From Cocleimonas flava (GTDB lineage: Bacteria > Pseudomonadota > Gammaproteobacteria > Thiotrichales > Thiotrichaceae): a stretch of 64,000 bases of DNA. Positions 1 through 64,000 of this stretch are shown here, piece by piece. Each line of letters starts with the position of its first letter. The stretch's first letter is position 1. The notes beneath the pieces were generated by a model. The model ran no database searches. It worked only from the letters and a program-made list of their open reading frames with translations, and was not told where the DNA came from. The DNA is taken from assembly GCF_004339015.1 (NCBI RefSeq), contig NZ_SMFQ01000003.1:62001-126000 (forward strand), in the 5' to 3' direction. The position numbers and the translations under genes are program-made.

Positions 1-1
1 A

Positions 2-130
2 ATAACTCCTTCAAATGAAAACAATACCCCTATGCAGTTACGAGATGAGATAAAAAGCTTAGAAAACTTTCAAGTACCGTTAGATAGAGATATTAAAGGC
101 TCTTCTTTTGTAACAGACATATTGGAGTAA
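2..130 (+). CDS. C-terminal end of an upstream gene (partial)
   Basis: An open frame runs from the window edge to a TAA at 128-130, giving 42 codons that end in a short hydrophilic tail. It stops four bases before the ATG of the FHA-TadA gene, so it is very likely an earlier member of the same Tad operon. In many Tad loci the gene before tadA encodes the TadZ/CpaE ATPase, but the visible tail carries no motif that proves this. Confidence 0.5.
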   Translation: MTPSNENNTPMQLRDEIKSLENFQVPLDRDIKGSSFVTDILE

Positions 131-134
131 ATAT

Positions 135-1847
135 ATGTTTGAAGTAGAAGCATGGACAGCTGGAGGAAAGAAAGTTGAAAAAATTGTATGTCATAAAAAA
201 AATGCAATTATAGGTAAAGCACCTGATAGCCAATTGAGATTATATGGGTGGAGAATTGGGTCTAATCATGCTCAGTTGGTAGAGGCTGAAAATGGGGTAT
301 ATATATATAATAACAAATCTAAAGGAAGTAGTACTTTTGTAAATGATTCTGAATATGAAGAGTACGGTCCATTATCAAGTGATGATGAGATTAGGATTCA
401 TAATTATATAATAAAAGTAACTCATATTGGAGCTACCAAAAAAGAAGTACCCATAAATGATATAGAAAAAGCTAACAATACTAATAATGCTCATAAACCA
501 CTTTTAGATGAAACTAACAACACTGCGGTTATTAGTAGAGAGGTTGACGCTAGTAATATTGAGAAACAAAAGTTATACAAACTTTGGCAAGTAACAATAC
601 ATGAACAACTGCTGCAACAAATGGATTTGCGTAGATTAGCTGTTCATGAGATGTCCGATGAAGACTTAAGATCCCTCACTGAAAAAATTCTTATAGAAGT
701 AATTGATAAAAATAAAAATTTTCCTGTCGAAATAGATAAAAAAGAGTTAACAAAAAGAGCCTTAGCTGAAGCGATAGGTCTAGGCCCAATTGAGCCTATG
801 CTTGAAGATGATTCAGTAAGTGAAATAATGGTAAATTCTGCTGAAGAAATATACTACGAAAAAGATGGTAAATTATATAAATCCGATGTCACTTTTTCTA
901 GCAATCAAGCGGTGCTTTACGCCATTGAAAGAATTGTTACCCCGTTGGGTAGACGTATCGATGAAAGTTCTCCGCTCGTTGATGCCCGATTAAAAGATGG
1001 GTCTCGAGTAAATGCAATCATTCCTCCTTTAGCACTTAAAGGACCAAGTATTACAATTCGTAAGTTTATGAAACAACGTCTTCATGGTGATGACTTGGTT
1101 AGATTTGGATCTGTTTCTAAAGAAATGATGGAATTTATAAATATGGCTGTTGCGAACAGGCAAAATATTATAGTTTCAGGTGGTACAGGTAGCGGTAAAA
1201 CAACTTTATTAAATATACTTTCTAATAAAATTCCTGATAATGAGCGTGTAGTTACAATAGAGGATTCTGCTGAACTTCGATTATATCAACCAAATCTTGT
1301 TTCTTTAGAGTCAAGGCCACCTAATCAAGATGGAAAAGGTGAGGTTAATATTCGTGATTTAGTAAAGAACAGTCTTCGAATGAGGCCAGATAGAATTGTC
1401 GTAGGTGAGTGTCGAGGTGGTGAAGCATTAGATATGATGCAGGCAATGAATACGGGTCATGATGGGTCATTAACGACTCTTCATGCAAATAACGCAACAG
1501 ATTGCCTATCAAGGCTTGAAGTTTTAATTCTCATGGCTGAAATGGATTTACCATCTAGAGCAATTCGAGAGCAAATTGCATCATCAGTGGATATTATTAT
1601 TCAGCAAACTCGTTTTCCATGTGGAAGCAGGAAAATTACCAGTATTAGCGAAGTCTCAGGTATAGATAGTGGCAGAATACAACTTGGGGAGATCTTCCGC
1701 TTTGAGCAAAATGGATATGGCGAAGACGATAAAGTAAAAGGTAAATTTATTGCTACAGGCCAAATACCTGGATTCTATGAGGAGCTCAGATCAAAAGGTT
1801 TGCCAGTTAATGTAGATATATTTGACAAGGGCAGGGTCGTGAAATGA
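135..1847 (+). CDS. tadA: FHA domain fused to TadA/CpaF-type pilus ATPase
   Basis: Cytoplasmic secretion ATPase that powers Tad (Flp) pilus assembly. Residues ~20-95 look like a forkhead-associated (phosphothreonine-binding) domain, with [11 protein letters not shown], a central SNHAQL and a closing [13 protein letters not shown]. After a linker, residues ~150-560 are a CpaF/TadA ATPase. Walker A is at 349-356 (GGTGSGKT), and [15 protein letters not shown] and TTLHANN match the Walker B/His-box region of the family. The 570-residue length reflects the extra N-terminal domain. A GGAG seven bases upstream supports the start. The stop overlaps the start of tadB. The FHA domain suggests control by Ser/Thr phosphorylation, which is inference. 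Confidence 0.93.
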
Positions 1848-2695
1848 GTTCGATACTGTTGATTCCACTTTTAGTAACTGTAACCGTAGTAATACTTGGA
1901 TTAATTACTTTTAGTATAATTCAAAATGCATATGCGGAATACAAAAATTCATTTCATACTAGTATCCAAAAAAATATGATTGAAATGTTTTTATTCATAC
2001 CTCCAGAAAAAATGTTCATACTTTCTATTGTTCTAATACTGGCTGTATTTTATTTAACATACCTTATTACAGGGGCATATATTCTTGCCTTAACGTTAGC
2101 CTTTATTGCAGTAGCTGTTCCTAGAATTGCGATTCATCTTATGCGGAAAAAACGTATTAAAATGTTAACTTCTCAATTACCTGATTTTCTAATGTCAGTA
2201 TCTAGAGCTATGCAAGCTGGTTCTAGCCTAAGTCAATCATTAGAGGTTGCAATTCAAGAAGATAGTGGGCCAGTTTCTCAAGAGTTTGCTCTAGTTATGA
2301 AAGAAGTAAGGCTTGGAGTTGATTTTAATGAATCTCTCGATAATTTCTCTAAAAGAGTTCCTATTGAGGAAGCTAATCTTGTTGCAAACGCGATTAAAAT
2401 ATCACGAGAAATAGGTGGAAACCTTTCAGAAGCAATTTATCGTTTATCAGTTACATTACGAACAAAACTAGAAACAGAAGGAAAAATTGATGCTTTAACA
2501 GCACAAGGTCGGCTTCAAGGTATAGTTATGACATTATTGCCAATATTCTTAGGTTTTGTAATCTACAAGATGGAACCCGAGGCCATGTCGAAAATGATTG
2601 AGGAACCAATAGGTTGGTTAGTCATGGCTATCATTGTAGTTATGGAGTTATTAGGCTACTTTTTTATACGAAAAATTGTAAATATTGATGTTTAA
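1844..2695 (+). CDS. tadB: Tad pilus inner-membrane platform protein TadB
   Basis: Polytopic inner-membrane protein of the GspF/TadB family, which with TadC forms the platform that couples the ATPase to pilin assembly. It has N-terminal membrane segments, then a cytoplasmic type II secretion F domain (LTSQLPDFLMSVSRAMQAG, then VRLGVDFNESLDNFSKRVP and ANAIKISREIGGNLSEA), and two C-terminal membrane segments. Its 283 residues fit the family. The ATG overlaps the tadA stop by four bases, so the two are translationally coupled, and tadC overlaps its end in turn. Confidence 0.93.
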   Translation: MSSILLIPLLVTVTVVILGLITFSIIQNAYAEYKNSFHTSIQKNMIEMFLFIPPEKMFILSIVLILAVFYLTYLITGAYILALTLAFIAVAVPRIAIHLMRKKRIKMLTSQLPDFLMSVSRAMQAGSSLSQSLEVAIQEDSGPVSQEFALVMKEVRLGVDFNESLDNFSKRVPIEEANLVANAIKISREIGGNLSEAIYRLSVTLRTKLETEGKIDALTAQGRLQGIVMTLLPIFLGFVIYKMEPEAMSKMIEEPIGWLVMAIIVVMELLGYFFIRKIVNIDV

Positions 2696-3566
2696 TCAAG
2701 AGCAAATATTATTATTAATTCCTTTACTGGCTAGTCTTGCTGTTGTCTTGCTTGTTTTGTCAGTTACGAGTATTGAAAACCCTATTCCCTCGGAAGACCG
2801 AATATATAAAGATCCCATACCTTTTTTAATGAAACCTTTATGGCCACTATTAAATCTATTATCTATACCTGCACAATACCTACCAGTTACTTATATATTA
2901 TGGTTAAAAGATAAGTTAAAACAATCAGAGCTAATTTATCTTTTCAATCCAGAGCAATTCTTTGGTCTTCAGTTATTATCTTGTGTTCTTTTTTCTTTCA
3001 GTACATGGGTGTGTCTTAATGTACTTGGGGAACATAATATAAATTATATTGTTTTAGCTGGAGCAGTAGGCTTATTTTTGCCATTAATAAGTTTAAATGA
3101 TCGAAGAAAAAATAGAGAATTAAAAATAGTAAAAGCTTTACCAATTTATCTTGATTATATAACTATGGGTGTTCAATCAGGTTTAAATTTCAGTGGTTCA
3201 CTTATTCAGGCTACGGAAAAAGGACCAGAAGGACCTTTAAAAAGAGAGTTAATGATAGTGCAAAGAGATATTAGAGCTGGAATTTCCCGCCTTGATGCCA
3301 TGAGAAATATGGCAGAACGTTTAGATATAAGGGAAATTACTAGTTTAGTTTCTACGATAGCTCAGGCAGAAAGAACTGGTTCTGATTTAGGTGAAAGTCT
3401 TAAAATTCAGGCTGATCAACGAAGAATAGAAAGATTTCAACGAGCAGAGGCCATGGCGCTAAAGGCCCCTGTTAAACTTGTATTTCCATTGGTTGCTTTT
3501 ATTTTTCCTACTACATTTATAATTTTAATGTTTCCAATTGCGATGAAATTAAGGGATGTCTTATAA
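2688..3566 (+). CDS. tadC: Tad pilus inner-membrane platform protein TadC
   Basis: Second GspF-like platform protein of the Tad machine, paired with TadB. Membrane segments flank a cytoplasmic F domain with ALPIYLDYITMGVQSGLNF, RAGISRLDAMRNMAERLD and IAQAERTGSDLGESLKIQ, followed by RAEAMALKAPVKLVFPLVAF, which is characteristic of TadC. I chose the ATG at 2688 over the TTG at 2685. The gene overlaps the end of tadB and the start of the next gene, giving a densely packed operon. Confidence 0.92.
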   Translation: MFNQEQILLLIPLLASLAVVLLVLSVTSIENPIPSEDRIYKDPIPFLMKPLWPLLNLLSIPAQYLPVTYILWLKDKLKQSELIYLFNPEQFFGLQLLSCVLFSFSTWVCLNVLGEHNINYIVLAGAVGLFLPLISLNDRRKNRELKIVKALPIYLDYITMGVQSGLNFSGSLIQATEKGPEGPLKRELMIVQRDIRAGISRLDAMRNMAERLDIREITSLVSTIAQAERTGSDLGESLKIQADQRRIERFQRAEAMALKAPVKLVFPLVAFIFPTTFIILMFPIAMKLRDVL

Positions 3567-3924
3567 ATATTGTAAAGTCAAATTAGCGCGTTCCAATAAA
3601 ATATTATTTGAAAATGTTCGTATTCCAAATAGTTTTTATTGTAATGCTAAAGGTTTACTTGGTGAAAATAAATCTAGTAAAAATTTATATATGTTATTCA
3701 GAAGGTGTAATAGCATTCATATGTTTGGAATGAGGGTAGCTTTAGATGTCATTTTTCTTTCATCTGAAAATGTTATTCTCAAATGCGTAGAAAATTTGAA
3801 ACCATGGCAGTTATCTTATTGTTTTAGAAGCTCACAAACTTTAGAGCTACCTATTGGGACAATACAGAAATATAGATTAGTAAATAATATGAAATTGGAG
3901 ATACAAGAATGCACAAAACCATAA
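3556..3924 (+). CDS. DUF192 family protein in the Tad operon
   Basis: A 122-residue protein with the DUF192 pattern: GLLGENKSS near the start, CNSIHMFGMRVALDVIFLS in the middle, and LELPIGTIQKYRLVNNM near the end. DUF192 proteins are small beta-rich proteins of unknown biochemical role and are usually exported, but no clear signal peptide is visible here. It overlaps tadC upstream and tadD downstream, so it is co-expressed with the pilus genes. Its role in piliation is unknown. Confidence 0.8.
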   Translation: MSYKYCKVKLARSNKILFENVRIPNSFYCNAKGLLGENKSSKNLYMLFRRCNSIHMFGMRVALDVIFLSSENVILKCVENLKPWQLSYCFRSSQTLELPIGTIQKYRLVNNMKLEIQECTKP

Positions 3925-4400
3925 CACAGATAGGAATCCTATTATTAGTCTTGGGGCTATCGGCATGTTCTAATTCTGGAATGAATAATGCAAGTGTTGG
4001 GGAAGGGCCTAAAAGTGTTAGTGGTACTCTTGCTCCTCGAATAACAACTGCCTATAAAGCATATGATGAAGGACGTTTATCTACCGCTGAAACGTTATTA
4101 TTAAAATATACAAATGATCATCCTGAATTTACTGATGCATGGTTTAAACTAGGTAATATTTATTATAGAACAGGTCAATATCCTGCTGCAATTACAGCAT
4201 ATGAAAATGTTATTCAACAAGATAATAAACATGGTAAAGCTTGGTACAATTTGGCTTTAACTCGTATTAGGCAGGCAGAGGAAACGCTTATGGCTGGAGA
4301 GGTAAAATTCGAGCCGGGAGACGAACGTAGACTTAGGCTCACATCTCTAAAAAAGAAAATAAGATCAGGTGTGAGACAATATAAGCCGAAGAAACAATAA
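3909..4400 (+). CDS. tadD: TadD-like TPR lipoprotein
   Basis: A 163-residue lipoprotein. The lipobox LSAC places the lipidated Cys at residue 20, and tetratricopeptide repeats follow (for example ~74-107, DAWFKLGNIYYRTGQYPAAI, then KAWYNLALTRI). TadD family lipoproteins act as pilotins or scaffolds for the outer-membrane secretin of Tad pili. The ATG lies inside the 3' end of the DUF192 gene, a 16-base overlap. The C-terminus is basic (KKIRSGVRQYKPKKQ). It is the last recognisable pilus-machinery gene before the toxin gene. Confidence 0.85.
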   Translation: MHKTITQIGILLLVLGLSACSNSGMNNASVGEGPKSVSGTLAPRITTAYKAYDEGRLSTAETLLLKYTNDHPEFTDAWFKLGNIYYRTGQYPAAITAYENVIQQDNKHGKAWYNLALTRIRQAEETLMAGEVKFEPGDERRLRLTSLKKKIRSGVRQYKPKKQ

Positions 4401-4503
4401 GGACTAGTTTTTTAGTCATTGAACTTAACAACAAAGAAAAGAACTATCTGTGTTTGTTGTGTACTGCTAGAAAGTTTTAGTATGTTGAATAAGGAAATTT
4501 GAA

Positions 4504-6363
4504 ATGTTTGCATATACAAAATATACCAAATCTACTTTAGGAGTGAGACAAATAGGTCAATCAATGACTCAATATCTCATTCTGATGTTCATGCTAGCAG
4601 TTGGTAGTTTGGTTACTATTGGTAACGCAAGCAATGCTGGGCGTCATCAAATTGCTGCAGTGAGCCACGAAGTTGCTGGAGATCATGCAGGTTCTGTTCG
4701 AAATACTACAGAAGCTCAAAAAAGCTCAGGTTACGCTAGTGCTAGTGCTTCTTTACCTTATAGCATGAGTAGTAATTCATCAAATCCTGTTACTAATCCA
4801 ACAGGAGATACCCCTACATCCCCTGCCGACCCTGGTGATACCCCTGCATCTACAGACCCTAGTAATCCAATTACAAACCCAGATGGAACAAACCCGGGTG
4901 GAACAAACCCAGATGGAACAAACCCAGATGGAACAAACCCAGATGGAACAAATCCAGATGGAACAAATCCAGATGGAACAAATCCAGATGGAACAAATCC
5001 AGATGGAACAAATCCAGATCCGGAGGAGATACAATGTACAACTACATGGGAAGATGAAAAATACCAATCTGGTGAATGTGATGGGTGGTGGTGTGAAGTA
5101 ACAGGTAACTTTGTAGGTGAAGTAAAAGCTGCAGCTAATGTAGTAATGGATTTTTTGACCGGGGTACTTCAAGGTATTGGAGATCAAATTAATGACCTTT
5201 GGGAATTGTTAAAGAACCCTGGGGTATTGTTGGATGTAGCAAAAGCTTTCATTGATGATCCTAAGGGTACTATTGAGTCAATAATATCTAGTGTTGTAGA
5301 TGATGTTCAAACTGTAATGAATTGTGGTCCACAAGATGTAGGACGCATAGTTGGTCAGAATGTCAACCCTGCAGTAGCACTCAGAGTATTAGATAAACTG
5401 GCTGATATTGCTGGTAATGCTAGATTAGCTGATTACGTTACTAACAAAAGGCGTGATATTGAGTGTCTAAGTTTTCCAGCAGGTACACCAATATGGACTG
5501 CTAATGGACTAGTGAATATTGAACAAATTACTAAAGGTAATATTGTCAATTCTCGAAACGAAAATAACTTCATTAATAGCCAGCAAAAAGTTACTGCACT
5601 TCACTCAAGGGTAGCGAAAGGTTTTCATCGGATTACAACAGAAAAAGGTATAATTGAAGTTACTGAAGAACATCCTTTTTGGGTACAAGGTAAAGGATGG
5701 GTAGAAGCTAAAGATATTGAATGGGAAGATCCAATAGCTACAGTTGATGGAGATGTGATTTCTTATCAGAACGATTATATTGAGGGATCTGTCAAAGTAT
5801 TTAATTTCTCAGTTAGTGAGACCCATAGTTATTTTGCTGGAAATTTCGGAGCATGGGTTCATAACGTAGATTGTGATATTCGTGGTCCAAGTTTCACTAG
5901 AGCTCTAAATTCTTTTGTTAATGATGTTAATAGCAGTAACTTTGCAAAATGGAAAAATGACGCCATAGCTGATGGAGTAAATCCTGATCATATAAAAGAC
6001 ATAATATATGAAGGCTCTTTACAAAAAGGTGTAAATATTTGGGGTAATAATTGGAAGAAGTATTATTCTGAAATCTCAGGAACTGATTATCCTGGCCCTC
6101 CCAGTCATGCTCACCATCTTGTAGAAAAAGGATCTACTTCCCCAGCAGCGATTGCTAATAGGCAAATTCTTGAAGATGCCGGTATTAATGTACAACTACA
6201 CAGAGAAAACCTAACTTGGGCCCCTAATGAAGCAGGTATTCATGGTTCAACTCCTCAACAAGCCCTTAATTCTTTATTGAATGATGCTATTCAAGGAAAA
6301 ACAGGACAAGCTAAAATTGATGCTATAAATGATGCTCTAAGAAGTTGGTCAGAACAGTATTAG
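4504..6363 (+). CDS. Pilin-fused polymorphic toxin: Flp-like pilin, Hint domain, AHH nuclease
   Basis: A modular 619-residue protein. Residues ~8-60 look like a Flp/Tad pilin: a basic leader, G18, then QSMTQY and a hydrophobic helix, then GRHQIAAVSHEVAGDHA, which resembles the segment after the helix in Flp pilins. Position +5 after the likely cleavage glycine is Gln23, not the usual Glu. A Pro/Thr/Asp-rich linker with nine NPDGT-type units (residues 125-169) and a helical region (~175-320) follow. A Hint (intein-like) domain starts at Cys321 and ends at His453-Asn454, with EEHPFWVQGKGWV inside; it should cleave off the C-terminus. Residues ~455-619 carry an AHH-type HNH nuclease motif (Ala536-His537-His538). 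AAGGAAATTTGAA precedes the ATG. Domain calls are by motif; delivery by the Tad pilus is inference. Confidence 0.85.
   Translation: MFAYTKYTKSTLGVRQIGQSMTQYLILMFMLAVGSLVTIGNASNAGRHQIAAVSHEVAGDHAGSVRNTTEAQKSSGYASASASLPYSMSSNSSNPVTNPTGDTPTSPADPGDTPASTDPSNPITNPDGTNPGGTNPDGTNPDGTNPDGTNPDGTNPDGTNPDGTNPDGTNPDPEEIQCTTTWEDEKYQSGECDGWWCEVTGNFVGEVKAAANVVMDFLTGVLQGIGDQINDLWELLKNPGVLLDVAKAFIDDPKGTIESIISSVVDDVQTVMNCGPQDVGRIVGQNVNPAVALRVLDKLADIAGNARLADYVTNKRRDIECLSFPAGTPIWTANGLVNIEQITKGNIVNSRNENNFINSQQKVTALHSRVAKGFHRITTEKGIIEVTEEHPFWVQGKGWVEAKDIEWEDPIATVDGDVISYQNDYIEGSVKVFNFSVSETHSYFAGNFGAWVHNVDCDIRGPSFTRALNSFVNDVNSSNFAKWKNDAIADGVNPDHIKDIIYEGSLQKGVNIWGNNWKKYYSEISGTDYPGPPSHAHHLVEKGSTSPAAIANRQILEDAGINVQLHRENLTWAPNEAGIHGSTPQQALNSLLNDAIQGKTGQAKIDAINDALRSWSEQY
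4876..5010 (+). repeat. 15-bp tandem repeat, nine units, encoding (NPDGT)n
   Basis: Nine consecutive 15-base units of the form AAYCCAGATGGAACA code for eight NPDGT units and one NPGGT (second unit). Units 1-5 use AAC for Asn, while units 6-9 use AAT, a sign of recent unit duplication. The repeat sits between the pilin-like and toxin-processing domains. Slippage by whole units keeps the frame, so linker length can vary. Confidence 0.95.
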
Positions 6364-6379
6364 AAAAGGTACTTAATAA

Positions 6380-6994
6380 ATGATGTTTAACGAAATTTGT
6401 CAGGACTTAGAAAGGGAACTTTATAAAGCTTGTGTGAGATACTTATCTTTACTTCAAAATGATGTGAAAAACGAGAAAGTATATGCTTTTGCAATTTTAA
6501 TTGAATCCGGATTTGTTTCAATGGGTATTTCTGTAAATACAATTGAAGGCTTAAAAGAGAGAAGGATTAAAGAAAAATCTGTTACCCCAGTTGAACTTAT
6601 TACCCCTGATATATATTTAGAAATGAGCTCTGCAGAATGGAAATACCAAAATAAGCATTGGGACGTATTTGTTTCAGTAAATAAAGTTTTAGATACTTTT
6701 TTTGAAAATTTATATGAAGGAAATGGTTTTGTTGATATTGATAAAAAATTAAATGTTGACGAAATCATGAATTTCGCTGAAAGTCGTTTTATACAAATTA
6801 TTTTGAATGTTCTTAAACGTATTAAGTCAGATAATTTGTTGAATGGAAGTACTTTGTTAAATGATTTGTTTTTGGGTGTTCAATTCAATGATATTGGAAA
6901 AGAAGAGATAGTTTTGATAGAGAAAGTTTCAAAGGAACTTAATTCGATGTATTGGCTAGATAAGGTACTTCAGATGAAAAACCTAATTAAATAA
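6380..6994 (+). CDS. Probable immunity protein, DUF4303-like
   Basis: A 204-residue acidic, soluble protein with no signal peptide, starting 16 bases after the toxin stop. Resemblance to DUF4303 rests on VYAFAILIESGFVSMGISVN near residue 35 and the SSAEWKYQNKHWDVF segment near 90. DUF4303 is among the families found as immunity proteins beside polymorphic toxins. Position, size and cytoplasmic character fit an inhibitor protecting the producer from the AHH nuclease domain. Function is inferred from context. An AAAAGG stretch precedes the tandem ATGATG start. Confidence 0.72.
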   Translation: MMFNEICQDLERELYKACVRYLSLLQNDVKNEKVYAFAILIESGFVSMGISVNTIEGLKERRIKEKSVTPVELITPDIYLEMSSAEWKYQNKHWDVFVSVNKVLDTFFENLYEGNGFVDIDKKLNVDEIMNFAESRFIQIILNVLKRIKSDNLLNGSTLLNDLFLGVQFNDIGKEEIVLIEKVSKELNSMYWLDKVLQMKNLIK

Positions 6995-7069
6995 AAATTA
7001 GGATTTTAATTAGGCTTAGTTTCCACAAAAATTTTTTCACTTTTTCTCCTGAAAATATAAATACACATC

Positions 7070-7672
7070 ATGATATTACATGCAAAAAAAACTTTAATCA
7101 GACAGATATTTCTAGGTGTATTTTGTTTAGTAGTGGTAACTATAGATAATAATATTTATGCTGAAGTTGATCGAGCAAAACGTCCTTTTGTTCGAATTGA
7201 ATCATTCAAAACTGGATTAAATGTTCCTATTCCTGATCGCCCAGCCTGGAAAAATTCAATAGAACCACGTGCCGGAACTTATGCTTTATTAATATCAACT
7301 CCTGAAAAATTTTATCCACAAGTCAGTATGGAACTTGTTCTTAATCATCGTATTAATCTGAATTCAATCAAATTTGAATCAGTTGTGGTTAGTGGGCTTA
7401 ACACAATTCGTAAAAAATCAGGGGTTAATGAGGTCATTACAAAAGCGGATTTAAAACGTGTCGTTTATGGAGATATGCAAGCTTATGAAGATTCTTATCA
7501 GATGGAATCAAAAGAGAGAAATTATTCTATAAGAAGCATCATGGGTCTTATGCCGTCGGGTCATCCAATTACTATTTTTATTGCAACACCTAAGGGTCAA
7601 ATGAATCATATTAAAGACATCACTAATACGATTATTAAAAATTTAAAAGAGTTACCTAAAGATATCAAGTAA
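7070..7672 (+). CDS. Hypothetical exported protein
   Basis: I do not recognise this 200-residue protein. It has an N-terminal basic stretch and a hydrophobic signal segment ending near residue 31 (NNIYA/EVD), so it is probably periplasmic. The mature part is mixed alpha/beta with many Lys, and ends in an amphipathic helix (ITNTIIKNLKELPKDIK). It lies 75 bases after the immunity gene on the same strand and could belong to the same island. Base composition is as AT-rich as the Tad genes. Confidence 0.6.
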   Translation: MILHAKKTLIRQIFLGVFCLVVVTIDNNIYAEVDRAKRPFVRIESFKTGLNVPIPDRPAWKNSIEPRAGTYALLISTPEKFYPQVSMELVLNHRINLNSIKFESVVVSGLNTIRKKSGVNEVITKADLKRVVYGDMQAYEDSYQMESKERNYSIRSIMGLMPSGHPITIFIATPKGQMNHIKDITNTIIKNLKELPKDIK

Positions 7673-8097
7673 ATCTTAAATCTAGAATAGACCCATAATC
7701 AATTTTTATCTCATTTGTTAGTAGTTATAAATTCTATAGAGTTTGTCCGATACTGATATTTTTCCATTGATTTTCTAAATATAAGTAACGGTATCTTTTT
7801 CTAGATATGTTTTTAGGAAAAAGCTTTTCTAACTATTTGTATTATTTAGTATGAACAAGTAGTTATTAATAAAATAGACTACATATAAGCAATTGATTAA
7901 GTGGTGATTTTTAAGGCTCTTAAAATCCCTCGGTGGCAACACCGTGCCGTTTCGATTCAGGCCTTGGGCACCATTAATAACAAAGTAATATCTTTCTTTG
8001 TTCTTGCAATTATTCATTTACGTTCTTTAGCAATATTTTCAAACAAAAAATTAAAACTTAAATATATGTTCTTGTTTTTTCTAGAGCGTACTTCAAT
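7673..8097. other. Gene-free interval with tRNA-Leu remnant
   Basis: 425 AT-rich bases between an exported-protein gene and the end of a minus-strand operon. The only recognisable content is the decayed tRNA-Leu at 7901-7973. Short open frames here run through the tRNA remnant or AT-rich sequence and look like chance. Confidence 0.6.
7901..7973 (+). pseudogene. Decayed tRNA-Leu(UAA), 3' part preserved
   Basis: The 3' two-thirds of a leucine tRNA is clear: the anticodon region (CTTAAAATC, anticodon TAA), a long variable arm that still folds (CGGTG-GCAA-CACCG), the T-loop TTCGATT, and the acceptor end CTTGGGC followed by an encoded ACCA. Part of the D arm and nearly all of the 5' acceptor strand are missing, and the T-stem has at least two mismatches (GCCGT against CAGGC). 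At 73 bases it is shorter than a normal ~87-base tRNA-Leu. It could be a duplicated 3' fragment left by an element integrating at a tRNA-Leu gene, or a decayed gene copy. Confidence 0.8.
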
Positions 8098-8487
8098 CTA
8101 TTCGTCTGTTTTTTGATTAATTTTGGGGATAGTAAACACAACGAGTTTGTTTGAGTTGACTCTCTTTAGGTGTTGCAGATCTGCGTCATTTGGAAATCGA
8201 TACGAGTAATTTACAAACTGCCCACCGGCTATAGCATTGCCGGATATCATGCCGCCATTTTGTGCAGTGATTTGTAATTCTGTTTCAATTATTTTTACTT
8301 TTAGTTGTGATGATTCAATTCCATCAATGTGTATTTTTAGATAATAAGCCTTATCACTTTCAGTTCGTTCGCTTGAAATAGATAAAGAGTTAACCGACGA
8401 GCCCGAAAAAGCGATGTCTGCATAAGTCACAAACAAAAAAGTGCTTGTTAAAACAAGCACTATAAGTTTTGAAATATAATTAATCAT
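8098..8487 (-). CDS. Exported Hsp20/alpha-crystallin-like protein
   Basis: A 129-residue protein with an N-terminal signal segment (VLVLTSTFLFVTYADIAFSG). The rest follows the alpha-crystallin pattern: YYLKIHIDGIESSQLKVKI, then ELQITAQNGG, and YSYRFPNDADLQHLKRVNSN with LVVFTIPK. Small heat-shock proteins are normally cytoplasmic, so an exported version is unusual. It is the last gene of the minus-strand operon, 25 bases after the CsgG/HfaB-like gene. A periplasmic chaperone for fibre subunits, analogous to CsgC or CsgE, is a reasonable guess but only a guess. Confidence 0.62.
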   Translation of the reverse strand: MINYISKLIVLVLTSTFLFVTYADIAFSGSSVNSLSISSERTESDKAYYLKIHIDGIESSQLKVKIIETELQITAQNGGMISGNAIAGGQFVNYSYRFPNDADLQHLKRVNSNKLVVFTIPKINQKTDE

Positions 8488-8512
8488 GTGTCTTTTGTTT
8501 TAATTGATCGAT

Positions 8513-9874
8513 TTACTTTCTCCAGCGAGCTCCTTTTTCAATAGGAACATTTAACCATAATGCTAGGTAAGTATTAGCACCCAACATATTGTCATTAGGA
8601 CTTATGATTCTGGCCTTTACAAAGTCGCTATGTAATCGCTTTAACAGAGCGCTATCAGATAGTTTTGAGTAGCTCCTATCTTTTCTATAATGAGCCAGTA
8701 TGTCGCGTCGTACAGTTGCTTTTCCGTCAATAATGGATTTGCTATCAATAACTTTTCCGTTTACAGCTCTACGTTGCACTAAAGTAGTATCTTTTTCAGG
8801 GCGTTTTAGTAGTTTACGTACGCCATCATCAACATATTCAGCATTGACAAAATCTGACATAACCTGATTAATTAATAACTTATCTCGCATATCGACTAAC
8901 GAAACCTTACTTTTATTTTTTAGTCTAACTCGAGAGTTACCTCGATTGAAGTTATGGAAGTCGTAAAGTTGATTTGAAGAAACTAAATCTTTGAAACCAA
9001 TTTGTTGTTTATTGTCTGAATTTGGTAAGCATTTCCAATAAGGAACATAAGTGTATCTCCCTAGTGCTTCAATGACTCCCCACTCAATCAGTAAACGAAT
9101 AGCTTTGTGTCTGGCATCTACAACAGATCTTTCTCTGCTGTAACCTATCGAGTTTCCGTCCACACTTAAGCCAAAAGAGAGGTCATTTCCTTTCTGGTAG
9201 ACTTGTACTGTATTTGTCGAACTGCTGTTATTAACAACGTCTCCAACATTTGCGCTAGCTATTCTAAAATCCATGGTCATTCTGGCCACGTTGGTCACTT
9301 TATTTGCAGAAGCTTCCAGATTTGTTTCACCAGAACCGCTTCCAAATTCAAACGATCCTTCAGTGCTGGTTTTTGTGTTCCGTATAATGCGATCATATTC
9401 CGTCAATGCGCCATAAAGTTGTATTGTCGAATAGTTATAGTGAGATGGTTTAAAGCGGCCCAGGAACTGATCATCAATAGAATTATTGATACTTTTATAT
9501 CTTGCTGCATCAAGTAGTTCGCTGCTGGTTGGTATGTGTGATATTCGAATGGGGCCGCCAATACGTGAGACCAAGCCGAGTGTCATATCCGTAAAATTAT
9601 TGGGTATTTCACTATCAGGGTATGTGCTTGATGATACGTTGGTAGCGTCTTTTACATCTACGATTGCAACTCTTAAGGGAGCAACTTTATTGCCACTAGT
9701 GCGATAGGTAGATAGCATGTCACCAAAGCATCCAAGAAAATTAGTTGCTCTAGTTTGAGTATCGGATGGGTATTCTAAATGTTTACTAAATTCGTTTTGA
9801 CGATTAGAGGTTGAACAGGCACTTATTAATATGGTGATACTTACAACGGTTAGTTTTCTTCTCCACTCTTTCAT
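8513..9874 (-). CDS. CsgG/HfaB-like outer-membrane lipoprotein
   Basis: A 453-residue lipoprotein with lipobox ISAC and lipidated Cys20. Residues ~45-280 resemble CsgG/HfaB: early PLRVAIVDVKDATN, a mid-part with SYRIG-like strand pattern (TIQLYGALTEYD), MDFRIASANVGDVVNNSSST typical of the channel segment, and AIRLLIEWGVIEALGRYTYVPYW at the end of the domain. CsgG forms the outer-membrane pore for curli and HfaB serves holdfast anchor proteins. The C-terminal ~150 residues are an extra basic region I do not recognise. AAGGAC precedes the start. Its operon partners are small exported proteins, consistent with a dedicated exporter. Confidence 0.72.
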   Translation of the reverse strand: MKEWRRKLTVVSITILISACSTSNRQNEFSKHLEYPSDTQTRATNFLGCFGDMLSTYRTSGNKVAPLRVAIVDVKDATNVSSSTYPDSEIPNNFTDMTLGLVSRIGGPIRISHIPTSSELLDAARYKSINNSIDDQFLGRFKPSHYNYSTIQLYGALTEYDRIIRNTKTSTEGSFEFGSGSGETNLEASANKVTNVARMTMDFRIASANVGDVVNNSSSTNTVQVYQKGNDLSFGLSVDGNSIGYSRERSVVDARHKAIRLLIEWGVIEALGRYTYVPYWKCLPNSDNKQQIGFKDLVSSNQLYDFHNFNRGNSRVRLKNKSKVSLVDMRDKLLINQVMSDFVNAEYVDDGVRKLLKRPEKDTTLVQRRAVNGKVIDSKSIIDGKATVRRDILAHYRKDRSYSKLSDSALLKRLHSDFVKARIISPNDNMLGANTYLALWLNVPIEKGARWRK

Positions 9875-9938
9875 AATAATGTCCTTAATATGTTCTTTTT
9901 TTTATAGTTCTATTCCATTCTAGAGAAGAGAAACAATG

Positions 9939-10376
9939 CTATCGTTGAATGGCTATTGAATCACCTTCATTCTGATTTAAGATAATTATGGTATCAGCAG
10001 TGGTTCCCGGTGGAATAATCACTGATCCTGCAGAGGCACTGTCTGTCCCAGAATTGTTCGTAAAAACTGTTGTATCTTGTAATAGCCCCTCGACTGTATC
10101 AGTTATTTCACCTACTTCTCTTATTGTTTTTCTTGAATTATTCACAATGTGAGCAAGCAGGAAATCAACATTAAATAAACTTGAGTCAATTCGAGAGTCG
10201 AAGTCGTTTAATGGTTGTTTTAATGACGGTGGATCGAATCTACCTGCCAAAGCTGCATTGGATAAAGTTGCTAAAGATAAATATAAAATACAGGCAGTAG
10301 AGGTTTTCACTTTTGATAACTTAATTTGCTTAACAAATTCCATGTTAGAACTTATAAAACATGCTTTAGTTTTCAT
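9939..10376 (-). CDS. Exported protein of the fibre-like operon
   Basis: 145 residues with a long N-terminal region and signal segment (ACILYLSLATLSNAALA, ending near residue 44). The mature part has a helical stretch (FDSRIDSSLFNVDFLLAHIV) and a C-terminus rich in Ser, Gly and beta-prone residues (SASAGSVIIPPGTTADTII, then GDSIAIQR). I do not recognise a family. The AGSVII and DSIAI segments recall AGSIVL and NAIAVG in the neighbouring small protein, so it may be a second exported subunit or a nucleator. A GAGGAGAG ribosome site supports the start. Confidence 0.55.
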   Translation of the reverse strand: MKTKACFISSNMEFVKQIKLSKVKTSTACILYLSLATLSNAALAGRFDPPSLKQPLNDFDSRIDSSLFNVDFLLAHIVNNSRKTIREVGEITDTVEGLLQDTTVFTNNSGTDSASAGSVIIPPGTTADTIIILNQNEGDSIAIQR

Positions 10377-10450
10377 TTGCTACTCTCCTCTACTATCTGT
10401 GTAGTTAGTATAATTACAACGTTATACCTTAATGTACTCTTCCCATTCTA

Positions 10451-10801
10451 TTAATATCCCATTGTATTAATATGAATAGAGCCAGCTGTTGCATTTCCAA
10501 CTGCGATTGCATTTTTACTTCTGTTCTTCACATCATCAAAGTCACAAGCACAAGCGCCGCCTTCTAATACAATAGAGCCTGCTATAGCACGACCTGCCGA
10601 TACATTAAGGTAGCTACTTGAAGAACCAAGTAATCCTGAACTCGATCCTCCAGAGCTACTTTTACCAATTGCCAGTGCATTTTTAGACTTATTAGATAAA
10701 TCTGTACCACCACCGCCGCCATGGTGTCTTCCGCCACCAGCATATGCTGAAGTTACACCTAATGCTAAGATTGCTACTGCTGTTAATAATTGAATTTTCA
10801 T
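10451..10801 (-). CDS. Small Gly/Ser-rich secreted protein, candidate fibre subunit
   Basis: 116 residues from the ATG at 10801, which has a GAGGGA ribosome site; the frame extends to a GTG at 10816. A signal peptide ends at SAYA. The mature part starts with GGGRHHGGGGG and has two related halves, each opening with S-K-N-A (NKSKNALAIGKSS and NRSKNAIAVGNATAGS), separated by a Ser/Gly-rich stretch and AGRAIAGSIVLEGGACAC. Short imperfect Gly/Ser/Asn repeats with alternating hydrophobic residues are typical of secreted functional amyloids and Hfa-type adhesins, which supports the fibre-subunit reading. No direct homologue is recognised. Confidence 0.58.
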   Translation of the reverse strand: MKIQLLTAVAILALGVTSAYAGGGRHHGGGGGTDLSNKSKNALAIGKSSSGGSSSGLLGSSSSYLNVSAGRAIAGSIVLEGGACACDFDDVKNRSKNAIAVGNATAGSIHINTMGY

Positions 10802-11115
10802 AATAATTTCCCTCACAAAATAAATTTAAAATTCAAAAGTAAACAATACTGATTTCCTTCATGTGAACTGTTTACTTTTATCTTACGGTATAAAGAAAGA
10901 ATGAACTTATTTCCTCAACCGCAGACAAACTATAATCTTTGTTATCAATATAGTTAATAGTCTAATGGGCTTAATACTTATGTACTAGTACATTCGGGTA
11001 ATATGAAAATTTATCGTGATTTTAAATATAGTAAATTAAATCAATGAGATAAGTTATTGCTTGTATTTTAAGTTCACACTTTGCACTTTTTATTTTGAGT
11101 ATTTTCGTTCATTTG

Positions 11116-11131
11116 TGTGACATATTTCACA
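11116..11131. promoter_or_regulatory. CRP-type binding site (TGTGA-N6-TCACA)
   Basis: TGTGACATATTTCACA carries both half-sites of the E. coli CRP consensus with the six-base spacer. It lies 315 bases before the first gene of the minus-strand fibre-like operon and 246 bases before the serine dehydratase start, so either could be the target. The match is by eye; binding is not shown. Confidence 0.55.
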
Positions 11132-11265
11132 AAATTTAATGTTCTTCAAAACTTCGAATTTATTGATATGTGCAAAAATTTTGAATAAGACCTTATTTAA
11201 AATTAAGTTATTAAAAATAATTTACCTATAAATATAAAAATATTTAGTCTTAAAAAATCAGCTCC

Positions 11266-11279
11266 AAAGTAGGGGGGTG
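11266..11279 (-). repeat. CACCCCCCTACTT-family element, copy 1
   Basis: Core AAAGTAGGGGGGTG on the plus strand, so the element reads on the minus strand, ending in a T-run (plus-strand A6 at 11252-11257). CTCC (11262-11265) can pair with the G-run. It lies between two divergent genes, so it does not terminate any gene visible here. Confidence 0.85.
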
Positions 11280-11376
11280 GGTAATTTCATTAACTATTCC
11301 TGTTAATGATCATTATTTGACATATATTAGTCTCTTATATTTAAATTTCTGTTTTCAAATCATATAGAGTCGCCGC

Positions 11377-12789
11377 ATGGCTATTAGTATCTTCGATTTA
11401 TTTAAAATTGGTATAGGACCTTCAAGTTCTCATACTGTGGGTCCCATGGTGGCAGCAAATACTTTTCTTGTAGGTTTGCAAGAGCGGGGGAGTCTGGGTG
11501 CTGTAGATAGCATCTCGGTGGATCTTTATGGTTCGCTTGGTGCTACCGGCAAAGGGCACGGCAGTGGCAAGGCAGTGCTTTTGGGTTTGATGGGTGAAAA
11601 ACCCGATGAAGTTGATGTCACCAAAGTACCAGAGATTTTTAATGAGGTTCTTACCTCAAAGAAGATCAAATTGGCAGGTACTGAAACAATCAATTTTGAT
11701 TACGATGTTGATATTACTTTTCATCGAAAGAAATCCTTACCGTTTCATGCAAATGGCATGATGATCACTGCATGCGATTCTAGCGACGATATTTTACTGG
11801 AAAAGATCTATTACTCTGTGGGTGGTGGTTTCGTCGTAGATGATAGTGAGCGCGACCAAGCGCATTCCCCCATTAAACAGAACGACACTGTTTTACCGTA
11901 TCAGTTTAATACTGGGGATGAATTGCTCGCATTGTGTAAAAAAGAAAAACTTTCTATCAGTGAAATCATGTTGCGCAACGAATGTGTCTGGTTGCCAGAA
12001 GCAGAAGTACGTGAAAAATTATTAAAAATCTGGAAAGTCATGCAGGAATGCGTAGATGCCGGGTGTAAAAATACGGGTATATTGCCTGGCGGTCTAAAAG
12101 TAAAAAGGCGTGCTGCGGAATTATGTCATTCATTAGAAAACAAGCTTACTAATGAACAATATAATCAAGGTAGCATGGATTGGGTGAATTTATTTGCATT
12201 AGCGGTAAATGAAGAGAATGCCGCTGGTGGACGTGTTGTTACTGCGCCGACTAATGGTGCTGCAGGTATTATTCCTGCTTTAATACACTATTACGTGCAT
12301 TTCTGCCGTGCTTATAAACGCGATGGTGAAGATGGGATTGTTAGGTTTTTATTAACAGCGGCTGCAATCGGCATCATCATAAAAGAGAATGCGTCAATCT
12401 CTGGGGCTGAAGTAGGTTGTCAGGGTGAAATAGGTTCTGCCTGCGCCATGGCAGCGGCTGGGTTAACCGAAGTGTTAGGTGGCACGCCAGAGCAAATTGA
12501 AAACGCAGCTGAAATCGGTATCGAACATAATCTGGGTTTAACGTGTGATCCTATAGGTGGTTTGGTGCAAGTTCCGTGTATCGAGCGTAATGCAATGGGC
12601 TCGGTTAAAGCAATTAATGCGTCCAGGATGGCATTGCGTGGTACTGGCGAGCATTTTGTTTCATTCGATAAAGCCGTAGCTACCATGCGAGAAACGGGTA
12701 AAGACATGCGTTCTAAATATAAAGAAACGTCACGTGGTGGTTTAGCGATTCAAGTGATAGAAGTGCCAGTTAATATTGTTGAGTGCTAA
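11377..12789 (+). CDS. sdaA: L-serine dehydratase (ammonia-lyase), iron-sulfur type
   Basis: Converts L-serine to pyruvate and ammonia with a [4Fe-4S] cluster. It is a 470-residue single-chain form with an N-terminal beta domain ([16 protein letters not shown]) and a C-terminal alpha domain ([53 protein letters not shown]). The expected cluster cysteines lie in these motifs. It stands alone, with the divergent fibre-like operon upstream and a repeat-family terminator (12822-12852) downstream. The CRP-type site 246 bases upstream would suit a catabolic gene. Confidence 0.96.
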
Positions 12790-12826
12790 TGAGATAAACA
12801 ATTAAGTGCTTATCAGTTTATAAAGC

Positions 12827-12839
12827 CACCCCCCTACTT
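12827..12839 (+). terminator. CACCCCCCTACTT-family terminator, copy 2
   Basis: Stem AAAGCC (12822-12827) pairs with GGCTTT (12844-12849), the conserved ACCCCCCTACTT occupies the loop side, and a T-run follows. It sits 38 bases after the serine dehydratase stop in the correct orientation. Confidence 0.88.
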
Positions 12840-12853
12840 ATAAGGCTTTTTTA

Positions 12854-13615
12854 TTAAGAGTCTTCTGGGTGCCAGCGTGATAGATCGATACCTTCTTCAA
12901 ACTCCCACTTGGGTTGTGTAAAAGCACGACTGGTTTTCAGAATTTGTAAGTATTCGTCTCTTGGGATGTCTATTGCGCCCATGCTGGTAAGGTGAGAATT
13001 GGCAATTTGACAGTCTATCACTGAGTAACCCCAGTGCTTAATGTGATACGCCAGAGCAACAAACGCCATTTTAGAAACATCACGTTCTCTGCTGAACATC
13101 GATTCGCCACTGAAAACGCCACCAGAAGCTACGCCATACAGGCCACCAACCAGTTCCTCTTCTGCATTCCATACTTCAACGCTATGGGCGATACCTTGTT
13201 CAAATAAACGTTGATAGGCATCGTGCATTTCATTTGTTATCCAGGTACCTCCTGAGAGTGCTCTCGGAGCAGCGCACGCTTTAACCACTGCTGAAAAGTC
13301 CGTATCGAATCTAATTGAGTAACCATTATTGAGATTTTTTCTTATGGATTTTCTAAGGCTTCTACTTATTTTGATAAGTTCGGGAAATAAAACAGCGCGT
13401 GGATCAGGACACCACCAGTAGATCGGTTCATCGGGGTTAAACCATGGAAAAATGCCAGATTTATAGGCATTGATCAAGCGGGTAGGGGAGAGGTCTCCAC
13501 CAAAGGCGAGTAAGCCATTAGGTTCGTCCCAAGCCATTTCCGCGGGTGGGAATGGCTCGTCACTGGCATGCGGGTCAAGTAAAACTAAAGAAGTCGGTGA
13601 TTTTTCTGAAGCCAT
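12854..13615 (-). CDS. aat: Leucyl/phenylalanyl-tRNA--protein transferase
   Basis: Transfers Leu or Phe from tRNA to N-terminal Lys or Arg of proteins, creating ClpS/ClpAP degrons. Family signatures are FPPAEMAWDEPNGLLAFGGD, GIFPWFNPDEPIYWWCPDPR, GGTWITNEMHDAYQRL, and SVEVWNAEEELVGGLYGV with FSGESMFS. The 253-residue length is close to the E. coli enzyme, with a slightly longer N-terminus. It follows trxB on the same strand with a 27-base gap, a pairing common in gammaproteobacteria. Confidence 0.96.
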   Translation of the reverse strand: MASEKSPTSLVLLDPHASDEPFPPAEMAWDEPNGLLAFGGDLSPTRLINAYKSGIFPWFNPDEPIYWWCPDPRAVLFPELIKISRSLRKSIRKNLNNGYSIRFDTDFSAVVKACAAPRALSGGTWITNEMHDAYQRLFEQGIAHSVEVWNAEEELVGGLYGVASGGVFSGESMFSRERDVSKMAFVALAYHIKHWGYSVIDCQIANSHLTSMGAIDIPRDEYLQILKTSRAFTQPKWEFEEGIDLSRWHPEDS

Positions 13616-13642
13616 TCTTTTTGCCTATATTCGGATGTTTGT

Positions 13643-14680
<1,038 letters not shown>

Positions 14681-14884
14681 CTATAATATTTCTGGCTATG
14701 CTATGTAATGTTCGCATTAAGGTAAAGCAATACTTATTTATTCAAGGTTTCCAAAGCGTATCTATTCATTTATAAAATTATTTGCTATCTGTTGACGAAT
14801 TAAAACGGATGAACCAAAACATAAGTACTTGAAACTAAGTAAATATAATTTTGTGTAAAAGATTTAAAATCCTAATGCGCGTAG

Positions 14885-14898
14885 TTTCTACGTAGAAA
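14885..14898. promoter_or_regulatory. 14-bp perfect palindrome upstream of ftsK
   Basis: TTTCTACGTAGAAA is a perfect inverted repeat with no spacer, about 220 bases before ftsK and 280 before trxB. It could be a repressor or activator site; no regulator is identified. Confidence 0.35.
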
Positions 14899-14935
14899 GC
14901 TTCAAATTGGATGTGTTATGTGGTAATCTGAAGTC

Positions 14936-14957
14936 AACATATAAGGGCTTATATGTT
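14936..14957. promoter_or_regulatory. Inverted repeat AACATATAAG..CTTATATGTT
   Basis: Ten-base arms are joined only by the central GG in this 22-base region. It may be an operator or a small hairpin; there is no T-run, so it is not a terminator. Confidence 0.35.
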
Positions 14958-15042
14958 AAGCAATTCAGTGTTTTATGGAATACTGTTTATGCATAATTAT
15001 AAAATAAAACGTAAAGTGTTACTTTAACAACAAAAAAGGAAT

Positions 15043-15096
15043 ATGAATTGTTGTCTACCTGGGCATAAAACGGTAGCTAACAAAACGCTTTCCTAA
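15043..15096 (+). CDS. Possible 17-codon leader peptide before ftsK
   Basis: An ATG with AAAAAAGGAAT directly upstream opens a 17-codon frame. Its TAA runs into the AAGGAAATGGGGA that serves ftsK, whose TTG start is 19 bases further on. This layout would allow translational coupling. The frame is too short to judge by sequence and may be chance. Confidence 0.2.
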
Positions 15097-15115
15097 AGGA
15101 AATGGGGATTTTCAA

Positions 15116-17824
15116 TTGGCTACCAAAAAAGCGCCGTCTAAGCGAACCACGAGACGTAATACCAAGTCTTCAACGCAATCTAACGAAACATCTGGTACAA
15201 ACTCTGCTGTAGAGAAGTCAGCCTTAACATCTAAGAAAAAAGGCAGCTTAAAACAAACCAGTATTTTTATATTGTCAGGCGTAACTGCCGTCATCTTACT
15301 GGCTTTATTCAGTTACCATCCGGCTGACCCTGGGTTGTTTGTTCACGATAGCAATGCTGTCATTCAGAACAAAGCAGGTTCGTTTGGGGCTTATCTGGCT
15401 GATGTGTTATTTGGGTTCTTCGGATATTTATCCTATCTGGTGCCTATTGCTTTTCTAGTATCCGCATTTTTACTCTTTAGATCCTCTAAAGAACGAAACA
15501 ATGGCATTAATCTCGGTATTTCCGTGTTTGGTGTGTTCCTTGCACTAATCGCCGGTTGTGGTTTGGCTATCCTGCTTTGGCCATCTAGTAACCTTGCCTA
15601 TGGCGCTGGCGGTCTGTTAGGGCAGGGAATTGCTCGAATATTTATGAAAACGCTGGGTGATATCGGCGCAACTATGATTCTGTTTTCTGGTTTTATCGCA
15701 GGTGTTACTTTATTTGCAGATATTCAGTGGTTAAAACTGATTGATAAAATCGGCGACACCATCCTTAGCACAATCGAACTCTTTACTAGTAGTAGCCCAA
15801 ATAAAGAGTCTTACGAGACTGGCACTATCCCTATGTCATTCGAAGCTAATCTTGAACCTCAGAAACAAGCAACAAATAATGGTGAATCAGCGAGCATTGC
15901 TGGTGCAATAGGTGCCGGTTTATCTGGCTTGTTCTTATGGAAAAAGTCATCTACTGATAATGAATCGGGTGTTGGTTTTAATCATCCTCGTTTTGATCCT
16001 CTGGATGATATGACAACTAATGCAGACGTAGAGGCTGAGAAACCAAAGAAAGCTAAAAAGAAATTATTAGAAAAAGCACTAGGTAAAGGAAGAAAACAAC
16101 GTCAAGAGCCTGTGTTAGGTGTGCCTGACTACATGACGAATGAAGATGACTATCATGAGCAAGATGTCCCTGTTGCTGGTTTAGACGATGTTATCACTGC
16201 TAAAAAAGTATCGCCTACAAGTAAGAAAGTATTAAAGCAGGAAGCAGATAGTTATCAAGCACCTGTTCAAAATAATAGACAGGAAAAAGCTGCTGCACCG
16301 AGAGTATCTCCTTCTATTTCATTGGATAAGGCGATTACACTGCCACCAATTAGTTTATTAAATCCACCACCGCAAGGACAGGGGCATTTCTCTAAAGAGC
16401 AAATTGAAACACATGCGAGAAATATTGTTGAAACACTAGAGCATTTTGGTGTTCGTGGTGTGCAGATTGATAGCTACTACCCAGGACCGATCATTACACG
16501 TTTTGAGCTATTATTACCTCCGGGAACCAAGGTTAGTAAAATAAGTGGTCTTGCTCAGGATATGGCACGAAGCATGTGTGTTTCGAGTATTCGTATCGTT
16601 GAAGTTATTAAAGGAAAAACTACTATTGGTCTTGAGGTTCCAAATGACACCAGAGACCTCGTAGCAATTAGCGAAATTCTTGATTCAAATTTATTTAAAG
16701 AAGCTAAGTCACCATTGACGATGGTGCTTGGTAAAACGATTGCAGGTAAACCTGCCATAGCTGATCTAGCGCGTATGCCTCATTTACTTATTGCTGGTAC
16801 TACGGGTTCTGGTAAGTCAGTTGGTGTAAACGCAATGCTCATGAGCTTGCTGTATAAGTCGACACCAGATGAAGTTAAACTCATTATGATCGATCCTAAG
16901 ATGCTTGAATTAAGCATCTACGAAGGTATTCCACATTTACTGACTCCAGTAGTTACTGACATGAAAGATGCCGCTAACAGCTTACGTTGGGCAGTTGGTG
17001 AGATGGAACGACGTTATGCCTTGATGTCTCATCTTAAAGTTAGAAACGTTGCTGGTTACAATGGCAAAATAAAAGAAGCGATGGATAAGGGTGAGCCACT
17101 GACTGATCCAACTTTCGATCCTACGATGCATGTTGATGTTCGTCCTAGTGTTCTGGAGCCGCTTCCTTCAATCGTAATTGTCATTGATGAATTTGCTGAC
17201 ATGATGATGGTGGTTGGTAAGAAGGTTGAAGAGCTCATCGCACGTTTGGCGCAAAAGGCTCGTGCTGCTGGTATTCATTTAATTCTAGCTACACAGCGTC
17301 CATCTGTAGATGTTATAACCGGTTTGATCAAAGCGAACATTCCTACACGAATCGCATTTCAGGTTTCTACACGAATTGATTCTCGAACTATTCTTGATCA
17401 GGGTGGTGCCGAATCCTTACTGGGTCATGGTGACATGTTGTACCTACCTCCAGGTACTGGTTTGCCACAACGTGTTCACGGTGCTTTCGTTGATGATAGT
17501 GAAGTTGAAGATGTTGTTGCTTATTGGAAGCTCCAAGGGGAACCTCAGTACTTAGAAGATGTCATACAAGAAACGGGATCACCAGATGCGATTCCGGGAT
17601 TGGAGCCTTTGGCTGAATCAGAAACAGACGCGCTTTATGATCAAGCTGTTGCAATTGTTACTGAATCACGAAGAGCCTCGATCTCTTATGTGCAACGTCG
17701 CCTAAAGGTAGGTTACAACCGCGCCGCATCAATGATCGAAGATATGGAAGCAGCAGGCGTTGTGAGCGCAGTTCAATCGAATGGAACGCGTGAAGTACTG
17801 GCACCTGAGCCTCCTAAAGATTAA
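15116..17824 (+). CDS. ftsK: DNA translocase FtsK
   Basis: Septal DNA pump that moves chromosome termini during division and activates XerCD. The 902 residues comprise a basic N-terminal tail, four membrane segments (~45-200), a charged linker, a RecA-like motor (Walker A GTTGSGKS with Lys567; Walker [14 protein letters not shown]) and a C-terminal winged-helix gamma domain ([20 protein letters not shown] onward) that reads KOPS sites. The linker is much shorter than in E. coli. The start is TTG at 15116: no in-frame ATG lies near the N-terminus, and GGGGA is seven bases upstream. lolA follows after 19 bases. Confidence 0.96.
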
Positions 17825-17843
17825 GAGACAGAGACCATTGTTT

Positions 17844-18506
17844 ATGATTAATTCGTTACTAAGTAACAAAGTTAAATTAACGTTTGCCACAACATTGTTG
17901 GTAGCATCAACAACAGTCATTACATCAGTTAGTGCCGCTACGAGCGAAGCACGAGCGCGCTTAAATAACTTTTTTACAGGCGTTTCCAGCTTAGAGGGAA
18001 GCTTTACACAACAGGTGTATAGCAAAAAGGGCAAAGTAATTCAGAATTCTACTGGACTTATTTCAATGAGTCGTCCGGGGAAATTCCGTTGGGTATACAA
18101 AACACCAGATCCACAAGTGATCGTAGGTGATGGTAAAAATATCTGGGTTTATGATGAAGACCTGGAGCAAGTCACCATTAAACCTATGACACAGGCTATG
18201 TCCAGCGCCCCTATTGCTATTCTTACACGCAAGCAAAGCCCTGATGCACAATTTGTGGTTCAGCCCATAAAAGGCGGCGGTGGTTTAGACTGGTTTCAAT
18301 TAACGCCAAGAAAACAAAGTAAAGATTTTCGCTACATTGAAATTGGTATAGATAAGAATGGAGGAATGCGCCAAATGGTCATGCATGATCAGTTAGGGCA
18401 AAAAACTGTTGTTCAGCTTAATGCCAGAGTAAATGTGCCTATCAGTGGAAGTACCTTCTACTTTAAGATTCCACAAGGCGTTGATGTGATTGGAAAAGCT
18501 ATCTAA
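17844..18506 (+). CDS. lolA: Outer-membrane lipoprotein carrier LolA
   Basis: Periplasmic chaperone that ferries lipoproteins from LolCDE to LolB. A 220-residue precursor with signal peptide ending near SVSAATSEA. Family features are LEGSFTQQVYSKKGKVIQNSTG, RPGKFRWVYKTPDPQVIV, DGKNIWVYDEDLEQVTIKP and the C-terminal GSTFYFKIPQGVDVI. I used the ATG at 17844; the open frame extends further up into ftsK, but the signal peptide begins here. The ftsK-lolA order is standard; the usual next gene (rarA) is absent. Confidence 0.95.
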   Translation: MINSLLSNKVKLTFATTLLVASTTVITSVSAATSEARARLNNFFTGVSSLEGSFTQQVYSKKGKVIQNSTGLISMSRPGKFRWVYKTPDPQVIVGDGKNIWVYDEDLEQVTIKPMTQAMSSAPIAILTRKQSPDAQFVVQPIKGGGGLDWFQLTPRKQSKDFRYIEIGIDKNGGMRQMVMHDQLGQKTVVQLNARVNVPISGSTFYFKIPQGVDVIGKAI

Positions 18507-18510
18507 TAGT

Positions 18511-18537
18511 AATAACTGGAATAATAATCCAGTTATT
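18511..18537. terminator. Hairpin after lolA
   Basis: AATAACTGG pairs perfectly with CCAGTTATT across a nine-base loop, five bases after the lolA stop. No clean T-run follows on either strand, so termination may be weak. Confidence 0.45.
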
Positions 18538-18630
18538 GGGCATAAAATAAATTACTAAACTAGTGTCAAACAAAAGAACTAAAAATAAGACACTTAAACT
18601 CAAGTCAACTTGATAGGCATAGAAATCTGT

Positions 18631-20196
18631 ATGGGTATAATTTATGTTCTCAAACCAGTAACTTTACTCAATATAATATGCAAGCTGGCGATACCTATAT
18701 TATTTCTCTTTTTATCTGCTTGTGATAAAGCTGAAGAACGCGTAACTGAGTCTACACAAGACTTCTGCTCTACTATTGTAAAAAAAGAAGTTGCTTCACT
18801 TTCGAAATTTTTAACACCTTTTGCCAAAAAAATGGAAAGTAGTACAGGGGTCTATGTATTAGAACAAGGTACTGAGGCAATGATGTCTAGGGCATGGTTA
18901 AGTGACCATGCAGAGCATACTATTGATGTCCAGTATTTCATTTTTTCTGCTGATAATATTGGTTTAATCGCTACTGATTATCTTGTGAGAGCCGCAGAAA
19001 GAGGTGTAAAAGTTAGGATTCTCGTTGATGACCTCATGGTCGATGCGAATGGTGATGAACTATTAAAACTGGCTGCACATGAAAATCTATCAATAAAAAT
19101 TTATAACCCCATGGCTAATATTGGGAAAAATATTGCTCAAAAGTTATTTCATCTATCAACTGACTTCCATGGTTTTAATCAACGTATGCATAACAAAACC
19201 TTCACGGTTGATAGTAAGGTATCAATTACAGGTGGAAGAAATGTTGCCGATGAGTACTTTGGTTATGATCATGAGTATAACTTTAGGGATCGTGATGTTT
19301 TATTGTTAGGCGGTATGATTCAAACCATTCAATCATCGTTTGATCAATATTGGGACGATTCATTAAGTGTTGATATTGACAGATTAGTAAAGAGTAATGA
19401 AACATTTAATAGCAATTTTAACGATTTGCATCAATACGCCTGTAACCCAGTAAATTTTGTCCCAAAAGTTCGGGAGATAATAAATGATCTTTCATCTACT
19501 TTTAGTGAAATTCAAAGTGATGGAAAGTTGTATTGGGTTGATGGGGTTGAATATGTTTCTGACTTACCAGGTAAAAACGATAGGAGTGAATATTTAGGGG
19601 GTAGTGGTATTTCAACCCAGCGTCTTATCTCTCTCGTTAAAAATGCCAAAAAATCGGTCATCATACAAACTCCCTACTTAGTGACTACTGATTTAAGTCG
19701 AAACATATTTAAAGAGCTTATTCAAAAAGGGGTTGAAGTAAAAATACTGACAAACAGCTTAGCCTCAAACGATAATCTTGAAGCCTTTAGTGGTTACCAG
19801 CGAGATAGAAAAAAACTATTAAGGACGGGCGTGGAGATTTATGAATTTAAGCCTGACGCTAAGATCAGACAAAAAGTTATGTCAGGAGACATGCTTGGTC
19901 ATTTAGATCGTATGCCGATTTTCGGTTTACATGCTAAGTCGATGGTTATTGATGATGAAATTACAGTAATCGGTACATTTAATCTTGATCCTCGTAGCGC
20001 AAATTTGAATACCGAAAGCATTACCATCATTCCTTCGAAGGAAATCACTAGAGACGTTAAATCTGGTATGTTAGAAGAAATTAAGCCAGAAAACGCCTGG
20101 AGAATTACAACAGAATGGAATCCTGATGGTGAAGTCGATAAAGTTAAACAATTAAGAATTAAAATAAGAAGGGTTATTCCTAAGAATATTTTATAA
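18631..20196 (+). CDS. Phospholipase D-family lipoprotein (cardiolipin-synthase-like)
   Basis: 521 residues from the ATG at 18631; a TTG at 18610 would add seven. The N-terminus is a lipoprotein signal with lipobox LSAC (Cys31). Two HKD motifs are present: HNKTFTVD with downstream GGRN, and HAKSMVID with downstream GTFNLDPRSANLNTES. Paired HKD motifs form one active site that cleaves or transfers phosphatidyl groups. Lipid anchoring suggests action on the periplasmic face or outer membrane. Bacterial PLD-like proteins of this layout are often annotated cardiolipin synthase; the substrate is not determined here. The gene appears monocistronic. Confidence 0.85.
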   Translation: MGIIYVLKPVTLLNIICKLAIPILFLFLSACDKAEERVTESTQDFCSTIVKKEVASLSKFLTPFAKKMESSTGVYVLEQGTEAMMSRAWLSDHAEHTIDVQYFIFSADNIGLIATDYLVRAAERGVKVRILVDDLMVDANGDELLKLAAHENLSIKIYNPMANIGKNIAQKLFHLSTDFHGFNQRMHNKTFTVDSKVSITGGRNVADEYFGYDHEYNFRDRDVLLLGGMIQTIQSSFDQYWDDSLSVDIDRLVKSNETFNSNFNDLHQYACNPVNFVPKVREIINDLSSTFSEIQSDGKLYWVDGVEYVSDLPGKNDRSEYLGGSGISTQRLISLVKNAKKSVIIQTPYLVTTDLSRNIFKELIQKGVEVKILTNSLASNDNLEAFSGYQRDRKKLLRTGVEIYEFKPDAKIRQKVMSGDMLGHLDRMPIFGLHAKSMVIDDEITVIGTFNLDPRSANLNTESITIIPSKEITRDVKSGMLEEIKPENAWRITTEWNPDGEVDKVKQLRIKIRRVIPKNIL

Positions 20197-20288
20197 CTCA
20201 CGTACTCTGGCCTCACATAGTTTGGTAAAGACAAGCTGGTTCGATCTAAGAGATGAGATCGTCCTACTAAGTTATAAAAAAACCTCAT

Positions 20289-20306
20289 AAAAGTAGGGGG
20301 GGGGTG
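20289..20306 (-). repeat. CACCCCCCTACTT-family element, copy 3
   Basis: The core carries nine G instead of six. CCTC (20283-20286) can pair with the G-run, and the plus-strand A-run at 20276-20282 gives the minus-strand T-run. It lies between two plus-strand genes with no minus-strand gene to terminate. Confidence 0.85.
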
Positions 20307-20397
20307 TTTTAATCCATTAAAGAGTTTTTTCACAACTATTTAACATCTAGTCAGTCATAATAAGAATACTTTCAAACTAATTTAAGGTGTTTTATCT

Positions 20398-21345
20398 ATG
20401 TATCAACAGCGCTATTTAATTACTGGTGGTTCAGGGTTTATCGGAACTGAACTGATTAAGCAATTGCTGTTAGAAAATCATGATGTCACCGTTCTTACTC
20501 GCAATGAAGTTAATACGGCGAAACACTTTGCCGCTGTCATGGATGCTGAACGTGAAGATTTTCAGACCAAGGCAAAAGTTAAAACAATCAGCTCTTTAGA
20601 TTCGATCAATCCAGATCAGTCATTTGATGCAGTCATTAACCTTGCTGGCCAAGGTATCGCTGATAAAAAATGGACTAATGAAGTAAAACAGCAGCTAATT
20701 GATAGCCGTATAGACACGACAAAAGCCTTATACGAATTTTTAAATGAAGCGTTGATTAAGCCTGAAGTGGTTATTAGTGGTTCTGCGCTTGGGTATTACG
20801 GTGTAGATGCAACGAATGAATCCATAAATGAAAATGGTGATACCGATAATAGTTTTTCCAGTCAATTATGTCAGCAATGGGAAGCGGAAGCACAAAAAAT
20901 AGAAGCGTTAGGTATTCGTACCTGTTACTTACGTACCGGAATCGTTCTTGGTAAAGGCGGTGGCGCGTTAGCCAAAATGCTTCCACCTTTTAAAATGGCT
21001 TTAGGTGGCCCTATTGGTAGCGGCAAGCAATGGATGTCATGGATTCACATGACTGACATCGTAGGACTGATTCGATATGCCATTGAGCAAGAATCGATAA
21101 TAGGAGCTATCAATGGAACAGCGCCCGTACCTGTAACCAATAAAGAATTTTCCAAAACACTCGGCAAAGTATTAAAGCGGCCTGCGATCTTCCCAATGCC
21201 TGAATTTGTGGTGAAATTATTGTTTGGGCAAATGGGTGAAGAGTTATTGTTAGCAGGTCAGCGTGTTGTCCCTGAAAAAGTTACTCAGGCTGGATATCGA
21301 TTTAAATACGCTAATCTGGAAAGTGCCTTGAGAGATATCGTTTAA
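20398..21345 (+). CDS. yfcH: NAD(P)-dependent epimerase of the YfcH/TIGR01777 type
   Basis: A 315-residue short-chain dehydrogenase/epimerase fold. It has an N-terminal Rossmann motif TGGSGFIGTELIKQLL, then INLAGQGIADKKWT, which is characteristic of the TIGR01777 family, and ISGSALGYYGV and PIGSGKQWMSWIHMTDIVGL. Substrate is unknown in the family (E. coli YfcH, plant SulA-like). AAGGTG precedes the ATG. It is flanked by repeat-family elements on both sides. Confidence 0.88.
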   Translation: MYQQRYLITGGSGFIGTELIKQLLLENHDVTVLTRNEVNTAKHFAAVMDAEREDFQTKAKVKTISSLDSINPDQSFDAVINLAGQGIADKKWTNEVKQQLIDSRIDTTKALYEFLNEALIKPEVVISGSALGYYGVDATNESINENGDTDNSFSSQLCQQWEAEAQKIEALGIRTCYLRTGIVLGKGGGALAKMLPPFKMALGGPIGSGKQWMSWIHMTDIVGLIRYAIEQESIIGAINGTAPVPVTNKEFSKTLGKVLKRPAIFPMPEFVVKLLFGQMGEELLLAGQRVVPEKVTQAGYRFKYANLESALRDIV

Positions 21346-21360
21346 CTAAAAAAGTGCTCA

Positions 21361-21375
21361 AAAGTAGGGGCGTGT
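21361..21375 (-). repeat. CACCCCCCTACTT-family element, copy 4 (degenerate)
   Basis: AAAAGTAGGGGCGTG has one G of the run replaced by C, the only such change seen. The A-run at 21348-21353 gives the minus-strand T-run. It is 88 bases past the end of the convergent minus-strand P-domain gene, behind that gene's own terminator. Confidence 0.75.
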
Positions 21376-21413
21376 CTTTGAGATTACCCCATATCAATTA
21401 GGGATTTCTTCAT

Positions 21414-21447
21414 AAAAAAGCCATCTTAATAAGATGGCTTTATAATA
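21414..21447. terminator. Bidirectional terminator
   Basis: AAGCCATCTTA pairs with TAAGATGGCTT across a very small loop, flanked by A-run on the left and T-rich sequence on the right, so it works in both directions between the convergent epimerase and P-domain genes. Confidence 0.85.
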
Positions 21448-21462
21448 AGAAATACGTATTGG

Positions 21463-22797
21463 TTAGTATATTCTTTTTCGTTGCAGCGCCATTCCAAATA
21501 ATAACAATAAACTCAGTAAGGCAATTAAACCTATTTGATTCAAGCTCGGAATATCTGTAGGTACTGGTATTGTTTCACACGTTTCAAATGACAAACCCCA
21601 CGAATTAAGTGTACCAGTATCAAAGGTCGCATCATCGGAAATTTCCAATATCCAGTCACCTAACGGACTTTCGCCAATAAAAGCGCCGAAGGCACCTTCT
21701 GGAACTAGAGGTGTTGCAGTAACAGTATCTACAAATACGTAATCAGTTACTGGTCCGTTTGTTGCATCATCGCTAAACGTTGTGCCTGCAAATACATCAC
21801 TAAAAATAGAACCGTTATCGGTAGATACCGTTACACGACTTCCTGTCGGTGATGTAAGAAATATATCTAAATCAGCATTAAAGGTATGTGTGATATTAAC
21901 ATCCAGATTGACCTTACAAACATAACCATCAGAAGCGATAGTAAGTGTATCCATAACTGTTGCATTGTCAGTGATCGCTAATGCAGGGGAACTCGTCACA
22001 GTAGGAATAACAGTGACTATTGGAGCTACTGGTAAGGTAGTAATAGTTAAATCCCAACTATTTATGGTGCCAGTGTCACCTCCTGCATCATCAAATACAT
22101 CTAAGGTCCAGGTACCATTAGGATTCTCACCTATGAAAGCAGCTAGAGCGCCTTCTGGTACTAAAGGTGTTGCAGTCACAAGATGAGTATAAGTGAAATC
22201 GGTTACATTGTTTGCAGGGCTGGTGTCTATGGCATCATCGTCAAAAAGTGTGCCACTGAAAACATTATCGTTACTACTTCCATTATCTGTACTAATAACT
22301 ATTACGGTGCCTGCAGGTGAGGTTAGCGTTATATCTAAGTCAGCGTTAAAGGTATGGGTAATATCTAGATTCAGATCTACATCCAGAATATAACTATCAG
22401 TTGTATTTACAGTTGTAGTAACTTGGGTATTGGTATTGTTAAGTATAGCGGCTGCAGGAGTTTCTGTAACCGTAGTAGAATTGTTAGCAGAATTAGGTAA
22501 TGGAGCTGGTGCTTTTGCTGCCGAGTTAATTATTGGAGCTTGTGAATTAACGGCATTGCCAAATGGGTCATCGCCTCCCAGGGAATCAGATAAAGCTTGA
22601 TAATCCGATAATAAAGAATTTAAAGAAGGTTGATCATTATTTGCTCGAGCTGAATCAATTTGATCTGCTTTGCTTGCTAATTCCGAATAAATTAGGTCTT
22701 TATCCATTGCGTATAAAGGCGTAAACAGACTTATCGATAGGCAAGCAATTAAGGTTCTAGAACTATGCTTAGTAAAAAATTTAGTAGAAAATTTCAT
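21463..22797 (-). CDS. Secreted protein with two proprotein-convertase P domains and a C-terminal sorting tail
   Basis: 444 residues with a signal peptide ending near LYA. Two tandem P domains (~140-255 and ~285-405) each show FNADLDI, STDNGS, DDDA or DDAT, VPEGAxxAFIGE and a closing LNSW or INSW strand. P domains are calcium-stabilised beta sandwiches usually attached to subtilisin-like proteases, but no protease domain is present. The C-terminus, IPSLNQIGLIALLSLLLL then a basic end, looks like an IPTL/PEP-CTERM-type sorting signal, which implies membrane processing by an exosortase-like or rhombosortase-like enzyme encoded elsewhere. Likely a surface or exported adhesive protein. Confidence 0.8.
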   Translation of the reverse strand: MKFSTKFFTKHSSRTLIACLSISLFTPLYAMDKDLIYSELASKADQIDSARANNDQPSLNSLLSDYQALSDSLGGDDPFGNAVNSQAPIINSAAKAPAPLPNSANNSTTVTETPAAAILNNTNTQVTTTVNTTDSYILDVDLNLDITHTFNADLDITLTSPAGTVIVISTDNGSSNDNVFSGTLFDDDAIDTSPANNVTDFTYTHLVTATPLVPEGALAAFIGENPNGTWTLDVFDDAGGDTGTINSWDLTITTLPVAPIVTVIPTVTSSPALAITDNATVMDTLTIASDGYVCKVNLDVNITHTFNADLDIFLTSPTGSRVTVSTDNGSIFSDVFAGTTFSDDATNGPVTDYVFVDTVTATPLVPEGAFGAFIGESPLGDWILEISDDATFDTGTLNSWGLSFETCETIPVPTDIPSLNQIGLIALLSLLLLFGMALQRKRIY

Positions 22798-22991
22798 TAG
22801 TGTATCTTCTCCCTGATAACTATAAACAAAATGTGTTAATTCAAAATAATGCTGAATATTTCTTATTATTTTATAGTGAACTACTATATTTATTGTGATT
22901 AATTATCAAGAATCAGATTCACTAGTGGTTGTAGTCTATACCCACTGTCTCTTTTTACAACAACATATTTTTCAAATGAAAAAAGAAACCG

Positions 22992-23354
22992 TTAATCATA
23001 ATGCTTATGGTAAGTACGCTTTTTACCCGCTCGTTGTGTAATGACTCCTTCAATCTGCTCCCATTTGATCTCAATAGTTTCATAGAGATCATTTAATGGT
23101 TGCAGAAAATACCTTTTATCTTTGATGCGTAATTGGCGGAAGATATATTCACTTTTGTTATCCACCGCAAAAACAAAAGACCCATCGCGCGCGACATGAC
23201 CTGGGTCGATAATGATAATACATCCCGCTGCAAATTCAGGTTCCATGCTGTCGTCAATGGTTCTTAGTGCAAAAGGTTCTGCTGCTGAGCAACTGTCTCC
23301 ATCGCTCATGTTTTGACGGAATGCTTCCTGTATGTCTATTTTGACTTCATTCAT
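22992..23354 (-). CDS. S24 (LexA/UmuD-like) peptidase-fold protein with catalytic Lys replaced
   Basis: 120 residues forming only the C-terminal fold of LexA-type repressors, without a helix-turn-helix domain. The serine motif is DDSMEPEF with Ser36. In LexA (119/156) and UmuD (60/97) the catalytic Lys lies 37 residues after the Ser; here residue 73 is Arg (EYIFRQL). DPGHVARDGSFVFAVDN and YFLQPLND are typical of the fold. Self-cleavage is probably lost, leaving a binding or regulatory role. It lies upstream of nothing on its strand and ends a cluster with cysG. Confidence 0.8.
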   Translation of the reverse strand: MNEVKIDIQEAFRQNMSDGDSCSAAEPFALRTIDDSMEPEFAAGCIIIIDPGHVARDGSFVFAVDNKSEYIFRQLRIKDKRYFLQPLNDLYETIEIKWEQIEGVITQRAGKKRTYHKHYD

Positions 23355-23391
23355 GTGTGTTTCTCATTTTGTTGCTTACGTAAATGATCTG

Positions 23392-24816
23392 CTATGTCTT
23401 ATGCCGCGTAAATTCTGATGCTTCTTTTACATGTCGTTGTGGTTCGTACCAATGCAATTTATCGTGTAACTTAACCACTTCGCCAATGATTGTTAGTGTG
23501 GGTGCTCTTACGCCCGAATCTTTTACTAGCTGCGGTAATGTGTCGACTGTGCCAATATGTACGCGTTGGTTCATGGTCGTGCCTTGCTCAACCAATGCGG
23601 CGGGCATGTCACCTGACATGCCGTGTGCTTGTAATTGCTCACTGATGACCTTGATGCCTGTTAATCCCATGTAGAAAACAATGGTGTGATTTTTCTGGGT
23701 TAGTTGCTCCCAGTTTAAATTGATTGTGCCATCTTTTAGGTGTCCGGTAGCAAACGTCACGGATTGTGCATAATCACGATGAGTTAACGGAATGCCTGCA
23801 TAGGCTGAACAACCAGACGCTGCTGTAACAGCTGGTACTACCTGAAATGGTATATTGTTCTCAGCGAGTTTTTCTATTTCTTCACCGCCGCGGCCAAAGA
23901 TAAAGGGATCGCCGCCTTTTAAACGAAGGACACGTTTCCCTTGTTTTGCCAAATCCACTAATAGATCATTGATTTTATCTTGTGGAACAGCATGGTTTTC
24001 TTTTTCTTTGCCTACATAAAGACGTTCTGCATCTTTATTTGCCATATCAAGAATTGCTTTTGATACTAATCGGTCGTAAACCATCACATCAGCCTGTTGC
24101 ATCAAGCGCGCTGCTTTAAATGTCAATAAATCAGGATCTCCCGGGCCTGCGCCGACTAAATACACTTCACCTTGCGCGCTCGATTTACCTTCGGCGAGTT
24201 GTTCATCGAGCAGCGTTCTTGCAGCGTCATCCTGACCAGCGTATACGAGTTCTGAGAATGTTCCTTTTAATGCTGATTCCCAAAACTCTTTGCGTTGTTG
24301 TTGAATAGGGAAAACCTGTTTCACTTTTTCTCGGTATTCTTCGGTAATCGCAGCAAGACGTCCGCACGCTGAAGGAATCATAGTTTCCAGTTTCATGCGT
24401 AATTGTCTTGCCAAAACAGGGGAAGCCCCTCCTGTGGATATGGCAACAGTCACTGGTGAGCGATCTAAAACAGAAGGAAACAGGAAGCTGCCTGCATCTG
24501 GATCATTAGCCACATTAACAAGAATATTCGCATCGTTAGCGGCTTTAGCGATCTCCTGATTAACGTTTATATCATTGGTTGCCGCAACTACTAAAAATGC
24601 TCTAACGATGTCAGTGTGCTCGTAAGGCCTTCTTAATATAGTGATACGTTTTGAATCTGCATTTTGCTGTAAGTCATTATGTATGTCGGGTGAAATAACC
24701 GTCACAATCGCTTCCGATTTTAACAGGCTATCGACTTTACGACTCGCTACCGGTCCGCCGCCTACAACGAGGCAATGACGGTCTTTAACGTTTATGAATA
24801 TTGGAAAATGTTTCAT
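23392..24816 (-). CDS. cysG: Siroheme synthase, trifunctional
   Basis: Makes siroheme from uroporphyrinogen III. The N-terminal part (CysG-B; MKHFPIFINVKDRHCLVVGG, Rossmann motif) is dehydrogenase and ferrochelatase, and the C-terminal part is the SAM-dependent methyltransferase (VYLVGAGPGDPDLLTFKAAR, RLKGGDPFIFGRGGEE, AVTAASGCSAYAGIPLTHR). The 474 residues exceed the E. coli enzyme slightly. Siroheme serves sulfite reductases, including DsrAB of sulfur oxidisers, which fits the DsrS-like gene nearby. Confidence 0.96.
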   Translation of the reverse strand: MKHFPIFINVKDRHCLVVGGGPVASRKVDSLLKSEAIVTVISPDIHNDLQQNADSKRITILRRPYEHTDIVRAFLVVAATNDINVNQEIAKAANDANILVNVANDPDAGSFLFPSVLDRSPVTVAISTGGASPVLARQLRMKLETMIPSACGRLAAITEEYREKVKQVFPIQQQRKEFWESALKGTFSELVYAGQDDAARTLLDEQLAEGKSSAQGEVYLVGAGPGDPDLLTFKAARLMQQADVMVYDRLVSKAILDMANKDAERLYVGKEKENHAVPQDKINDLLVDLAKQGKRVLRLKGGDPFIFGRGGEEIEKLAENNIPFQVVPAVTAASGCSAYAGIPLTHRDYAQSVTFATGHLKDGTINLNWEQLTQKNHTIVFYMGLTGIKVISEQLQAHGMSGDMPAALVEQGTTMNQRVHIGTVDTLPQLVKDSGVRAPTLTIIGEVVKLHDKLHWYEPQRHVKEASEFTRHKT

Positions 24817-24866
24817 GTGTTTTCTACTTTTAATGTTCCTGTTGGCATTCTTGGCTATATGTAACG

Positions 24867-25373
24867 TTATTTCTTTTTATGGCGTTTGGGGCGTGACTGG
24901 TATTTCACTATATCTTTAACAATTTCCCCATAAGGAAGTTGGTCAATCGTTTGGTAACGCTTTATTGCTGCTTGCATGGTATGATGTATATTGATTACCA
25001 TTTGCTGCTTAACTGAGTTAGTCTCTTCGTCATGATTCGTTTCTATTTTGGTGTTGGTGTTGGAGTCATCCTCAAAGATATTCTGTAATGCAAGCATGCC
25101 GCCTGCTTGAACTTGTAGTTCTTTATTGTGCGGCATAGGTCCATCAATAGTGACTACTTTTAAGGAGAAGCGAGCGTTATCTCTAATAGCATTCAATATT
25201 TGTGTGCATTGTTCTAAAGCCTGTTTTGACTGACAAGCAACACCTTCTCTGGTGGCTAATACAAATTTACGCTTAAGCTCGCAATCGCAGCGTCGGTTAG
25301 TAATGGCCTTCTCAAAAACACATCGGTTTGGGTTTAGTTTGTTATAGGTGTTTTTGAATTCTATCTCATCCAT
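24867..25373 (-). CDS. Conserved Cys-containing hypothetical protein
   Basis: 168 residues, no signal peptide. The first third holds five cysteines (18, 29, 31, 47, 56) in the pattern C-x10-C-x-C-x15-C-x8-C, with basic surroundings, which could bind a metal or an iron-sulfur cluster. The C-terminus is basic (RPKRHKKK). I recognise no named family. It lies in a minus-strand run with the DsrS-like gene upstream and cysG downstream, so a role in sulfur metabolism is possible. Confidence 0.6.
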   Translation of the reverse strand: MDEIEFKNTYNKLNPNRCVFEKAITNRRCDCELKRKFVLATREGVACQSKQALEQCTQILNAIRDNARFSLKVVTIDGPMPHNKELQVQAGGMLALQNIFEDDSNTNTKIETNHDEETNSVKQQMVINIHHTMQAAIKRYQTIDQLPYGEIVKDIVKYQSRPKRHKKK

Positions 25374-25394
25374 GTGTAAAACTATGGGCGGAGC

Positions 25395-25631
25395 CTATTT
25401 TTCCCACTCTTTTACAACTGTCTCTTCGCGCTTTTCCTGAAGCAATTCTTCTGCCTGAAGTTGATTGGCGGCATGTACCATTTTAACACTGATGGCACCG
25501 TTCAACGGTAACTCGGCACGCATCGCTCGTGAGAATGTTTTAGCTTCTTTAAAGGTTTCAAAGGCCTGCTGGAAATCAAGATTCTTAATTATTGGTGTTG
25601 GTTGGGTTATTTTAAAAACGTAATAAGGCAT
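25395..25631 (-). CDS. Small hypothetical protein beside dsrS
   Basis: 78 residues, starting MPYYVFKI, with a helical charged C-terminus ending KREETVVKEWEK. No family recognised. It lies 63 bases after the DsrS-like gene and 21 bases before the Cys-containing gene, all on one strand, so it is probably co-transcribed. The conserved-looking start and tight spacing support it as a real gene. Confidence 0.6.
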   Translation of the reverse strand: MPYYVFKITQPTPIIKNLDFQQAFETFKEAKTFSRAMRAELPLNGAISVKMVHAANQLQAEELLQEKREETVVKEWEK

Positions 25632-25694
25632 TCTTTATTCCTGATAATTATGAATATAGTGACTCAAACTCGTTATATTCAGTAACAAATGTAT

Positions 25695-26828
25695 TTACAT
25701 AAGTATATCAATTTTTTCTAATAATGGAGTGGTCAATGGTAATAGACGCTTACGCATTACAGTGCCCACAGAATCGTTTCCACTAAATACCGGAATCAAG
25801 GTATGTTCTCCCATTTGCGCGAGTACCAGCATGGCATTCAACAAGGGTAGATGTTTTGAATCTAAAGCGTTAATGACGGCTTTCAGGTCTGCATCGATAG
25901 GGTGTTCGCAAATCTCATCGCTATGCTGGACGGCTATTTCAATAGATCGTGTGCCTCGCCCATCTTTAAGCAGAGTGTCCAATGGTAGCTTAAAATACTG
26001 ATTAATTGCGATGAATAATGAGATAACGACTTCCTGATCAACAGGCTTATTCAGCGATAGCTTTAGCGTTTCTAACCAGGTCTGGCCGTTACTATCGAGT
26101 AATTCAAGCAATGTACTTGCATAGATATTATTGTCGTCGATTAGGGTTACAAGCTTTTCAGCAATGCTAGCAAAATGCGAGCTTGGTTTTTTAGCTAATG
26201 GTATTTGCTTAGGATCGCTGTGTAAAAAACCCACATAAAACGGGTTACGGCGTTTTGCTCGTGCCCAGAGTTTTTCTTTTTCTGCTTTGTTTAATATGTC
26301 ACCCTGAAGACAAAGCCTCACCATGCTGACGATGTTTAATTGCTTCTCTTCAAACGGCAAGAATTCCATCAGGTATTCAACCAGTTCTTTGCCTAACTCA
26401 CCTTGCCAGATTTCGGGGTATTCCATTAAGCGCATCGCAACTTCAGTCGTTGGATGAGCCCACCAGGCGCGCACGCCAATGTCATGCGACAGTGTTTGTG
26501 CATGAACTACGGCGACAACTGCTTCTGGTTCGCCTAGTAATAACATGTGTTCCAGAGTGTTGTCGGTATGTCCCATGCGCGTCCAGCGTTTAATAAAAAT
26601 GGGATAACCGCCGGGTGAGCCGGTAATTTTTAAAGAAAGTAATTCTCTAACCGTGCGTAAGTATTGTTCATCACGCGTATTGGGATTGAGCACGACTTTG
26701 GCTTCACCTTGATCGGTGAGTGCATGCACGGTCATTGTACCTTCGTTGATACGAATGGCTTTTAGGTCTTGGGCGAGTAATACGTTAAGACGCAGATTGT
26801 CTTCATTGGAGAGCGAGGAGAGCTGCAT
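25695..26828 (-). CDS. dsrS: DsrS-like sulfur-oxidation protein
   Basis: 377 residues, soluble. Segments such as NEDNLRLNVLLAQDLKAIRI, GSPGGYPIFIKRWTRMGH, LLLGEPEAVVAVVHA, RAWWAHPTTEVAMRLME and KRRNPFYVGFLHSDP match what I recall of DsrS, the cytoplasmic protein encoded at the end of the dsr locus of Allochromatium and related sulfur oxidisers. Its biochemical role is not settled; a regulatory role has been proposed. The rest of dsr is not in this window. The identification is from memory of the family, not a search. Confidence 0.72.
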   Translation of the reverse strand: MQLSSLSNEDNLRLNVLLAQDLKAIRINEGTMTVHALTDQGEAKVVLNPNTRDEQYLRTVRELLSLKITGSPGGYPIFIKRWTRMGHTDNTLEHMLLLGEPEAVVAVVHAQTLSHDIGVRAWWAHPTTEVAMRLMEYPEIWQGELGKELVEYLMEFLPFEEKQLNIVSMVRLCLQGDILNKAEKEKLWARAKRRNPFYVGFLHSDPKQIPLAKKPSSHFASIAEKLVTLIDDNNIYASTLLELLDSNGQTWLETLKLSLNKPVDQEVVISLFIAINQYFKLPLDTLLKDGRGTRSIEIAVQHSDEICEHPIDADLKAVINALDSKHLPLLNAMLVLAQMGEHTLIPVFSGNDSVGTVMRKRLLPLTTPLLEKIDILM

Positions 26829-26880
26829 ATCGTTATCGTAGCTCGTTTGCGTTAGAAATAGCAGTATTTATGTTATTAAT

Positions 26881-26910
26881 CAGATGCAGAGTTTGAGCAC
26901 TCTGCATCTG
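26881..26910. terminator. Strong 12-bp hairpin between dsrS and aspS
   Basis: CAGATGCAGAGT pairs perfectly with ACTCTGCATCTG across a six-base loop. T7 follows on the plus strand. It lies between the dsrS start and the aspS end, together with a second palindrome (26914-26939) and repeat copy 5. On the minus strand it is downstream of aspS. Confidence 0.7.
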
Positions 26911-26913
26911 AAT

Positions 26914-26939
26914 ACTTTTTTTATCGGATAAAAAAAGTG
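26914..26939. repeat. Palindrome ACTTTTTTTATC-CG-GATAAAAAAAGT
   Basis: Perfect 12-base arms with a CG centre, placed exactly between the hairpin at 26881-26910 and repeat copy 5. Its T7 and A7 arms supply T-runs to the flanking terminator structures on opposite strands. Confidence 0.8.
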
Positions 26940-26943
26940 CCTC

Positions 26944-26957
26944 AAAGTAGGGGGGTG
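26944..26957 (-). terminator. CACCCCCCTACTT-family terminator, copy 5
   Basis: Core AAAGTAGGGGGGTG on the plus strand; on the minus strand CCT pairs with AGG across ACTTTG and is followed by CACTTTTTTTATC. It lies 25 bases beyond the aspS stop, in the right orientation to end aspS transcripts. Confidence 0.88.
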
Positions 26958-26981
26958 ACTTAATAGATTGCACCCCTTTGA

Positions 26982-28757
26982 TTATTTAGTCTCTACTTCA
27001 GGTAATTTTACTTGAATGCTTAATTCTCGTAATTGCTTACGCGGTACATCAGCAGGCGCTTCAGTCAGCATACAAGCGGCAGTCTGGGTTTTCGGGAATG
27101 CAATAACATCACGAATAGATTCGGTGTTTGTCATAAGCATAACCAAACGATCTAAACCAAACGCCAAACCACCCAATGGAGGGCAACCAAACGTGAGTGC
27201 TTTCAATAAGAAACCAAATTTCTCTTCGGCTTCCTGCTCTGAAATACCGAGCATATCGAATACTGCAGATTGCATTTCAGATTGGTGGATACGTATAGAA
27301 CCACCGCCCACTTCGTAACCGTTGATAACCATATCGTAAGCATCAGAAAGTGCTGCACCAGGGTTTTCACGTAACTCTTCAACGCTACAAGTAGGTGCAG
27401 TAAACGGATGATGCAGTGCTTGCCAGCGGTTATCGCGATCGTCCCATTCGAACATTGGGAAGTCGATTATCCATAGCGCAGCCCAATCACCTTGCAATAG
27501 GTCTAGGTCTTTAGCGAGTTCTTCACGTAAAGCACCTAAAGCATCATTGACGATTTTAGCTTTATCCGCACCGAAGAAAACCAGATCGCCATCTTCTGCA
27601 CCTGTTTTTTCCATAATGCTCATTGCAACTTCATCAGGTAGGAACTTCAAAATAGGAGAGTTCAAACCTGCAACGCCATCAGCTAATTTGTTTACTTTGA
27701 TATACGCTAAACCACGCGCGCCATAACGAGAAACAAACTTGGTGTAATTATCGATATCTTTGCGAGAAAGGTCCGCGCCTTTAGGTACGCGAAGTGCGGC
27801 AACACGGCTACCTTCGTCGTTTGCAGGGCCAGAGAAGACTTTAAAGTCTACGTCTTTCATTTGCTCGCTCACTTCAATAAGCTCTAGCGGGTTACGCATA
27901 TCTGGCTTATCCGATCCAAAACGATGCATTGCTTCTGCGTAAGTCATCTGTGGGAATCTATCACCCAGATCAACATTGCCAACGTCTTTAAATAATTTGC
28001 GAATCATATCTTCCATGGTTCCCATAACGTCTGCGCTTCTGACAAATGCCATTTCGATATCCACCTGAGTGAATTCTGGTTGACGATCTGCGCGTAAATC
28101 TTCATCACGGAAACAACGCGCCATTTGGTAATAACGATCGATTCCACCCATCATCAACATTTGCTTAAATAGCTGTGGTGATTGTGGTAGTGCGAAGAAG
28201 TTACCCGGATGCGTACGTGAAGGGACAAGATAGTCACGTGCACCTTCTGGAGTAGCTTTGGTAAGAATAGGTGTTTCTACTTCAAGGAATTCGTTGTCGT
28301 CAAGATAGCGGCGCATGTTTGACGTCATTTTAGAGCGTGTCTTCATGCGTTGCTGCATTTCATCGCGGCGTAAATCAACATAGCGATATTTTAAACGCAC
28401 GTCTTCGTTAACATCGTCATCTAACTGGAATGGTGGAGTATCAGAGGCACTCAAGGTTTCTAACTCAAGTGCGAATACTTCGATCTTACCGCTGGTTAGA
28501 TTATCATTGATCATGCCTTCAGGACGCGCACGCACGGTGCCACGGATTCGTAAGATATGTTCGTTACGAATCGTTTCTGCAGTCTTGAACATCTCCTGAT
28601 CATCAGGATCAAAAACAACTTGCACTAAACCTTCGCTATCGCGTAGATCAACAAAAATAACCCCGCCGTGATCACGACGACGATTAACCCAGCCACATAA
28701 AGTGACTTCTTGATCCATTAGTGATTCATCAACCAATCCACAACGGTGTGTACGCAT
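26982..28757 (-). CDS. aspS: Aspartyl-tRNA synthetase
   Basis: Charges tRNA-Asp (bacterial type). An N-terminal OB-fold anticodon domain ([20 protein letters not shown]) precedes the class II catalytic domain with motif 2 region [20 protein letters not shown] and motif 3 [13 protein letters not shown]. The insertion domain typical of bacterial AspRS is present in the middle. At 591 residues it equals the E. coli enzyme in length. It stands alone on the minus strand, with repeat copy 5 as its terminator. Confidence 0.97.
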
Positions 28758-28951
28758 AGCAAAAAACCCAATTATTTACGTTAAAATTTGAAGCGGAATA
28801 GTAAGCTTTGTGGCTGTTAGGTGCAAGTTTTTGCTGGGATTTACCAGCGGATATACAGTAAGGTTTCACGCTGAGAATGAAGATAGCCGATTAAGACTGT
28901 ATTAATTGCTTGAGTTTTATAATGTGCGTTGATTTTAAGGGGGATTAATTT

Positions 28952-29881
28952 ATGTCTATTATTTCACAGCTGCTAAGTTCGCTATTGGTGATGCTTTGGT
29001 TTGTCGCTCACTTTATGGGAGATAATATTCTTAAAATTGTTCCTTCGCCCTATGGTGAAGATTTGATTCGCTATCGATGGTTGATTTTAGGCCTTGGGAT
29101 TTTTCTTTCTATATCTAATTTTACAAACAGGATACGACAACAGAGAAAGACAAATAAACGCGACAATCGAAGCCGTAATGGCTCGAGATGGCAAAAGAAT
29201 GATTCAGCCATCATTCGTAAAGACTTTGAATCAGAGCAACGCAAGGAAAGTTTCGTCTCGAGTTTTCGTGAAAATACTTCAAGCCGACAAACACCAGAAC
29301 TTATTGAGCTAGCAAAGAAAGTGAAGTGGACACCAATCGTTGGTGGTGGTGCCAACTTTAAAACCAGTTATCTGCTACAACCTAACCCATCAAGAATAGA
29401 AGTTAAAAAGTCTAATGGCGGAAAGCTTTTCTCAGCAATCTTCATCGGTATGGGATGTTTTGTGCCCGGTGTCATTGCCTACCAGATGTTTATGGATGAA
29501 GGATTCGGTTGGGGAATTTTGGGAATGATGGCTTTTGGTTCGATTTTTGTAGCTGTGGGTGTTGCTACGCTGTTTTACCCTAGGCCGCGTATTTTTGATA
29601 AACAAATTGGCTGGTTTTGGGCAGGTAGTAAACGATTGATGAGTGAGAAAGAGTTATCACAGCTGAAGAAATCTGCACGTCTTTCTGATATTGCAGCCAT
29701 TCAGATATTATCAGAACGTGTCTCGGGGAAAAACTCCAATTATACGTCGTGGGAAATTAACCTTGTTTCGCATGACGCCCAAAGATTGAATGTGATGGAT
29801 CATGGTAATAAAAATAACATCGAAGAAGATGCCATAATGCTGAGTGAATTTCTGGATGTCCCTGTCTGGGAGAATACTTAA
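28952..29881 (+). CDS. Membrane protein of unknown function (paralogue A)
   Basis: 309 residues with two N-terminal membrane segments, a basic hydrophilic linker (~60-115), then a region shared with the next gene: WTPIVGGGANFKTSYL, two membrane segments (~165-215), YPRPRIFDKQIGWFWAGSK, LSDIAAIQILSERVSG, YTSWEINLV and LNVMDHGN ending in FLDVPVW. I recognise no named family. The second gene lies 33 bases on, and a decayed third copy follows, so the array expanded by tandem duplication. Possibly a membrane-stress or self-recognition protein; function is unknown. Confidence 0.7.
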   Translation: MSIISQLLSSLLVMLWFVAHFMGDNILKIVPSPYGEDLIRYRWLILGLGIFLSISNFTNRIRQQRKTNKRDNRSRNGSRWQKNDSAIIRKDFESEQRKESFVSSFRENTSSRQTPELIELAKKVKWTPIVGGGANFKTSYLLQPNPSRIEVKKSNGGKLFSAIFIGMGCFVPGVIAYQMFMDEGFGWGILGMMAFGSIFVAVGVATLFYPRPRIFDKQIGWFWAGSKRLMSEKELSQLKKSARLSDIAAIQILSERVSGKNSNYTSWEINLVSHDAQRLNVMDHGNKNNIEEDAIMLSEFLDVPVWENT

Positions 29882-29914
29882 ATGATTATTTTATCTGATT
29901 TTTAAGAGATATTT

Positions 29915-30562
29915 GTGATTACAGAAAAGCAACAAAAGCTAAAAGCTTTAGCTAAAAAACAAGATCCTCAGTTAACACAACTGGAACTAAAGCTTGATTG
30001 GACGCCGTTATCAGATAATGGCTCAAGTTTTAAAACGACTGCATTCAAGCAATTGAATATTTCACGTTTAGTAAGCAAAAAAACACTAGGTGCATGGGTT
30101 TTTACTCTGGCTGTTAACTTCATAGCATTATTAATCTCAAGTCTTCTCGTATACACTCTTTTTATTGAAGAAAGTCCCAAATTGTTAATGATCGTTTCAA
30201 CAATGCTAGCATTTTCTCTAATGTTCGTTATTGCAGGTATTTGGTTGATATTTAATCCAAAACCTTGGATTTTTGATAAAACTAAAGGTTGGCTTTGGCA
30301 AGGATCTAAACAATTACATAAAGACCAGGATTTCTTACCATTAAAAGAAGCGGTTCGATTGTCTAATGTTGCTGCAATACAAATCTTACCAAAAATAATT
30401 TCTGACGAATTAAAATACACATCATGGGAATTTAATCTAGTTTGCAAAAATGGCAAAAGAATAAATATTATGGATCATGCAAACAAAAAAAGTATTTTAA
30501 AAGATGCATACTTTTTAAGTGAGTTTTTGAGTATTCCAATATGGGAAATTTCTGATTATTGA
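29915..30562 (+). CDS. Membrane protein of unknown function (paralogue B)
   Basis: 215 residues and clearly homologous to the preceding protein, but without its first two membrane segments. It keeps WTPLSDNGSSFKTT, two membrane helices, KPWIFDKTKGWLWQGSK, LSNVAAIQILPKI, YTSWEFNLV and INIMDHANKKSI, ending in FLSIPIWE. The start codon is GTG at 29915. The shared C-terminal block, conserved across diverged copies, is likely the functional unit. Confidence 0.68.
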   Translation: MITEKQQKLKALAKKQDPQLTQLELKLDWTPLSDNGSSFKTTAFKQLNISRLVSKKTLGAWVFTLAVNFIALLISSLLVYTLFIEESPKLLMIVSTMLAFSLMFVIAGIWLIFNPKPWIFDKTKGWLWQGSKQLHKDQDFLPLKEAVRLSNVAAIQILPKIISDELKYTSWEFNLVCKNGKRINIMDHANKKSILKDAYFLSEFLSIPIWEISDY

Positions 30563-30635
30563 TTATTTTATTAATTGTTCTCAAAATACTTATGTAAGAA
30601 CAACATCAACGTAATTATCTGCCAAGTGGCAGTAA

Positions 30636-30708
30636 CTTAAAATAATGAACCATGGAAATACAAATAGCATTCAAGAAGATGCGAAAATACAGGGGGAAAT
30701 TTTTAAAT
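30636..30708 (+). pseudogene. C-terminal remnant of a third paralogue
   Basis: In one frame from about 30642 the bases encode IMNHGNTNSIQEDAKIQGE, matching the NVMDHGNKNNIEEDA block of paralogue A and the matching block of paralogue B. No start, membrane segments or other conserved blocks remain upstream. It sits 74 bases after paralogue B in the same orientation, so a third tandem copy has decayed. Confidence 0.7.
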
Positions 30709-30771
30709 GTGTCTGTTTGAATAAAACCATGCAGGTTATGAATAAAATAAAATTGGATTATATTAAAAACA

Positions 30772-30784
30772 CACCCCCCTACTT
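30772..30784 (+). terminator. CACCCCCCTACTT-family terminator, copy 6
   Basis: CACCCCCCTACTT is followed by ATAAGCAC and T6. It lies between the paralogue array (plus) and the convergent cNMP-binding gene, oriented to end the plus-strand transcript. The stem is short (GTG-type pairing), weaker than other copies. Confidence 0.82.
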
Positions 30785-30796
30785 ATAAGCACTTTT

Positions 30797-31291
30797 TTAT
30801 CGGTATCCGATCCCTACGACTTGTCTGTAAAGGCTCGCCATATCTTTACTGCTACTACGGATTAATTTGTCCATGCTCATGACAACCAGTTCTAATAAGT
30901 TTACTGAGATATACGGGTGTTCTACACATAATCGTTTGTACATGGGGCGAGTAATCGCGAGAAGATAAACGCCATGTTTGCGGCTGGCGCGTAAACGAAT
31001 AGATCTTGGTTGCTTGTCGAAGAACGACATGATTCCTACCAGACCTCCAGCTTCGATTCTGCCGACATCCATTTCCTTGCCGCCTTCATCATTGGTCATT
31101 CGAATTTTACCATCGAGGACCAGATAAAACTCATCACCCACAATACCGAGATCGGCAATAATTTCATTGGGCTGGATTTCTTGAATACGTGTGAATTTCA
31201 AAAATTCTGCAATTTCATCCTTAGTTAAAGATGCGCTGAATTGCGGACAATTCTCTTTTATTAATTCTATGATTTTTTGATTATCAGACAT
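30797..31291 (-). CDS. Cyclic nucleotide-binding domain protein
   Basis: 164 residues from the ATG at 31291 (MSDNQKIIEL); the frame extends to an ATG at 31321. It is a single cNMP-binding beta-roll: PNEIIADLGIVGDEFYLVLDGKI, then VGRIEAGGLVGIMSFFDKQPRSIRLRAS, which aligns with the phosphate-binding cassette but has I-M in place of the usual E-L/M pair. No DNA-binding domain follows; the C-terminus is a short helix. It is a stand-alone sensor or regulatory partner; ligand binding is uncertain. Confidence 0.78.
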   Translation of the reverse strand: MSDNQKIIELIKENCPQFSASLTKDEIAEFLKFTRIQEIQPNEIIADLGIVGDEFYLVLDGKIRMTNDEGGKEMDVGRIEAGGLVGIMSFFDKQPRSIRLRASRKHGVYLLAITRPMYKRLCVEHPYISVNLLELVVMSMDKLIRSSSKDMASLYRQVVGIGYR

Positions 31292-31396
31292 AGGTATTAT
31301 CTTTGATATAAAAAATGGCAAGAACTCAAATTAAGCCCATTGCCATTTATGATTACTGTAAATGGTTTAACTTAAAAACCATTAATAAGACTTTTA

Positions 31397-33190
31397 TTAT
31401 TTAGAAGATTTTTTCGAGTCTTTTTTGGGCTTGTCTTTAGCAGATTTTGTTTCTGAGCTGTCTTTACCAGTTAATTGACGTAACTGTAGCTTTTGACCCA
31501 TTACACGTACGCCTTGAAGATGTTTTTCAATCTCTTTTGGCATGCCTTCAGGAAGGTCTACGGTAGAATAATCGCCACTGATATCGATGTTCTGAATATA
31601 CTGACTCTCTACGCCGGCTTCATTAGCAATAGCGCCAACGATGTGTCTAGGCTCGGTACCATGGCTTTTACCCACATCCAGGCGATAGGTAACCATGCCT
31701 GCTTGTGTTGGACCACGCTTGCGCTTAGAACCTTGTGATCTTTCGCGGTTTTCACGTGTACGATCGCCTCTTTCACGACGATTATTATTACGGTCGCCGC
31801 GGTCATTACGATCTCCACGATCATTTCTATCGCGGCCTTCACCTAATTTTCCATCAGGGATTCTGCTTTGCGGTGTAACCAATAACGGACGGTCTTGTTG
31901 CACTAAAAACGCTAATGTAGCTGCGATTTGTGAAAGTGTTAGCTTATTTTCTTCTTCAAGATCAGCAATAATTTTCTCATAGAAGTCGAGCTTCTGTGAT
32001 TCAGCCGTTTCATTCACCATTTCTTTGAAACGATTGATTCGTGCTTCGCTGATATCTTGTGGAGATGGAAGTACTAATGGCTCAATAGTTTGACCCGTAG
32101 CGCGCTCGATACCTTGCAGTTGACGACGACCATTCGGTGGAATAAATAGAATTGCAGTTCCCTTACGGCCTGCACGACCTGTACGTCCAATACGATGCAC
32201 GTAAGATTCGTTATCCGCTGGCATATCGTAGTTAATAACGTGTGTAATACGCTCTACATCTAATCCGCGAGCTACAACATCGGTTGCTACGATGATGTCT
32301 ATATTGCCTTTCTTTAAACGATTGATGACTTTTTCACGCATTGACTGCTGGATGTCTCCATTTAGAGGGACAGAAGCATAGCCACGTGCGGATAATTTTT
32401 CTGATAATTCAGTGGTCATATTCTTGGTACGAACGAATATGATAATACCACCCGTTTCTTCAGCTTCCAGATACCGAGTTAGCGCATCTAATTTGAAAGA
32501 GGTTTTGCCTGACCAGTAATACTGAGTAATTGTAGAAACCGTTGAAGTTTCTGTCTTAACTTTGATATCAACAGGGTCAGTTAGGTATTTTTGGGTAATG
32601 CGTTTGATGACGCTAGGCATGGTTGCAGAAAACAAAACCGTTTGGCGTGTGTCTGGCGTTTCTTTTAGAATCGTTTCAACATCATCGATAAAGCCCATTC
32701 GAAGCATTTCGTCAGCTTCATCTAAAACTAGTGCTTTCAAGTTGCCCAGTTTAAGTGTTTTACGGCGTAAATGGTCCATAACACGACCAGGTGTTCCAAC
32801 TACAACATGCGCGCCGCGTCTTAATTGTCTTAATTGAATATCGATACTTTGACCACCGTAAATAGGCATTACGTGGAAGCCTTTAAGGTGTCTTGCATAA
32901 CTTTGCATTGCTTCAGCAACCTGAATTGCAAGTTCGCGTGTAGGTGCAAGTACCAGAATTTGTGTGTCTTTCGAGCTGAGATCTAATCGACTTAATAAAG
33001 GCAATGAGAAAGCAGCGGTCTTGCCAGTTCCGGTTTGCGCCTGACCAATTAGATCTTTTCCTTCCAATAGGTGGGGGATGGTTTCTGCTTGTATGGCAGA
33101 TGGAGCTTCGTATCCGGCTTCTTCAACCGATTTTAGGACGAGTTCATTCAGATCAAGGTCTGAGAACTTAATATTTGATTCGTTTGACAT
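31397..33190 (-). CDS. deaD: DEAD-box ATP-dependent RNA helicase (DeaD/CsdA type)
   Basis: Unwinds RNA in ribosome assembly and cold adaptation. 597 residues: Q motif (GYEAPSAIQAETIP), motif I AQTGTGKTAAF, Ia APTRELAIQ, DEAD box (VLDEADEMLRMGF), SAT, and motif VI HRIGRTGRAGRKG. After a linker comes an Arg/Asp/Asn/Gly-rich stretch (~455-500, NDRGDRNDRGDRNN) and a DbpA-like RNA-binding domain (MVTYRLDVGKSHGTEPRHIVG onward), with a Lys-rich tail. This is the DeaD layout. Confidence 0.93.
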   Translation of the reverse strand: MSNESNIKFSDLDLNELVLKSVEEAGYEAPSAIQAETIPHLLEGKDLIGQAQTGTGKTAAFSLPLLSRLDLSSKDTQILVLAPTRELAIQVAEAMQSYARHLKGFHVMPIYGGQSIDIQLRQLRRGAHVVVGTPGRVMDHLRRKTLKLGNLKALVLDEADEMLRMGFIDDVETILKETPDTRQTVLFSATMPSVIKRITQKYLTDPVDIKVKTETSTVSTITQYYWSGKTSFKLDALTRYLEAEETGGIIIFVRTKNMTTELSEKLSARGYASVPLNGDIQQSMREKVINRLKKGNIDIIVATDVVARGLDVERITHVINYDMPADNESYVHRIGRTGRAGRKGTAILFIPPNGRRQLQGIERATGQTIEPLVLPSPQDISEARINRFKEMVNETAESQKLDFYEKIIADLEEENKLTLSQIAATLAFLVQQDRPLLVTPQSRIPDGKLGEGRDRNDRGDRNDRGDRNNNRRERGDRTRENRERSQGSKRKRGPTQAGMVTYRLDVGKSHGTEPRHIVGAIANEAGVESQYIQNIDISGDYSTVDLPEGMPKEIEKHLQGVRVMGQKLQLRQLTGKDSSETKSAKDKPKKDSKKSSK

Positions 33191-33233
33191 AATTTAGTAC
33201 GGCGTAATTTGAAGAAGGTCGCGCAGTATATGC

Positions 33234-33866
33234 TTATTCTGACCTTTGTGTAGTTATTTTAGCATTTCTTTCAGGTGTAACAACGCCTAATGACATAACA
33301 AGCTTTAATGCATCCTCTACATCCATGTCCATTTTCTTCACTTCATCCTTGGGTACAAGCAAAATAAAGCCAGAAGTTGGGTTAGGTGTTGTTGGTACAA
33401 AAACAGTGATTAAATCCTGTCCTGTGGCATCACTAAATATCTTAGGACTATCATTAGTTTTGAAGCAAATGGTCCAAACGCCTAGACGAGGATACTGTAT
33501 CAATAGCACTTCATTAAAGGTATTGCTATCAGAAGAAAGAATAGTAGATGTCACTTGCTTAACAGAGGAATAAATACTTCTTACCAATGGGATCCGGTCT
33601 AAGAGATTTTCCCAAAAGTGTATAATTCTTTTGCCAGCAAGATTGGTTAAAAAGAAACCGGTTATAAAAATAATCATTGCACTAATGACAATGCCAAGAC
33701 CCGGCACATTAAAGCCAAACAAAGCTTCTGGGCGCCAGGCTGGTGGTAAAAGTACAATGGTATTGTCCATTAAGTTGACCAATAACTTGATCACAAAAAT
33801 GGTGATACCCAATGGAATCCAGATGAGTAAACCCGTAATGATATATTTTCTAAGTTTACCGAGCAT
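33234..33866 (-). CDS. DUF502 family membrane protein
   Basis: 210 residues with two N-terminal membrane segments (GLLIWIPLGITIFVIKLLV and GLGIVISAMIIFITGFFLTN). Then IPLVRSIYSSVKQVTSTILS, GVWTICFKTNDSP and VFVPTTPNPTSGFILLVPKDEV follow, the DUF502 signature. Function is unknown in the family. It lies 68 bases after the FmdB-like gene on the same strand; FmdB-like and DUF502 genes are often adjacent, and with aspS nearby in many gammaproteobacteria. Confidence 0.9.
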   Translation of the reverse strand: MLGKLRKYIITGLLIWIPLGITIFVIKLLVNLMDNTIVLLPPAWRPEALFGFNVPGLGIVISAMIIFITGFFLTNLAGKRIIHFWENLLDRIPLVRSIYSSVKQVTSTILSSDSNTFNEVLLIQYPRLGVWTICFKTNDSPKIFSDATGQDLITVFVPTTPNPTSGFILLVPKDEVKKMDMDVEDALKLVMSLGVVTPERNAKITTQRSE

Positions 33867-33934
33867 TTGGTTTATCAGTGTCCTTTGTGTATTTTGTATA
33901 CCGTAAATTTAAGGTGAAACAGATAAGTAAATGA

Positions 33935-34225
33935 TTACTTCTCAGTTTTAGCAGGTTTTTTTTCAGGTGCTTTTTCTTTTGCGGCTTTCTCAGGCTTTTT
34001 ATCAGAAGTCGATTTGTCGCCTTCCGTGAGGTTCTTTTTATTACCCGATTTAAAATCGGTCTCGTACCAGCCTGATCCACTTAGACGAAATGCTGCAGCA
34101 GAAACTTTTTTCTTCATATCTGGTTTACCGCACGCACTACAGTCGGTTATATGTGCATCACTAATTTTTTGAATAACTTCAATTTCATTACCACAAGACT
34201 GGCATTGGTATTCGTATATGGGCAT
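33935..34225 (-). CDS. FmdB-family zinc-ribbon protein
   Basis: 96 residues. MPIYEYQCQSCG and DCSACGK supply two CxxC knuckles of a zinc ribbon, then AFRLSGSGWYETDFKSG, which is the conserved FmdB tail. The rest is a Lys/Glu/Pro-rich low-complexity end. FmdB was proposed as a regulator, but the family's role is unclear. It heads a two-gene unit with the DUF502 gene. Confidence 0.9.
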   Translation of the reverse strand: MPIYEYQCQSCGNEIEVIQKISDAHITDCSACGKPDMKKKVSAAAFRLSGSGWYETDFKSGNKKNLTEGDKSTSDKKPEKAAKEKAPEKKPAKTEK

Positions 34226-34443
34226 AACTGATTCCGCTAAACTATCTATCTAAAATAGAAATTAATGTAAGTTTGATCTTGTTGAAACACAAGAATTAGT
34301 TTTTAGTAATATGCGGGTGATTTATTCTATTTACAAGGAAGAACAATTATTTTTTTATCACCTTTTTATCATCTTTTACCATTGTTAATTGTATATGTTT
34401 CCGAGGTAATAATGTAACTATGGCATTAGATCATGGCATCAGG

Positions 34444-35574
34444 TTATTGCATGAATAAGTGCAGTGGAATTTTTAATCTTGTTTTACCCTGTCTGAGTAC
34501 TTCAAGCATCACAGTGTCGTTAATCTGATATTGTTCGATGATATCGAGAAAATCGTTTAAATCTTCTACTTTTTTACCATTCACCGCTTGAACAACGTCA
34601 CCTAAAATCAAATCACCATTAACCAGCTTAGAATCAATTAAGCCTGCCTTGTCAGCAGGGGAGTCTCGCTCCACTTCTAGAATGAGTAATCCTTTAATTC
34701 CCAATTCTTTAATCAGTAGTTTATTTGCGGTGTCGTTGGCAGTGATTCCTACATGTGGGCGAATATAACGACCATTTTTAATCAGGTTTGGTACAACTCG
34801 ATTCACTTTATCGACAGGTATGGCAAAACCGATACCTGCTGAAGCACCTGACGGACTGTATATAGCGACATTCATCCCGATTAATCGACCAGCACTATCT
34901 AACAACGGACCACCTGAATTGCCAGGATTGATCGCGGCATCAGTTTGGATGAGGTCATCCATATTCAAGGTGCTGTTTTTTATAGTGCGACCAAGTGCAG
35001 AGATAATGCCTGTAGTAAGCGTATGGTCCAGCCCAAAAGGGTTACCAATTGCATATACTTTTTGGCCTACGATTAAAGATTTGCTTGATCCGGGTTGAAT
35101 TGGTCTGGGTAGGTTTTTCACACCATCCAGTTTCAATACGGCAATATCATGACGTTTTGATCGGCCTATAATACGTGCGGTATAGGTTTTCTTGTTATTT
35201 AAACGAACTCTTGCTGTCTTATTTTGTTCAACCACGTGATAGTTGGTTATGATATGACCTTTGTTATCCCATAAAAAACCGGTACCTGTTCCACTAGGTA
35301 CCTCTGCAATGTCACGTGTCCAGACATTAATAACGCGCTTTACAGTCGAGATATAAACAACAGAAGGGTTATTATGTCTGAAGATGGCGATAGTGCCTTT
35401 TTCTTCGGGTGTTAGGTCTGCTCTTCGGGCAATATTTGCGGGTATGGTTTCTGCCGATAAGTTGTTATTACTGACGTTAGGTATAAATGATGTCAATAAT
35501 AACGAAACAGCAGTAATTGCAGTTAAAATGAAAATGATTTTTTTTGATGATTTAATTGATCGTTTTGTCATCAT
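34444..35574 (-). CDS. degS: DegS-like trypsin-fold protease with one PDZ domain
   Basis: Periplasmic serine protease held by an N-terminal membrane anchor (~residues 12-35). Catalytic residues are visible: His in TNYHVVE, Asp in RHDIAVLKLD, Ser in NPGNSGGPLLD. One PDZ domain follows (~280-370; GLLILEVERDSPADKAGL, GDVVQAVNGKKVEDLNDF). One PDZ plus an anchor matches DegS, which cleaves RseA in the sigma-E response, rather than DegP or DegQ with two. I chose the ATG at 35574, six bases after AAGGG; the frame extends to a GTG at 35580. The rse genes are not in view, so the exact role is inferred. Confidence 0.85.
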   Translation of the reverse strand: MMTKRSIKSSKKIIFILTAITAVSLLLTSFIPNVSNNNLSAETIPANIARRADLTPEEKGTIAIFRHNNPSVVYISTVKRVINVWTRDIAEVPSGTGTGFLWDNKGHIITNYHVVEQNKTARVRLNNKKTYTARIIGRSKRHDIAVLKLDGVKNLPRPIQPGSSKSLIVGQKVYAIGNPFGLDHTLTTGIISALGRTIKNSTLNMDDLIQTDAAINPGNSGGPLLDSAGRLIGMNVAIYSPSGASAGIGFAIPVDKVNRVVPNLIKNGRYIRPHVGITANDTANKLLIKELGIKGLLILEVERDSPADKAGLIDSKLVNGDLILGDVVQAVNGKKVEDLNDFLDIIEQYQINDTVMLEVLRQGKTRLKIPLHLFMQ

Positions 35575-35694
35575 ATACACCCTTAAAACTTATATTTAAC
35601 AATGATATTAACGTACATAAGTCATTTATAACATTCTATACTGTTTAACTTTTAAGATAGTTGCATTAAATTAGATATCAAGTATAAAGCGCCT

Positions 35695-36243
35695 ATGAAA
35701 TTTATCCCTACAAAAATCCCAGACGTCATAATGATTGAACCAACTGTTTTTGGTGATCATCGTGGCTTTTTTATGGAAACATGGCAACGTAAAACCAGTG
35801 CCGAAAATGGAATCGATTATGATTTCGTTCAAGATAACCACAGTAAGTCTACTCAAGGTATTTTACGCGGTTTACACTATCAAATTGAGCAAACGCAAGG
35901 CAAACTAGTGCGCGTTGTTGAAGGCAGTGTGTACGATGTTGCCGTAGATTTACGTAAAAGTTCTCCGACGTTTGGTGAATCTGTCGGTCTTGAGTTATCT
36001 GCTGAAAACAAAAAAATGCTTTGGGTTCCACCTGGTTTTGCTCATGGTTTTTATGTAATGAGTGAAACAGCAGAATTCGTCTATAAGTGTACGGATTATT
36101 ATGCGCCAGAGCATGAAAGAAGCCTTTTGTGGAATGACGAGAAACTTAAAATAGACTGGCCTCTTGTTAATGGTGAAAACCCGATATTGTCTGATAAAGA
36201 TGCGGTGGCCCCAGCATTGGCAAACGCAGAGACATTTGCTTAG
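35695..36243 (+). CDS. rfbC: dTDP-4-dehydrorhamnose 3,5-epimerase
   Basis: Third step of dTDP-L-rhamnose synthesis for LPS or exopolysaccharide. 182 residues of RmlC cupin fold: FGDHRGFFMETWQR, QDNHSKSTQGILRGLHYQ with the catalytic His, KLVRVVEGSVYDVAVDLR, and WVPPGFAHGFYVMSE. Normal length. First of three plus-strand genes (rfbC-rfbD-rfbB); the nucleotidyltransferase rfbA is not beside them. Confidence 0.96.
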   Translation: MKFIPTKIPDVIMIEPTVFGDHRGFFMETWQRKTSAENGIDYDFVQDNHSKSTQGILRGLHYQIEQTQGKLVRVVEGSVYDVAVDLRKSSPTFGESVGLELSAENKKMLWVPPGFAHGFYVMSETAEFVYKCTDYYAPEHERSLLWNDEKLKIDWPLVNGENPILSDKDAVAPALANAETFA

Positions 36244-36297
36244 TCTATCGCAAAGACTCCATACTTAAATTAAGTAACTATATACTCAAAAAAACAC

Positions 36298-37167
36298 ATG
36301 AAAAAAATACTGATTACTGGTGCTGATGGCCAACTTGGTTTCGAACTTCAAAGAAGTTTACCTGCCGGATTTGAGTGCTTAGCGACAGATAAAGACGCTT
36401 TGGATATTACAGATGCGCAAGCAGTTAATACTTATGTAGATGAGCATAAACCGGATGTGATCATTAATGCCGCTGCTTATACTGCTGTGGATAAAGCAGA
36501 AGAAGAGACAGAACTCGCAATAGCAATCAATACCACAGGGGCTAAAAATCTCGCACAGGCGGCAAAAGATAAAGCTATCAAATTAGTGCAGATATCTACC
36601 GACTTTGTCTTTGACGGCAAAGCATGTTCGCCTTATACCGTTGATGCGATTACCGATCCAGATGGTTATTACGGTAAAACCAAACGCGACGGTGATAATC
36701 TGGTTGTAGATATTCTGGGTGATGAAGCATTAATTATAAGAACTTCCTGGTTGTATTCATCCCATGGTAATAACTTTGTTAAAACCATGCTGCGCTTTAT
36801 GCTGGAAAGAGAAGAGCTTGGGATTATTGCTGATCAAATAGGTACGCCAACCTGGGCAAATTCGTTAGCCAATGCTGTATGGAAATCGATAGAACTCGAC
36901 ACGACAGGATTCCATCATTGGTCTGATGCGGGTGTGGCGAGTTGGTATGATTTTGCCTATGCCATCATGGAGGAGGGCGTTTCTCTAGGTTTGTTAGACA
37001 AAGAGATTACCATCAACCCGATTACAACAGCAGATTATCCAACGCCAGCAAGTCGACCTTGTTACAGCGTATTAGATAAAACAGTGACATGGAAAGCACT
37101 TGGTCTAAAGAGCGATCATTGGCGCGTAGCGTTACGTAAAATGATGAAAGAATTGAAAGCTAAATAG
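36298..37167 (+). CDS. rfbD: dTDP-4-dehydrorhamnose reductase
   Basis: Final step of dTDP-L-rhamnose synthesis. 289 residues, RmlD-type short-chain reductase with ITGADGQLGFELQRSL, VIINAAAYTAVDKAEEE, ISTDFVFDGK, and a YYGKTKRDGD segment with the catalytic Tyr-x3-Lys. It follows rfbC by 54 bases and precedes rfbB by 46, so the three probably share a transcript ending at repeat copy 7. Confidence 0.96.
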   Translation: MKKILITGADGQLGFELQRSLPAGFECLATDKDALDITDAQAVNTYVDEHKPDVIINAAAYTAVDKAEEETELAIAINTTGAKNLAQAAKDKAIKLVQISTDFVFDGKACSPYTVDAITDPDGYYGKTKRDGDNLVVDILGDEALIIRTSWLYSSHGNNFVKTMLRFMLEREELGIIADQIGTPTWANSLANAVWKSIELDTTGFHHWSDAGVASWYDFAYAIMEEGVSLGLLDKEITINPITTADYPTPASRPCYSVLDKTVTWKALGLKSDHWRVALRKMMKELKAK

Positions 37168-37213
37168 TTATTAGCTGATAAGTGCGAAATAGCTTAATAG
37201 AGAGAATATAAGA

Positions 37214-38284
37214 ATGAAAAGATTATTAGTTACAGGTGGCGCTGGTTTTATTGGTGCAAACTTTGTGTATTACTGGATGAGAAATTATCCAGAAGATCAC
37301 ATGGTGGTTTTAGATGCGCTAACCTACGCAGGCAATGAACCAAGTCTGGATGCTTTAAAAGATAAGCCTAATTTTAAATTCGTTGAAGGTAGTATTGCTG
37401 ATCAGGCTTTGGTTGAAAAACTGCTGGTAGAAGAAGATCTGGATACGATTGTAAACTTTGCTGCTGAAAGTCATGTAGATCGTTCTATTTCTGGTCCTGA
37501 TATTTTCCTCGAAACCAATGTTATCGGTACCCACAACATCTTGAAAGCTGCTCGTAGAGTCTGGATAGAAAATGAAGACACGGCTAAGCCAAACCATCGT
37601 TTTCATCATGTATCGACAGATGAAGTGTACGGAGAGCTAGACGATGATTCGCCAGGTTTCACCGAAGAGCATGTGTATGCACCAAATTCGCCTTATTCAG
37701 CCAGTAAAGCTTCATCAGACCACATTGTGCGTGCGTATCATCATACTTTTGGTTTGAACGTTAGCACCACTAACTGTTCGAATAATTATGGTCCATACCA
37801 ATATCCGGAAAAACTTATTCCATTGTTTTTAACCAATATCCTTCGCAACAAGAATTTACCAGTTTATGGTACAGGCAAAAACGTACGTGACTGGTTGTAC
37901 GTAGACGATCATGCAAAAGGAATTGATCTCATATTAGCAAGCGATAAAGTCGGTGATATTTACAATATCGGTGGCAATAACGAATGGAATAATATGGATA
38001 TTATTCATCTTCTTTGCGAATCAATGGATAAACGATTTGCTGAAAACCCGGAATTAGCTAAACAATACCCTGAAGCAGCGCCGGCAAATGGCAAAAAATC
38101 AGCTGATTTGATTACCTTTGTAGAAGATAGAGCAGGGCATGACTGGCGTTATGCGATTGATGCCAGCAAGTTCAAAAAAGAACTGGGCTATGAGCCTGAT
38201 GAAACGTTTGAAACAGGTATTCAAAAGACCATTGATTGGTATCTGGATAATGAAGAGTGGTGGAGACCTTTGCTAGTTAACTAA
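37214..38284 (+). CDS. rfbB: dTDP-glucose 4,6-dehydratase
   Basis: Second step of dTDP-L-rhamnose synthesis. 356 residues with VTGGAGFIGANFVYYWMRNY, AAESHVDRSISGPDIFLETN, a VSTDEVYGEL motif carrying the catalytic Asp-Glu pair, and YSASKASSDHIVRAYHHT with Tyr-x3-Lys. Standard RmlB. Last gene of the rhamnose cluster, followed 47 bases later by the strongest repeat-family terminator. Confidence 0.97.
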   Translation: MKRLLVTGGAGFIGANFVYYWMRNYPEDHMVVLDALTYAGNEPSLDALKDKPNFKFVEGSIADQALVEKLLVEEDLDTIVNFAAESHVDRSISGPDIFLETNVIGTHNILKAARRVWIENEDTAKPNHRFHHVSTDEVYGELDDDSPGFTEEHVYAPNSPYSASKASSDHIVRAYHHTFGLNVSTTNCSNNYGPYQYPEKLIPLFLTNILRNKNLPVYGTGKNVRDWLYVDDHAKGIDLILASDKVGDIYNIGGNNEWNNMDIIHLLCESMDKRFAENPELAKQYPEAAPANGKKSADLITFVEDRAGHDWRYAIDASKFKKELGYEPDETFETGIQKTIDWYLDNEEWWRPLLVN

Positions 38285-38331
38285 GCCTCTATCCATTTAA
38301 TAATCTAAAAGGCTATAAAAAAAAATAAAGG

Positions 38332-38344
38332 CACCCCCCTACTT
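38332..38344 (+). terminator. CACCCCCCTACTT-family terminator, copy 7 (perfect stem)
   Basis: CCCCCTA (38335-38341) pairs perfectly with TAGGGGG (38346-38352) around CTTA, followed by A and T7. This is the cleanest copy and ends the rfbC-D-B transcript. Confidence 0.93.
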
Positions 38345-38506
38345 ATAGGGGGATTTTTTTCTAATCACATTAGTTGATATAAGTCGCTAATACTGCGAGT
38401 TTTACAACACGCATCTTTAAAATAAGTTATTAATAAGGCATCAAAGCTCATCAAGAAATGAGTGAATGTTAATTGTTACATTAATCAAACTATTTAGGAG
38501 ATAGCC

Positions 38507-38914
38507 ATGTACGACAATATATTAATTCCTGCTGATTTTGCTCATGACCAACAAACTATCGAGTCATTACAAAAAGCCAAAAAATTATTAGGAAGTGGCA
38601 AAATCATTCTATTGCACGTGTTGGATGAAATCCCTGCTTATGCCCTAATTGAAATGCCAGATAATATCGAAGTAGAGCATATTGCTACTGCCAAAAATGA
38701 TTTACAGGCTATTGCAGATAAAGCAGGTGTTGAAGTAGAAGTAGAGGTTCGCAAAGGTGGTTCTTACGCCAACATTATAGAATCTGCAGAAGATAATAAA
38801 GCGGGTCTAATTATTATCAATTCACATCGTCCAGATTATAAAGATTACCTGTTGGGTTCAACAGCAGCAAAAGTTGTTCGTCATGCGCAATGTCCTGTAT
38901 TGGTTGAGCGTTAG
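38507..38914 (+). CDS. Universal stress protein (UspA family)
   Basis: 135 residues with the Usp fold: MYDNILIPADFAHDQ at the N-terminus and LLGSTAAKVVRHAQCPVLV at the C-terminus, the latter being the ATP-binding signature region of the family. Such proteins bind ATP or act as dimers in stress survival. TTTAGGAGATAGCC precedes the ATG. A flavodoxin-fold gene follows after 52 bases on the same strand. Confidence 0.92.
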   Translation: MYDNILIPADFAHDQQTIESLQKAKKLLGSGKIILLHVLDEIPAYALIEMPDNIEVEHIATAKNDLQAIADKAGVEVEVEVRKGGSYANIIESAEDNKAGLIIINSHRPDYKDYLLGSTAAKVVRHAQCPVLVER

Positions 38915-38966
38915 AATTTCCTTAGGGGTTTACTCCTTCATAGGGACTCCGCCATAATGACGCTCA

Positions 38967-39437
38967 ATGGCAATTAAAAAGAAATTACTTATCGTTGTAC
39001 ATACTCCTTCGGCTAATACTCAGCTATTAGCCGAAGCCGCATATCGCGGTGCATCTCATCCAGATTTCGATACAATTGAAGTCACGCTGACCCAGCCACT
39101 AAAAACCACCGTCGAAGACGTTCTCGAATGCGATGCCATTCTACTAGGTACAACTGAGAACTTTGGCTACATGAGTGGAGCGATGAAAGATTTCTTTGAT
39201 CGTATTTACTATCCTTGTCTGGAGCATACAGAAGCGCTGCCTTACGCTATTTTCATTCGCGCTGGCATTGACGGCTCAGGTACAAAACAAGCGATGGAAA
39301 AGATTATCACTGGCTTACGTTGGAAGCCGGTACATGAAACACTTATTCTGCAAGGGAGTTATCAAACATCTTTTGAAGGAGAGGTTGAAGAGCTTGGTTT
39401 GACAATTGCAGCAGGTTTAGATGCAGGTATTTTTTAG
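38967..39437 (+). CDS. Flavodoxin-fold NAD(P)H-dependent oxidoreductase-like protein
   Basis: 156 residues with a flavodoxin-like fold: an FMN phosphate loop near VVHTPSANTQLLAEA, then CDAILLGTTENFGYMSGAMK, FFDRIYYPCLE, and ALPYAIFIRAGIDGSGT. This resembles WrbA or FMN-reductase relatives, but it is shorter and the exact substrate is unknown. Probably co-transcribed with the Usp gene. Followed by repeat copy 8, which reads on the other strand. Confidence 0.82.
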   Translation: MAIKKKLLIVVHTPSANTQLLAEAAYRGASHPDFDTIEVTLTQPLKTTVEDVLECDAILLGTTENFGYMSGAMKDFFDRIYYPCLEHTEALPYAIFIRAGIDGSGTKQAMEKIITGLRWKPVHETLILQGSYQTSFEGEVEELGLTIAAGLDAGIF

Positions 39438-39517
39438 TATTTAAAGCGTACTGAAACAAGTGAAATCAGATGGGTTCTATAAGACTCATCAAACCTGATA
39501 CAATAAAAACCCCCTGT

Positions 39518-39531
39518 AAGTAGGGGGGGTG
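39518..39531 (-). terminator. CACCCCCCTACTT-family terminator, copy 8
   Basis: CCCCC (39510-39514) and the G7 run pair across TGTAAGTA, with A5 upstream forming the minus-strand T-run. It lies between convergent genes, in the orientation that ends the aminotransferase. The stem may also work for the plus strand, though without a T-run. Confidence 0.88.
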
Positions 39532-39602
39532 CCATATCTAATTAAAGACCTATTTATAGCAACGCTTTTTAATCGTATATCTAATAAAAGATTAAAAATA
39601 TA

Positions 39603-40901
39603 TTAATAATAATACAGATTAATGGCTCGACCAATTTTGTGTAATGTTTCGGTGAATATTTCGTCGTTTTCCTGCAGCAGCGTCATTCTAAATCCGTTTA
39701 TATCTGAACTGAAACCGGTCAATGGAACAACGCAGACGCCTTCAGATCCCATCAATTCATAGGCAAACTGGAAATCAGTGTTTTTAGATAAATTATCAGG
39801 TGTTTGCTCAAGATCGTCGAGGTACAGACGCACTTGCTTATTCACTGACTCCAGCGTGTTTCTCGGTAAGTCGATTAACTCAACCACCAAATAGAAAACC
39901 CCTTTCGGTTTATTGACTCGCACTTGTGGAATATGACTAAAGAATTCGCAGGCTTCATTCGCGCGTTCTTCATATTTGCGGATACGACCTTCGAGATAAC
40001 ATTCGTATTCTGGGTGATCATACAAGTGCGGTAAAACAATCTGCGGTAAGGTCGTTGAACAAACTTCAAGCATTTTAGTCAGCAGGATGATTTCGATGAA
40101 ACCTTTAAAGTTTTTATCTTTTTCAGCGTTATACACTTCAATCCAGCCACAGCGCGAGCCAGGCCAGGGAATATCTTTACTGATTCCTTTCATGCTGATG
40201 CCAGGCACATCTTGAACAATTTCATGCAAAAGCGTGGTTTTAATGCCATCAAAAGTCATGTGATGATAGATTTCATCAAAGATAAGAAAACAATCATACT
40301 TTTTGGCAATCGCTACAATTTTTTCCAGTGTTTCACGTTTGTAAACACTGCCCGTTGGATTGTTTGGATTAATCACCAAAATCCCAACGACATTGTCATT
40401 GTATTTAACCTTGTTCTCTATCTCTTCTACATCAGGTTCCCAATCGTTCTCAGGGTCTAGCGAGTAACTAAGAAATGCACAACCCGCATGCATGGATTCA
40501 GCCGTAGCGTGCGATGGGTAAGTAGGAGAGGGCACCAACACGCGCGTTTCTTTAGGCAGGTTATTCATCACTTTATTGATTGCTTCGCCTAGGCCGTTAA
40601 AGAACAGAATATCCTCAACAGTGCATTTCTTTTTATCAGAGAAATGTTCTAGCACGTATTCGCGTGCGGCTAATGCGCCTTTGGTTTCGGTGTAGGCAAA
40701 GCTTCTTTCAGTCGCGACTTGTTTCTGAATGACATCGTGCATCCATGCGGGTACGGGTTCGCCAGCGGCGACAGGGTCACCGATGTTTTCCCAGATCATG
40801 GAGAATTCACCCAGTTTTTCCAGTTCTTTGCCGATGATGACAACTTCACGGATGGGATAGCTTAAAAGTGCGCTGTCAGCGCGTAATAGATTTTGTCGCA
40901 C
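39603..40901 (-). CDS. Class I/II PLP-dependent aminotransferase
   Basis: 432 residues with a fold type I aminotransferase pattern: SYPIREVVIIGKELEKLG, NIGDPVAAGEPVP, FFNGLGEAINKVM, VLVPSPTYPSHA, INPNNPTGSVYKRETLEKI, FLIFDEIYHHMTFDG, and the PLP Lys in GISKDIPWPGSRCGW. It resembles the AlaA/AspC-like group found in Bacteroidetes and some gammaproteobacteria. The substrate is not determined. No partner genes; isolated on the minus strand. Confidence 0.88.
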   Translation of the reverse strand: MRQNLLRADSALLSYPIREVVIIGKELEKLGEFSMIWENIGDPVAAGEPVPAWMHDVIQKQVATERSFAYTETKGALAAREYVLEHFSDKKKCTVEDILFFNGLGEAINKVMNNLPKETRVLVPSPTYPSHATAESMHAGCAFLSYSLDPENDWEPDVEEIENKVKYNDNVVGILVINPNNPTGSVYKRETLEKIVAIAKKYDCFLIFDEIYHHMTFDGIKTTLLHEIVQDVPGISMKGISKDIPWPGSRCGWIEVYNAEKDKNFKGFIEIILLTKMLEVCSTTLPQIVLPHLYDHPEYECYLEGRIRKYEERANEACEFFSHIPQVRVNKPKGVFYLVVELIDLPRNTLESVNKQVRLYLDDLEQTPDNLSKNTDFQFAYELMGSEGVCVVPLTGFSSDINGFRMTLLQENDEIFTETLHKIGRAINLYYY

Positions 40902-41085
40902 AGTATTTTCTACGTTTAGTGATAAAGACGCGAAAGATCATAACAAATTCTTAAGTTTTGGTGAGCAGTTTTAATAGATAGTTATTGTCTATTTTGGGAT
41001 AAGGGAAATTATCTCAACAGTTAAGGTATGTCTGTTCAGCCTAGATTCGTTTAGTTTTAGGTAATATTGATGGATAGTTGAAAAA

Positions 41086-41709
41086 ATGACCGCCAATAAT
41101 CAAAATAAAACGATATTACCCATGTCAGCATTATCTAGCCCAATACAAAAGATTCTTAATTTTTCGGTGAAACTGTTTGTCGCGTTGTTCGTTGTTGCGT
41201 TGCTTATATTTATGTTTCCTGAAATGGCACATCACTTGATATTGCTCATCGGCGCCGGAATGAGTGTTTACTCCTTACGTATCTTAAAAAAATACGGCGA
41301 CTTACAAAGCTGGCAGTTAGAAAAAGCCAGGATAGAAACATTATCTGAAGTGACAGACGAACAAACCGAAGGCAATTCTGGGGCTGTGAAATATTATTAC
41401 CCTGAGATCAAATACCACTACACGGTAGACGAAAAGACTTATACCAGTAAAACAGTCTCGCTGGAAAAACAGAATATCTGGTGCGCAGAAAAAAATGTCT
41501 GGGGTGAGTCACTGACAGAAAATGAAAAATGGTGGTCTGCTTTAAAAGTTGGATACGAACTGTCTGCTTATATAAATCCTAAAAACCCAGCACAATCGGT
41601 ATTGATCAAAAATATCAGTAACACTCGACGTTCACATCACTTAGCCATCTTATTTGGTGGGATTCTGATTTGTTTTCTGTGGCTTTTGGTCGTACTACTC
41701 AATTTTTAA
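41086..41709 (+). CDS. DUF3592 family membrane protein
   Basis: 207 residues. Membrane segments ~28-62 and ~180-203 flank a domain with YYYPEIKYHYTVDEKTY, and VGYELSAYINPKNPAQSVLIK, the pattern of DUF3592. The family is of unknown function. Monocistronic, between the aminotransferase and htpX. Confidence 0.8.
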   Translation: MTANNQNKTILPMSALSSPIQKILNFSVKLFVALFVVALLIFMFPEMAHHLILLIGAGMSVYSLRILKKYGDLQSWQLEKARIETLSEVTDEQTEGNSGAVKYYYPEIKYHYTVDEKTYTSKTVSLEKQNIWCAEKNVWGESLTENEKWWSALKVGYELSAYINPKNPAQSVLIKNISNTRRSHHLAILFGGILICFLWLLVVLLNF

Positions 41710-41927
41710 TTTTCTATTATTAAATTAATACCACGTTCTTATAAAACTTCTCAAATATTTGTGTATTTATTTCATTAAATAAATAGAATCTCGCTTGTAA
41801 ACTGAACTAATCAGCCACATGTTATCTCTAGATAAGTAACTGATTAATATTTTTAGTCATAATTATAATTACACATATATTCATTTAAATTTAAACCGAC
41901 TTTTTACTAAAGAGAGACACGAACACT

Positions 41928-42839
41928 ATGAAACGAGTATTTTTACTACTAGCCACTAACTTCGCAATCATTGCGGTGTTGGGACTTGTTTGGAATATTC
42001 TAGATGCCACTTTTGGTATTTCAGGAAAGTTGGCAGAAATGGGCTTGCCAGCACAGTTTGGCTACATTGCCGTTATGTCTATTGTTTTAGGCTTTGCCGG
42101 TTCTTTTATCAGTTTATTGATGTCTAAAGGCTCAGCAATAAAAAGCATGGGTGTTCAATTAATCGAAAATCCAACATCAAGACAAGAACGCTGGTTGTTT
42201 GATGTGGTTAAACGTCAGGCAGACAAAGTAGGCATTGATATGCCGGATGTGGGTATTTTTCACGCAAACGAGCCGAATGCGTTCGCCACAGGCGCACGTA
42301 AGAATAACGCGCTAGTAGCCGTTAGTACCGGTTTGCTGGAACACATGACCGCCGATGAAGTAGAAGCGGTACTGGGTCACGAAATGGCTCACGTAGCGAA
42401 CGGCGATATGGTGACACAGACCTTATTACAAGGTGTGATGAATACCTTCGTTATCTTCTTCTCACGTGTGATTGCTCACCTGGTTAACTCAGCACTCAAT
42501 CGTGGTAGCCAGAACAGCAGTTCAAGCTATGGCGCAACTTACTTCATTGTATCAATGGTCGCTCAAGTATTACTTGGTTTCCTTGCGAGCATGGTGGTTA
42601 TGTGGTTCTCACGTTATAGAGAATTTCATGCTGACAAAGGTGGAGCAGAATTAGCAGGCCGTGAAAAAATGATTGCGGCATTACGCAAACTACAGCAAGT
42701 TAATCAGCCACATGATCTACCCGGTGAAATGGCTGCGTTTGGTATAGCGGGCGGTATGGGCGATGGCTTGAAAAAATTATTCATGACTCATCCTCCTCTA
42801 GAAGAGCGTATCGCTGCTTTAGAAAATGCTAAGTACTAA
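41928..42839 (+). CDS. htpX: Membrane zinc metalloprotease HtpX
   Basis: Inner-membrane quality-control protease. 303 residues: two N-terminal membrane segments, MGVQLIENPTSRQERWLF, the zinc motif HEMAH at 151-155 in VLGHEMAHVANGD, two further membrane segments, and RYREFHADKGGAELAG with the third ligand Glu. It ends near FMTHPPLEERIAAL, typical of the family. It is ended by repeat copy 9. Confidence 0.96.
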   Translation: MKRVFLLLATNFAIIAVLGLVWNILDATFGISGKLAEMGLPAQFGYIAVMSIVLGFAGSFISLLMSKGSAIKSMGVQLIENPTSRQERWLFDVVKRQADKVGIDMPDVGIFHANEPNAFATGARKNNALVAVSTGLLEHMTADEVEAVLGHEMAHVANGDMVTQTLLQGVMNTFVIFFSRVIAHLVNSALNRGSQNSSSSYGATYFIVSMVAQVLLGFLASMVVMWFSRYREFHADKGGAELAGREKMIAALRKLQQVNQPHDLPGEMAAFGIAGGMGDGLKKLFMTHPPLEERIAALENAKY

Positions 42840-42883
42840 TTGCAAATTACTAATTGCTTAGTACTAATCTATAAAAGCGAAGC

Positions 42884-42896
42884 CACCCCCCTACTT
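42884..42896 (+). terminator. CACCCCCCTACTT-family terminator, copy 9
   Basis: CCTA pairs with TAGG around CTTA, reinforced by GCC with GGC, followed by ATATTTTT. It ends htpX and is the left half of a convergent pair with copy 10. Confidence 0.87.
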
Positions 42897-42925
42897 ATAG
42901 GCATATTTTTGAAAAAAACGGCCTC

Positions 42926-42940
42926 AAAGTGGGGGGGGGA
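42926..42940 (-). repeat. CACCCCCCTACTT-family element, copy 10 (no TA)
   Basis: AAAGTGGGGGGGGGA lacks the TA of the core and has nine G. GGCCTC upstream and an A7 run complete the minus-strand hairpin and T-run. No minus-strand gene lies beyond it; with copy 9 it forms an inverted pair 30 bases apart, upstream of speD. Confidence 0.75.
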
Positions 42941-42986
42941 TAAATAAATAACCTTATATTTCCAGTCGCGTTATACTCCATTTCCT

Positions 42987-43448
42987 ATGACGAAAAACCA
43001 CGCAAAAACATCTAATTGGCCGACACATATAGATTCTGAGAAAACTCAGGACCTGTTCAATAAAGCTGATGGTTACGACTATGCGGGCACGCATTTATTG
43101 CTGGATTGCTGGGAGGCGACGCAACTTGATGACTTGCAACATATAGAGCAAGCTTTACGTGACGCAGTTGATGTCAGTGGGGCAACCTTGTTACACATTC
43201 ATCTGCATCACTTTACACCCAACGGTGGTGTTTCCGGCGTTGCGGTATTGGCTGAATCTCATATCAGTATCCATACTTGGCCAGAGCGTGATTACGCGGC
43301 ACTGGATGTGTTTATGTGTGGTGATACAGAGCCGCGAAAAACAATCGATGTATTTGCAAAAGCATTTAATACCAACAACATTGAAGTCACGGAACATTTG
43401 CGTGGACGCATTAACGATATACCTAATCAAACCGAGTTAAGTAACTAA
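42987..43448 (+). CDS. speD: S-adenosylmethionine decarboxylase proenzyme (SpeH/class 1B-like)
   Basis: Makes decarboxylated SAM, the aminopropyl donor for spermidine. 153 residues; the self-cleavage site is the Ser in AESHISIHTWPE, with LLHIHLHHFTPNGGVSGV before it and YAALDVFMCGDTEP after it, the class 1B (SpeH-like) layout. The N-terminal ~35 residues are an extension. A GNAT gene begins one base after the stop, and a SpeE-like gene lies 1.7 kb on. Confidence 0.93.
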   Translation: MTKNHAKTSNWPTHIDSEKTQDLFNKADGYDYAGTHLLLDCWEATQLDDLQHIEQALRDAVDVSGATLLHIHLHHFTPNGGVSGVAVLAESHISIHTWPERDYAALDVFMCGDTEPRKTIDVFAKAFNTNNIEVTEHLRGRINDIPNQTELSN

Positions 43449-43449
43449 C

Positions 43450-44274
43450 ATGCAAGAATCATCAGACAGCACATTTGCAGGTTCTTTTAAATTATTAAGA
43501 GAGATGGAAACCTCCGATATTGGCAAGGTTTTCAAAATCATCGAATCTCATGAAGAGGATGATGCGGAAGAAGCAGTAGCAGGCTATCAGGAAATCGGTG
43601 GCGTGATGGATCAATATGTTTTGGAGCATGAAGGTAAAGTCATTGGTGTTACTGGTTATATGACGCCGCCAGCGTGTGATCAAACGCATTGGCTGTCATG
43701 GACTTATATCGACGAAGATCATGTCAATCAAGGGCATGGTCGCAAAATGCTGGAAGAACTGATCTCTCATTTAAAAGCGATTGGTGGCAGAAAGTTGTTT
43801 GTTAAAGTCAGTGATTATGTGGATGATGAAGATGGTGCAATCTACGCAGCAGCTTTACACCTATATCAATCAATGGGTTTCAAACTCGAAATCACGCATA
43901 AAGATTACTATGATGATGGCGAATCCCAAATGATTCTGGGGTTGCGTTTAAAAGACAAAGAGCCGGGTGCAGTATCGGCAACAATGGAAGATCGCAATGT
44001 GAAATTCAACGCGGTCTACGAAGTTGCAGAAACCGATGATACTTACAGTTTTGGCTGGACCGATGAAGGTGAAGAACCATTGACGGTAGAAGATGTCAAA
44101 ATTGGTCTGGACCATGTGAAACAGAATGATGGAAGAGCGGTATTTCTCTCTTTTCCAGGTAATTATAGCGGTGTGAGTGAAAAAATACTCGCGGCGGGCT
44201 TTACCAATGCTGGTGTTTTAGATGACTACTTTGAAGATGGTCTGCACGAACAGCATTTTAGTTATCGTTTTTAA
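43450..44274 (+). CDS. GNAT-family acetyltransferase in the polyamine cluster
   Basis: 274 residues. The first ~175 form a GNAT domain: KLLREMETSDIGKVFKII, VIGVTGYM, and the acetyl-CoA loop VNQGHGRKMLEELI. The C-terminal ~100 residues look like a second, diverged domain (VYEVAETDDTYSFGW, GLDHVKQNDGRAVFLSF). It starts one base after the speD stop, so it is translationally linked to polyamine synthesis and may acetylate a polyamine or a related amine. Substrate is inferred from position only. Confidence 0.8.
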   Translation: MQESSDSTFAGSFKLLREMETSDIGKVFKIIESHEEDDAEEAVAGYQEIGGVMDQYVLEHEGKVIGVTGYMTPPACDQTHWLSWTYIDEDHVNQGHGRKMLEELISHLKAIGGRKLFVKVSDYVDDEDGAIYAAALHLYQSMGFKLEITHKDYYDDGESQMILGLRLKDKEPGAVSATMEDRNVKFNAVYEVAETDDTYSFGWTDEGEEPLTVEDVKIGLDHVKQNDGRAVFLSFPGNYSGVSEKILAAGFTNAGVLDDYFEDGLHEQHFSYRF

Positions 44275-44396
44275 CATAAACGTTTAACAAAGAACGAATT
44301 CCAGTAAAGCATTAATAACATTAGACTATATGGTCTAATTGACAATTTAGATAAAACATAGATAAATAGACACAATCAAGGATTAAGGGACAAAAT

Positions 44397-44966
44397 ATGA
44401 AATTATCAAAAATCGGAACGTTTACTGCAACGACACTAATTTGTAGCACCGTTTTATTAGCAGGTTGTGACCAAACAAAATCAGCGACTGCAGATTTAGA
44501 CCGTGTTTTAGGTGTTGCTTCTGACTCAATGACCAAGTTTGAAGGCACTGAAGATGTCAATAAAGATAACGTTATGGAGAAGTTTTCTAGCACTTATCAA
44601 AGCAACCTGAATTCAGCTCAACCACCGCTACTACCTGGAACGATTGGTGTAACGCCTGCAAAAGATGGTTCTTTACTGAGTTTTGAAGATAAAAACAATA
44701 ACAATATCCAGGATGAAGGTGAACCGGATCTGTTTAAACTTGAGGTTGATTCAGAGAATAATCGTTTAGTTGCATCTTCTCAGGAAGAAGTGCGTGAATC
44801 AGGTTTTTCTGGAACTGGCTTATTGATGGGTATGTTGATTGGTAATATGTTAAGCCGTCAACGCGCAACTGGAGCGAATCCTGCTGCGAAACGTGCAACA
44901 CCTCGTAAAGCTGCTCCAAGTGCAAAATCACGCGCTGGTTCAGGAAGTCATTCACGCGGTAAATAA
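44397..44966 (+). CDS. Hypothetical lipoprotein in the polyamine cluster
   Basis: 189 residues with lipobox LAGC (Cys24). The middle is acidic, with a DKNNNNIQDEGEPDL Ca-binding-like loop reminiscent of dockerin or EF-hand motifs. The C-terminus has a glycine-rich hydrophobic stretch (GTGLLMGMLIGNML) and a basic Ala/Arg/Ser tail ending SHSRGK. No named family recognised. A hairpin terminator follows it. AAGGATTAAGGGA precedes the ATG. Confidence 0.65.
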   Translation: MKLSKIGTFTATTLICSTVLLAGCDQTKSATADLDRVLGVASDSMTKFEGTEDVNKDNVMEKFSSTYQSNLNSAQPPLLPGTIGVTPAKDGSLLSFEDKNNNNIQDEGEPDLFKLEVDSENNRLVASSQEEVRESGFSGTGLLMGMLIGNMLSRQRATGANPAAKRATPRKAAPSAKSRAGSGSHSRGK

Positions 44967-45004
44967 CCAAAACGAGTAATTAACGTATTTACAATTGCTC
45001 TATG

Positions 45005-45052
45005 ACGCCTTTTTATTACTCTTAATATGTAAATTAGAGTATAAAAAGGCGT
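45005..45052. terminator. Long-stem terminator after the lipoprotein gene
   Basis: ACGCCTTTTTAT with TACTC pairs with GAGTA and TAAAAAGGCGT (one bulged T), a stem of about 16 pairs around a 15-base loop, followed by TATTTGTTT. It lies 39 bases after the lipoprotein stop. Confidence 0.8.
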
Positions 45053-45151
45053 TATTTGTTTCAGCTATTGCTGTTTTAAAAATAGATGACTTGTGATTTC
45101 GAGGCTTAATCACAGCGTTATTAACTAACATCCATTCCCGCGGTTACCATC

Positions 45152-46681
45152 TTGCATATCTACTCAAAAATATCCAAACAACAAGTCGCTATTCTGCTTT
45201 TTTCGATTTTAATCGTGGCGCTTTGTGGTATTGCTTATCAACTAATCATTAGTACGGTTTCTAGTTATCTATTAGGTAACAGTGTTTATCAGTTTTCATT
45301 GACGATTGGCTTGTTCATGTTTTCCATGGGCGTTGGTTCGTATTTATCGAAACTGCTCGGTGACAATGCCATACAGAACTTCATCAGTGTTGAAATTGCG
45401 ATCTCTCTATTTGGTGGAATCAGTAGTTTATTGTTGTTGATGTCATTTCCCTATGTTCGTGCCTTGTATGACACGGTGATGTTTGGTCTTATATTTATCA
45501 TCGGCGCTTTGGTGGGAATGGAAATACCGATTCTTACCGGTATTTTGGCGAAGAAACAGAGCATGCGTGATTCGATCGCGAATGTAATGTCACTTGATTA
45601 TGTGGGTGGACTTATTGGTGCGGTAGCGTTCCCGTTGTTACTTTTGCCACATCTTGGTTTATTGAAATCATCGTTTGCAATTGGACTGGTAAATATCATT
45701 ACCGCTTTGATTAATATACATTTCTTCCGTGAATATCTTACTCGACCGAGATTGATGACAGCGATTAGTGTTGCAGTACTGATCATGCTCACAGCTTTTA
45801 CTGTGTATGGCACCAGAATTAGTAGTTTCGCCGAAAAGCATTTGTATTTTGATCAGATCATTTATAAAAAACAAACGCCTTACCAACGAATTGTGGTGAC
45901 ACAATCCGAGTCTAATAAAGAGAATCGTCTGTATATAGATGGTCATATCCAATTCTCATCACGTGATGAATACCGTTATCATGAATCCTTAGTGCATCCG
46001 TTAATGAGCATTGCTGGAAAAAGAGAGAATGTATTAATTCTCGGTGGTGGTGATGGTCTGGCGATTCGTGAAGTACTCAAGTACGATGACGTAAAGTTGA
46101 TTCACTTGGTCGATATTGATCCTGAAATGACGGATATCAGCTCGACGTTGCCTATGTTAACCAAGCTCAATGAAAATAGCTTTCAACATGAAAAAGTCAC
46201 CGTTTATAACGAAGATGCATTCAGTTTTATCAATCAGGCCGGGATTTTATACGATAGAGTCATTATTGATATGCCAGACCCGCATAATGAAGCAATTAAT
46301 AAATTATACTCGCGTGAATTTTACAGAATGATTCGTAAGCGCATGTCGGATCAGGGCTTTGTTGTGTCTCAAAGCTCATCGCCATATTTTACCCATAAGA
46401 CCTTCTGGGGAATCGAAAAGACCTTGGATTCTGTGTTTGATACTACGCTAAGCTATCACGTAACCATTCCATCTTTTGGTATCTGGGGATTTAATCTGGC
46501 TAGTGCGGGAACTTCTATCCCTGAAAGTTTTCAATTTAATGTAGCTACGCGATTTATTAATGAAGAGACTATGCAGGCAGCGATGGTATTTCCGAAAGAT
46601 ACTCAAAAGATAGATGTGCCTGTTAATTCAATAATGGAACCTAAACTTTATCAGCTCTATCTGGAAGATCTGAGAATTTAG
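45152..46681 (+). CDS. speE: Membrane-fused spermidine-synthase-like protein
   Basis: 509 residues. The N-terminal ~220 hold about seven membrane segments in a MFS-like arrangement (SLTIGLFMFSMGVGSYLSKL; IIGALVGMEIPILTGILAK). The C-terminal half is an aminopropyltransferase: QRIVVTQSE, LYIDGHIQFSSRDEYRYHE, SAM motif ILGGGDGLAIREVL, and YDRVIIDMPDPHNEAINKLYS, with the catalytic Asp region. Such membrane-fused SpeE proteins occur in many bacteria. The start is TTG at 45152 with a weak ribosome site, so the exact start is uncertain. Pairing with speD supports a polyamine role. Confidence 0.88.
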   Translation: MHIYSKISKQQVAILLFSILIVALCGIAYQLIISTVSSYLLGNSVYQFSLTIGLFMFSMGVGSYLSKLLGDNAIQNFISVEIAISLFGGISSLLLLMSFPYVRALYDTVMFGLIFIIGALVGMEIPILTGILAKKQSMRDSIANVMSLDYVGGLIGAVAFPLLLLPHLGLLKSSFAIGLVNIITALINIHFFREYLTRPRLMTAISVAVLIMLTAFTVYGTRISSFAEKHLYFDQIIYKKQTPYQRIVVTQSESNKENRLYIDGHIQFSSRDEYRYHESLVHPLMSIAGKRENVLILGGGDGLAIREVLKYDDVKLIHLVDIDPEMTDISSTLPMLTKLNENSFQHEKVTVYNEDAFSFINQAGILYDRVIIDMPDPHNEAINKLYSREFYRMIRKRMSDQGFVVSQSSSPYFTHKTFWGIEKTLDSVFDTTLSYHVTIPSFGIWGFNLASAGTSIPESFQFNVATRFINEETMQAAMVFPKDTQKIDVPVNSIMEPKLYQLYLEDLRI

Positions 46682-46713
46682 GGGTAGGACCTGATACAAA
46701 CCTTAGTGATATA

Positions 46714-47469
46714 ATGTTACCAATGACCAAAATCATCATTCATTCTGTTTTACTCGCTTGCCTTGTATTTGGTGTTAGTTCTAGCAGTGCTGCCGATACA
46801 ACGCATGCGTCAAAATCCGTCGAACATAAGCAGGTCGTTGATTATTTAACGGGTCGTTTTCAGCCATCTAAACATCCCGCATTTTCACGTGTTCCTAAAA
46901 AATACGCGAATCGATCTGGTTTCTATCTAAGAACTGAAGCTTATAATGCTTTTCAAAAAATGCATGCCGCAGCAAAAAAACAAGGCATCAACTTAGTGAT
47001 CCGGTCAGCCACTCGTAATTTTACCAACCAGCACTATATCTGGGAAAGAAAGTGGAAATCTAAAAGTCGCGCAAATTTAAATGCGTCTGCACGTGCGTTA
47101 AATATACTAAAATTCAGTTCGATGCCAGGTACTTCAAGACATCATTGGGGGACTGAGATAGATATAAACTCTTTCAATAATAGCTGGTTTACCTACGGTG
47201 AAGGTTTGCGTTTGTTCAATTGGATGAATAACAATGCCGCTAAATATGGTTTTCATAGACCTTATACTGCTAAAAATAAAAATAGGCCGAATGGTTATAA
47301 CGAAGAAAAGTGGCATTGGTCTTACACACCATTATCCATACCCATGTTGCGTGACGCCTATCAGGCTTTATCAAATGATGATATTCGAGGGTTTTCAGGT
47401 AGTAATACGGCTAGCAAGATTGGTATTAAAGAGAATTACATTTTAGGCGTTGATAAAAGCTGCCAATAA
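46714..47469 (+). CDS. D-alanyl-D-alanine carboxypeptidase, VanY/M15B family
   Basis: 251 residues with a signal peptide (MTKIIIHSVLLACLVFGVSS). The zinc-peptidase motifs of family M15 are seen: GTSRHHWGTEIDIN (His and Asp ligands) and EEKWHWSY (His ligand). It trims peptidoglycan stem peptides in the periplasm. The in-frame ATG at 46723 may be the true start. It lies 32 bases after the speE-like gene. Confidence 0.85.
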   Translation: MLPMTKIIIHSVLLACLVFGVSSSSAADTTHASKSVEHKQVVDYLTGRFQPSKHPAFSRVPKKYANRSGFYLRTEAYNAFQKMHAAAKKQGINLVIRSATRNFTNQHYIWERKWKSKSRANLNASARALNILKFSSMPGTSRHHWGTEIDINSFNNSWFTYGEGLRLFNWMNNNAAKYGFHRPYTAKNKNRPNGYNEEKWHWSYTPLSIPMLRDAYQALSNDDIRGFSGSNTASKIGIKENYILGVDKSCQ

Positions 47470-47551
47470 TCGTTTACCCATTTAAATCCTTTAACCCTGA
47501 ATAAGACTGCTTTAAAATTAGGGTTCTGTCCCCAAAAAAATACTTTCACCT

Positions 47552-48637
47552 ATGTATAAGTTGATTCGAAAGTTTCTGTTTTTATTTCCTGCTGAAGTTG
47601 CCCACGATTTAAGCCTTCCGGCTTTGTCACTGCTTGATAAAGTTGGTCTATTGCGTGCTGTTACGCCTAATGTTGAAACTAAATCCATCAAAGTGATGGG
47701 TATCGAGTTCCCGAATAGAGTGGGTTTGGCTGCCGGTTTAGATAAAAACGGTGACTATATTTCGGCCTTATCTAATTTAGGTTTTGGTTTTGTTGAAATC
47801 GGAACGGTCACTCCTTTGGCGCAACCCGGTAACGATAAGCCGCGTATTTTTCGTCTTCCAGAAGCTAATGCCATCATCAATAGAATGGGGTTCAATAACG
47901 ATGGAATTGACCAGTTAATTGAAAATGTAAACAAAGCCAGAGGTAATGGTTTTAAAGGTGTTCTGGGCATAAACATTGGCAAAAACCTGAAAACCAAAGT
48001 CGAAGATGCAACTAAAGATTATCTGATTGGTTTACGTCAGGCTTATTATTACGCTGACTATATAACGATTAATATTTCCTCTCCAAATACGCCGGGCTTA
48101 AGAACCTTACAATATGGTGACGAGCTTAACGGATTGTTGTCTGCGATTAAAAATGAACAGATGAAGCTGGCTTTGGAGCATAAAAAATACGTGCCTGTAG
48201 CGATTAAAGTGGCACCAGATCTGACTGAAAAAGAAGTAGAAGCCGTTGCTGAATCAATCTTGGCGAATAATATGGACGCATTGATAGCGACGAATACGAC
48301 CTTGGCGCGTGATGCTGTAGAAGGATTAAATCATGCGAATGAAGCAGGCGGTTTGAGCGGAGATCCTGTTAAAACACAATCTACAAAAATTATTGCAGAA
48401 TTTCATAAGTATTTGAAAGGTCAGGTGCCTATCATTGGTGTTGGTGGTATCTCATCTGCCAAAGATGCAGAAGACAAGTTAAACGCTGGCGCGTCTTTAG
48501 TGCAAATCTACACAGGGTTTATCTATCAAGGACCAGGTTTGATTCGTGATATTTTGCAGTCTGATGCCATTAACAATCATCAAGATACCGTCATAGATGT
48601 CGATGTCGCAGATGGCGTAGATGATCATCAAGAATGA
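47552..48637 (+). CDS. pyrD: Dihydroorotate dehydrogenase (quinone), class 2
   Basis: Pyrimidine synthesis, membrane-associated and coupled to quinone. 361 residues: N-terminal amphipathic helix (MYKLIRKFLFLFPAEVAHDL), VGLAAGLDKNGDYISAL, VEIGTVTPLAQPGNDKPRIF, INISSPNTPGLRTLQ with the catalytic Ser, and PIIGVGGISSAKDA for FMN phosphate binding. Slightly long C-terminus rich in Asp. Alone, with a convergent cytochrome gene after repeat copy 11. Confidence 0.96.
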   Translation: MYKLIRKFLFLFPAEVAHDLSLPALSLLDKVGLLRAVTPNVETKSIKVMGIEFPNRVGLAAGLDKNGDYISALSNLGFGFVEIGTVTPLAQPGNDKPRIFRLPEANAIINRMGFNNDGIDQLIENVNKARGNGFKGVLGINIGKNLKTKVEDATKDYLIGLRQAYYYADYITINISSPNTPGLRTLQYGDELNGLLSAIKNEQMKLALEHKKYVPVAIKVAPDLTEKEVEAVAESILANNMDALIATNTTLARDAVEGLNHANEAGGLSGDPVKTQSTKIIAEFHKYLKGQVPIIGVGGISSAKDAEDKLNAGASLVQIYTGFIYQGPGLIRDILQSDAINNHQDTVIDVDVADGVDDHQE

Positions 48638-48681
48638 CCTATCGTTAAAAATCAGACAAATGCTGCATAAAAAAAGCCTCT

Positions 48682-48695
48682 AAAGTAGGGGGGTG
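48682..48695 (-). terminator. CACCCCCCTACTT-family terminator, copy 11
   Basis: GCCTCTAAAGTAGGGGGGTG; CCTCTA pairs with TAGGG (bulged T), with A7 upstream giving the minus-strand T-run. It lies 52 bases past the end of the minus-strand cytochrome gene, convergent with pyrD. Confidence 0.87.
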
Positions 48696-48746
48696 ACCTC
48701 GTTTAAAACCTGGTTAGTCTTTTGATGATTTAAGGTTAATTTTGCA

Positions 48747-49574
48747 TTAATTAATTTGCATTTGCTGTTTTAAGCGCTGCTTGCGTCTTTCATTTAGCTG
48801 TTTACGAAAACTGATGAGTTTATCGTATTGCTGTTGATTTAATACTGCTTCGATCTTCATCCGCATCTCGCCACTTTCTACGACCATTTGTTCGACACGT
48901 TTGGCATTAATGTCGGCTAGCGCAAAGATGTCAGACTTGTAAGTAGCAGATCGAGAATCCAGGGTATTTAACTGATTATTAAACTCTAAAACCTCTTCGC
49001 GTAAAGGTTGCATGATGACTTCTTTTTCAACAATTAATGTTTTGATTTGAGAGATTTGTTCAGGTTTTAGTGCTAATTGCGACAACTGTTGTGGTGGTAG
49101 CTTTAGATGTCTGGCCAGTGTGATTAAATCTTGTCGGTTATTATTTTGATTATCATTTCCGTGTCTCTCTTCGTAATGTTCCTTAAATCCTTCTGGTATT
49201 TCGATATCACCGTCGTAAATATATTCCGCAATAAGCTTGGCGTCATCGTCCTGTATTGAAATAGGTGGCATCAAATTAAAATGCCTGATCGCACCTGGCA
49301 TTAAGCTTTTGCTCGCATCCGGTTTTTTTAACCACGCAGTGACAGCATTGACAAAGGATTCTTTATTTTTGTGTACGTCCAGATAATGTGCTCTTACGCC
49401 AGCAATCGGTGGAGCTATTCGCTTTTTCATATTCATGCCACCGTTTAGACCGTGACAGACACTGCAGTGTTGCTCGAATAGTTTAGAAGCTGTTGTTGAT
49501 TTTTTGTCTTCAGCGAAAATAGTAACAGCAAAAAATATGACTGTTACGGCAATAACTACTTTAAGTATATACAT
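48747..49574 (-). CDS. Cytochrome c fused to a Spy/CpxP-like domain
   Basis: 275 residues with a signal peptide (VVIAVTVIFFAVTIFAE). The first half is a single-haem cytochrome c: FEQHCSVCHGLNGG carries CxxCH, and a later MPP is a possible axial Met. The second half (~150-270) is helical and looks like Spy/CpxP: LALKPEQISQIKTL and VLNQQQYDKLISFRKQL near each end resemble LTxxQ-type motifs. A periplasmic electron-transfer protein with a chaperone- or metal-sensing-like module; the combination is uncommon to me. Function unknown. Confidence 0.8.
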   Translation of the reverse strand: MYILKVVIAVTVIFFAVTIFAEDKKSTTASKLFEQHCSVCHGLNGGMNMKKRIAPPIAGVRAHYLDVHKNKESFVNAVTAWLKKPDASKSLMPGAIRHFNLMPPISIQDDDAKLIAEYIYDGDIEIPEGFKEHYEERHGNDNQNNNRQDLITLARHLKLPPQQLSQLALKPEQISQIKTLIVEKEVIMQPLREEVLEFNNQLNTLDSRSATYKSDIFALADINAKRVEQMVVESGEMRMKIEAVLNQQQYDKLISFRKQLNERRKQRLKQQMQIN

Positions 49575-49685
49575 TCAGATAGATCCGAAATTTAGTGATT
49601 GATTTCTTATTTATAGACTAAATAGGGAATGCTTGCTGTGATATATCAGATGCGGGGGAAAATATAAGCAATGAAAAAGTCCCTC

Positions 49686-49699
49686 AAAGTAGGGGGGTG
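49686..49699 (-). terminator. CACCCCCCTACTT-family terminator, copy 12
   Basis: CCCT pairs with AGGG across CAAAGT, with A5 upstream giving the minus-strand T-run. It lies 85 bases past the LysR-type gene stop and in its orientation. Confidence 0.88.
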
Positions 49700-49783
49700 G
49701 CATTGCAATTAAAACTAACTGTATTAATGAATATTAGCCTGCCTAACCTGAACGGGTAGACAAGCTAACAAATCAAGCATTAA

Positions 49784-50707
49784 TTATTCAGCATCAGCTT
49801 CAGAATAGCAGTTATTCATGATGTCGATGAAACGCTCTGCTGGCGTAGATAAGAACTTACCTTTGCGCGTTACAATACCGTAACTACGTTTCGGGAAATA
49901 TTTGTCGAGCGGTAATACGGTTAAGTCTTTTCTGTCTTCTTCTGTTAGACAAACGTCAGTAACAATAGAAACACCCATACCAATTTTTACATACTGTTTG
50001 ATAACTTCCCATCCACCAGCTTCCAAACTTACTTTGTAGTTGGTGTTGTTCTGAGCAAATACCATTTTAACAATACGCCATGTACTTAAATGACGAGGAG
50101 GTAAAATTAATCCATAAGGACTGATATCAGAAAGGGTAAGGCTTGTAATCTTAGATAAAGGATGATCTTTTGGTGCAATCAAAACAGGATTATAAGAAAC
50201 GATTGGTTTGTATTCGATATCATCCGGAATTTCCAGCATTGATCCAATAGCGATATCTATATCATTGTTTCTTAGCATTTCCAGTCCATCTCGACCAGTT
50301 TCATTCGCTAGGCGTAATTTAATGCCAGGATATTCTGTGGTGAATTTTTGAACAGGTTCTGGAAGTACATAGAGTATTGTGGATTCACCAGCAGCAATAG
50401 ATAACTCGCCAGTACTTAAATTGCCACAATGTGCGCTGAAGGTTTCGTGTAGATGATCAACATTTTGTACTAATGGCTCAGCTAAATCGTAAAGAATTTT
50501 TCCTTCGACCGTTAGCATAATTTGCGGGCCGTTACGTTCAAAAAGTGAGACTTCCATCTCTCTTTCTAAAGCCTGAATTTGTAAGGAAACCGTCGGTTGG
50601 CTGGCAAATAACTTTTCAGCAGCTTTGGTAACACTGCCATGTTTAGCCACTTGACAGAAGGCACGTAATTTTTTAAGCCTATTTTGCTTATAGTATATAG
50701 TCGTCAT
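49784..50707 (-). CDS. LysR-family transcriptional regulator, CysB-like
   Basis: 307 residues. An N-terminal winged HTH (LKKLRAFCQVAKHGSVTKAA, SQPTVSLQIQALEREMEVSL) is followed by a substrate-binding effector domain with FTTEYPGIKLRLANETG, DIDIAIGSML and YVKIGMGVSIVTD. The tone of the sequence resembles CysB/Cbl-type regulators common in sulfur-oxidising gammaproteobacteria, but the ligand is not determined. It is divergent from ppsR across 288 bases. Confidence 0.88.
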   Translation of the reverse strand: MTTIYYKQNRLKKLRAFCQVAKHGSVTKAAEKLFASQPTVSLQIQALEREMEVSLFERNGPQIMLTVEGKILYDLAEPLVQNVDHLHETFSAHCGNLSTGELSIAAGESTILYVLPEPVQKFTTEYPGIKLRLANETGRDGLEMLRNNDIDIAIGSMLEIPDDIEYKPIVSYNPVLIAPKDHPLSKITSLTLSDISPYGLILPPRHLSTWRIVKMVFAQNNTNYKVSLEAGGWEVIKQYVKIGMGVSIVTDVCLTEEDRKDLTVLPLDKYFPKRSYGIVTRKGKFLSTPAERFIDIMNNCYSEADAE

Positions 50708-50969
50708 GTATATCTCTTCTCAGCGGGAAGTTAATATTAGACACGGAAATGATTAAAAAGTCCAATTATTAGTTTTTGATATGCTAAAGATCGGTTAACT
50801 AGACTCTTTTGAATGATTGGAAAATGCTTTAATGATCTTTTAAAAAAAACATAGCACAAGGCATAGTTTCACTTTAGTTCGAGTATATATTCTTTTTCCG
50901 TATCAGTTTATAATGCCGCCTCTAAACTCACCATATTCAATTTTTGATGACACGATTTGATACCCATCA

Positions 50970-50985
50970 ATTGATTCTAATCAAT
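50970..50985. promoter_or_regulatory. Inverted repeat before ppsR
   Basis: ATTGATT-CT-AATCAAT, perfect seven-base arms, 10 bases before the ppsR start codon. It could be an operator or an mRNA structure over the ribosome site. It does not match the Cra consensus known at E. coli ppsA. Confidence 0.3.
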
Positions 50986-50995
50986 GGACACATAA

Positions 50996-51847
50996 ATGAT
51001 AAATAGCCGTCAACGTACTGTGTTTATTGTTTCTGAAAGTACGGGTATAACCGCTGAAACGATGGCGCATAGTTTGCTGTCGCAATTTCCCCATTTAGAA
51101 TTTACCTATCATCAGCGCTCGTTTGTCGATACCGAAGAAAAGGCACATGAGCTAGCTAAAGAGATTTACGAAGTTGGTGAATCACAAGGCTTTAGGCCGC
51201 TGGTTTTCGCTACCATGCCAGAAACCAATATCAACGATATTCTGGCTTCTGCAAATTGTCATTATTACGAAATTTTTGAAAGCTTTCTGGATAAAATAGG
51301 GCACGATCTACATACTGAACCTACTCGCGAATCTGGTTTAAGTCACGGTATGATCAATCATAAGACTTACGATGCACGAATCGATGCCTTGAACTTCACC
51401 CTAAAACATGATGATGCGATGGTTCTCAAGACTATTGGTGAATCAGATATTATTATTATCGGTGTCTCACGGTCGGGTAAAACGCCTACTTCATTATATC
51501 TGGCCTTAAAATTTGGGATTAAAGTTGCTAATTATCCCATTACCGAAGACGACTTTGAAAAAAACGAATTGCCACAAGTGCTGTTAGACAATAAACACAA
51601 AATTTTTGCCACATCGATTAAAGCGAAACGTTTGATGCAGATAAGAGAAAAACGCATCCCTAACAGCGAATATTCTTCCCTGAAAACCTGCAAGGCAGAA
51701 ATAGCCAAAGCCAACAAACTTTATAAAAAGTATGGCTTTGTCCCTATGGATGTAACCAAGCGTTCTATTGAAGAATTAGCCGCCCAGATTATTAAGACCT
51801 TCAAGGGCAAGCAAGATATTACATTAACCCCCTCGACAGATATTTAA
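50996..51847 (+). CDS. ppsR: PEP synthase regulatory kinase/pyrophosphorylase
   Basis: Bifunctional regulator that inactivates PEP synthase by ADP-dependent phosphorylation and reactivates it with phosphate. 283 residues, DUF299: TVFIVSESTGITAETMAHSL, ALNFTLKHDDA, IIIIGVSRSGKTPTSLYLA (P-loop-like) and GIKVANYPI. ppsA begins 23 bases after its stop, the usual pairing. Confidence 0.96.
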   Translation: MINSRQRTVFIVSESTGITAETMAHSLLSQFPHLEFTYHQRSFVDTEEKAHELAKEIYEVGESQGFRPLVFATMPETNINDILASANCHYYEIFESFLDKIGHDLHTEPTRESGLSHGMINHKTYDARIDALNFTLKHDDAMVLKTIGESDIIIIGVSRSGKTPTSLYLALKFGIKVANYPITEDDFEKNELPQVLLDNKHKIFATSIKAKRLMQIREKRIPNSEYSSLKTCKAEIAKANKLYKKYGFVPMDVTKRSIEELAAQIIKTFKGKQDITLTPSTDI

Positions 51848-51870
51848 AGATTAACTAAGGAATACTCGTG

Positions 51871-54243
51871 ATGAACACCTACAATGTGATCTGGTTAGAT
51901 CAACTTGGCATAAATGATATTGAAAGCGTAGGGGGCAAAAATGCCTCTCTCGGTGAGATGATACAAAACCTGGGTAATTTAGGCGTAAATGTACCAGGTG
52001 GATTTGCGACAACTGCAGATGCATATCGAGGATTTCTGGAGCACGAAGACCTAGGTAATAGAATCAATGCTTTACTGGATGAACTTGATGTAGATAATCT
52101 TGAAGATTTAGCCAGAACGGGTAAACAGATTCGTGATTGGATCATGGAAATTCCATTGCAGGATGATCTGGAAAAAGACATCAATGAAGCTTACGAAAAA
52201 CTCGTGGGACAATACGGTGAAGAAGTTTCATGGGCTGTTCGCTCATCAGCTACTGCTGAAGATTTACCTGATGCGTCCTTTGCCGGGCAACAAGAAACCT
52301 TCTTAAATGTCTCTGGCATAGATGATATTAAAATAGCGATTCGCAAAGTATTCGCTTCATTGTTTACCGATCGCGCAATTTCATACCGAGTTCACCAAAA
52401 TTTCGACCATGCTGGCGTAGCATTATCGGCTGGTATCCAGAAGATGGTTCGTTCGGATATCGCTGCCAGTGGTGTTATGTTCACTCTGGATACAGAATCT
52501 GGCTGCGACAAAGTGGTATTTGTAACCGGTAGTTACGGTTTGGGTGAAATGGTAGTGCAGGGTGCTGTAAACCCAGATGAATTCTATGTTTATAAGAAAA
52601 ATCTTACTGAAAATAAACCTGCTGTTCTGGGGCGTACTTTAGGCAGTAAAAAAATAGAAATGATTTATGATATCGGCGGCGAAGAACCAGTCAAAATCAT
52701 TGATGTGGAAGAATCAAAACAGACGAAATATTGTATTACAGATGCGCAAGTGGAAGAACTTGCACGTCAGGCAATTACTATCGAAAAGCATTACAAGCGC
52801 CCGATGGATATTGAATGGGCTTTAGATGGTAATGACGGTGGTTTGTACATTGTACAGGCTCGCCCAGAAACGGTACAAAGCCAGGCAACCAATGTTGTTG
52901 AAAGATTTGCATTAGATAAAGCAAGCAGAGATGCAGCTACTGTTTTAGCGGAAGGCCGTTCAATTGGTTCTCGAGTTGGAGCGGGTAAAGCGAAAATCAT
53001 CATGAGTCTGGACGATATGGATCAAATCCAGCCTGGTGATGTATTAGTGACCGACATGACTGACCCGGATTGGGAACCAATCATGAAACGCGCATCAGCG
53101 ATTGTGACAAATCGTGGTGGAAGAACCTGCCATGCGGCAATTATTGCACGTGAACTCGGTGTCCCAGCGGTTGTAGGTTGTGGTGATGCGACTAAAACGA
53201 TAGTCGATAATAGCGATGTGACCGTATCCTGTGCTGAAGGTGACACCGGTTATACCTATGAGGGCTTGGTAGATTTCGAAGTGACCAAAACTGAAATCAA
53301 CACCATGCCTGAACTCGATTTGAAAGTAATGATGAATGTGGGTAATCCTGAGCGAGCATTCGATTTCTGTCAGCTACCCAATGAAGGTATTGGTTTGGCA
53401 CGTATGGAATTCATCATTAATAATATGATTGGTATTCATCCACGTGCATTGCTGGAATATGATCAACAATCTGAAGAACTTAAAGCAATTATTTCACCTA
53501 AAATCGAGGCTTATGAAAGTCCAAGAGACTTCTTTGTTCAGAAAATAATCGAAGGTGTTTCAACACTTGCAGCGGCGTTTGCGCCAAAGCCTGTGATTCT
53601 TCGAATGTCTGATTTCAAATCTAATGAATATGCTAATTTGATCGGTGGCACAGACTACGAGCCGCACGAAGAAAACCCAATGATTGGTTTCCGTGGTGCT
53701 GCACGCTACATCGATGAAACGTTCCGTCCATGCTTTGAAATGGAATGTGAAGCGATTAAATATGTTCGTGATGTGATGGGTCTCACCAATATAGAAGTTA
53801 TGATTCCATTCGTGCGTACTTTGGAAGAAGCAAAAAGTGTCACTGAATTACTTGCGGCGAATGGCTTAGGTCGTGGGGAAAATGGTTTACGTCATATTAT
53901 GATGTGTGAATTACCATCGAATGCCGTTTTAGCGAACAAGTTCCTTGAATATTTCGATGGGTTTTCAATAGGTTCCAACGATATGACACAACTGACCTTA
54001 GGTCTTGATAGAGACTCCGGATTAGTTGCAGAGAGCTTCGATGAACGTAATCCAGCAGTTAAAAAGATGCTTAAAATGGCTATTAAAGCAGCCAAGAAAC
54101 AAGGTAAATACGTTGGTATTTGTGGTCAGGGTCCGTCAGATCACCCCGATTTAGCTGAGTGGTTAATGAAGAAAGGTATTGATAGTGTATCTTTGAATCC
54201 TGATACAGTGATTGAAACCTGGAAACGTTTAGCATCTAAGTAG
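51871..54243 (+). CDS. ppsA: Phosphoenolpyruvate synthase
   Basis: Converts pyruvate and ATP to PEP, AMP and phosphate in gluconeogenesis. 790 residues from the ATG at 51871, nine bases after AAGGA; a GTG at 51868 is also in frame. The N-terminal ATP-grasp domain ([37 protein letters not shown]) is followed by the phosphohistidine domain ([19 protein letters not shown], catalytic His) and a C-terminal PEP-binding barrel ([39 protein letters not shown]). Coupled to ppsR upstream. Confidence 0.97.
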
Positions 54244-54305
54244 TACATACATATACATTTTGTCTAAACTGGTACAGATATAGTGAAATGCATCCTCTTA
54301 CTTTT

Positions 54306-54785
54306 ATGAAAAAAGGATTAAAAGTAGGGGGGTGTTTACATCACTTTGGCTTTCTCTTTATTTGTAGTTTATTTGCTGCATTTATCAATTCTGTATCCTT
54401 TGCAGATATAAAAAATAACCCATACAGTGATGTAGCTTGTGGGGATTTCCTAAGTGATGCTCATCAAAAGCCTCAAGCTTTAACATTTGAAACATGTGTG
54501 CGAACTAATGATGCACAATTAGCAGTTCTTAAGTCGACATATTCTGTTTCCGGAGAGAAAGCTGATATTGTAGAAAAATATCTAGTAGAACAATACTCGA
54601 TGCCTAAACTTAGATTTGCTTGTTGTGGCTGGGAATCTTCAAATCGAGGAGATTCTTTTAATTATAAAAATTATTCTATGGCTGTCACTATGTACACATC
54701 CGAAACTTTAGTTTCGGATAGGAATCATTGGGCAGAGATTCCCAAATTTTATGTAGATGTAATTTTGTATCTTGAACAGCCTTGA
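54306..54785 (+). CDS. Exported DUF4952-like protein with a repeat element in its signal peptide
   Basis: 159 residues from the ATG at 54306; the frame opens at an ATG at 54288, 45 bases after ppsA. The signal peptide is MKKGLKVGGC, then a hydrophobic run ending VSFA. The mature part resembles DUF4952: ACGDFLSDAHQKPQALTFETC, KADIVEKYLVEQYSMPKL, CCGWES, and IPKFYVDVILYLEQP. Repeat copy 13 forms codons 6-10 and so part of the signal peptide. No Shine-Dalgarno is seen at either start, so expression is uncertain. Confidence 0.65.
   Translation: MKKGLKVGGCLHHFGFLFICSLFAAFINSVSFADIKNNPYSDVACGDFLSDAHQKPQALTFETCVRTNDAQLAVLKSTYSVSGEKADIVEKYLVEQYSMPKLRFACCGWESSNRGDSFNYKNYSMAVTMYTSETLVSDRNHWAEIPKFYVDVILYLEQP
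54321..54334 (-). repeat. CACCCCCCTACTT-family element, copy 13, inside a coding region
   Basis: AAAGTAGGGGGGTG with A6 upstream (54309-54314) and AGGATTA pairing poorly. It is the only copy in a predicted coding region and encodes K-V-G-G and part of Cys. Orientation is opposite to the plus-strand gene, so it is not a terminator for it. Confidence 0.85.
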
Positions 54786-55163
54786 TTTAAAAAAACACAA
54801 GAATAAAGAGCAGATGGCAGAAGAGGAGGAAGTAAGGCTGTATGTTTAAATATCACAAGATAATATACAAATAGTCTATTTAACATAATATAGATTATAC
54901 GCACTTAGGTGTTATTGTCTGAGGGGGACGCTATCTTTAGCTTTCACATACAAAAGGCTGTAAAGCATAGTTTAACAAGCCTTTTATTAACCTTCTTCAT
55001 CCATAACCTTCGGTTTTAATATTTCTAAATGTATTTAACAAAGTCGTTTTAAATAATGTTCCTGCTGTTATTTCTCTTTCGTTACTCATAGGTCCGCAGT
55101 AAACTTTGATGGAATCATAAAAAAAGTAACTCGTTTTTTAAAATAAAATATTAGGTGTAGTCT
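54786..55163. other. Gene-free interval before the metal-transport operon
   Basis: 378 bases with one hairpin (54952-54985). I looked for a B12 riboswitch box, since the following genes resemble BtuFCD, and found none. No Fur-box-like palindrome stands out. Confidence 0.55.
54952..54985 (+). terminator. Hairpin AAAAGGCT..AGCCTTTT
   Basis: Perfect eight-base arms around an 18-base loop, ending in TTTT then ATTAA. It lies 167 bases past the DUF4952-like gene, in the right orientation to end its transcript. Confidence 0.5.
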
Positions 55164-56267
55164 GTGGGTATTTCTTCTCTTAAAAACCAGTTCACGTTCA
55201 GTATTAGAAATTTACTAATTACAATGCTGATATTAACAACGCAATTACTTTCTATACATTTTGCTTCTGCACAAAGTATTACTGATTCGGCCGGACGAAC
55301 TGTAGAGCTTCCGGAGAATATTCAGCGTATTTATGCTGCAGGTGCACCAGCAGCTATTCTAATTTATATTCTTGCGCCTGATATGTTACTCGGTTGGCCT
55401 CGCGAACCACACGACTATGAGCGTGAATATATAGCCTCACCTTACCGTGATTTGCCTGCTACGGGACAATTAACTGGCAGAGGCAGTTCTGCGAATCTTG
55501 AAAAGGTGCTGGCTTTAAAGCCTGATCTGATTCTTGATTTTGGTTCTGTTAAAGGCACTTATGCTTCACTAGCGGACCGTACCCAGCAGCAAACAGGCAT
55601 CCCATATCTTTTAATTAATGGTCGTTTTGATAAAACAGCGGATGCACTAAGATTATTAGGCAAAGCGATTGGTCGTGAAGATCGCGCTGAAAAACTAGCT
55701 GTTTATACTGAAAACTTACTTTCTGATATTAAACAGAACTTACAAACGGTCGATAAAAAAGATCGTCCACGAGTGTATATGGCGCGTGGTCCTGCGGGTT
55801 TAGAAACGGGCTTAAAAGGTTCTATTAATACCGAGATTATCGAACAAGCTGGTGGCATTAATGTTATAGATCCTGGTGAAGGCAAACCAATCAGGCGTGG
55901 TTTGGTAAATTTAAGTATGGAGCAAGTGATTGTGGCTAATCCAGACATTATTATTACCTGGGACAGAACTTTTTTCGCAGATGTCTGGGATAACCCTTAT
56001 TGGTCAAATATCCCTGCGCTTCAACAGAAACATGTCTATTTAGCACCTACAGCACCATTTGGCTGGATTGATCGCCCTCCTTCTTTGAATCGTCTGATTG
56101 GGCTTAAATGGTTATTTGGCCAATTCTACCCCGATAAAGTAAAAACAGACTTAAGTGATGATGTGAAAGAGTTTTACAAACTTTTCTATCATGTTGATCT
56201 AGAGAATCCAGAGACTAATAATGCTGCATTGGAAAGATTGATTCAGTGGGCAGAAAAAAGTAAGTGA
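55164..56267 (+). CDS. Periplasmic metal/chelate-binding protein of a FecCD-type importer
   Basis: 367 residues with a signal peptide ending ASAQ. Type II substrate-binding (TroA/BtuF-like) fold: SITDSAGRTVELPENIQRIY, the helix-rich backbone, and PFGWIDRPPSLNRLIGLKWL near the end. That last block recurs in binding proteins annotated iron-siderophore and in the MolA group (molybdate/tungstate), so the substrate is open. GTG start at 55164; an ATG at 55224 would shorten the signal peptide. It leads a three-gene operon. Confidence 0.85.
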   Translation: MGISSLKNQFTFSIRNLLITMLILTTQLLSIHFASAQSITDSAGRTVELPENIQRIYAAGAPAAILIYILAPDMLLGWPREPHDYEREYIASPYRDLPATGQLTGRGSSANLEKVLALKPDLILDFGSVKGTYASLADRTQQQTGIPYLLINGRFDKTADALRLLGKAIGREDRAEKLAVYTENLLSDIKQNLQTVDKKDRPRVYMARGPAGLETGLKGSINTEIIEQAGGINVIDPGEGKPIRRGLVNLSMEQVIVANPDIIITWDRTFFADVWDNPYWSNIPALQQKHVYLAPTAPFGWIDRPPSLNRLIGLKWLFGQFYPDKVKTDLSDDVKEFYKLFYHVDLENPETNNAALERLIQWAEKSK

Positions 56268-56271
56268 TTCA

Positions 56272-57285
56272 GTGATAAAGTCTGCTCAATACAAGTCTCC
56301 TTTTTTCGTTATAGCTGCCCTGCTTCTCATTAATATCATCATTATATTATATTCGTTGGGCACTGGCGCTTTCTCGCTACATTACACAGATATACTACAA
56401 CGTTTGTTTACTGGTAAACCGTTTTCAAATCAACAAGCTGAAATCATTCTTTATCAAATTCGATTGCCGCGTTTAGTCGCGGCTTTGCTGGTTGGCGCTT
56501 CTTTGGCCGCTGCAGGGGCAGTATTTCAGGGTATTTTCCGAAATCCACTGGTTTCTCCTGACATACTCGGTGTTTCAACGGGAGCTGGTTTAGGCGCAGC
56601 GTTAGGTATTCTGTTTTCTTTGCCTGTTATTGCCATTCAGGCTAGCGCTTTTATCGGTGGTTTGGTCACGGTTTTTCTGGTTTATCTGGTCGCTAATATG
56701 GTCCGTGGTCGCGAACCTACCCTGGTTTTAGTACTAGCAGGTGTGGTTTTAGGATCCATGGCGGGTGCGGTTATTTCGTTGATCAAGATAGTCGCTGACC
56801 CTTATGATCAATTACCAGCCATTACCTTTTGGTTATTGGGATCACTTTCCAGTATTACAATTGAAGATGTTTGGACCACAGCGCCTATGATGCTGTTGGG
56901 CCTAATTCCTATGGTGTTGTTGCGTTGGCGTGTCAATGTATTGGCTTTAGGCGATGAGGAAGCAAAATCTCTGGGTATTCATCCCGGTAAAATGCGTACT
57001 ATTCTGATTGTGGCTGCTACCTTGATGACAGCTGCAGCCGTTGCGGTGTCTGGAGTAATCGGTTGGATTGGCTTGATAATTCCGCACATGGCACGTTTGC
57101 TGGTTGGTCCGAATTTTGCCTTATTATTGCCGGTGAGTATATTGATGGGAGCGGGTTACCTAAGTCTGGTTGATATGCTGGCGCGCAGTATTGCCAATAA
57201 TGAAGTGCCGCTGGGTATTCTGACCGCTTTTCTGGGTGCGCCGATATTCATCTGGATACTGGCTAAAGGCAAAAGGGATTGGTGA
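56272..57285 (+). CDS. FecCD-family ABC importer permease
   Basis: 337 residues, about ten membrane segments, of the BtuC/FecCD family: LHYTDILQRLFTGKPFS, RLPRLVAALLVGASLAAAGA, FRNPLVSPDILGVSTGAGLG, and GWIGLIIPHMARLLVGPNF, then a short loop leading to the ATPase contact. GTG start, four bases after the binding-protein stop. It pairs with the ATPase next to it. Confidence 0.93.
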   Translation: MIKSAQYKSPFFVIAALLLINIIIILYSLGTGAFSLHYTDILQRLFTGKPFSNQQAEIILYQIRLPRLVAALLVGASLAAAGAVFQGIFRNPLVSPDILGVSTGAGLGAALGILFSLPVIAIQASAFIGGLVTVFLVYLVANMVRGREPTLVLVLAGVVLGSMAGAVISLIKIVADPYDQLPAITFWLLGSLSSITIEDVWTTAPMMLLGLIPMVLLRWRVNVLALGDEEAKSLGIHPGKMRTILIVAATLMTAAAVAVSGVIGWIGLIIPHMARLLVGPNFALLLPVSILMGAGYLSLVDMLARSIANNEVPLGILTAFLGAPIFIWILAKGKRDW

Positions 57286-57286
57286 T

Positions 57287-58063
57287 ATGAATATTGCTAC
57301 GATTGAAGCTAAGTCGCTTACTGTAGGTTATGGTGATAAAAATATTGTTAGTGATATTAATTTACGTTTTTTCCATGGTCAGGTTTACTGTCTTTTAGGG
57401 CCTAATGGTTGTGGTAAAACGACGTTATTCAAAACCTTGATGGGATTAATTCCGGCGCTTCAAGGAAACGTATTGATAAACGGAAAGGCGCTACATACAC
57501 AAGCACGTAAGATTATTGCCAAAAATATAGCGTATGTTGCACAAAACCATGGCGTGGTTTTCCCCTATAAAGTATTAGAAGTCGTATTGATGGGTCGCAC
57601 TGCTCATTTGGGCTTGTTTAGTGCGCCGGGAAAAGTCGATATTGAATCTGCTAAGGCAGCTTTAGCAACCGTCGGACTTTCAGATTTTTCTGATACAGAC
57701 TTTAATCGTATTTCCGGTGGTCAGCAGCAATTAGTGTTAATTGCACGTGCATTGGCACAAGATGCTGGCATGATCGTCATGGATGAGCCAACCGCGAGTT
57801 TAGACTTCGGAAATCAGATGCTGGTACTCGAACAAATTCAAAAATTAGCAAACCAAGGTCTAGGTATTATTCTATCCACGCATAACCCCGATCATGCATT
57901 TCGCGTAGCACAAGAAACAGTGTTAATGGCAAAGGGAAAATTAATCGCACAAGGCTCGCCAGATGAAATTTTAACGGGAGCACAGCTCAGTGCTATTTAT
58001 GATTTCCCAGTGCAAGTCGAAGTGTTAGCTTCTGGTGCAAGGGTGTGTGTACCCTCTTTCTGA
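57287..58063 (+). CDS. ABC importer ATP-binding protein (BtuD/FecE type)
   Basis: 258 residues from the ATG at 57287; the frame extends back into the permease gene but the ribosome site GGGATTGG fits this ATG. Walker A GPNGCGKTT, ABC signature (RISGGQQQLVLIARAL), and Walker B IVMDEPTASLDF are present. The permease stop is one base upstream. Energises uptake of the substrate bound by the first protein. Ended by repeat copy 14. Confidence 0.93.
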   Translation: MNIATIEAKSLTVGYGDKNIVSDINLRFFHGQVYCLLGPNGCGKTTLFKTLMGLIPALQGNVLINGKALHTQARKIIAKNIAYVAQNHGVVFPYKVLEVVLMGRTAHLGLFSAPGKVDIESAKAALATVGLSDFSDTDFNRISGGQQQLVLIARALAQDAGMIVMDEPTASLDFGNQMLVLEQIQKLANQGLGIILSTHNPDHAFRVAQETVLMAKGKLIAQGSPDEILTGAQLSAIYDFPVQVEVLASGARVCVPSF

Positions 58064-58116
58064 TATCGCTATTTCGTTAATCTTGATATTCTATCAAAAG
58101 AATAAATAGTTAAAGC

Positions 58117-58129
58117 CACCCCCCTACTT
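58117..58129 (+). terminator. CACCCCCCTACTT-family terminator, copy 14
   Basis: CCCCTA pairs with TAGGGG around CT (effective loop ACTT), reinforced by GCC with GGC, and followed by GTTTTTTT. It ends the importer operon. Confidence 0.92.
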
Positions 58130-58210
58130 AGGGGCGTTTTTTTTAATAGTTAAGATACTGTAAACCGTTGATTTGCCATATCGTTGTTATTACACAATCG
58201 CTTTGATTGC

Positions 58211-59395
58211 TTAAGTATTGATTAAATCCGAGGTAGAGATAGCTATCATCGCTTGCTCATTCGTTGGGATAATGTGCACATCAATAGTCGATTGTTCACT
58301 GCTGATTTTATTTAGATGCTTTTCATTGGCTTCATTGTCTAACTTAACCCCAAGCCAGGCGAGTGGCTCGCAGATCATTTTTCGTACTTGTGCTGAATTC
58401 TCTCCAATCCCAGCGGTAAAGACGATTGCATCCAAGCCACCAAGAACGGCGATTTGAGACCCGATTTCTTTTACGGCTCGGTAACAGAATAATTCGATGG
58501 CTTCATGTGCTTTAGGATCGTCGCTTTCTGCGAGCACTCGCATATTATTGCTGATGCCTGAAACACCTAATAATCCAGATTGGCGATAGAGCATCTCCTG
58601 TACTTCTTCGGCACTTAAGCCTTTTTCATTCATGAGGTTTAACACCAACCCTGCGTCAATAGAGCCACTCCGTGTGCCCATAATCAAGCCATCTAAGGTA
58701 CTGAATCCCATACTCGTAGCAACGCTGCGTTTGTTATGCATTGCGCACATGCTGGCTCCGTTGCCAAGGTGCGCAACAATTACACGACCTTTGGCTTTTG
58801 GGCCCAGCTTAGCTGTTAAACAAGAAGCAATATATTGATAGGATATGCCATGAAAACCATAACGGATAAGTTGATCTTCTGTATATTTGCGCGGAATCGC
58901 GTAGATTTTTTCTAAACGATTTTGTGTATGGTGAAATGCTGTATCAAAACAGGCTATTTGCGGTAATTCGGGTGAATTTTTTGTAATCGCCTGAATAGCT
59001 GCTAAGCAATGTTGCTGGTGTAAAGGTGCTAACGGAATATAGCTTTTTAAGATTTCCATATTTTCATCGTTGATGACGATAGGTTGATGGAATTCACTAC
59101 CGCCATGTACAACGCGATGTCCTGCAGCTACCGGGTGAAATCCCACGTAGCGGCTATAAAGTCGTTCTAACAGATTGGTGATTAACCATTCATGAGTAGC
59201 GTCTTTAGGGATATGGGTAAAAGGTTCGGTAACTGTTAATGCATCATCACCGATTGAAGCCATTAGTTTTGGGTCTGAACCAATGCGAATGACTTTGCCC
59301 GTCATAAGTGGTTCTGTTACTTCTGTAGACACAGGATATAACGCAAATTTTAAGCTAGAAGATCCTGAATTTACCACTAAAATAACATCAATCAT
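58211..59395 (-). CDS. ackA: Acetate kinase
   Basis: Interconverts acetate and acetyl phosphate. 394 residues from the ATG at 59395, preceded by AAAGGAAAGG; the frame runs back to 59437. The N-terminus DVILVVNSGSSSLKFALYP is the acetokinase signature, with GHRVVHGG, RYGFHGISYQYIASCL, VAHLGNGASMCA and FTAGIGENSAQVR as further family motifs. The usual partner pta is not in the window. Confidence 0.96.
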   Translation of the reverse strand: MIDVILVVNSGSSSLKFALYPVSTEVTEPLMTGKVIRIGSDPKLMASIGDDALTVTEPFTHIPKDATHEWLITNLLERLYSRYVGFHPVAAGHRVVHGGSEFHQPIVINDENMEILKSYIPLAPLHQQHCLAAIQAITKNSPELPQIACFDTAFHHTQNRLEKIYAIPRKYTEDQLIRYGFHGISYQYIASCLTAKLGPKAKGRVIVAHLGNGASMCAMHNKRSVATSMGFSTLDGLIMGTRSGSIDAGLVLNLMNEKGLSAEEVQEMLYRQSGLLGVSGISNNMRVLAESDDPKAHEAIELFCYRAVKEIGSQIAVLGGLDAIVFTAGIGENSAQVRKMICEPLAWLGVKLDNEANEKHLNKISSEQSTIDVHIIPTNEQAMIAISTSDLINT

Positions 59396-59434
59396 TTTGG
59401 CCTTTCCTTTAAAAGCAGAGTATTTATTGAAGGT

Positions 59435-59447
59435 CACCCCCCTACTT
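59435..59447 (+). repeat. CACCCCCCTACTT-family element, copy 15
   Basis: CACCCCCCTACTT then TGGAGG and T9. Reads on the plus strand between two minus-strand genes (tatD and ackA), so no visible gene is terminated. It lies 40 bases before the ackA start. Confidence 0.87.
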
Positions 59448-59500
59448 TGGAGGTTTTTTTTTGTTTATTGTTTGTACGATTTAGAAATGCGTTCTGAGGA

Positions 59501-60274
59501 TTACAGTTTAAATAGGCGGTTAAAGTTATCTGTCGATACTTTTGCTATATGTGAATAGCTACATCCGCGTAAATCAGCCATTTTTTCTGCAACATATTTT
59601 ACATACGCAGGTTGGTTAGGTTTGCCGCGTTTAGGGACTGGCGCTAACCATGGAGAGTCTGTTTCGATAAGAAAACGGTCTTCAGGTACTTTTTTGGCAA
59701 CTTCCTGCAATTCTTTTGCGCTGTTGAAAGAAACAATGCCCGAGAATGAAATATAGAAGTTTAATTCCATCGCTTGTTGAGCAGTTTCCCAATCCTCTGC
59801 AAAGCAGTGCATGACACCCCCCACCTTTTGGGCGTTTTCTTCAGCAAGTATACGAATGGTGTCTTCTTTCGCAGAACGGGTATGAATAATCAATGGTTTT
59901 TGAGTGATTATTGCCGCTCTAATGTGCGTCCTGAATAGGTCATGTTGCCAGGTCATATCGTCATCTTCGCATCGAAAATAGTCGAGACCCGTCTCACCGA
60001 TTGCGATCACTTCTTCGTGCTGTGCAAGTTCTACTAATTCTTCAACTGTTGGCGCATAAGAGTCCTGATGGGTTGGATGAACGCCTACCGAGCAATAAAT
60101 ATTGGAATATTGTTGTGCCGGTTTTAGCACATCCTGAAAATGCTCAGTATCGATACAAACACAGAGAAACTGGCTGACATCAGCTTCTTTAGCTGCATCA
60201 ACCATATTAGAAAAGTTGTTATCGAAGGGAGTTAAATCAATTTTGTCGAGATGACAGTGAGAATCTGTAAGCAT
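59501..60274 (-). CDS. tatD: TatD-family metal-dependent hydrolase/DNase
   Basis: 257 residues with the TIM-barrel metal sites of TatD: TDSHCHLD, GVHPT, IGETGLDYFR, PLIIHTRSAKEDTI, GVMHCFAEDWE, and ETDSPWLAP. E. coli relatives are 3'-5' nucleases. It lies downstream of pilZ on the same strand, the order also seen in pseudomonads. Confidence 0.95.
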   Translation of the reverse strand: MLTDSHCHLDKIDLTPFDNNFSNMVDAAKEADVSQFLCVCIDTEHFQDVLKPAQQYSNIYCSVGVHPTHQDSYAPTVEELVELAQHEEVIAIGETGLDYFRCEDDDMTWQHDLFRTHIRAAIITQKPLIIHTRSAKEDTIRILAEENAQKVGGVMHCFAEDWETAQQAMELNFYISFSGIVSFNSAKELQEVAKKVPEDRFLIETDSPWLAPVPKRGKPNQPAYVKYVAEKMADLRGCSYSHIAKVSTDNFNRLFKL

Positions 60275-60439
60275 GAGATAATAAAAATGGAATCAAATCA
60301 AAATTATACCTGTTTAAATATAAGAGTTTATTAATTTAGCTAAATAAATTGATAATTTTATTCATCTGCGTGTTAACTATTTCTGTCTATCAGAAATAAT
60401 CGATTATTGTATTGGCGGCTATACTATATTGCTAAAAAA

Positions 60440-60841
60440 TTAATAGTTTCTTACAAGTGGGGGTACGTTAGCTCTATTGCCCAGCATGGTCTCGATAATA
60501 AGCTTAACCTTTGCTTTTGTCGTACCTATGAACTGAATGCCTAGTCCTTGAGTGCCACGTTCGCAAGATTCTGGAGCAATCCACATTACCTTGCCTGGTA
60601 TCGCGAGTTTTTTATCTGTTGATTTAAGATGCATAGAAACAATAATTTCATCGCCAAAACTGAATGATTCGCTTTTAGTCGGAACAAAAATAGCACCGCC
60701 TCGAACAAATGGCATAAAGCTGGAATGAAGTGCCGCTACATCATTAAGAGATAGTTTTAGGATGGTACGTTGTGGCTTATCTTCTTGTTGTTTGGCAGCA
60801 ACAGCGTTGGTGTGTTTAATGTTTTCTTCTTGTGTATCCAT
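60440..60841 (-). CDS. pilZ: PilZ protein
   Basis: 133 residues located between holB and tatD, as in Pseudomonas. The PilZ beta-barrel is recognisable (LKLSLNDVAALHSSFMPFV, GGAIFVPT, DEIIVSMHL, PGKVMWIAPE, GLGIQFIG). The c-di-GMP motif RxxxR and the D/NxSxxG pattern are missing, as in canonical PilZ, which acts in type IV pilus assembly with PilB and FimX rather than as a c-di-GMP receptor. Confidence 0.85.
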   Translation of the reverse strand: MDTQEENIKHTNAVAAKQQEDKPQRTILKLSLNDVAALHSSFMPFVRGGAIFVPTKSESFSFGDEIIVSMHLKSTDKKLAIPGKVMWIAPESCERGTQGLGIQFIGTTKAKVKLIIETMLGNRANVPPLVRNY

Positions 60842-60937
60842 AGTTTTATATGACTATTTGTTGTTGTGATTATTGTTTTAATTATTCTTGTAATGATGGT
60901 TAAGTAACTGAAAAATATGAGTATAAGCGCTTACTTT

Positions 60938-62014
60938 TTATTTTCCTGCTTCTAACCATAACAGTAACATGTTTTCAATAAACATCAGAGTATTAACAGA
61001 CGTATGGATATACTGTTTTTGTTTAATCAATTGTTGATATAACTCCCAGTGTTTATCTGATTTTATCGTAGCGAATAGTGTTTGTTCAGATTTATGGAGT
61101 GTATTTGTTTCTGGATTACTATTTTGAGATGAAGTAGAAGTAGAAGTAGAAGTAGAAGTAGAAGTAGAAGACGAATCTTTACATTCTGTTGCTTTTATTA
61201 GTTGTTGAACCCAGGTAATTTGCCAATTCAGAAGTGATTCTAAATTCGCTTTTTCCCATTTTTTTGCAGTGGCTACAACGCTGATGTTTTCCCTGACGAT
61301 ATCGTTGAGATCTATAAGAAAGCTGGATCTCGACTGTATGTCTTCATCAGTAATGTGTAATGCTTTTAAGGGTTTGTAGGCAGTCATATTGAGACGTAAC
61401 TCGGCGTGCTCTATTTCAGCATGATTTTCTTTAAACCAGTCAATTGCTTGTTGGTGAGTTGGGCTTACAACTGAAATTAATTGACAACGACTTTTGATAG
61501 TCGGCAATATTTTACTTAAATTCGATGCAACAAGTATGATAACGCTATTGTTAGCAGGTTCTTCCAGTGATTTTAAAAGACTGTTTGCTGCATTATTATT
61601 CATCCGTTCTATGGGATTAATAATAGCAACACGATGCGTATTAAAACTGCGACTATAAGTGAGGAATTCACTCAATTTACGTATTTGATCTACGCTGATT
61701 TGTTGCTTGTCTTCGGCTAATTCTATTTTTGTGTAATCCGGGTTTGCTCCAGATTCATAGGTTTTACACGATTGGCACTGACCACAGGCTTCAAATTCTA
61801 TGGGATTAATGCACATTAATGATCTTGCAATTCGTTCCGCCAGTTTGTTCTTGCCAATACCTTCTTCACCGACCAGCAATAATGCATGAGGAAGGTGTTT
61901 TGCAGTACGTGCCTGAACAAAGTATTTCCAGTTCTTTTCATGCCATGGATAGATCATGGTATGAAGCTGGTTGGCTTTATCAGGGTTATGGCTGTTCTCA
62001 TTCTGCCGAGTCAT
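60938..62014 (-). CDS. holB: DNA polymerase III delta-prime subunit
   Basis: Clamp-loader subunit. 358 residues: HALLLVGEEGIGKNKLAERI, cysteine ligands of the zinc module (ACGQCQSC), SVDQIRKLSEFLTYSRSFN, SLLKSLEEPANNSVIILVAS, and SRCQLISV. A (Ser-Thr)n stretch near residues 280-296 comes from a hexamer repeat and probably lies in a loop before the collar domain. The start overlaps the tmk stop. Confidence 0.92.
   Translation of the reverse strand: MTRQNENSHNPDKANQLHTMIYPWHEKNWKYFVQARTAKHLPHALLLVGEEGIGKNKLAERIARSLMCINPIEFEACGQCQSCKTYESGANPDYTKIELAEDKQQISVDQIRKLSEFLTYSRSFNTHRVAIINPIERMNNNAANSLLKSLEEPANNSVIILVASNLSKILPTIKSRCQLISVVSPTHQQAIDWFKENHAEIEHAELRLNMTAYKPLKALHITDEDIQSRSSFLIDLNDIVRENISVVATAKKWEKANLESLLNWQITWVQQLIKATECKDSSSTSTSTSTSTSTSSQNSNPETNTLHKSEQTLFATIKSDKHWELYQQLIKQKQYIHTSVNTLMFIENMLLLWLEAGK
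61131..61166. repeat. (GAAGTA)6 microsatellite inside holB
   Basis: Six tandem GAAGTA units (with a partial seventh) encode a Ser-Thr run on the minus strand. Unit changes keep the frame, so length may vary between strains without breaking holB. Confidence 0.9.
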
Positions 62015-62649
62015 TGAATGATCTGACCTAATAGTGTGTCTATTTGTTTTTGTACCGTTTGTAAATCGTATTGAGCATTAACAATGCGATAGCGCTGTGG
62101 GTTCTCTTCAGCCATTTTTAAATAAGCTGATCTCACGCGATTGAAGAAATCCAGATGTTGTTGCTCAAAACGATCTGTCTCTCCCCTATTTTTAGCTCTG
62201 GCAAGACCTATATCCGCATCTATATCAAAGAGAAATGTGTAATCAGGTCTGAGAGTGCCTTGGACAAGATTTTCCAGAGTCTGAATATTCTGCAGGTCGA
62301 TGTCTCTGCCTGCGCCTTGATAAGCGTAAGTTGCATCAGTAAATCGATCGCATAATACCCATCTGCCTTGTTCTAGCGAGGGAATAATTTTACGGTGTAA
62401 ATGCTCTGCTCTCGCGGCAAACATAAGTAATAATTCAGTGGTGGAATGCATTTCTGGAAATTCTTTAGAGATCAGTAATTCGCGAATCGCTTCTCCTAAA
62501 TCTGTTCCTCCCGGTTCTCGGGTGAGCAATATTTCCTGACCAGATGCTTCTATTTTTTCTGCTATATATTCAATATTTGTTGTTTTTCCAGCACCTTCAA
62601 CGCCTTCGAATGAAATAAACAAACCGTGCTTAGCATTTTTTTTAGTCAT
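62011..62649 (-). CDS. tmk: Thymidylate kinase
   Basis: Phosphorylates dTMP. 212 residues: SFEGVEGAGKTTNIEYIAEK (P-loop), LTREPGGTDLGEAIRELL, a DRFTDATYAYQGAGR motif, and a LID-like region with NRGETDRFEQQ. Its stop overlaps the holB start, and mltG lies five bases upstream, giving a compact mltG-tmk-holB run. Confidence 0.96.
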   Translation of the reverse strand: MTKKNAKHGLFISFEGVEGAGKTTNIEYIAEKIEASGQEILLTREPGGTDLGEAIRELLISKEFPEMHSTTELLLMFAARAEHLHRKIIPSLEQGRWVLCDRFTDATYAYQGAGRDIDLQNIQTLENLVQGTLRPDYTFLFDIDADIGLARAKNRGETDRFEQQHLDFFNRVRSAYLKMAEENPQRYRIVNAQYDLQTVQKQIDTLLGQIIQ

Positions 62650-62654
62650 TGGCT

Positions 62655-63689
62655 TTACTGGCCGCCTTTGTAGCGATTAGCTTTTCCACCTAAAAGGTAT
62701 TTGATCACGGCCTTTTTGTGTTCTGCGTAAGTTTTAGAAAAATAGGAATAACCATCACCCTTGGCTACAAAATACAACATGTCACCTTCGGCAGGATTGA
62801 ATGCCGCTTTGATAGAGGCAGCGCTGGGTGTTGCTATCGGTGTTGGCGTTAAGCCTTTTCGAGTGTAGGTGTTATAAGGCGTATCTTTTAGTAAATCTTT
62901 TTTCCTGATATTGCCTTTGTATTCATCACCCATTCCGTAAATTACGGTTGGATCTGTTTGTAATAACATGCCTTTCTTTAAGCGATTGATAAATACGCGC
63001 GCTACTTTTCCGCGATCTTCAGGTGCGCCCGTTTCTTTTTCAATAATCGAAGCCAGAATAAGTGCATCATAGGGCTTCTTAATGCCCTTGAAAGGTTTGC
63101 GTTTTTCCCACTCTGTATTGAGCAATTTGAGCATCGCATTATGGCTACGCTGAAGAAATTGTAAGTCAGTAGTGTTTTTCGGATAGCTAAAGGTATCAGG
63201 AAAGAACCACCCTTCTGGTTTATGGTGTTGGTACTTTGTTTTTAATTTAGACATGATGTTTTTGTAATCATCATCAGTCAAAGTCTGTTTAAGGTTTTTA
63301 TCGTTCTTAATAATTTCAACGATTTCCTCAAACCTGGTTCCTTCTGGAATTCGTGTCTGGTATTGAATCGTCTTACCTGAAGCAAATAAAGATAAGATAT
63401 CAGCAGGTTTCATGCCTTTTTTAAGGGCGTATTCGCCTGCTTTGAGTTTATGGTCTTGTTTGTTTAATCTGGCTAGAATTCTTGTGAGAAGTGCCGGTTT
63501 AAGAATTTCTTTTTGCTCAAGTTCATTCGCAACTGTTTTTATGTTGCTGCCTTTTTTTATCTCAAAACTATCCACATCATTAGATAATGATGTGTTTTTA
63601 AATTCATTGAATTGAGTATAGGCGTAGAAGGATACTGCGCCCACGACGACAAGAAATAGAGGTAAGAACACTTTAAAAAAGAATCTCAT
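62655..63689 (-). CDS. mltG: Endolytic murein transglycosylase MltG
   Basis: Inner-membrane enzyme that cuts nascent glycan strands. 344 residues: an N-terminal membrane anchor (FFKVFLPLFLVVVGAVSFYA), a LysM-like region (FEIKKGSNIKTVANELEQ), and the YceG domain with ILASIIEKETGAPEDRGKVA (catalytic Glu), LLQTDPTVIYG and PYNTYTRKGLTPTPIATP. In E. coli pabC lies between fabF and mltG; here no pabC is present. Confidence 0.95.
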   Translation of the reverse strand: MRFFFKVFLPLFLVVVGAVSFYAYTQFNEFKNTSLSNDVDSFEIKKGSNIKTVANELEQKEILKPALLTRILARLNKQDHKLKAGEYALKKGMKPADILSLFASGKTIQYQTRIPEGTRFEEIVEIIKNDKNLKQTLTDDDYKNIMSKLKTKYQHHKPEGWFFPDTFSYPKNTTDLQFLQRSHNAMLKLLNTEWEKRKPFKGIKKPYDALILASIIEKETGAPEDRGKVARVFINRLKKGMLLQTDPTVIYGMGDEYKGNIRKKDLLKDTPYNTYTRKGLTPTPIATPSAASIKAAFNPAEGDMLYFVAKGDGYSYFSKTYAEHKKAVIKYLLGGKANRYKGGQ

Positions 63690-63792
63690 GTAACCTCTCT
63701 ATAACTCACTATCTGTTTTGAAAGAAGCTCAAAAAGCTTCTTGTATCTATCGATGCTGATGAAAATAATCAAACAAATGTTTGATAAATCGA

Positions 63793-64000
63793 TTAAATCT
63801 TTTTAAAGATTAATGTGCCATTTGTGCCGCCGAAACCAAATGAATTACTCATCGCAACTTCAATTTTGGCATCACGGGCTGTGTTGGCTACATAATCTAA
63901 ATCACATTCAGGATCTTGATTCTCAATGTTGATTGTTGGTGGAAGAATTTGATCACGGATTGCTAACACACTGAATACTGCTTCAATACCGCCAGCTGCA
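63793..64000 (-). CDS. fabF: 3-oxoacyl-ACP synthase II, C-terminal part
   Basis: Elongation condensing enzyme of fatty-acid synthesis. Only the end is in view; the start lies beyond the window edge. The last residues, [18 protein letters not shown] then stop, are the typical FabF ending with the GFGGTN loop. It is followed on the same strand by mltG. Confidence 0.93.

Follow-up and report, generated by a model that had tools for sequence, protein, structure and literature searches.

Gene content of the locus

Within the 64,000-nucleotide stretch of DNA analyzed here (the window), four co-directional open reading frames occupy positions 8098 to 10801 of the minus strand, and they are conserved as a set in relatives. 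In order, they encode a small repeat protein (the candidate subunit), a second small protein, a lipoprotein that is the candidate secretion pore, and an alpha-crystallin-domain protein. An earlier note on this DNA had described a four-gene set of this kind and had likened it to curli and Hfa; the set itself is borne out, as all of the reading frames are present, co-directional, and syntenic in relatives. The genes are separated by gaps of 74, 64, and 25 nt, and a plus-strand gene, named by inspection as an L-serine dehydratase, adjoins the operon upstream of the subunit gene. Signal peptides and the lipobox of the operon proteins were judged by eye rather than with a predictor. The operon genes are under purifying selection, with dN smaller than dS wherever dS could be computed, which together with the synteny in relatives argues that the four-gene set is not a product of chance. 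A Pfam and NCBIfam scan of the operon proteins returned nothing beyond sub-threshold matches to HSP20 and CsgG.

Table 1. Positions of the operon genes and candidate regulatory elements in the window
Feature	Position	Strand	Description
Small Gly/Ser-rich two-repeat subunit with signal-peptide-like leader	10451..10801	-	116 aa, ATG at 10801; candidate secreted/fibre subunit; mid-protein CxC motif
Second protein, putatively exported	9939..10376	-	145 aa; helical N-terminal part likely; C-terminal GSVxIxPGxxADxIIIxNxxxGxxIAIxR
CsgG/HfaB-superfamily lipoprotein	8513..9874	-	453 aa; candidate secretion pore of the outer membrane; CsgG-like domain (residues 8-291, approximately) and a C-terminal region of its own (286-453)
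Alpha-crystallin-domain (small heat shock type) protein, putatively exported	8098..8487	-	129 aa
Perfect 11-bp inverted repeat AAAAGTAAACA-N23-TGTTTACTTTT	10835..10879	.	Candidate operator or 5'UTR hairpin ahead of the subunit start
Terminator-like hairpin and T run	8440..8461	-	Inside the start of the alpha-crystallin gene

Distribution of the gene set

A search for the same gene set in relatives, proposed in the earlier note, recovered all four genes in two further Cocleimonas genomes, G007 (L021/L041; pore 87% identical) and G003 (L022/L042; pore 73%). Across the 12 Cocleimonas genomes, several of which are incomplete metagenome-assembled genomes, three carry the pore and the alpha-crystallin gene and nine carry neither. 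The pore and the second protein are also present in Kangiella sp. HZ709 (L023; pore 44%) and in four more genomes of its family. Two tandem subunit genes are found in four of these five operons, the fifth (L149) being cut at a contig end, and the Kangiella-family operons adjoin the same gspA/gspB-like genes (named by inspection).

The lipoprotein falls in a third branch of the CsgG/HfaB superfamily

The lipobox of the lipoprotein reads ISAC by inspection, and its cysteine, C20, is invariant across relatives. Direct similarity to CsgG is weak: against the Pfam CsgG model the window protein scores under the cut-off (E 0.2), and its relatives match over the same region with E 0.015-0.024. Profile comparison with hhalign supports the homology. 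The Cocleimonas/Kangiella pore profile matches an uncharacterized DUF4384-type CsgG-like family with P 5e-31, HfaB with P 4e-6 over residues 7-279, and CsgG with P 6e-5 over residues 3-283, the latter two matches being collinear; for scale, HfaB against CsgG gives 3e-24 and reversed controls give 0.014-0.65. In addition, a profile built from the window, Kangiella, Thiothrix-like, and DUF4384-type pore sequences (profile A7) matches the reading frames G439:C1, G530:C1, and G647:C16, and these same frames score well over the Pfam CsgG cut-off. Those of G530 and G647 are preceded by an HfaA-type gene and directly followed by an HfaD-type gene. Because of the matches shared by profile A7 and Pfam CsgG and of the collinear hhalign matches, the homology to CsgG is firm, and by these profile comparisons the lipoprotein is a true, very divergent member of the CsgG/HfaB superfamily, in agreement with the earlier reading of this gene.

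Phylogenetic analysis with IQ-TREE of 46 sequences gave a CsgG clade (support 100/99), an HfaB clade (96/96), and a third, DUF4384-type branch (100/99), in a midpoint-rooted tree that has some long branches and whose deep order is best taken as a working picture. The window pore falls in the third branch, outside the CsgG and HfaB clades. The Cocleimonas and Kangiella-family pores form one clade (100/100), which nests in a group with L050, L053, L095, L096, and L098 (100/97). The profile of the third branch matches 45 of 397 Pseudomonadota genomes, a count that includes some HfaB genes and some matches confined to the DUF4384 part. The typical operon order is one or more small repeat subunits, a small exported second protein, and then the pore. 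The shortest subunits, of about 95 aa, have two repeats, and the longest reach about 1,285 aa. Taken together, the sequence evidence points to a third branch of CsgG-type systems that is widespread and has quickly changing repeat subunits.

The C-terminal 168 residues of the pore show patchy conservation and match nothing. The motif YLALWLNVP in this region resembles LYLALYENVP of L053, but hhalign of the 168 residues against PG_binding_1 and DUF4384 was not significant. By Pfam, no DUF4384 domain was found in the window pore, the Kangiella pores, or the Thiothrix-like pore scanned, and no PG_binding_1 domain was found in the window pore. An AlphaFold2 (AF2) model, built from an alignment of only four rows, had a pLDDT of 35 and is uninformative as to a CsgG fold, and a direct search of the pore sequence against PDB chains gave nothing of use.

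The lipoprotein could instead be a periplasm-facing accessory protein that exports nothing, with the two small proteins staying in the periplasm. Homology to CsgG and HfaB does not by itself prove a pore, region 286-453 is unlike CsgG, and many relatives carry PG_binding_1 and DUF4384 domains and are followed by an OmpA gene, an arrangement that points toward peptidoglycan. However, the lipoprotein genes are repeatedly linked to genes for repeat proteins that bear signal peptides and vary greatly in length and number, as would be expected of the subunits of a secreted polymer, and we consider an accessory role without export unlikely.

The repeat subunit and the second protein

The mature part of the subunit, about 95 residues, contains 20 Gly and 16 Ser and carries two SKNA[LI]A[IV]G motifs, matching the small Gly/Ser-rich protein with repeated SKNAxAxG that had been noticed earlier. 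When the two halves of the window protein (DLSNKSKNALAIG... and DVKNRSKNAIAVG...) are aligned, their score exceeds that of all 1000 shuffles. The motif N-x-S-x-x-A-x-A-x-G...A-G-S is kept across the subunits of Cocleimonas and the Kangiella family, and in the second repeat N-x-S-x-x-A-x-A-x-G-x-A-x-A-G-S is invariant in 11 sequences. Comparison of mature parts only (first 20-22 residues removed) identified the two-repeat subunit of L053 as the best of 21 targets and the sole significant relative outside this group (P 5.8e-5, reached by 0 of 30 shuffles). No similarity was detected to CsgA, CsgB, HfaA, HfaD, or 17 other subunits except that of L053, nor to the proven amyloids among the targets compared. 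Curlin repeats (PF07012) were found neither in the operon subunits nor in the genome, and CsgE and CsgF gave no match over the cut-off in four genomes, including that of the window. The suggestion that the subunit looks unrelated to CsgA and CsgB is upheld. Between two Cocleimonas species, dN is 0.395 for the subunit versus 0.074 for the pore, and this faster evolution is as expected for a surface-exposed product.

In Cocleimonas, in the Kangiella family, in Thiothrix-like genomes, and at most DUF4384-type loci, the gene for the second protein immediately precedes the pore gene. By hhalign, the second proteins of the Thiothrix-type and DUF4384-type loci share homology (5e-10). For the Cocleimonas protein, the pairwise score with the second protein of L052 was reached by 0 of 1000 shuffles, and the profile-profile comparison with the wider set of second proteins was not significant. 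Based on position and on this pairwise score, the Cocleimonas protein probably belongs to the same family as the wider second proteins, whose place in the operon it shares. We also considered the second protein as an HfaA homologue, a relation that profile comparison does not support: no similarity to HfaA was detectable, in a comparison of short low-complexity proteins with only three HfaA sequences.

A different function for the operon would be that of a holdfast-type anchor: like HfaABD, the pore and both small proteins would attach an exopolysaccharide to the cell, and no long fibre would form. The Hfa proteins do anchor a polysaccharide (PMC6707917), HfaB belongs to the same superfamily as the window pore, and related operons occur in Thiothrix-like genomes of the same family. 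However, the window pore is not in the HfaB clade, the operon has no HfaD-like gene, neither small protein has detectable HfaA similarity, and no polysaccharide genes are present in the operon or in the immediate flanks read. A holdfast role is possible, without specific support, and we regard it as distinctly improbable.

The fourth gene encodes a putatively exported alpha-crystallin-domain protein

The product of the fourth gene falls just under the Pfam HSP20 gathering score (18.9 bits versus 20.8; E 0.0016). Its AF2 model has a mean pLDDT of 74, with a core of about 90, and the top Foldseek matches of the model are all small heat shock proteins; the best VIA-align match has a Z of 11.5 over 92 residues. 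By hhalign, the protein is related to Hsp20 sequences with P 1.8e-7, versus P 0.085 for CsgC. CsgC is absent among the listed Foldseek and VIA matches, which alone decides nothing. A direct search of the sequence against PDB chains gave nothing of use. Both the model and the sequence comparisons indicate that the protein has a genuine alpha-crystallin beta-sandwich fold, and the earlier assignment as alpha-crystallin-like stands. The protein has a very short N-terminal arm. By inspection, it has a signal-peptide-like leader, and the AxxxnGVL motif of the last strand is not kept (NSNKLVVFTIPK in the window, NHPNKIIISIPK in L022).

The gene immediately follows the pore gene at each of the three Cocleimonas loci, with protein identity down to 38% and with differing outer flanks, and among the loci studied here only those of Cocleimonas have it inside a CsgG-type operon. 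No alpha-crystallin gene adjoins the Kangiella-family operons, and none is matched anywhere in the genome of Kangiella HZ709, the one Kangiella genome searched. Since it is missing beside the Kangiella-family operons, the alpha-crystallin protein is not a general or essential part of such systems. The earlier proposal of a periplasmic chaperone as part of the set is retained as to the fold and not as to generality.

The 3' part of the operon may also have a history of its own. Compared with G007, the window is 95% identical over the 100 bases upstream of the subunit, about 47-66% over the subunit gene and the beginning of the second one, 70-85% over most of the pore gene, and 83% over the serine dehydratase gene, whereas the tract 8823-7925, which holds the alpha-crystallin gene together with the pore gene's 3' end, is mostly 91-99% identical. 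Likewise, dS is 0.125 for the alpha-crystallin gene versus 1.2-1.5 for the pore and second genes. This identity pattern and the dS contrast suggest a recent between-species exchange of the 3' block and a fast change of the subunit.

Two candidate regulatory elements were found. The arms of the 11-bp inverted repeat are conserved in L021 of G007 and degenerate in L022; the repeat occurs once in the window, where none is expected, and the RNA fold of 99 nt around it has a z of -2.45. The terminator-like hairpin is kept with a broken T run in L021 and is absent in L022. Judged from its sequence, this hairpin could lower expression of the alpha-crystallin gene relative to the pore, an effect we propose only weakly.

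Could the alpha-crystallin gene be an unrelated stress gene that lies downstream by chance? Such a placement would be compatible with our reading of the other three genes. It would agree with the Kangiella-family operons, with the internal hairpin, and with the identity step inside the pore gene, as if the tract had moved as a separate block. It would also agree with exported-type alpha-crystallin proteins that lie beside unrelated genes in G089 and G217; this operon is thus not the only setting in which such a domain is exported. Against a chance placement, the gene keeps its position directly downstream of the pore in three of three Cocleimonas loci despite the divergence and the different outer flanks, and it is absent from all nine congeners without the operon. 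We judge chance placement to be somewhat unlikely.

Proposed function and significance

The genes, with their conservation and synteny, the CsgG-superfamily homology of the pore, the subunit repeats, and the alpha-crystallin fold are directly supported. Pore formation, export, surface assembly, an amyloid nature, and a chaperone function of the products are what we infer from them. Our current hypothesis, which we consider fairly probable on the basis of sequence, model, and analogy, is that the operon of this marine bacterium encodes a CsgG-type export system that brings a small repeat subunit and its partner to the cell surface, aided in Cocleimonas by an alpha-crystallin holdase in the periplasm. 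The lipoprotein most likely assembles into an outer-membrane ring pore; the subunit and the second protein would pass the inner membrane by way of their signal peptides and exit through this pore. The repeat protein would be the major surface subunit, whose two beta-type repeats probably stack into a fibre or an adhesive coat, and the second protein would be a partner of pore and subunit that nucleates, anchors, or targets, comparable in role to CsgB/CsgF or HfaA. The alpha-crystallin protein, added in Cocleimonas, most likely prevents the subunit from folding and aggregating in the periplasm, the role of CsgC/CsgH/CsgE in curli. A more specific proposal, that a secreted-polymer system of the third CsgG branch recruited an exported alpha-crystallin holdase as a dedicated periplasmic anti-aggregation chaperone, naturally paired with a functional amyloid-like subunit, is one that we put forward tentatively, as possible rather than probable.

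Two CsgG-type export systems, curli and Hfa, have been studied so far. In the open-access literature, no paper was found that joins DUF4384 and CsgG; few papers name both CsgG and HfaB, and none of these describes the third branch in its title or abstract. A survey of curli systems mentions neither HfaA nor HfaB (PMC3521004). Within the open-access papers searched, the third branch is apparently undescribed. If its products are fibres, more kinds of bacterial surface polymer would be known than before. What is unusual in the window operon is the exported small-heat-shock partner. The Cocleimonas operon would offer a natural test of how an alpha-crystallin domain maintains the solubility of an aggregation-prone protein beyond the cytoplasm, and Kangiella, which has no alpha-crystallin protein, would be the natural comparison.

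Comparison with known systems

As in curli (E. coli CsgA-CsgG), a CsgG-superfamily pore is accompanied by a repeat subunit, a small partner protein, and an exported beta-sandwich protein that may act as an aggregation inhibitor, the role of CsgC/CsgH, which inhibit curli nucleation (PMC4838910). CsgA fibrillation can likewise be slowed by chaperones of unrelated structure (PMC8729806), so that a small heat shock protein in an anti-aggregation role is plausible. Unlike in curli, the chaperone candidate has a small-heat-shock fold with no detected similarity to CsgC. With the pore outside the CsgG clade, and with curlin repeats, CsgE, and CsgF not found in the genome, we rejected membership in curli. 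The resemblance to HfaABD of Caulobacter lies in the superfamily relation to HfaB and in a small gene directly upstream of the pore gene; no HfaA similarity was detectable, and the pore gene is followed by the alpha-crystallin gene in place of HfaD. Membership in Hfa was rejected as well, on the position of the pore outside the HfaB clade and the lack of an HfaD-like gene. The parallel to both systems drawn in the earlier note consequently holds for a CsgG-superfamily, export-type operon with small repeat subunits, and fails for the pore, which lies outside both clades.

Compared with bacterial small heat shock proteins (Hsp20; Xanthomonas HspA, Xylella sHSP), the fourth protein shares the alpha-crystallin fold and a detectable sequence relation, but it differs in its signal-peptide-like leader, its very short N-terminal arm, its place in a secretion operon, its score under the Pfam HSP20 cut-off, and the loss of the AxxxnGVL signature. 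The closest counterparts of the operon as a whole are the uncharacterized DUF4384-type operons of Pseudomonadota (L053, L090, L107, and the Azospirillum plasmid gene WP_111069504.1, the gene set of the last region being taken from annotation only). The window and Kangiella pores differ from these in having no DUF4384 and no recognizable PG_binding_1 domain, and the window set has no OmpA gene after the pore and adds the alpha-crystallin protein. Nevertheless, the two groups share a CsgG-like N-terminal domain, one well-supported branch, and the order of subunit(s), small second protein, and pore. By analogy, the comparison supports a resemblance of the operon to curli and Hfa in how it would work, that is, CsgG-type export of a repeat subunit, rather than by membership in either system.

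A high-identity tract at the 3' side of the operon

Aligned with the matching four-gene locus of another Cocleimonas species (L021), window 7925-8823, which takes in the alpha-crystallin gene together with the 3'-terminal part of the pore gene, is mostly 91-99% identical, as compared to 47-85% for the rest of the region. The dS of the alpha-crystallin gene is 0.125, against 1.2-1.5 for the pore gene and the gene of the second protein. Based on these sequence comparisons, recent recombination is the likely origin of the tract in the two species. At the other side of the operon, the inverted repeat upstream of the subunit gene (Table) occurs only once in the window.

Features in the window and in loci of other genomes
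Feature	Source	Position	Strand	Remarks
Tad pilus-like locus, end part	window	135-4400	+	by inspection, except TPR domains
619-aa protein with PT-HINT domain	window	4504-6363	+	domain match E 2.7e-15
DUF4303 protein	window	6380-6994	+	match 2e-10; follows 619-aa protein gene
Perfect 11-bp inverted repeat	window	10835-10879		34-78 nt upstream of subunit start
Subunit-position protein, 1,214 aa	L095	980-4624	+	many repeats; adjoins CsgG-like gene
Subunit-position protein, 1,285 aa	L096	6633-10490	-	many repeats; adjoins CsgG-like gene
Exported alpha-crystallin-domain protein	L152	1459-2019	-	other Gammaproteobacteria
Exported alpha-crystallin-domain protein	L153	152-aa ORF		other Gammaproteobacteria

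Neighboring genes and related loci

The Tad pilus-like genes encode an FHA-CpaF-like ATPase, two TadB/TadC-like proteins, a TPR lipoprotein, and a DUF192-like protein; all of these assignments except the TPR domains were made by inspection. Immediately following is the gene for the PT-HINT protein, which has a pilin-like leader (GQSMTQYLILMFMLAVG), tandem NPDGT units, and, at its C-terminal end, weak similarity to AHH nucleases. The adjacent DUF4303 protein is a candidate for its immunity protein.

In other genomes, the exported alpha-crystallin genes of L152 and L153 neighbor metF-like and oligopeptide-transport genes. The L096 repeat protein had no Pfam match. The Thiothrix-like genome of L028 encodes two long proteins, of 249 and 401 aa, with curlin-like QxQ repeats and no match to Pfam curlin; their genes lie upstream of a pore gene of the same kind as that in the window.
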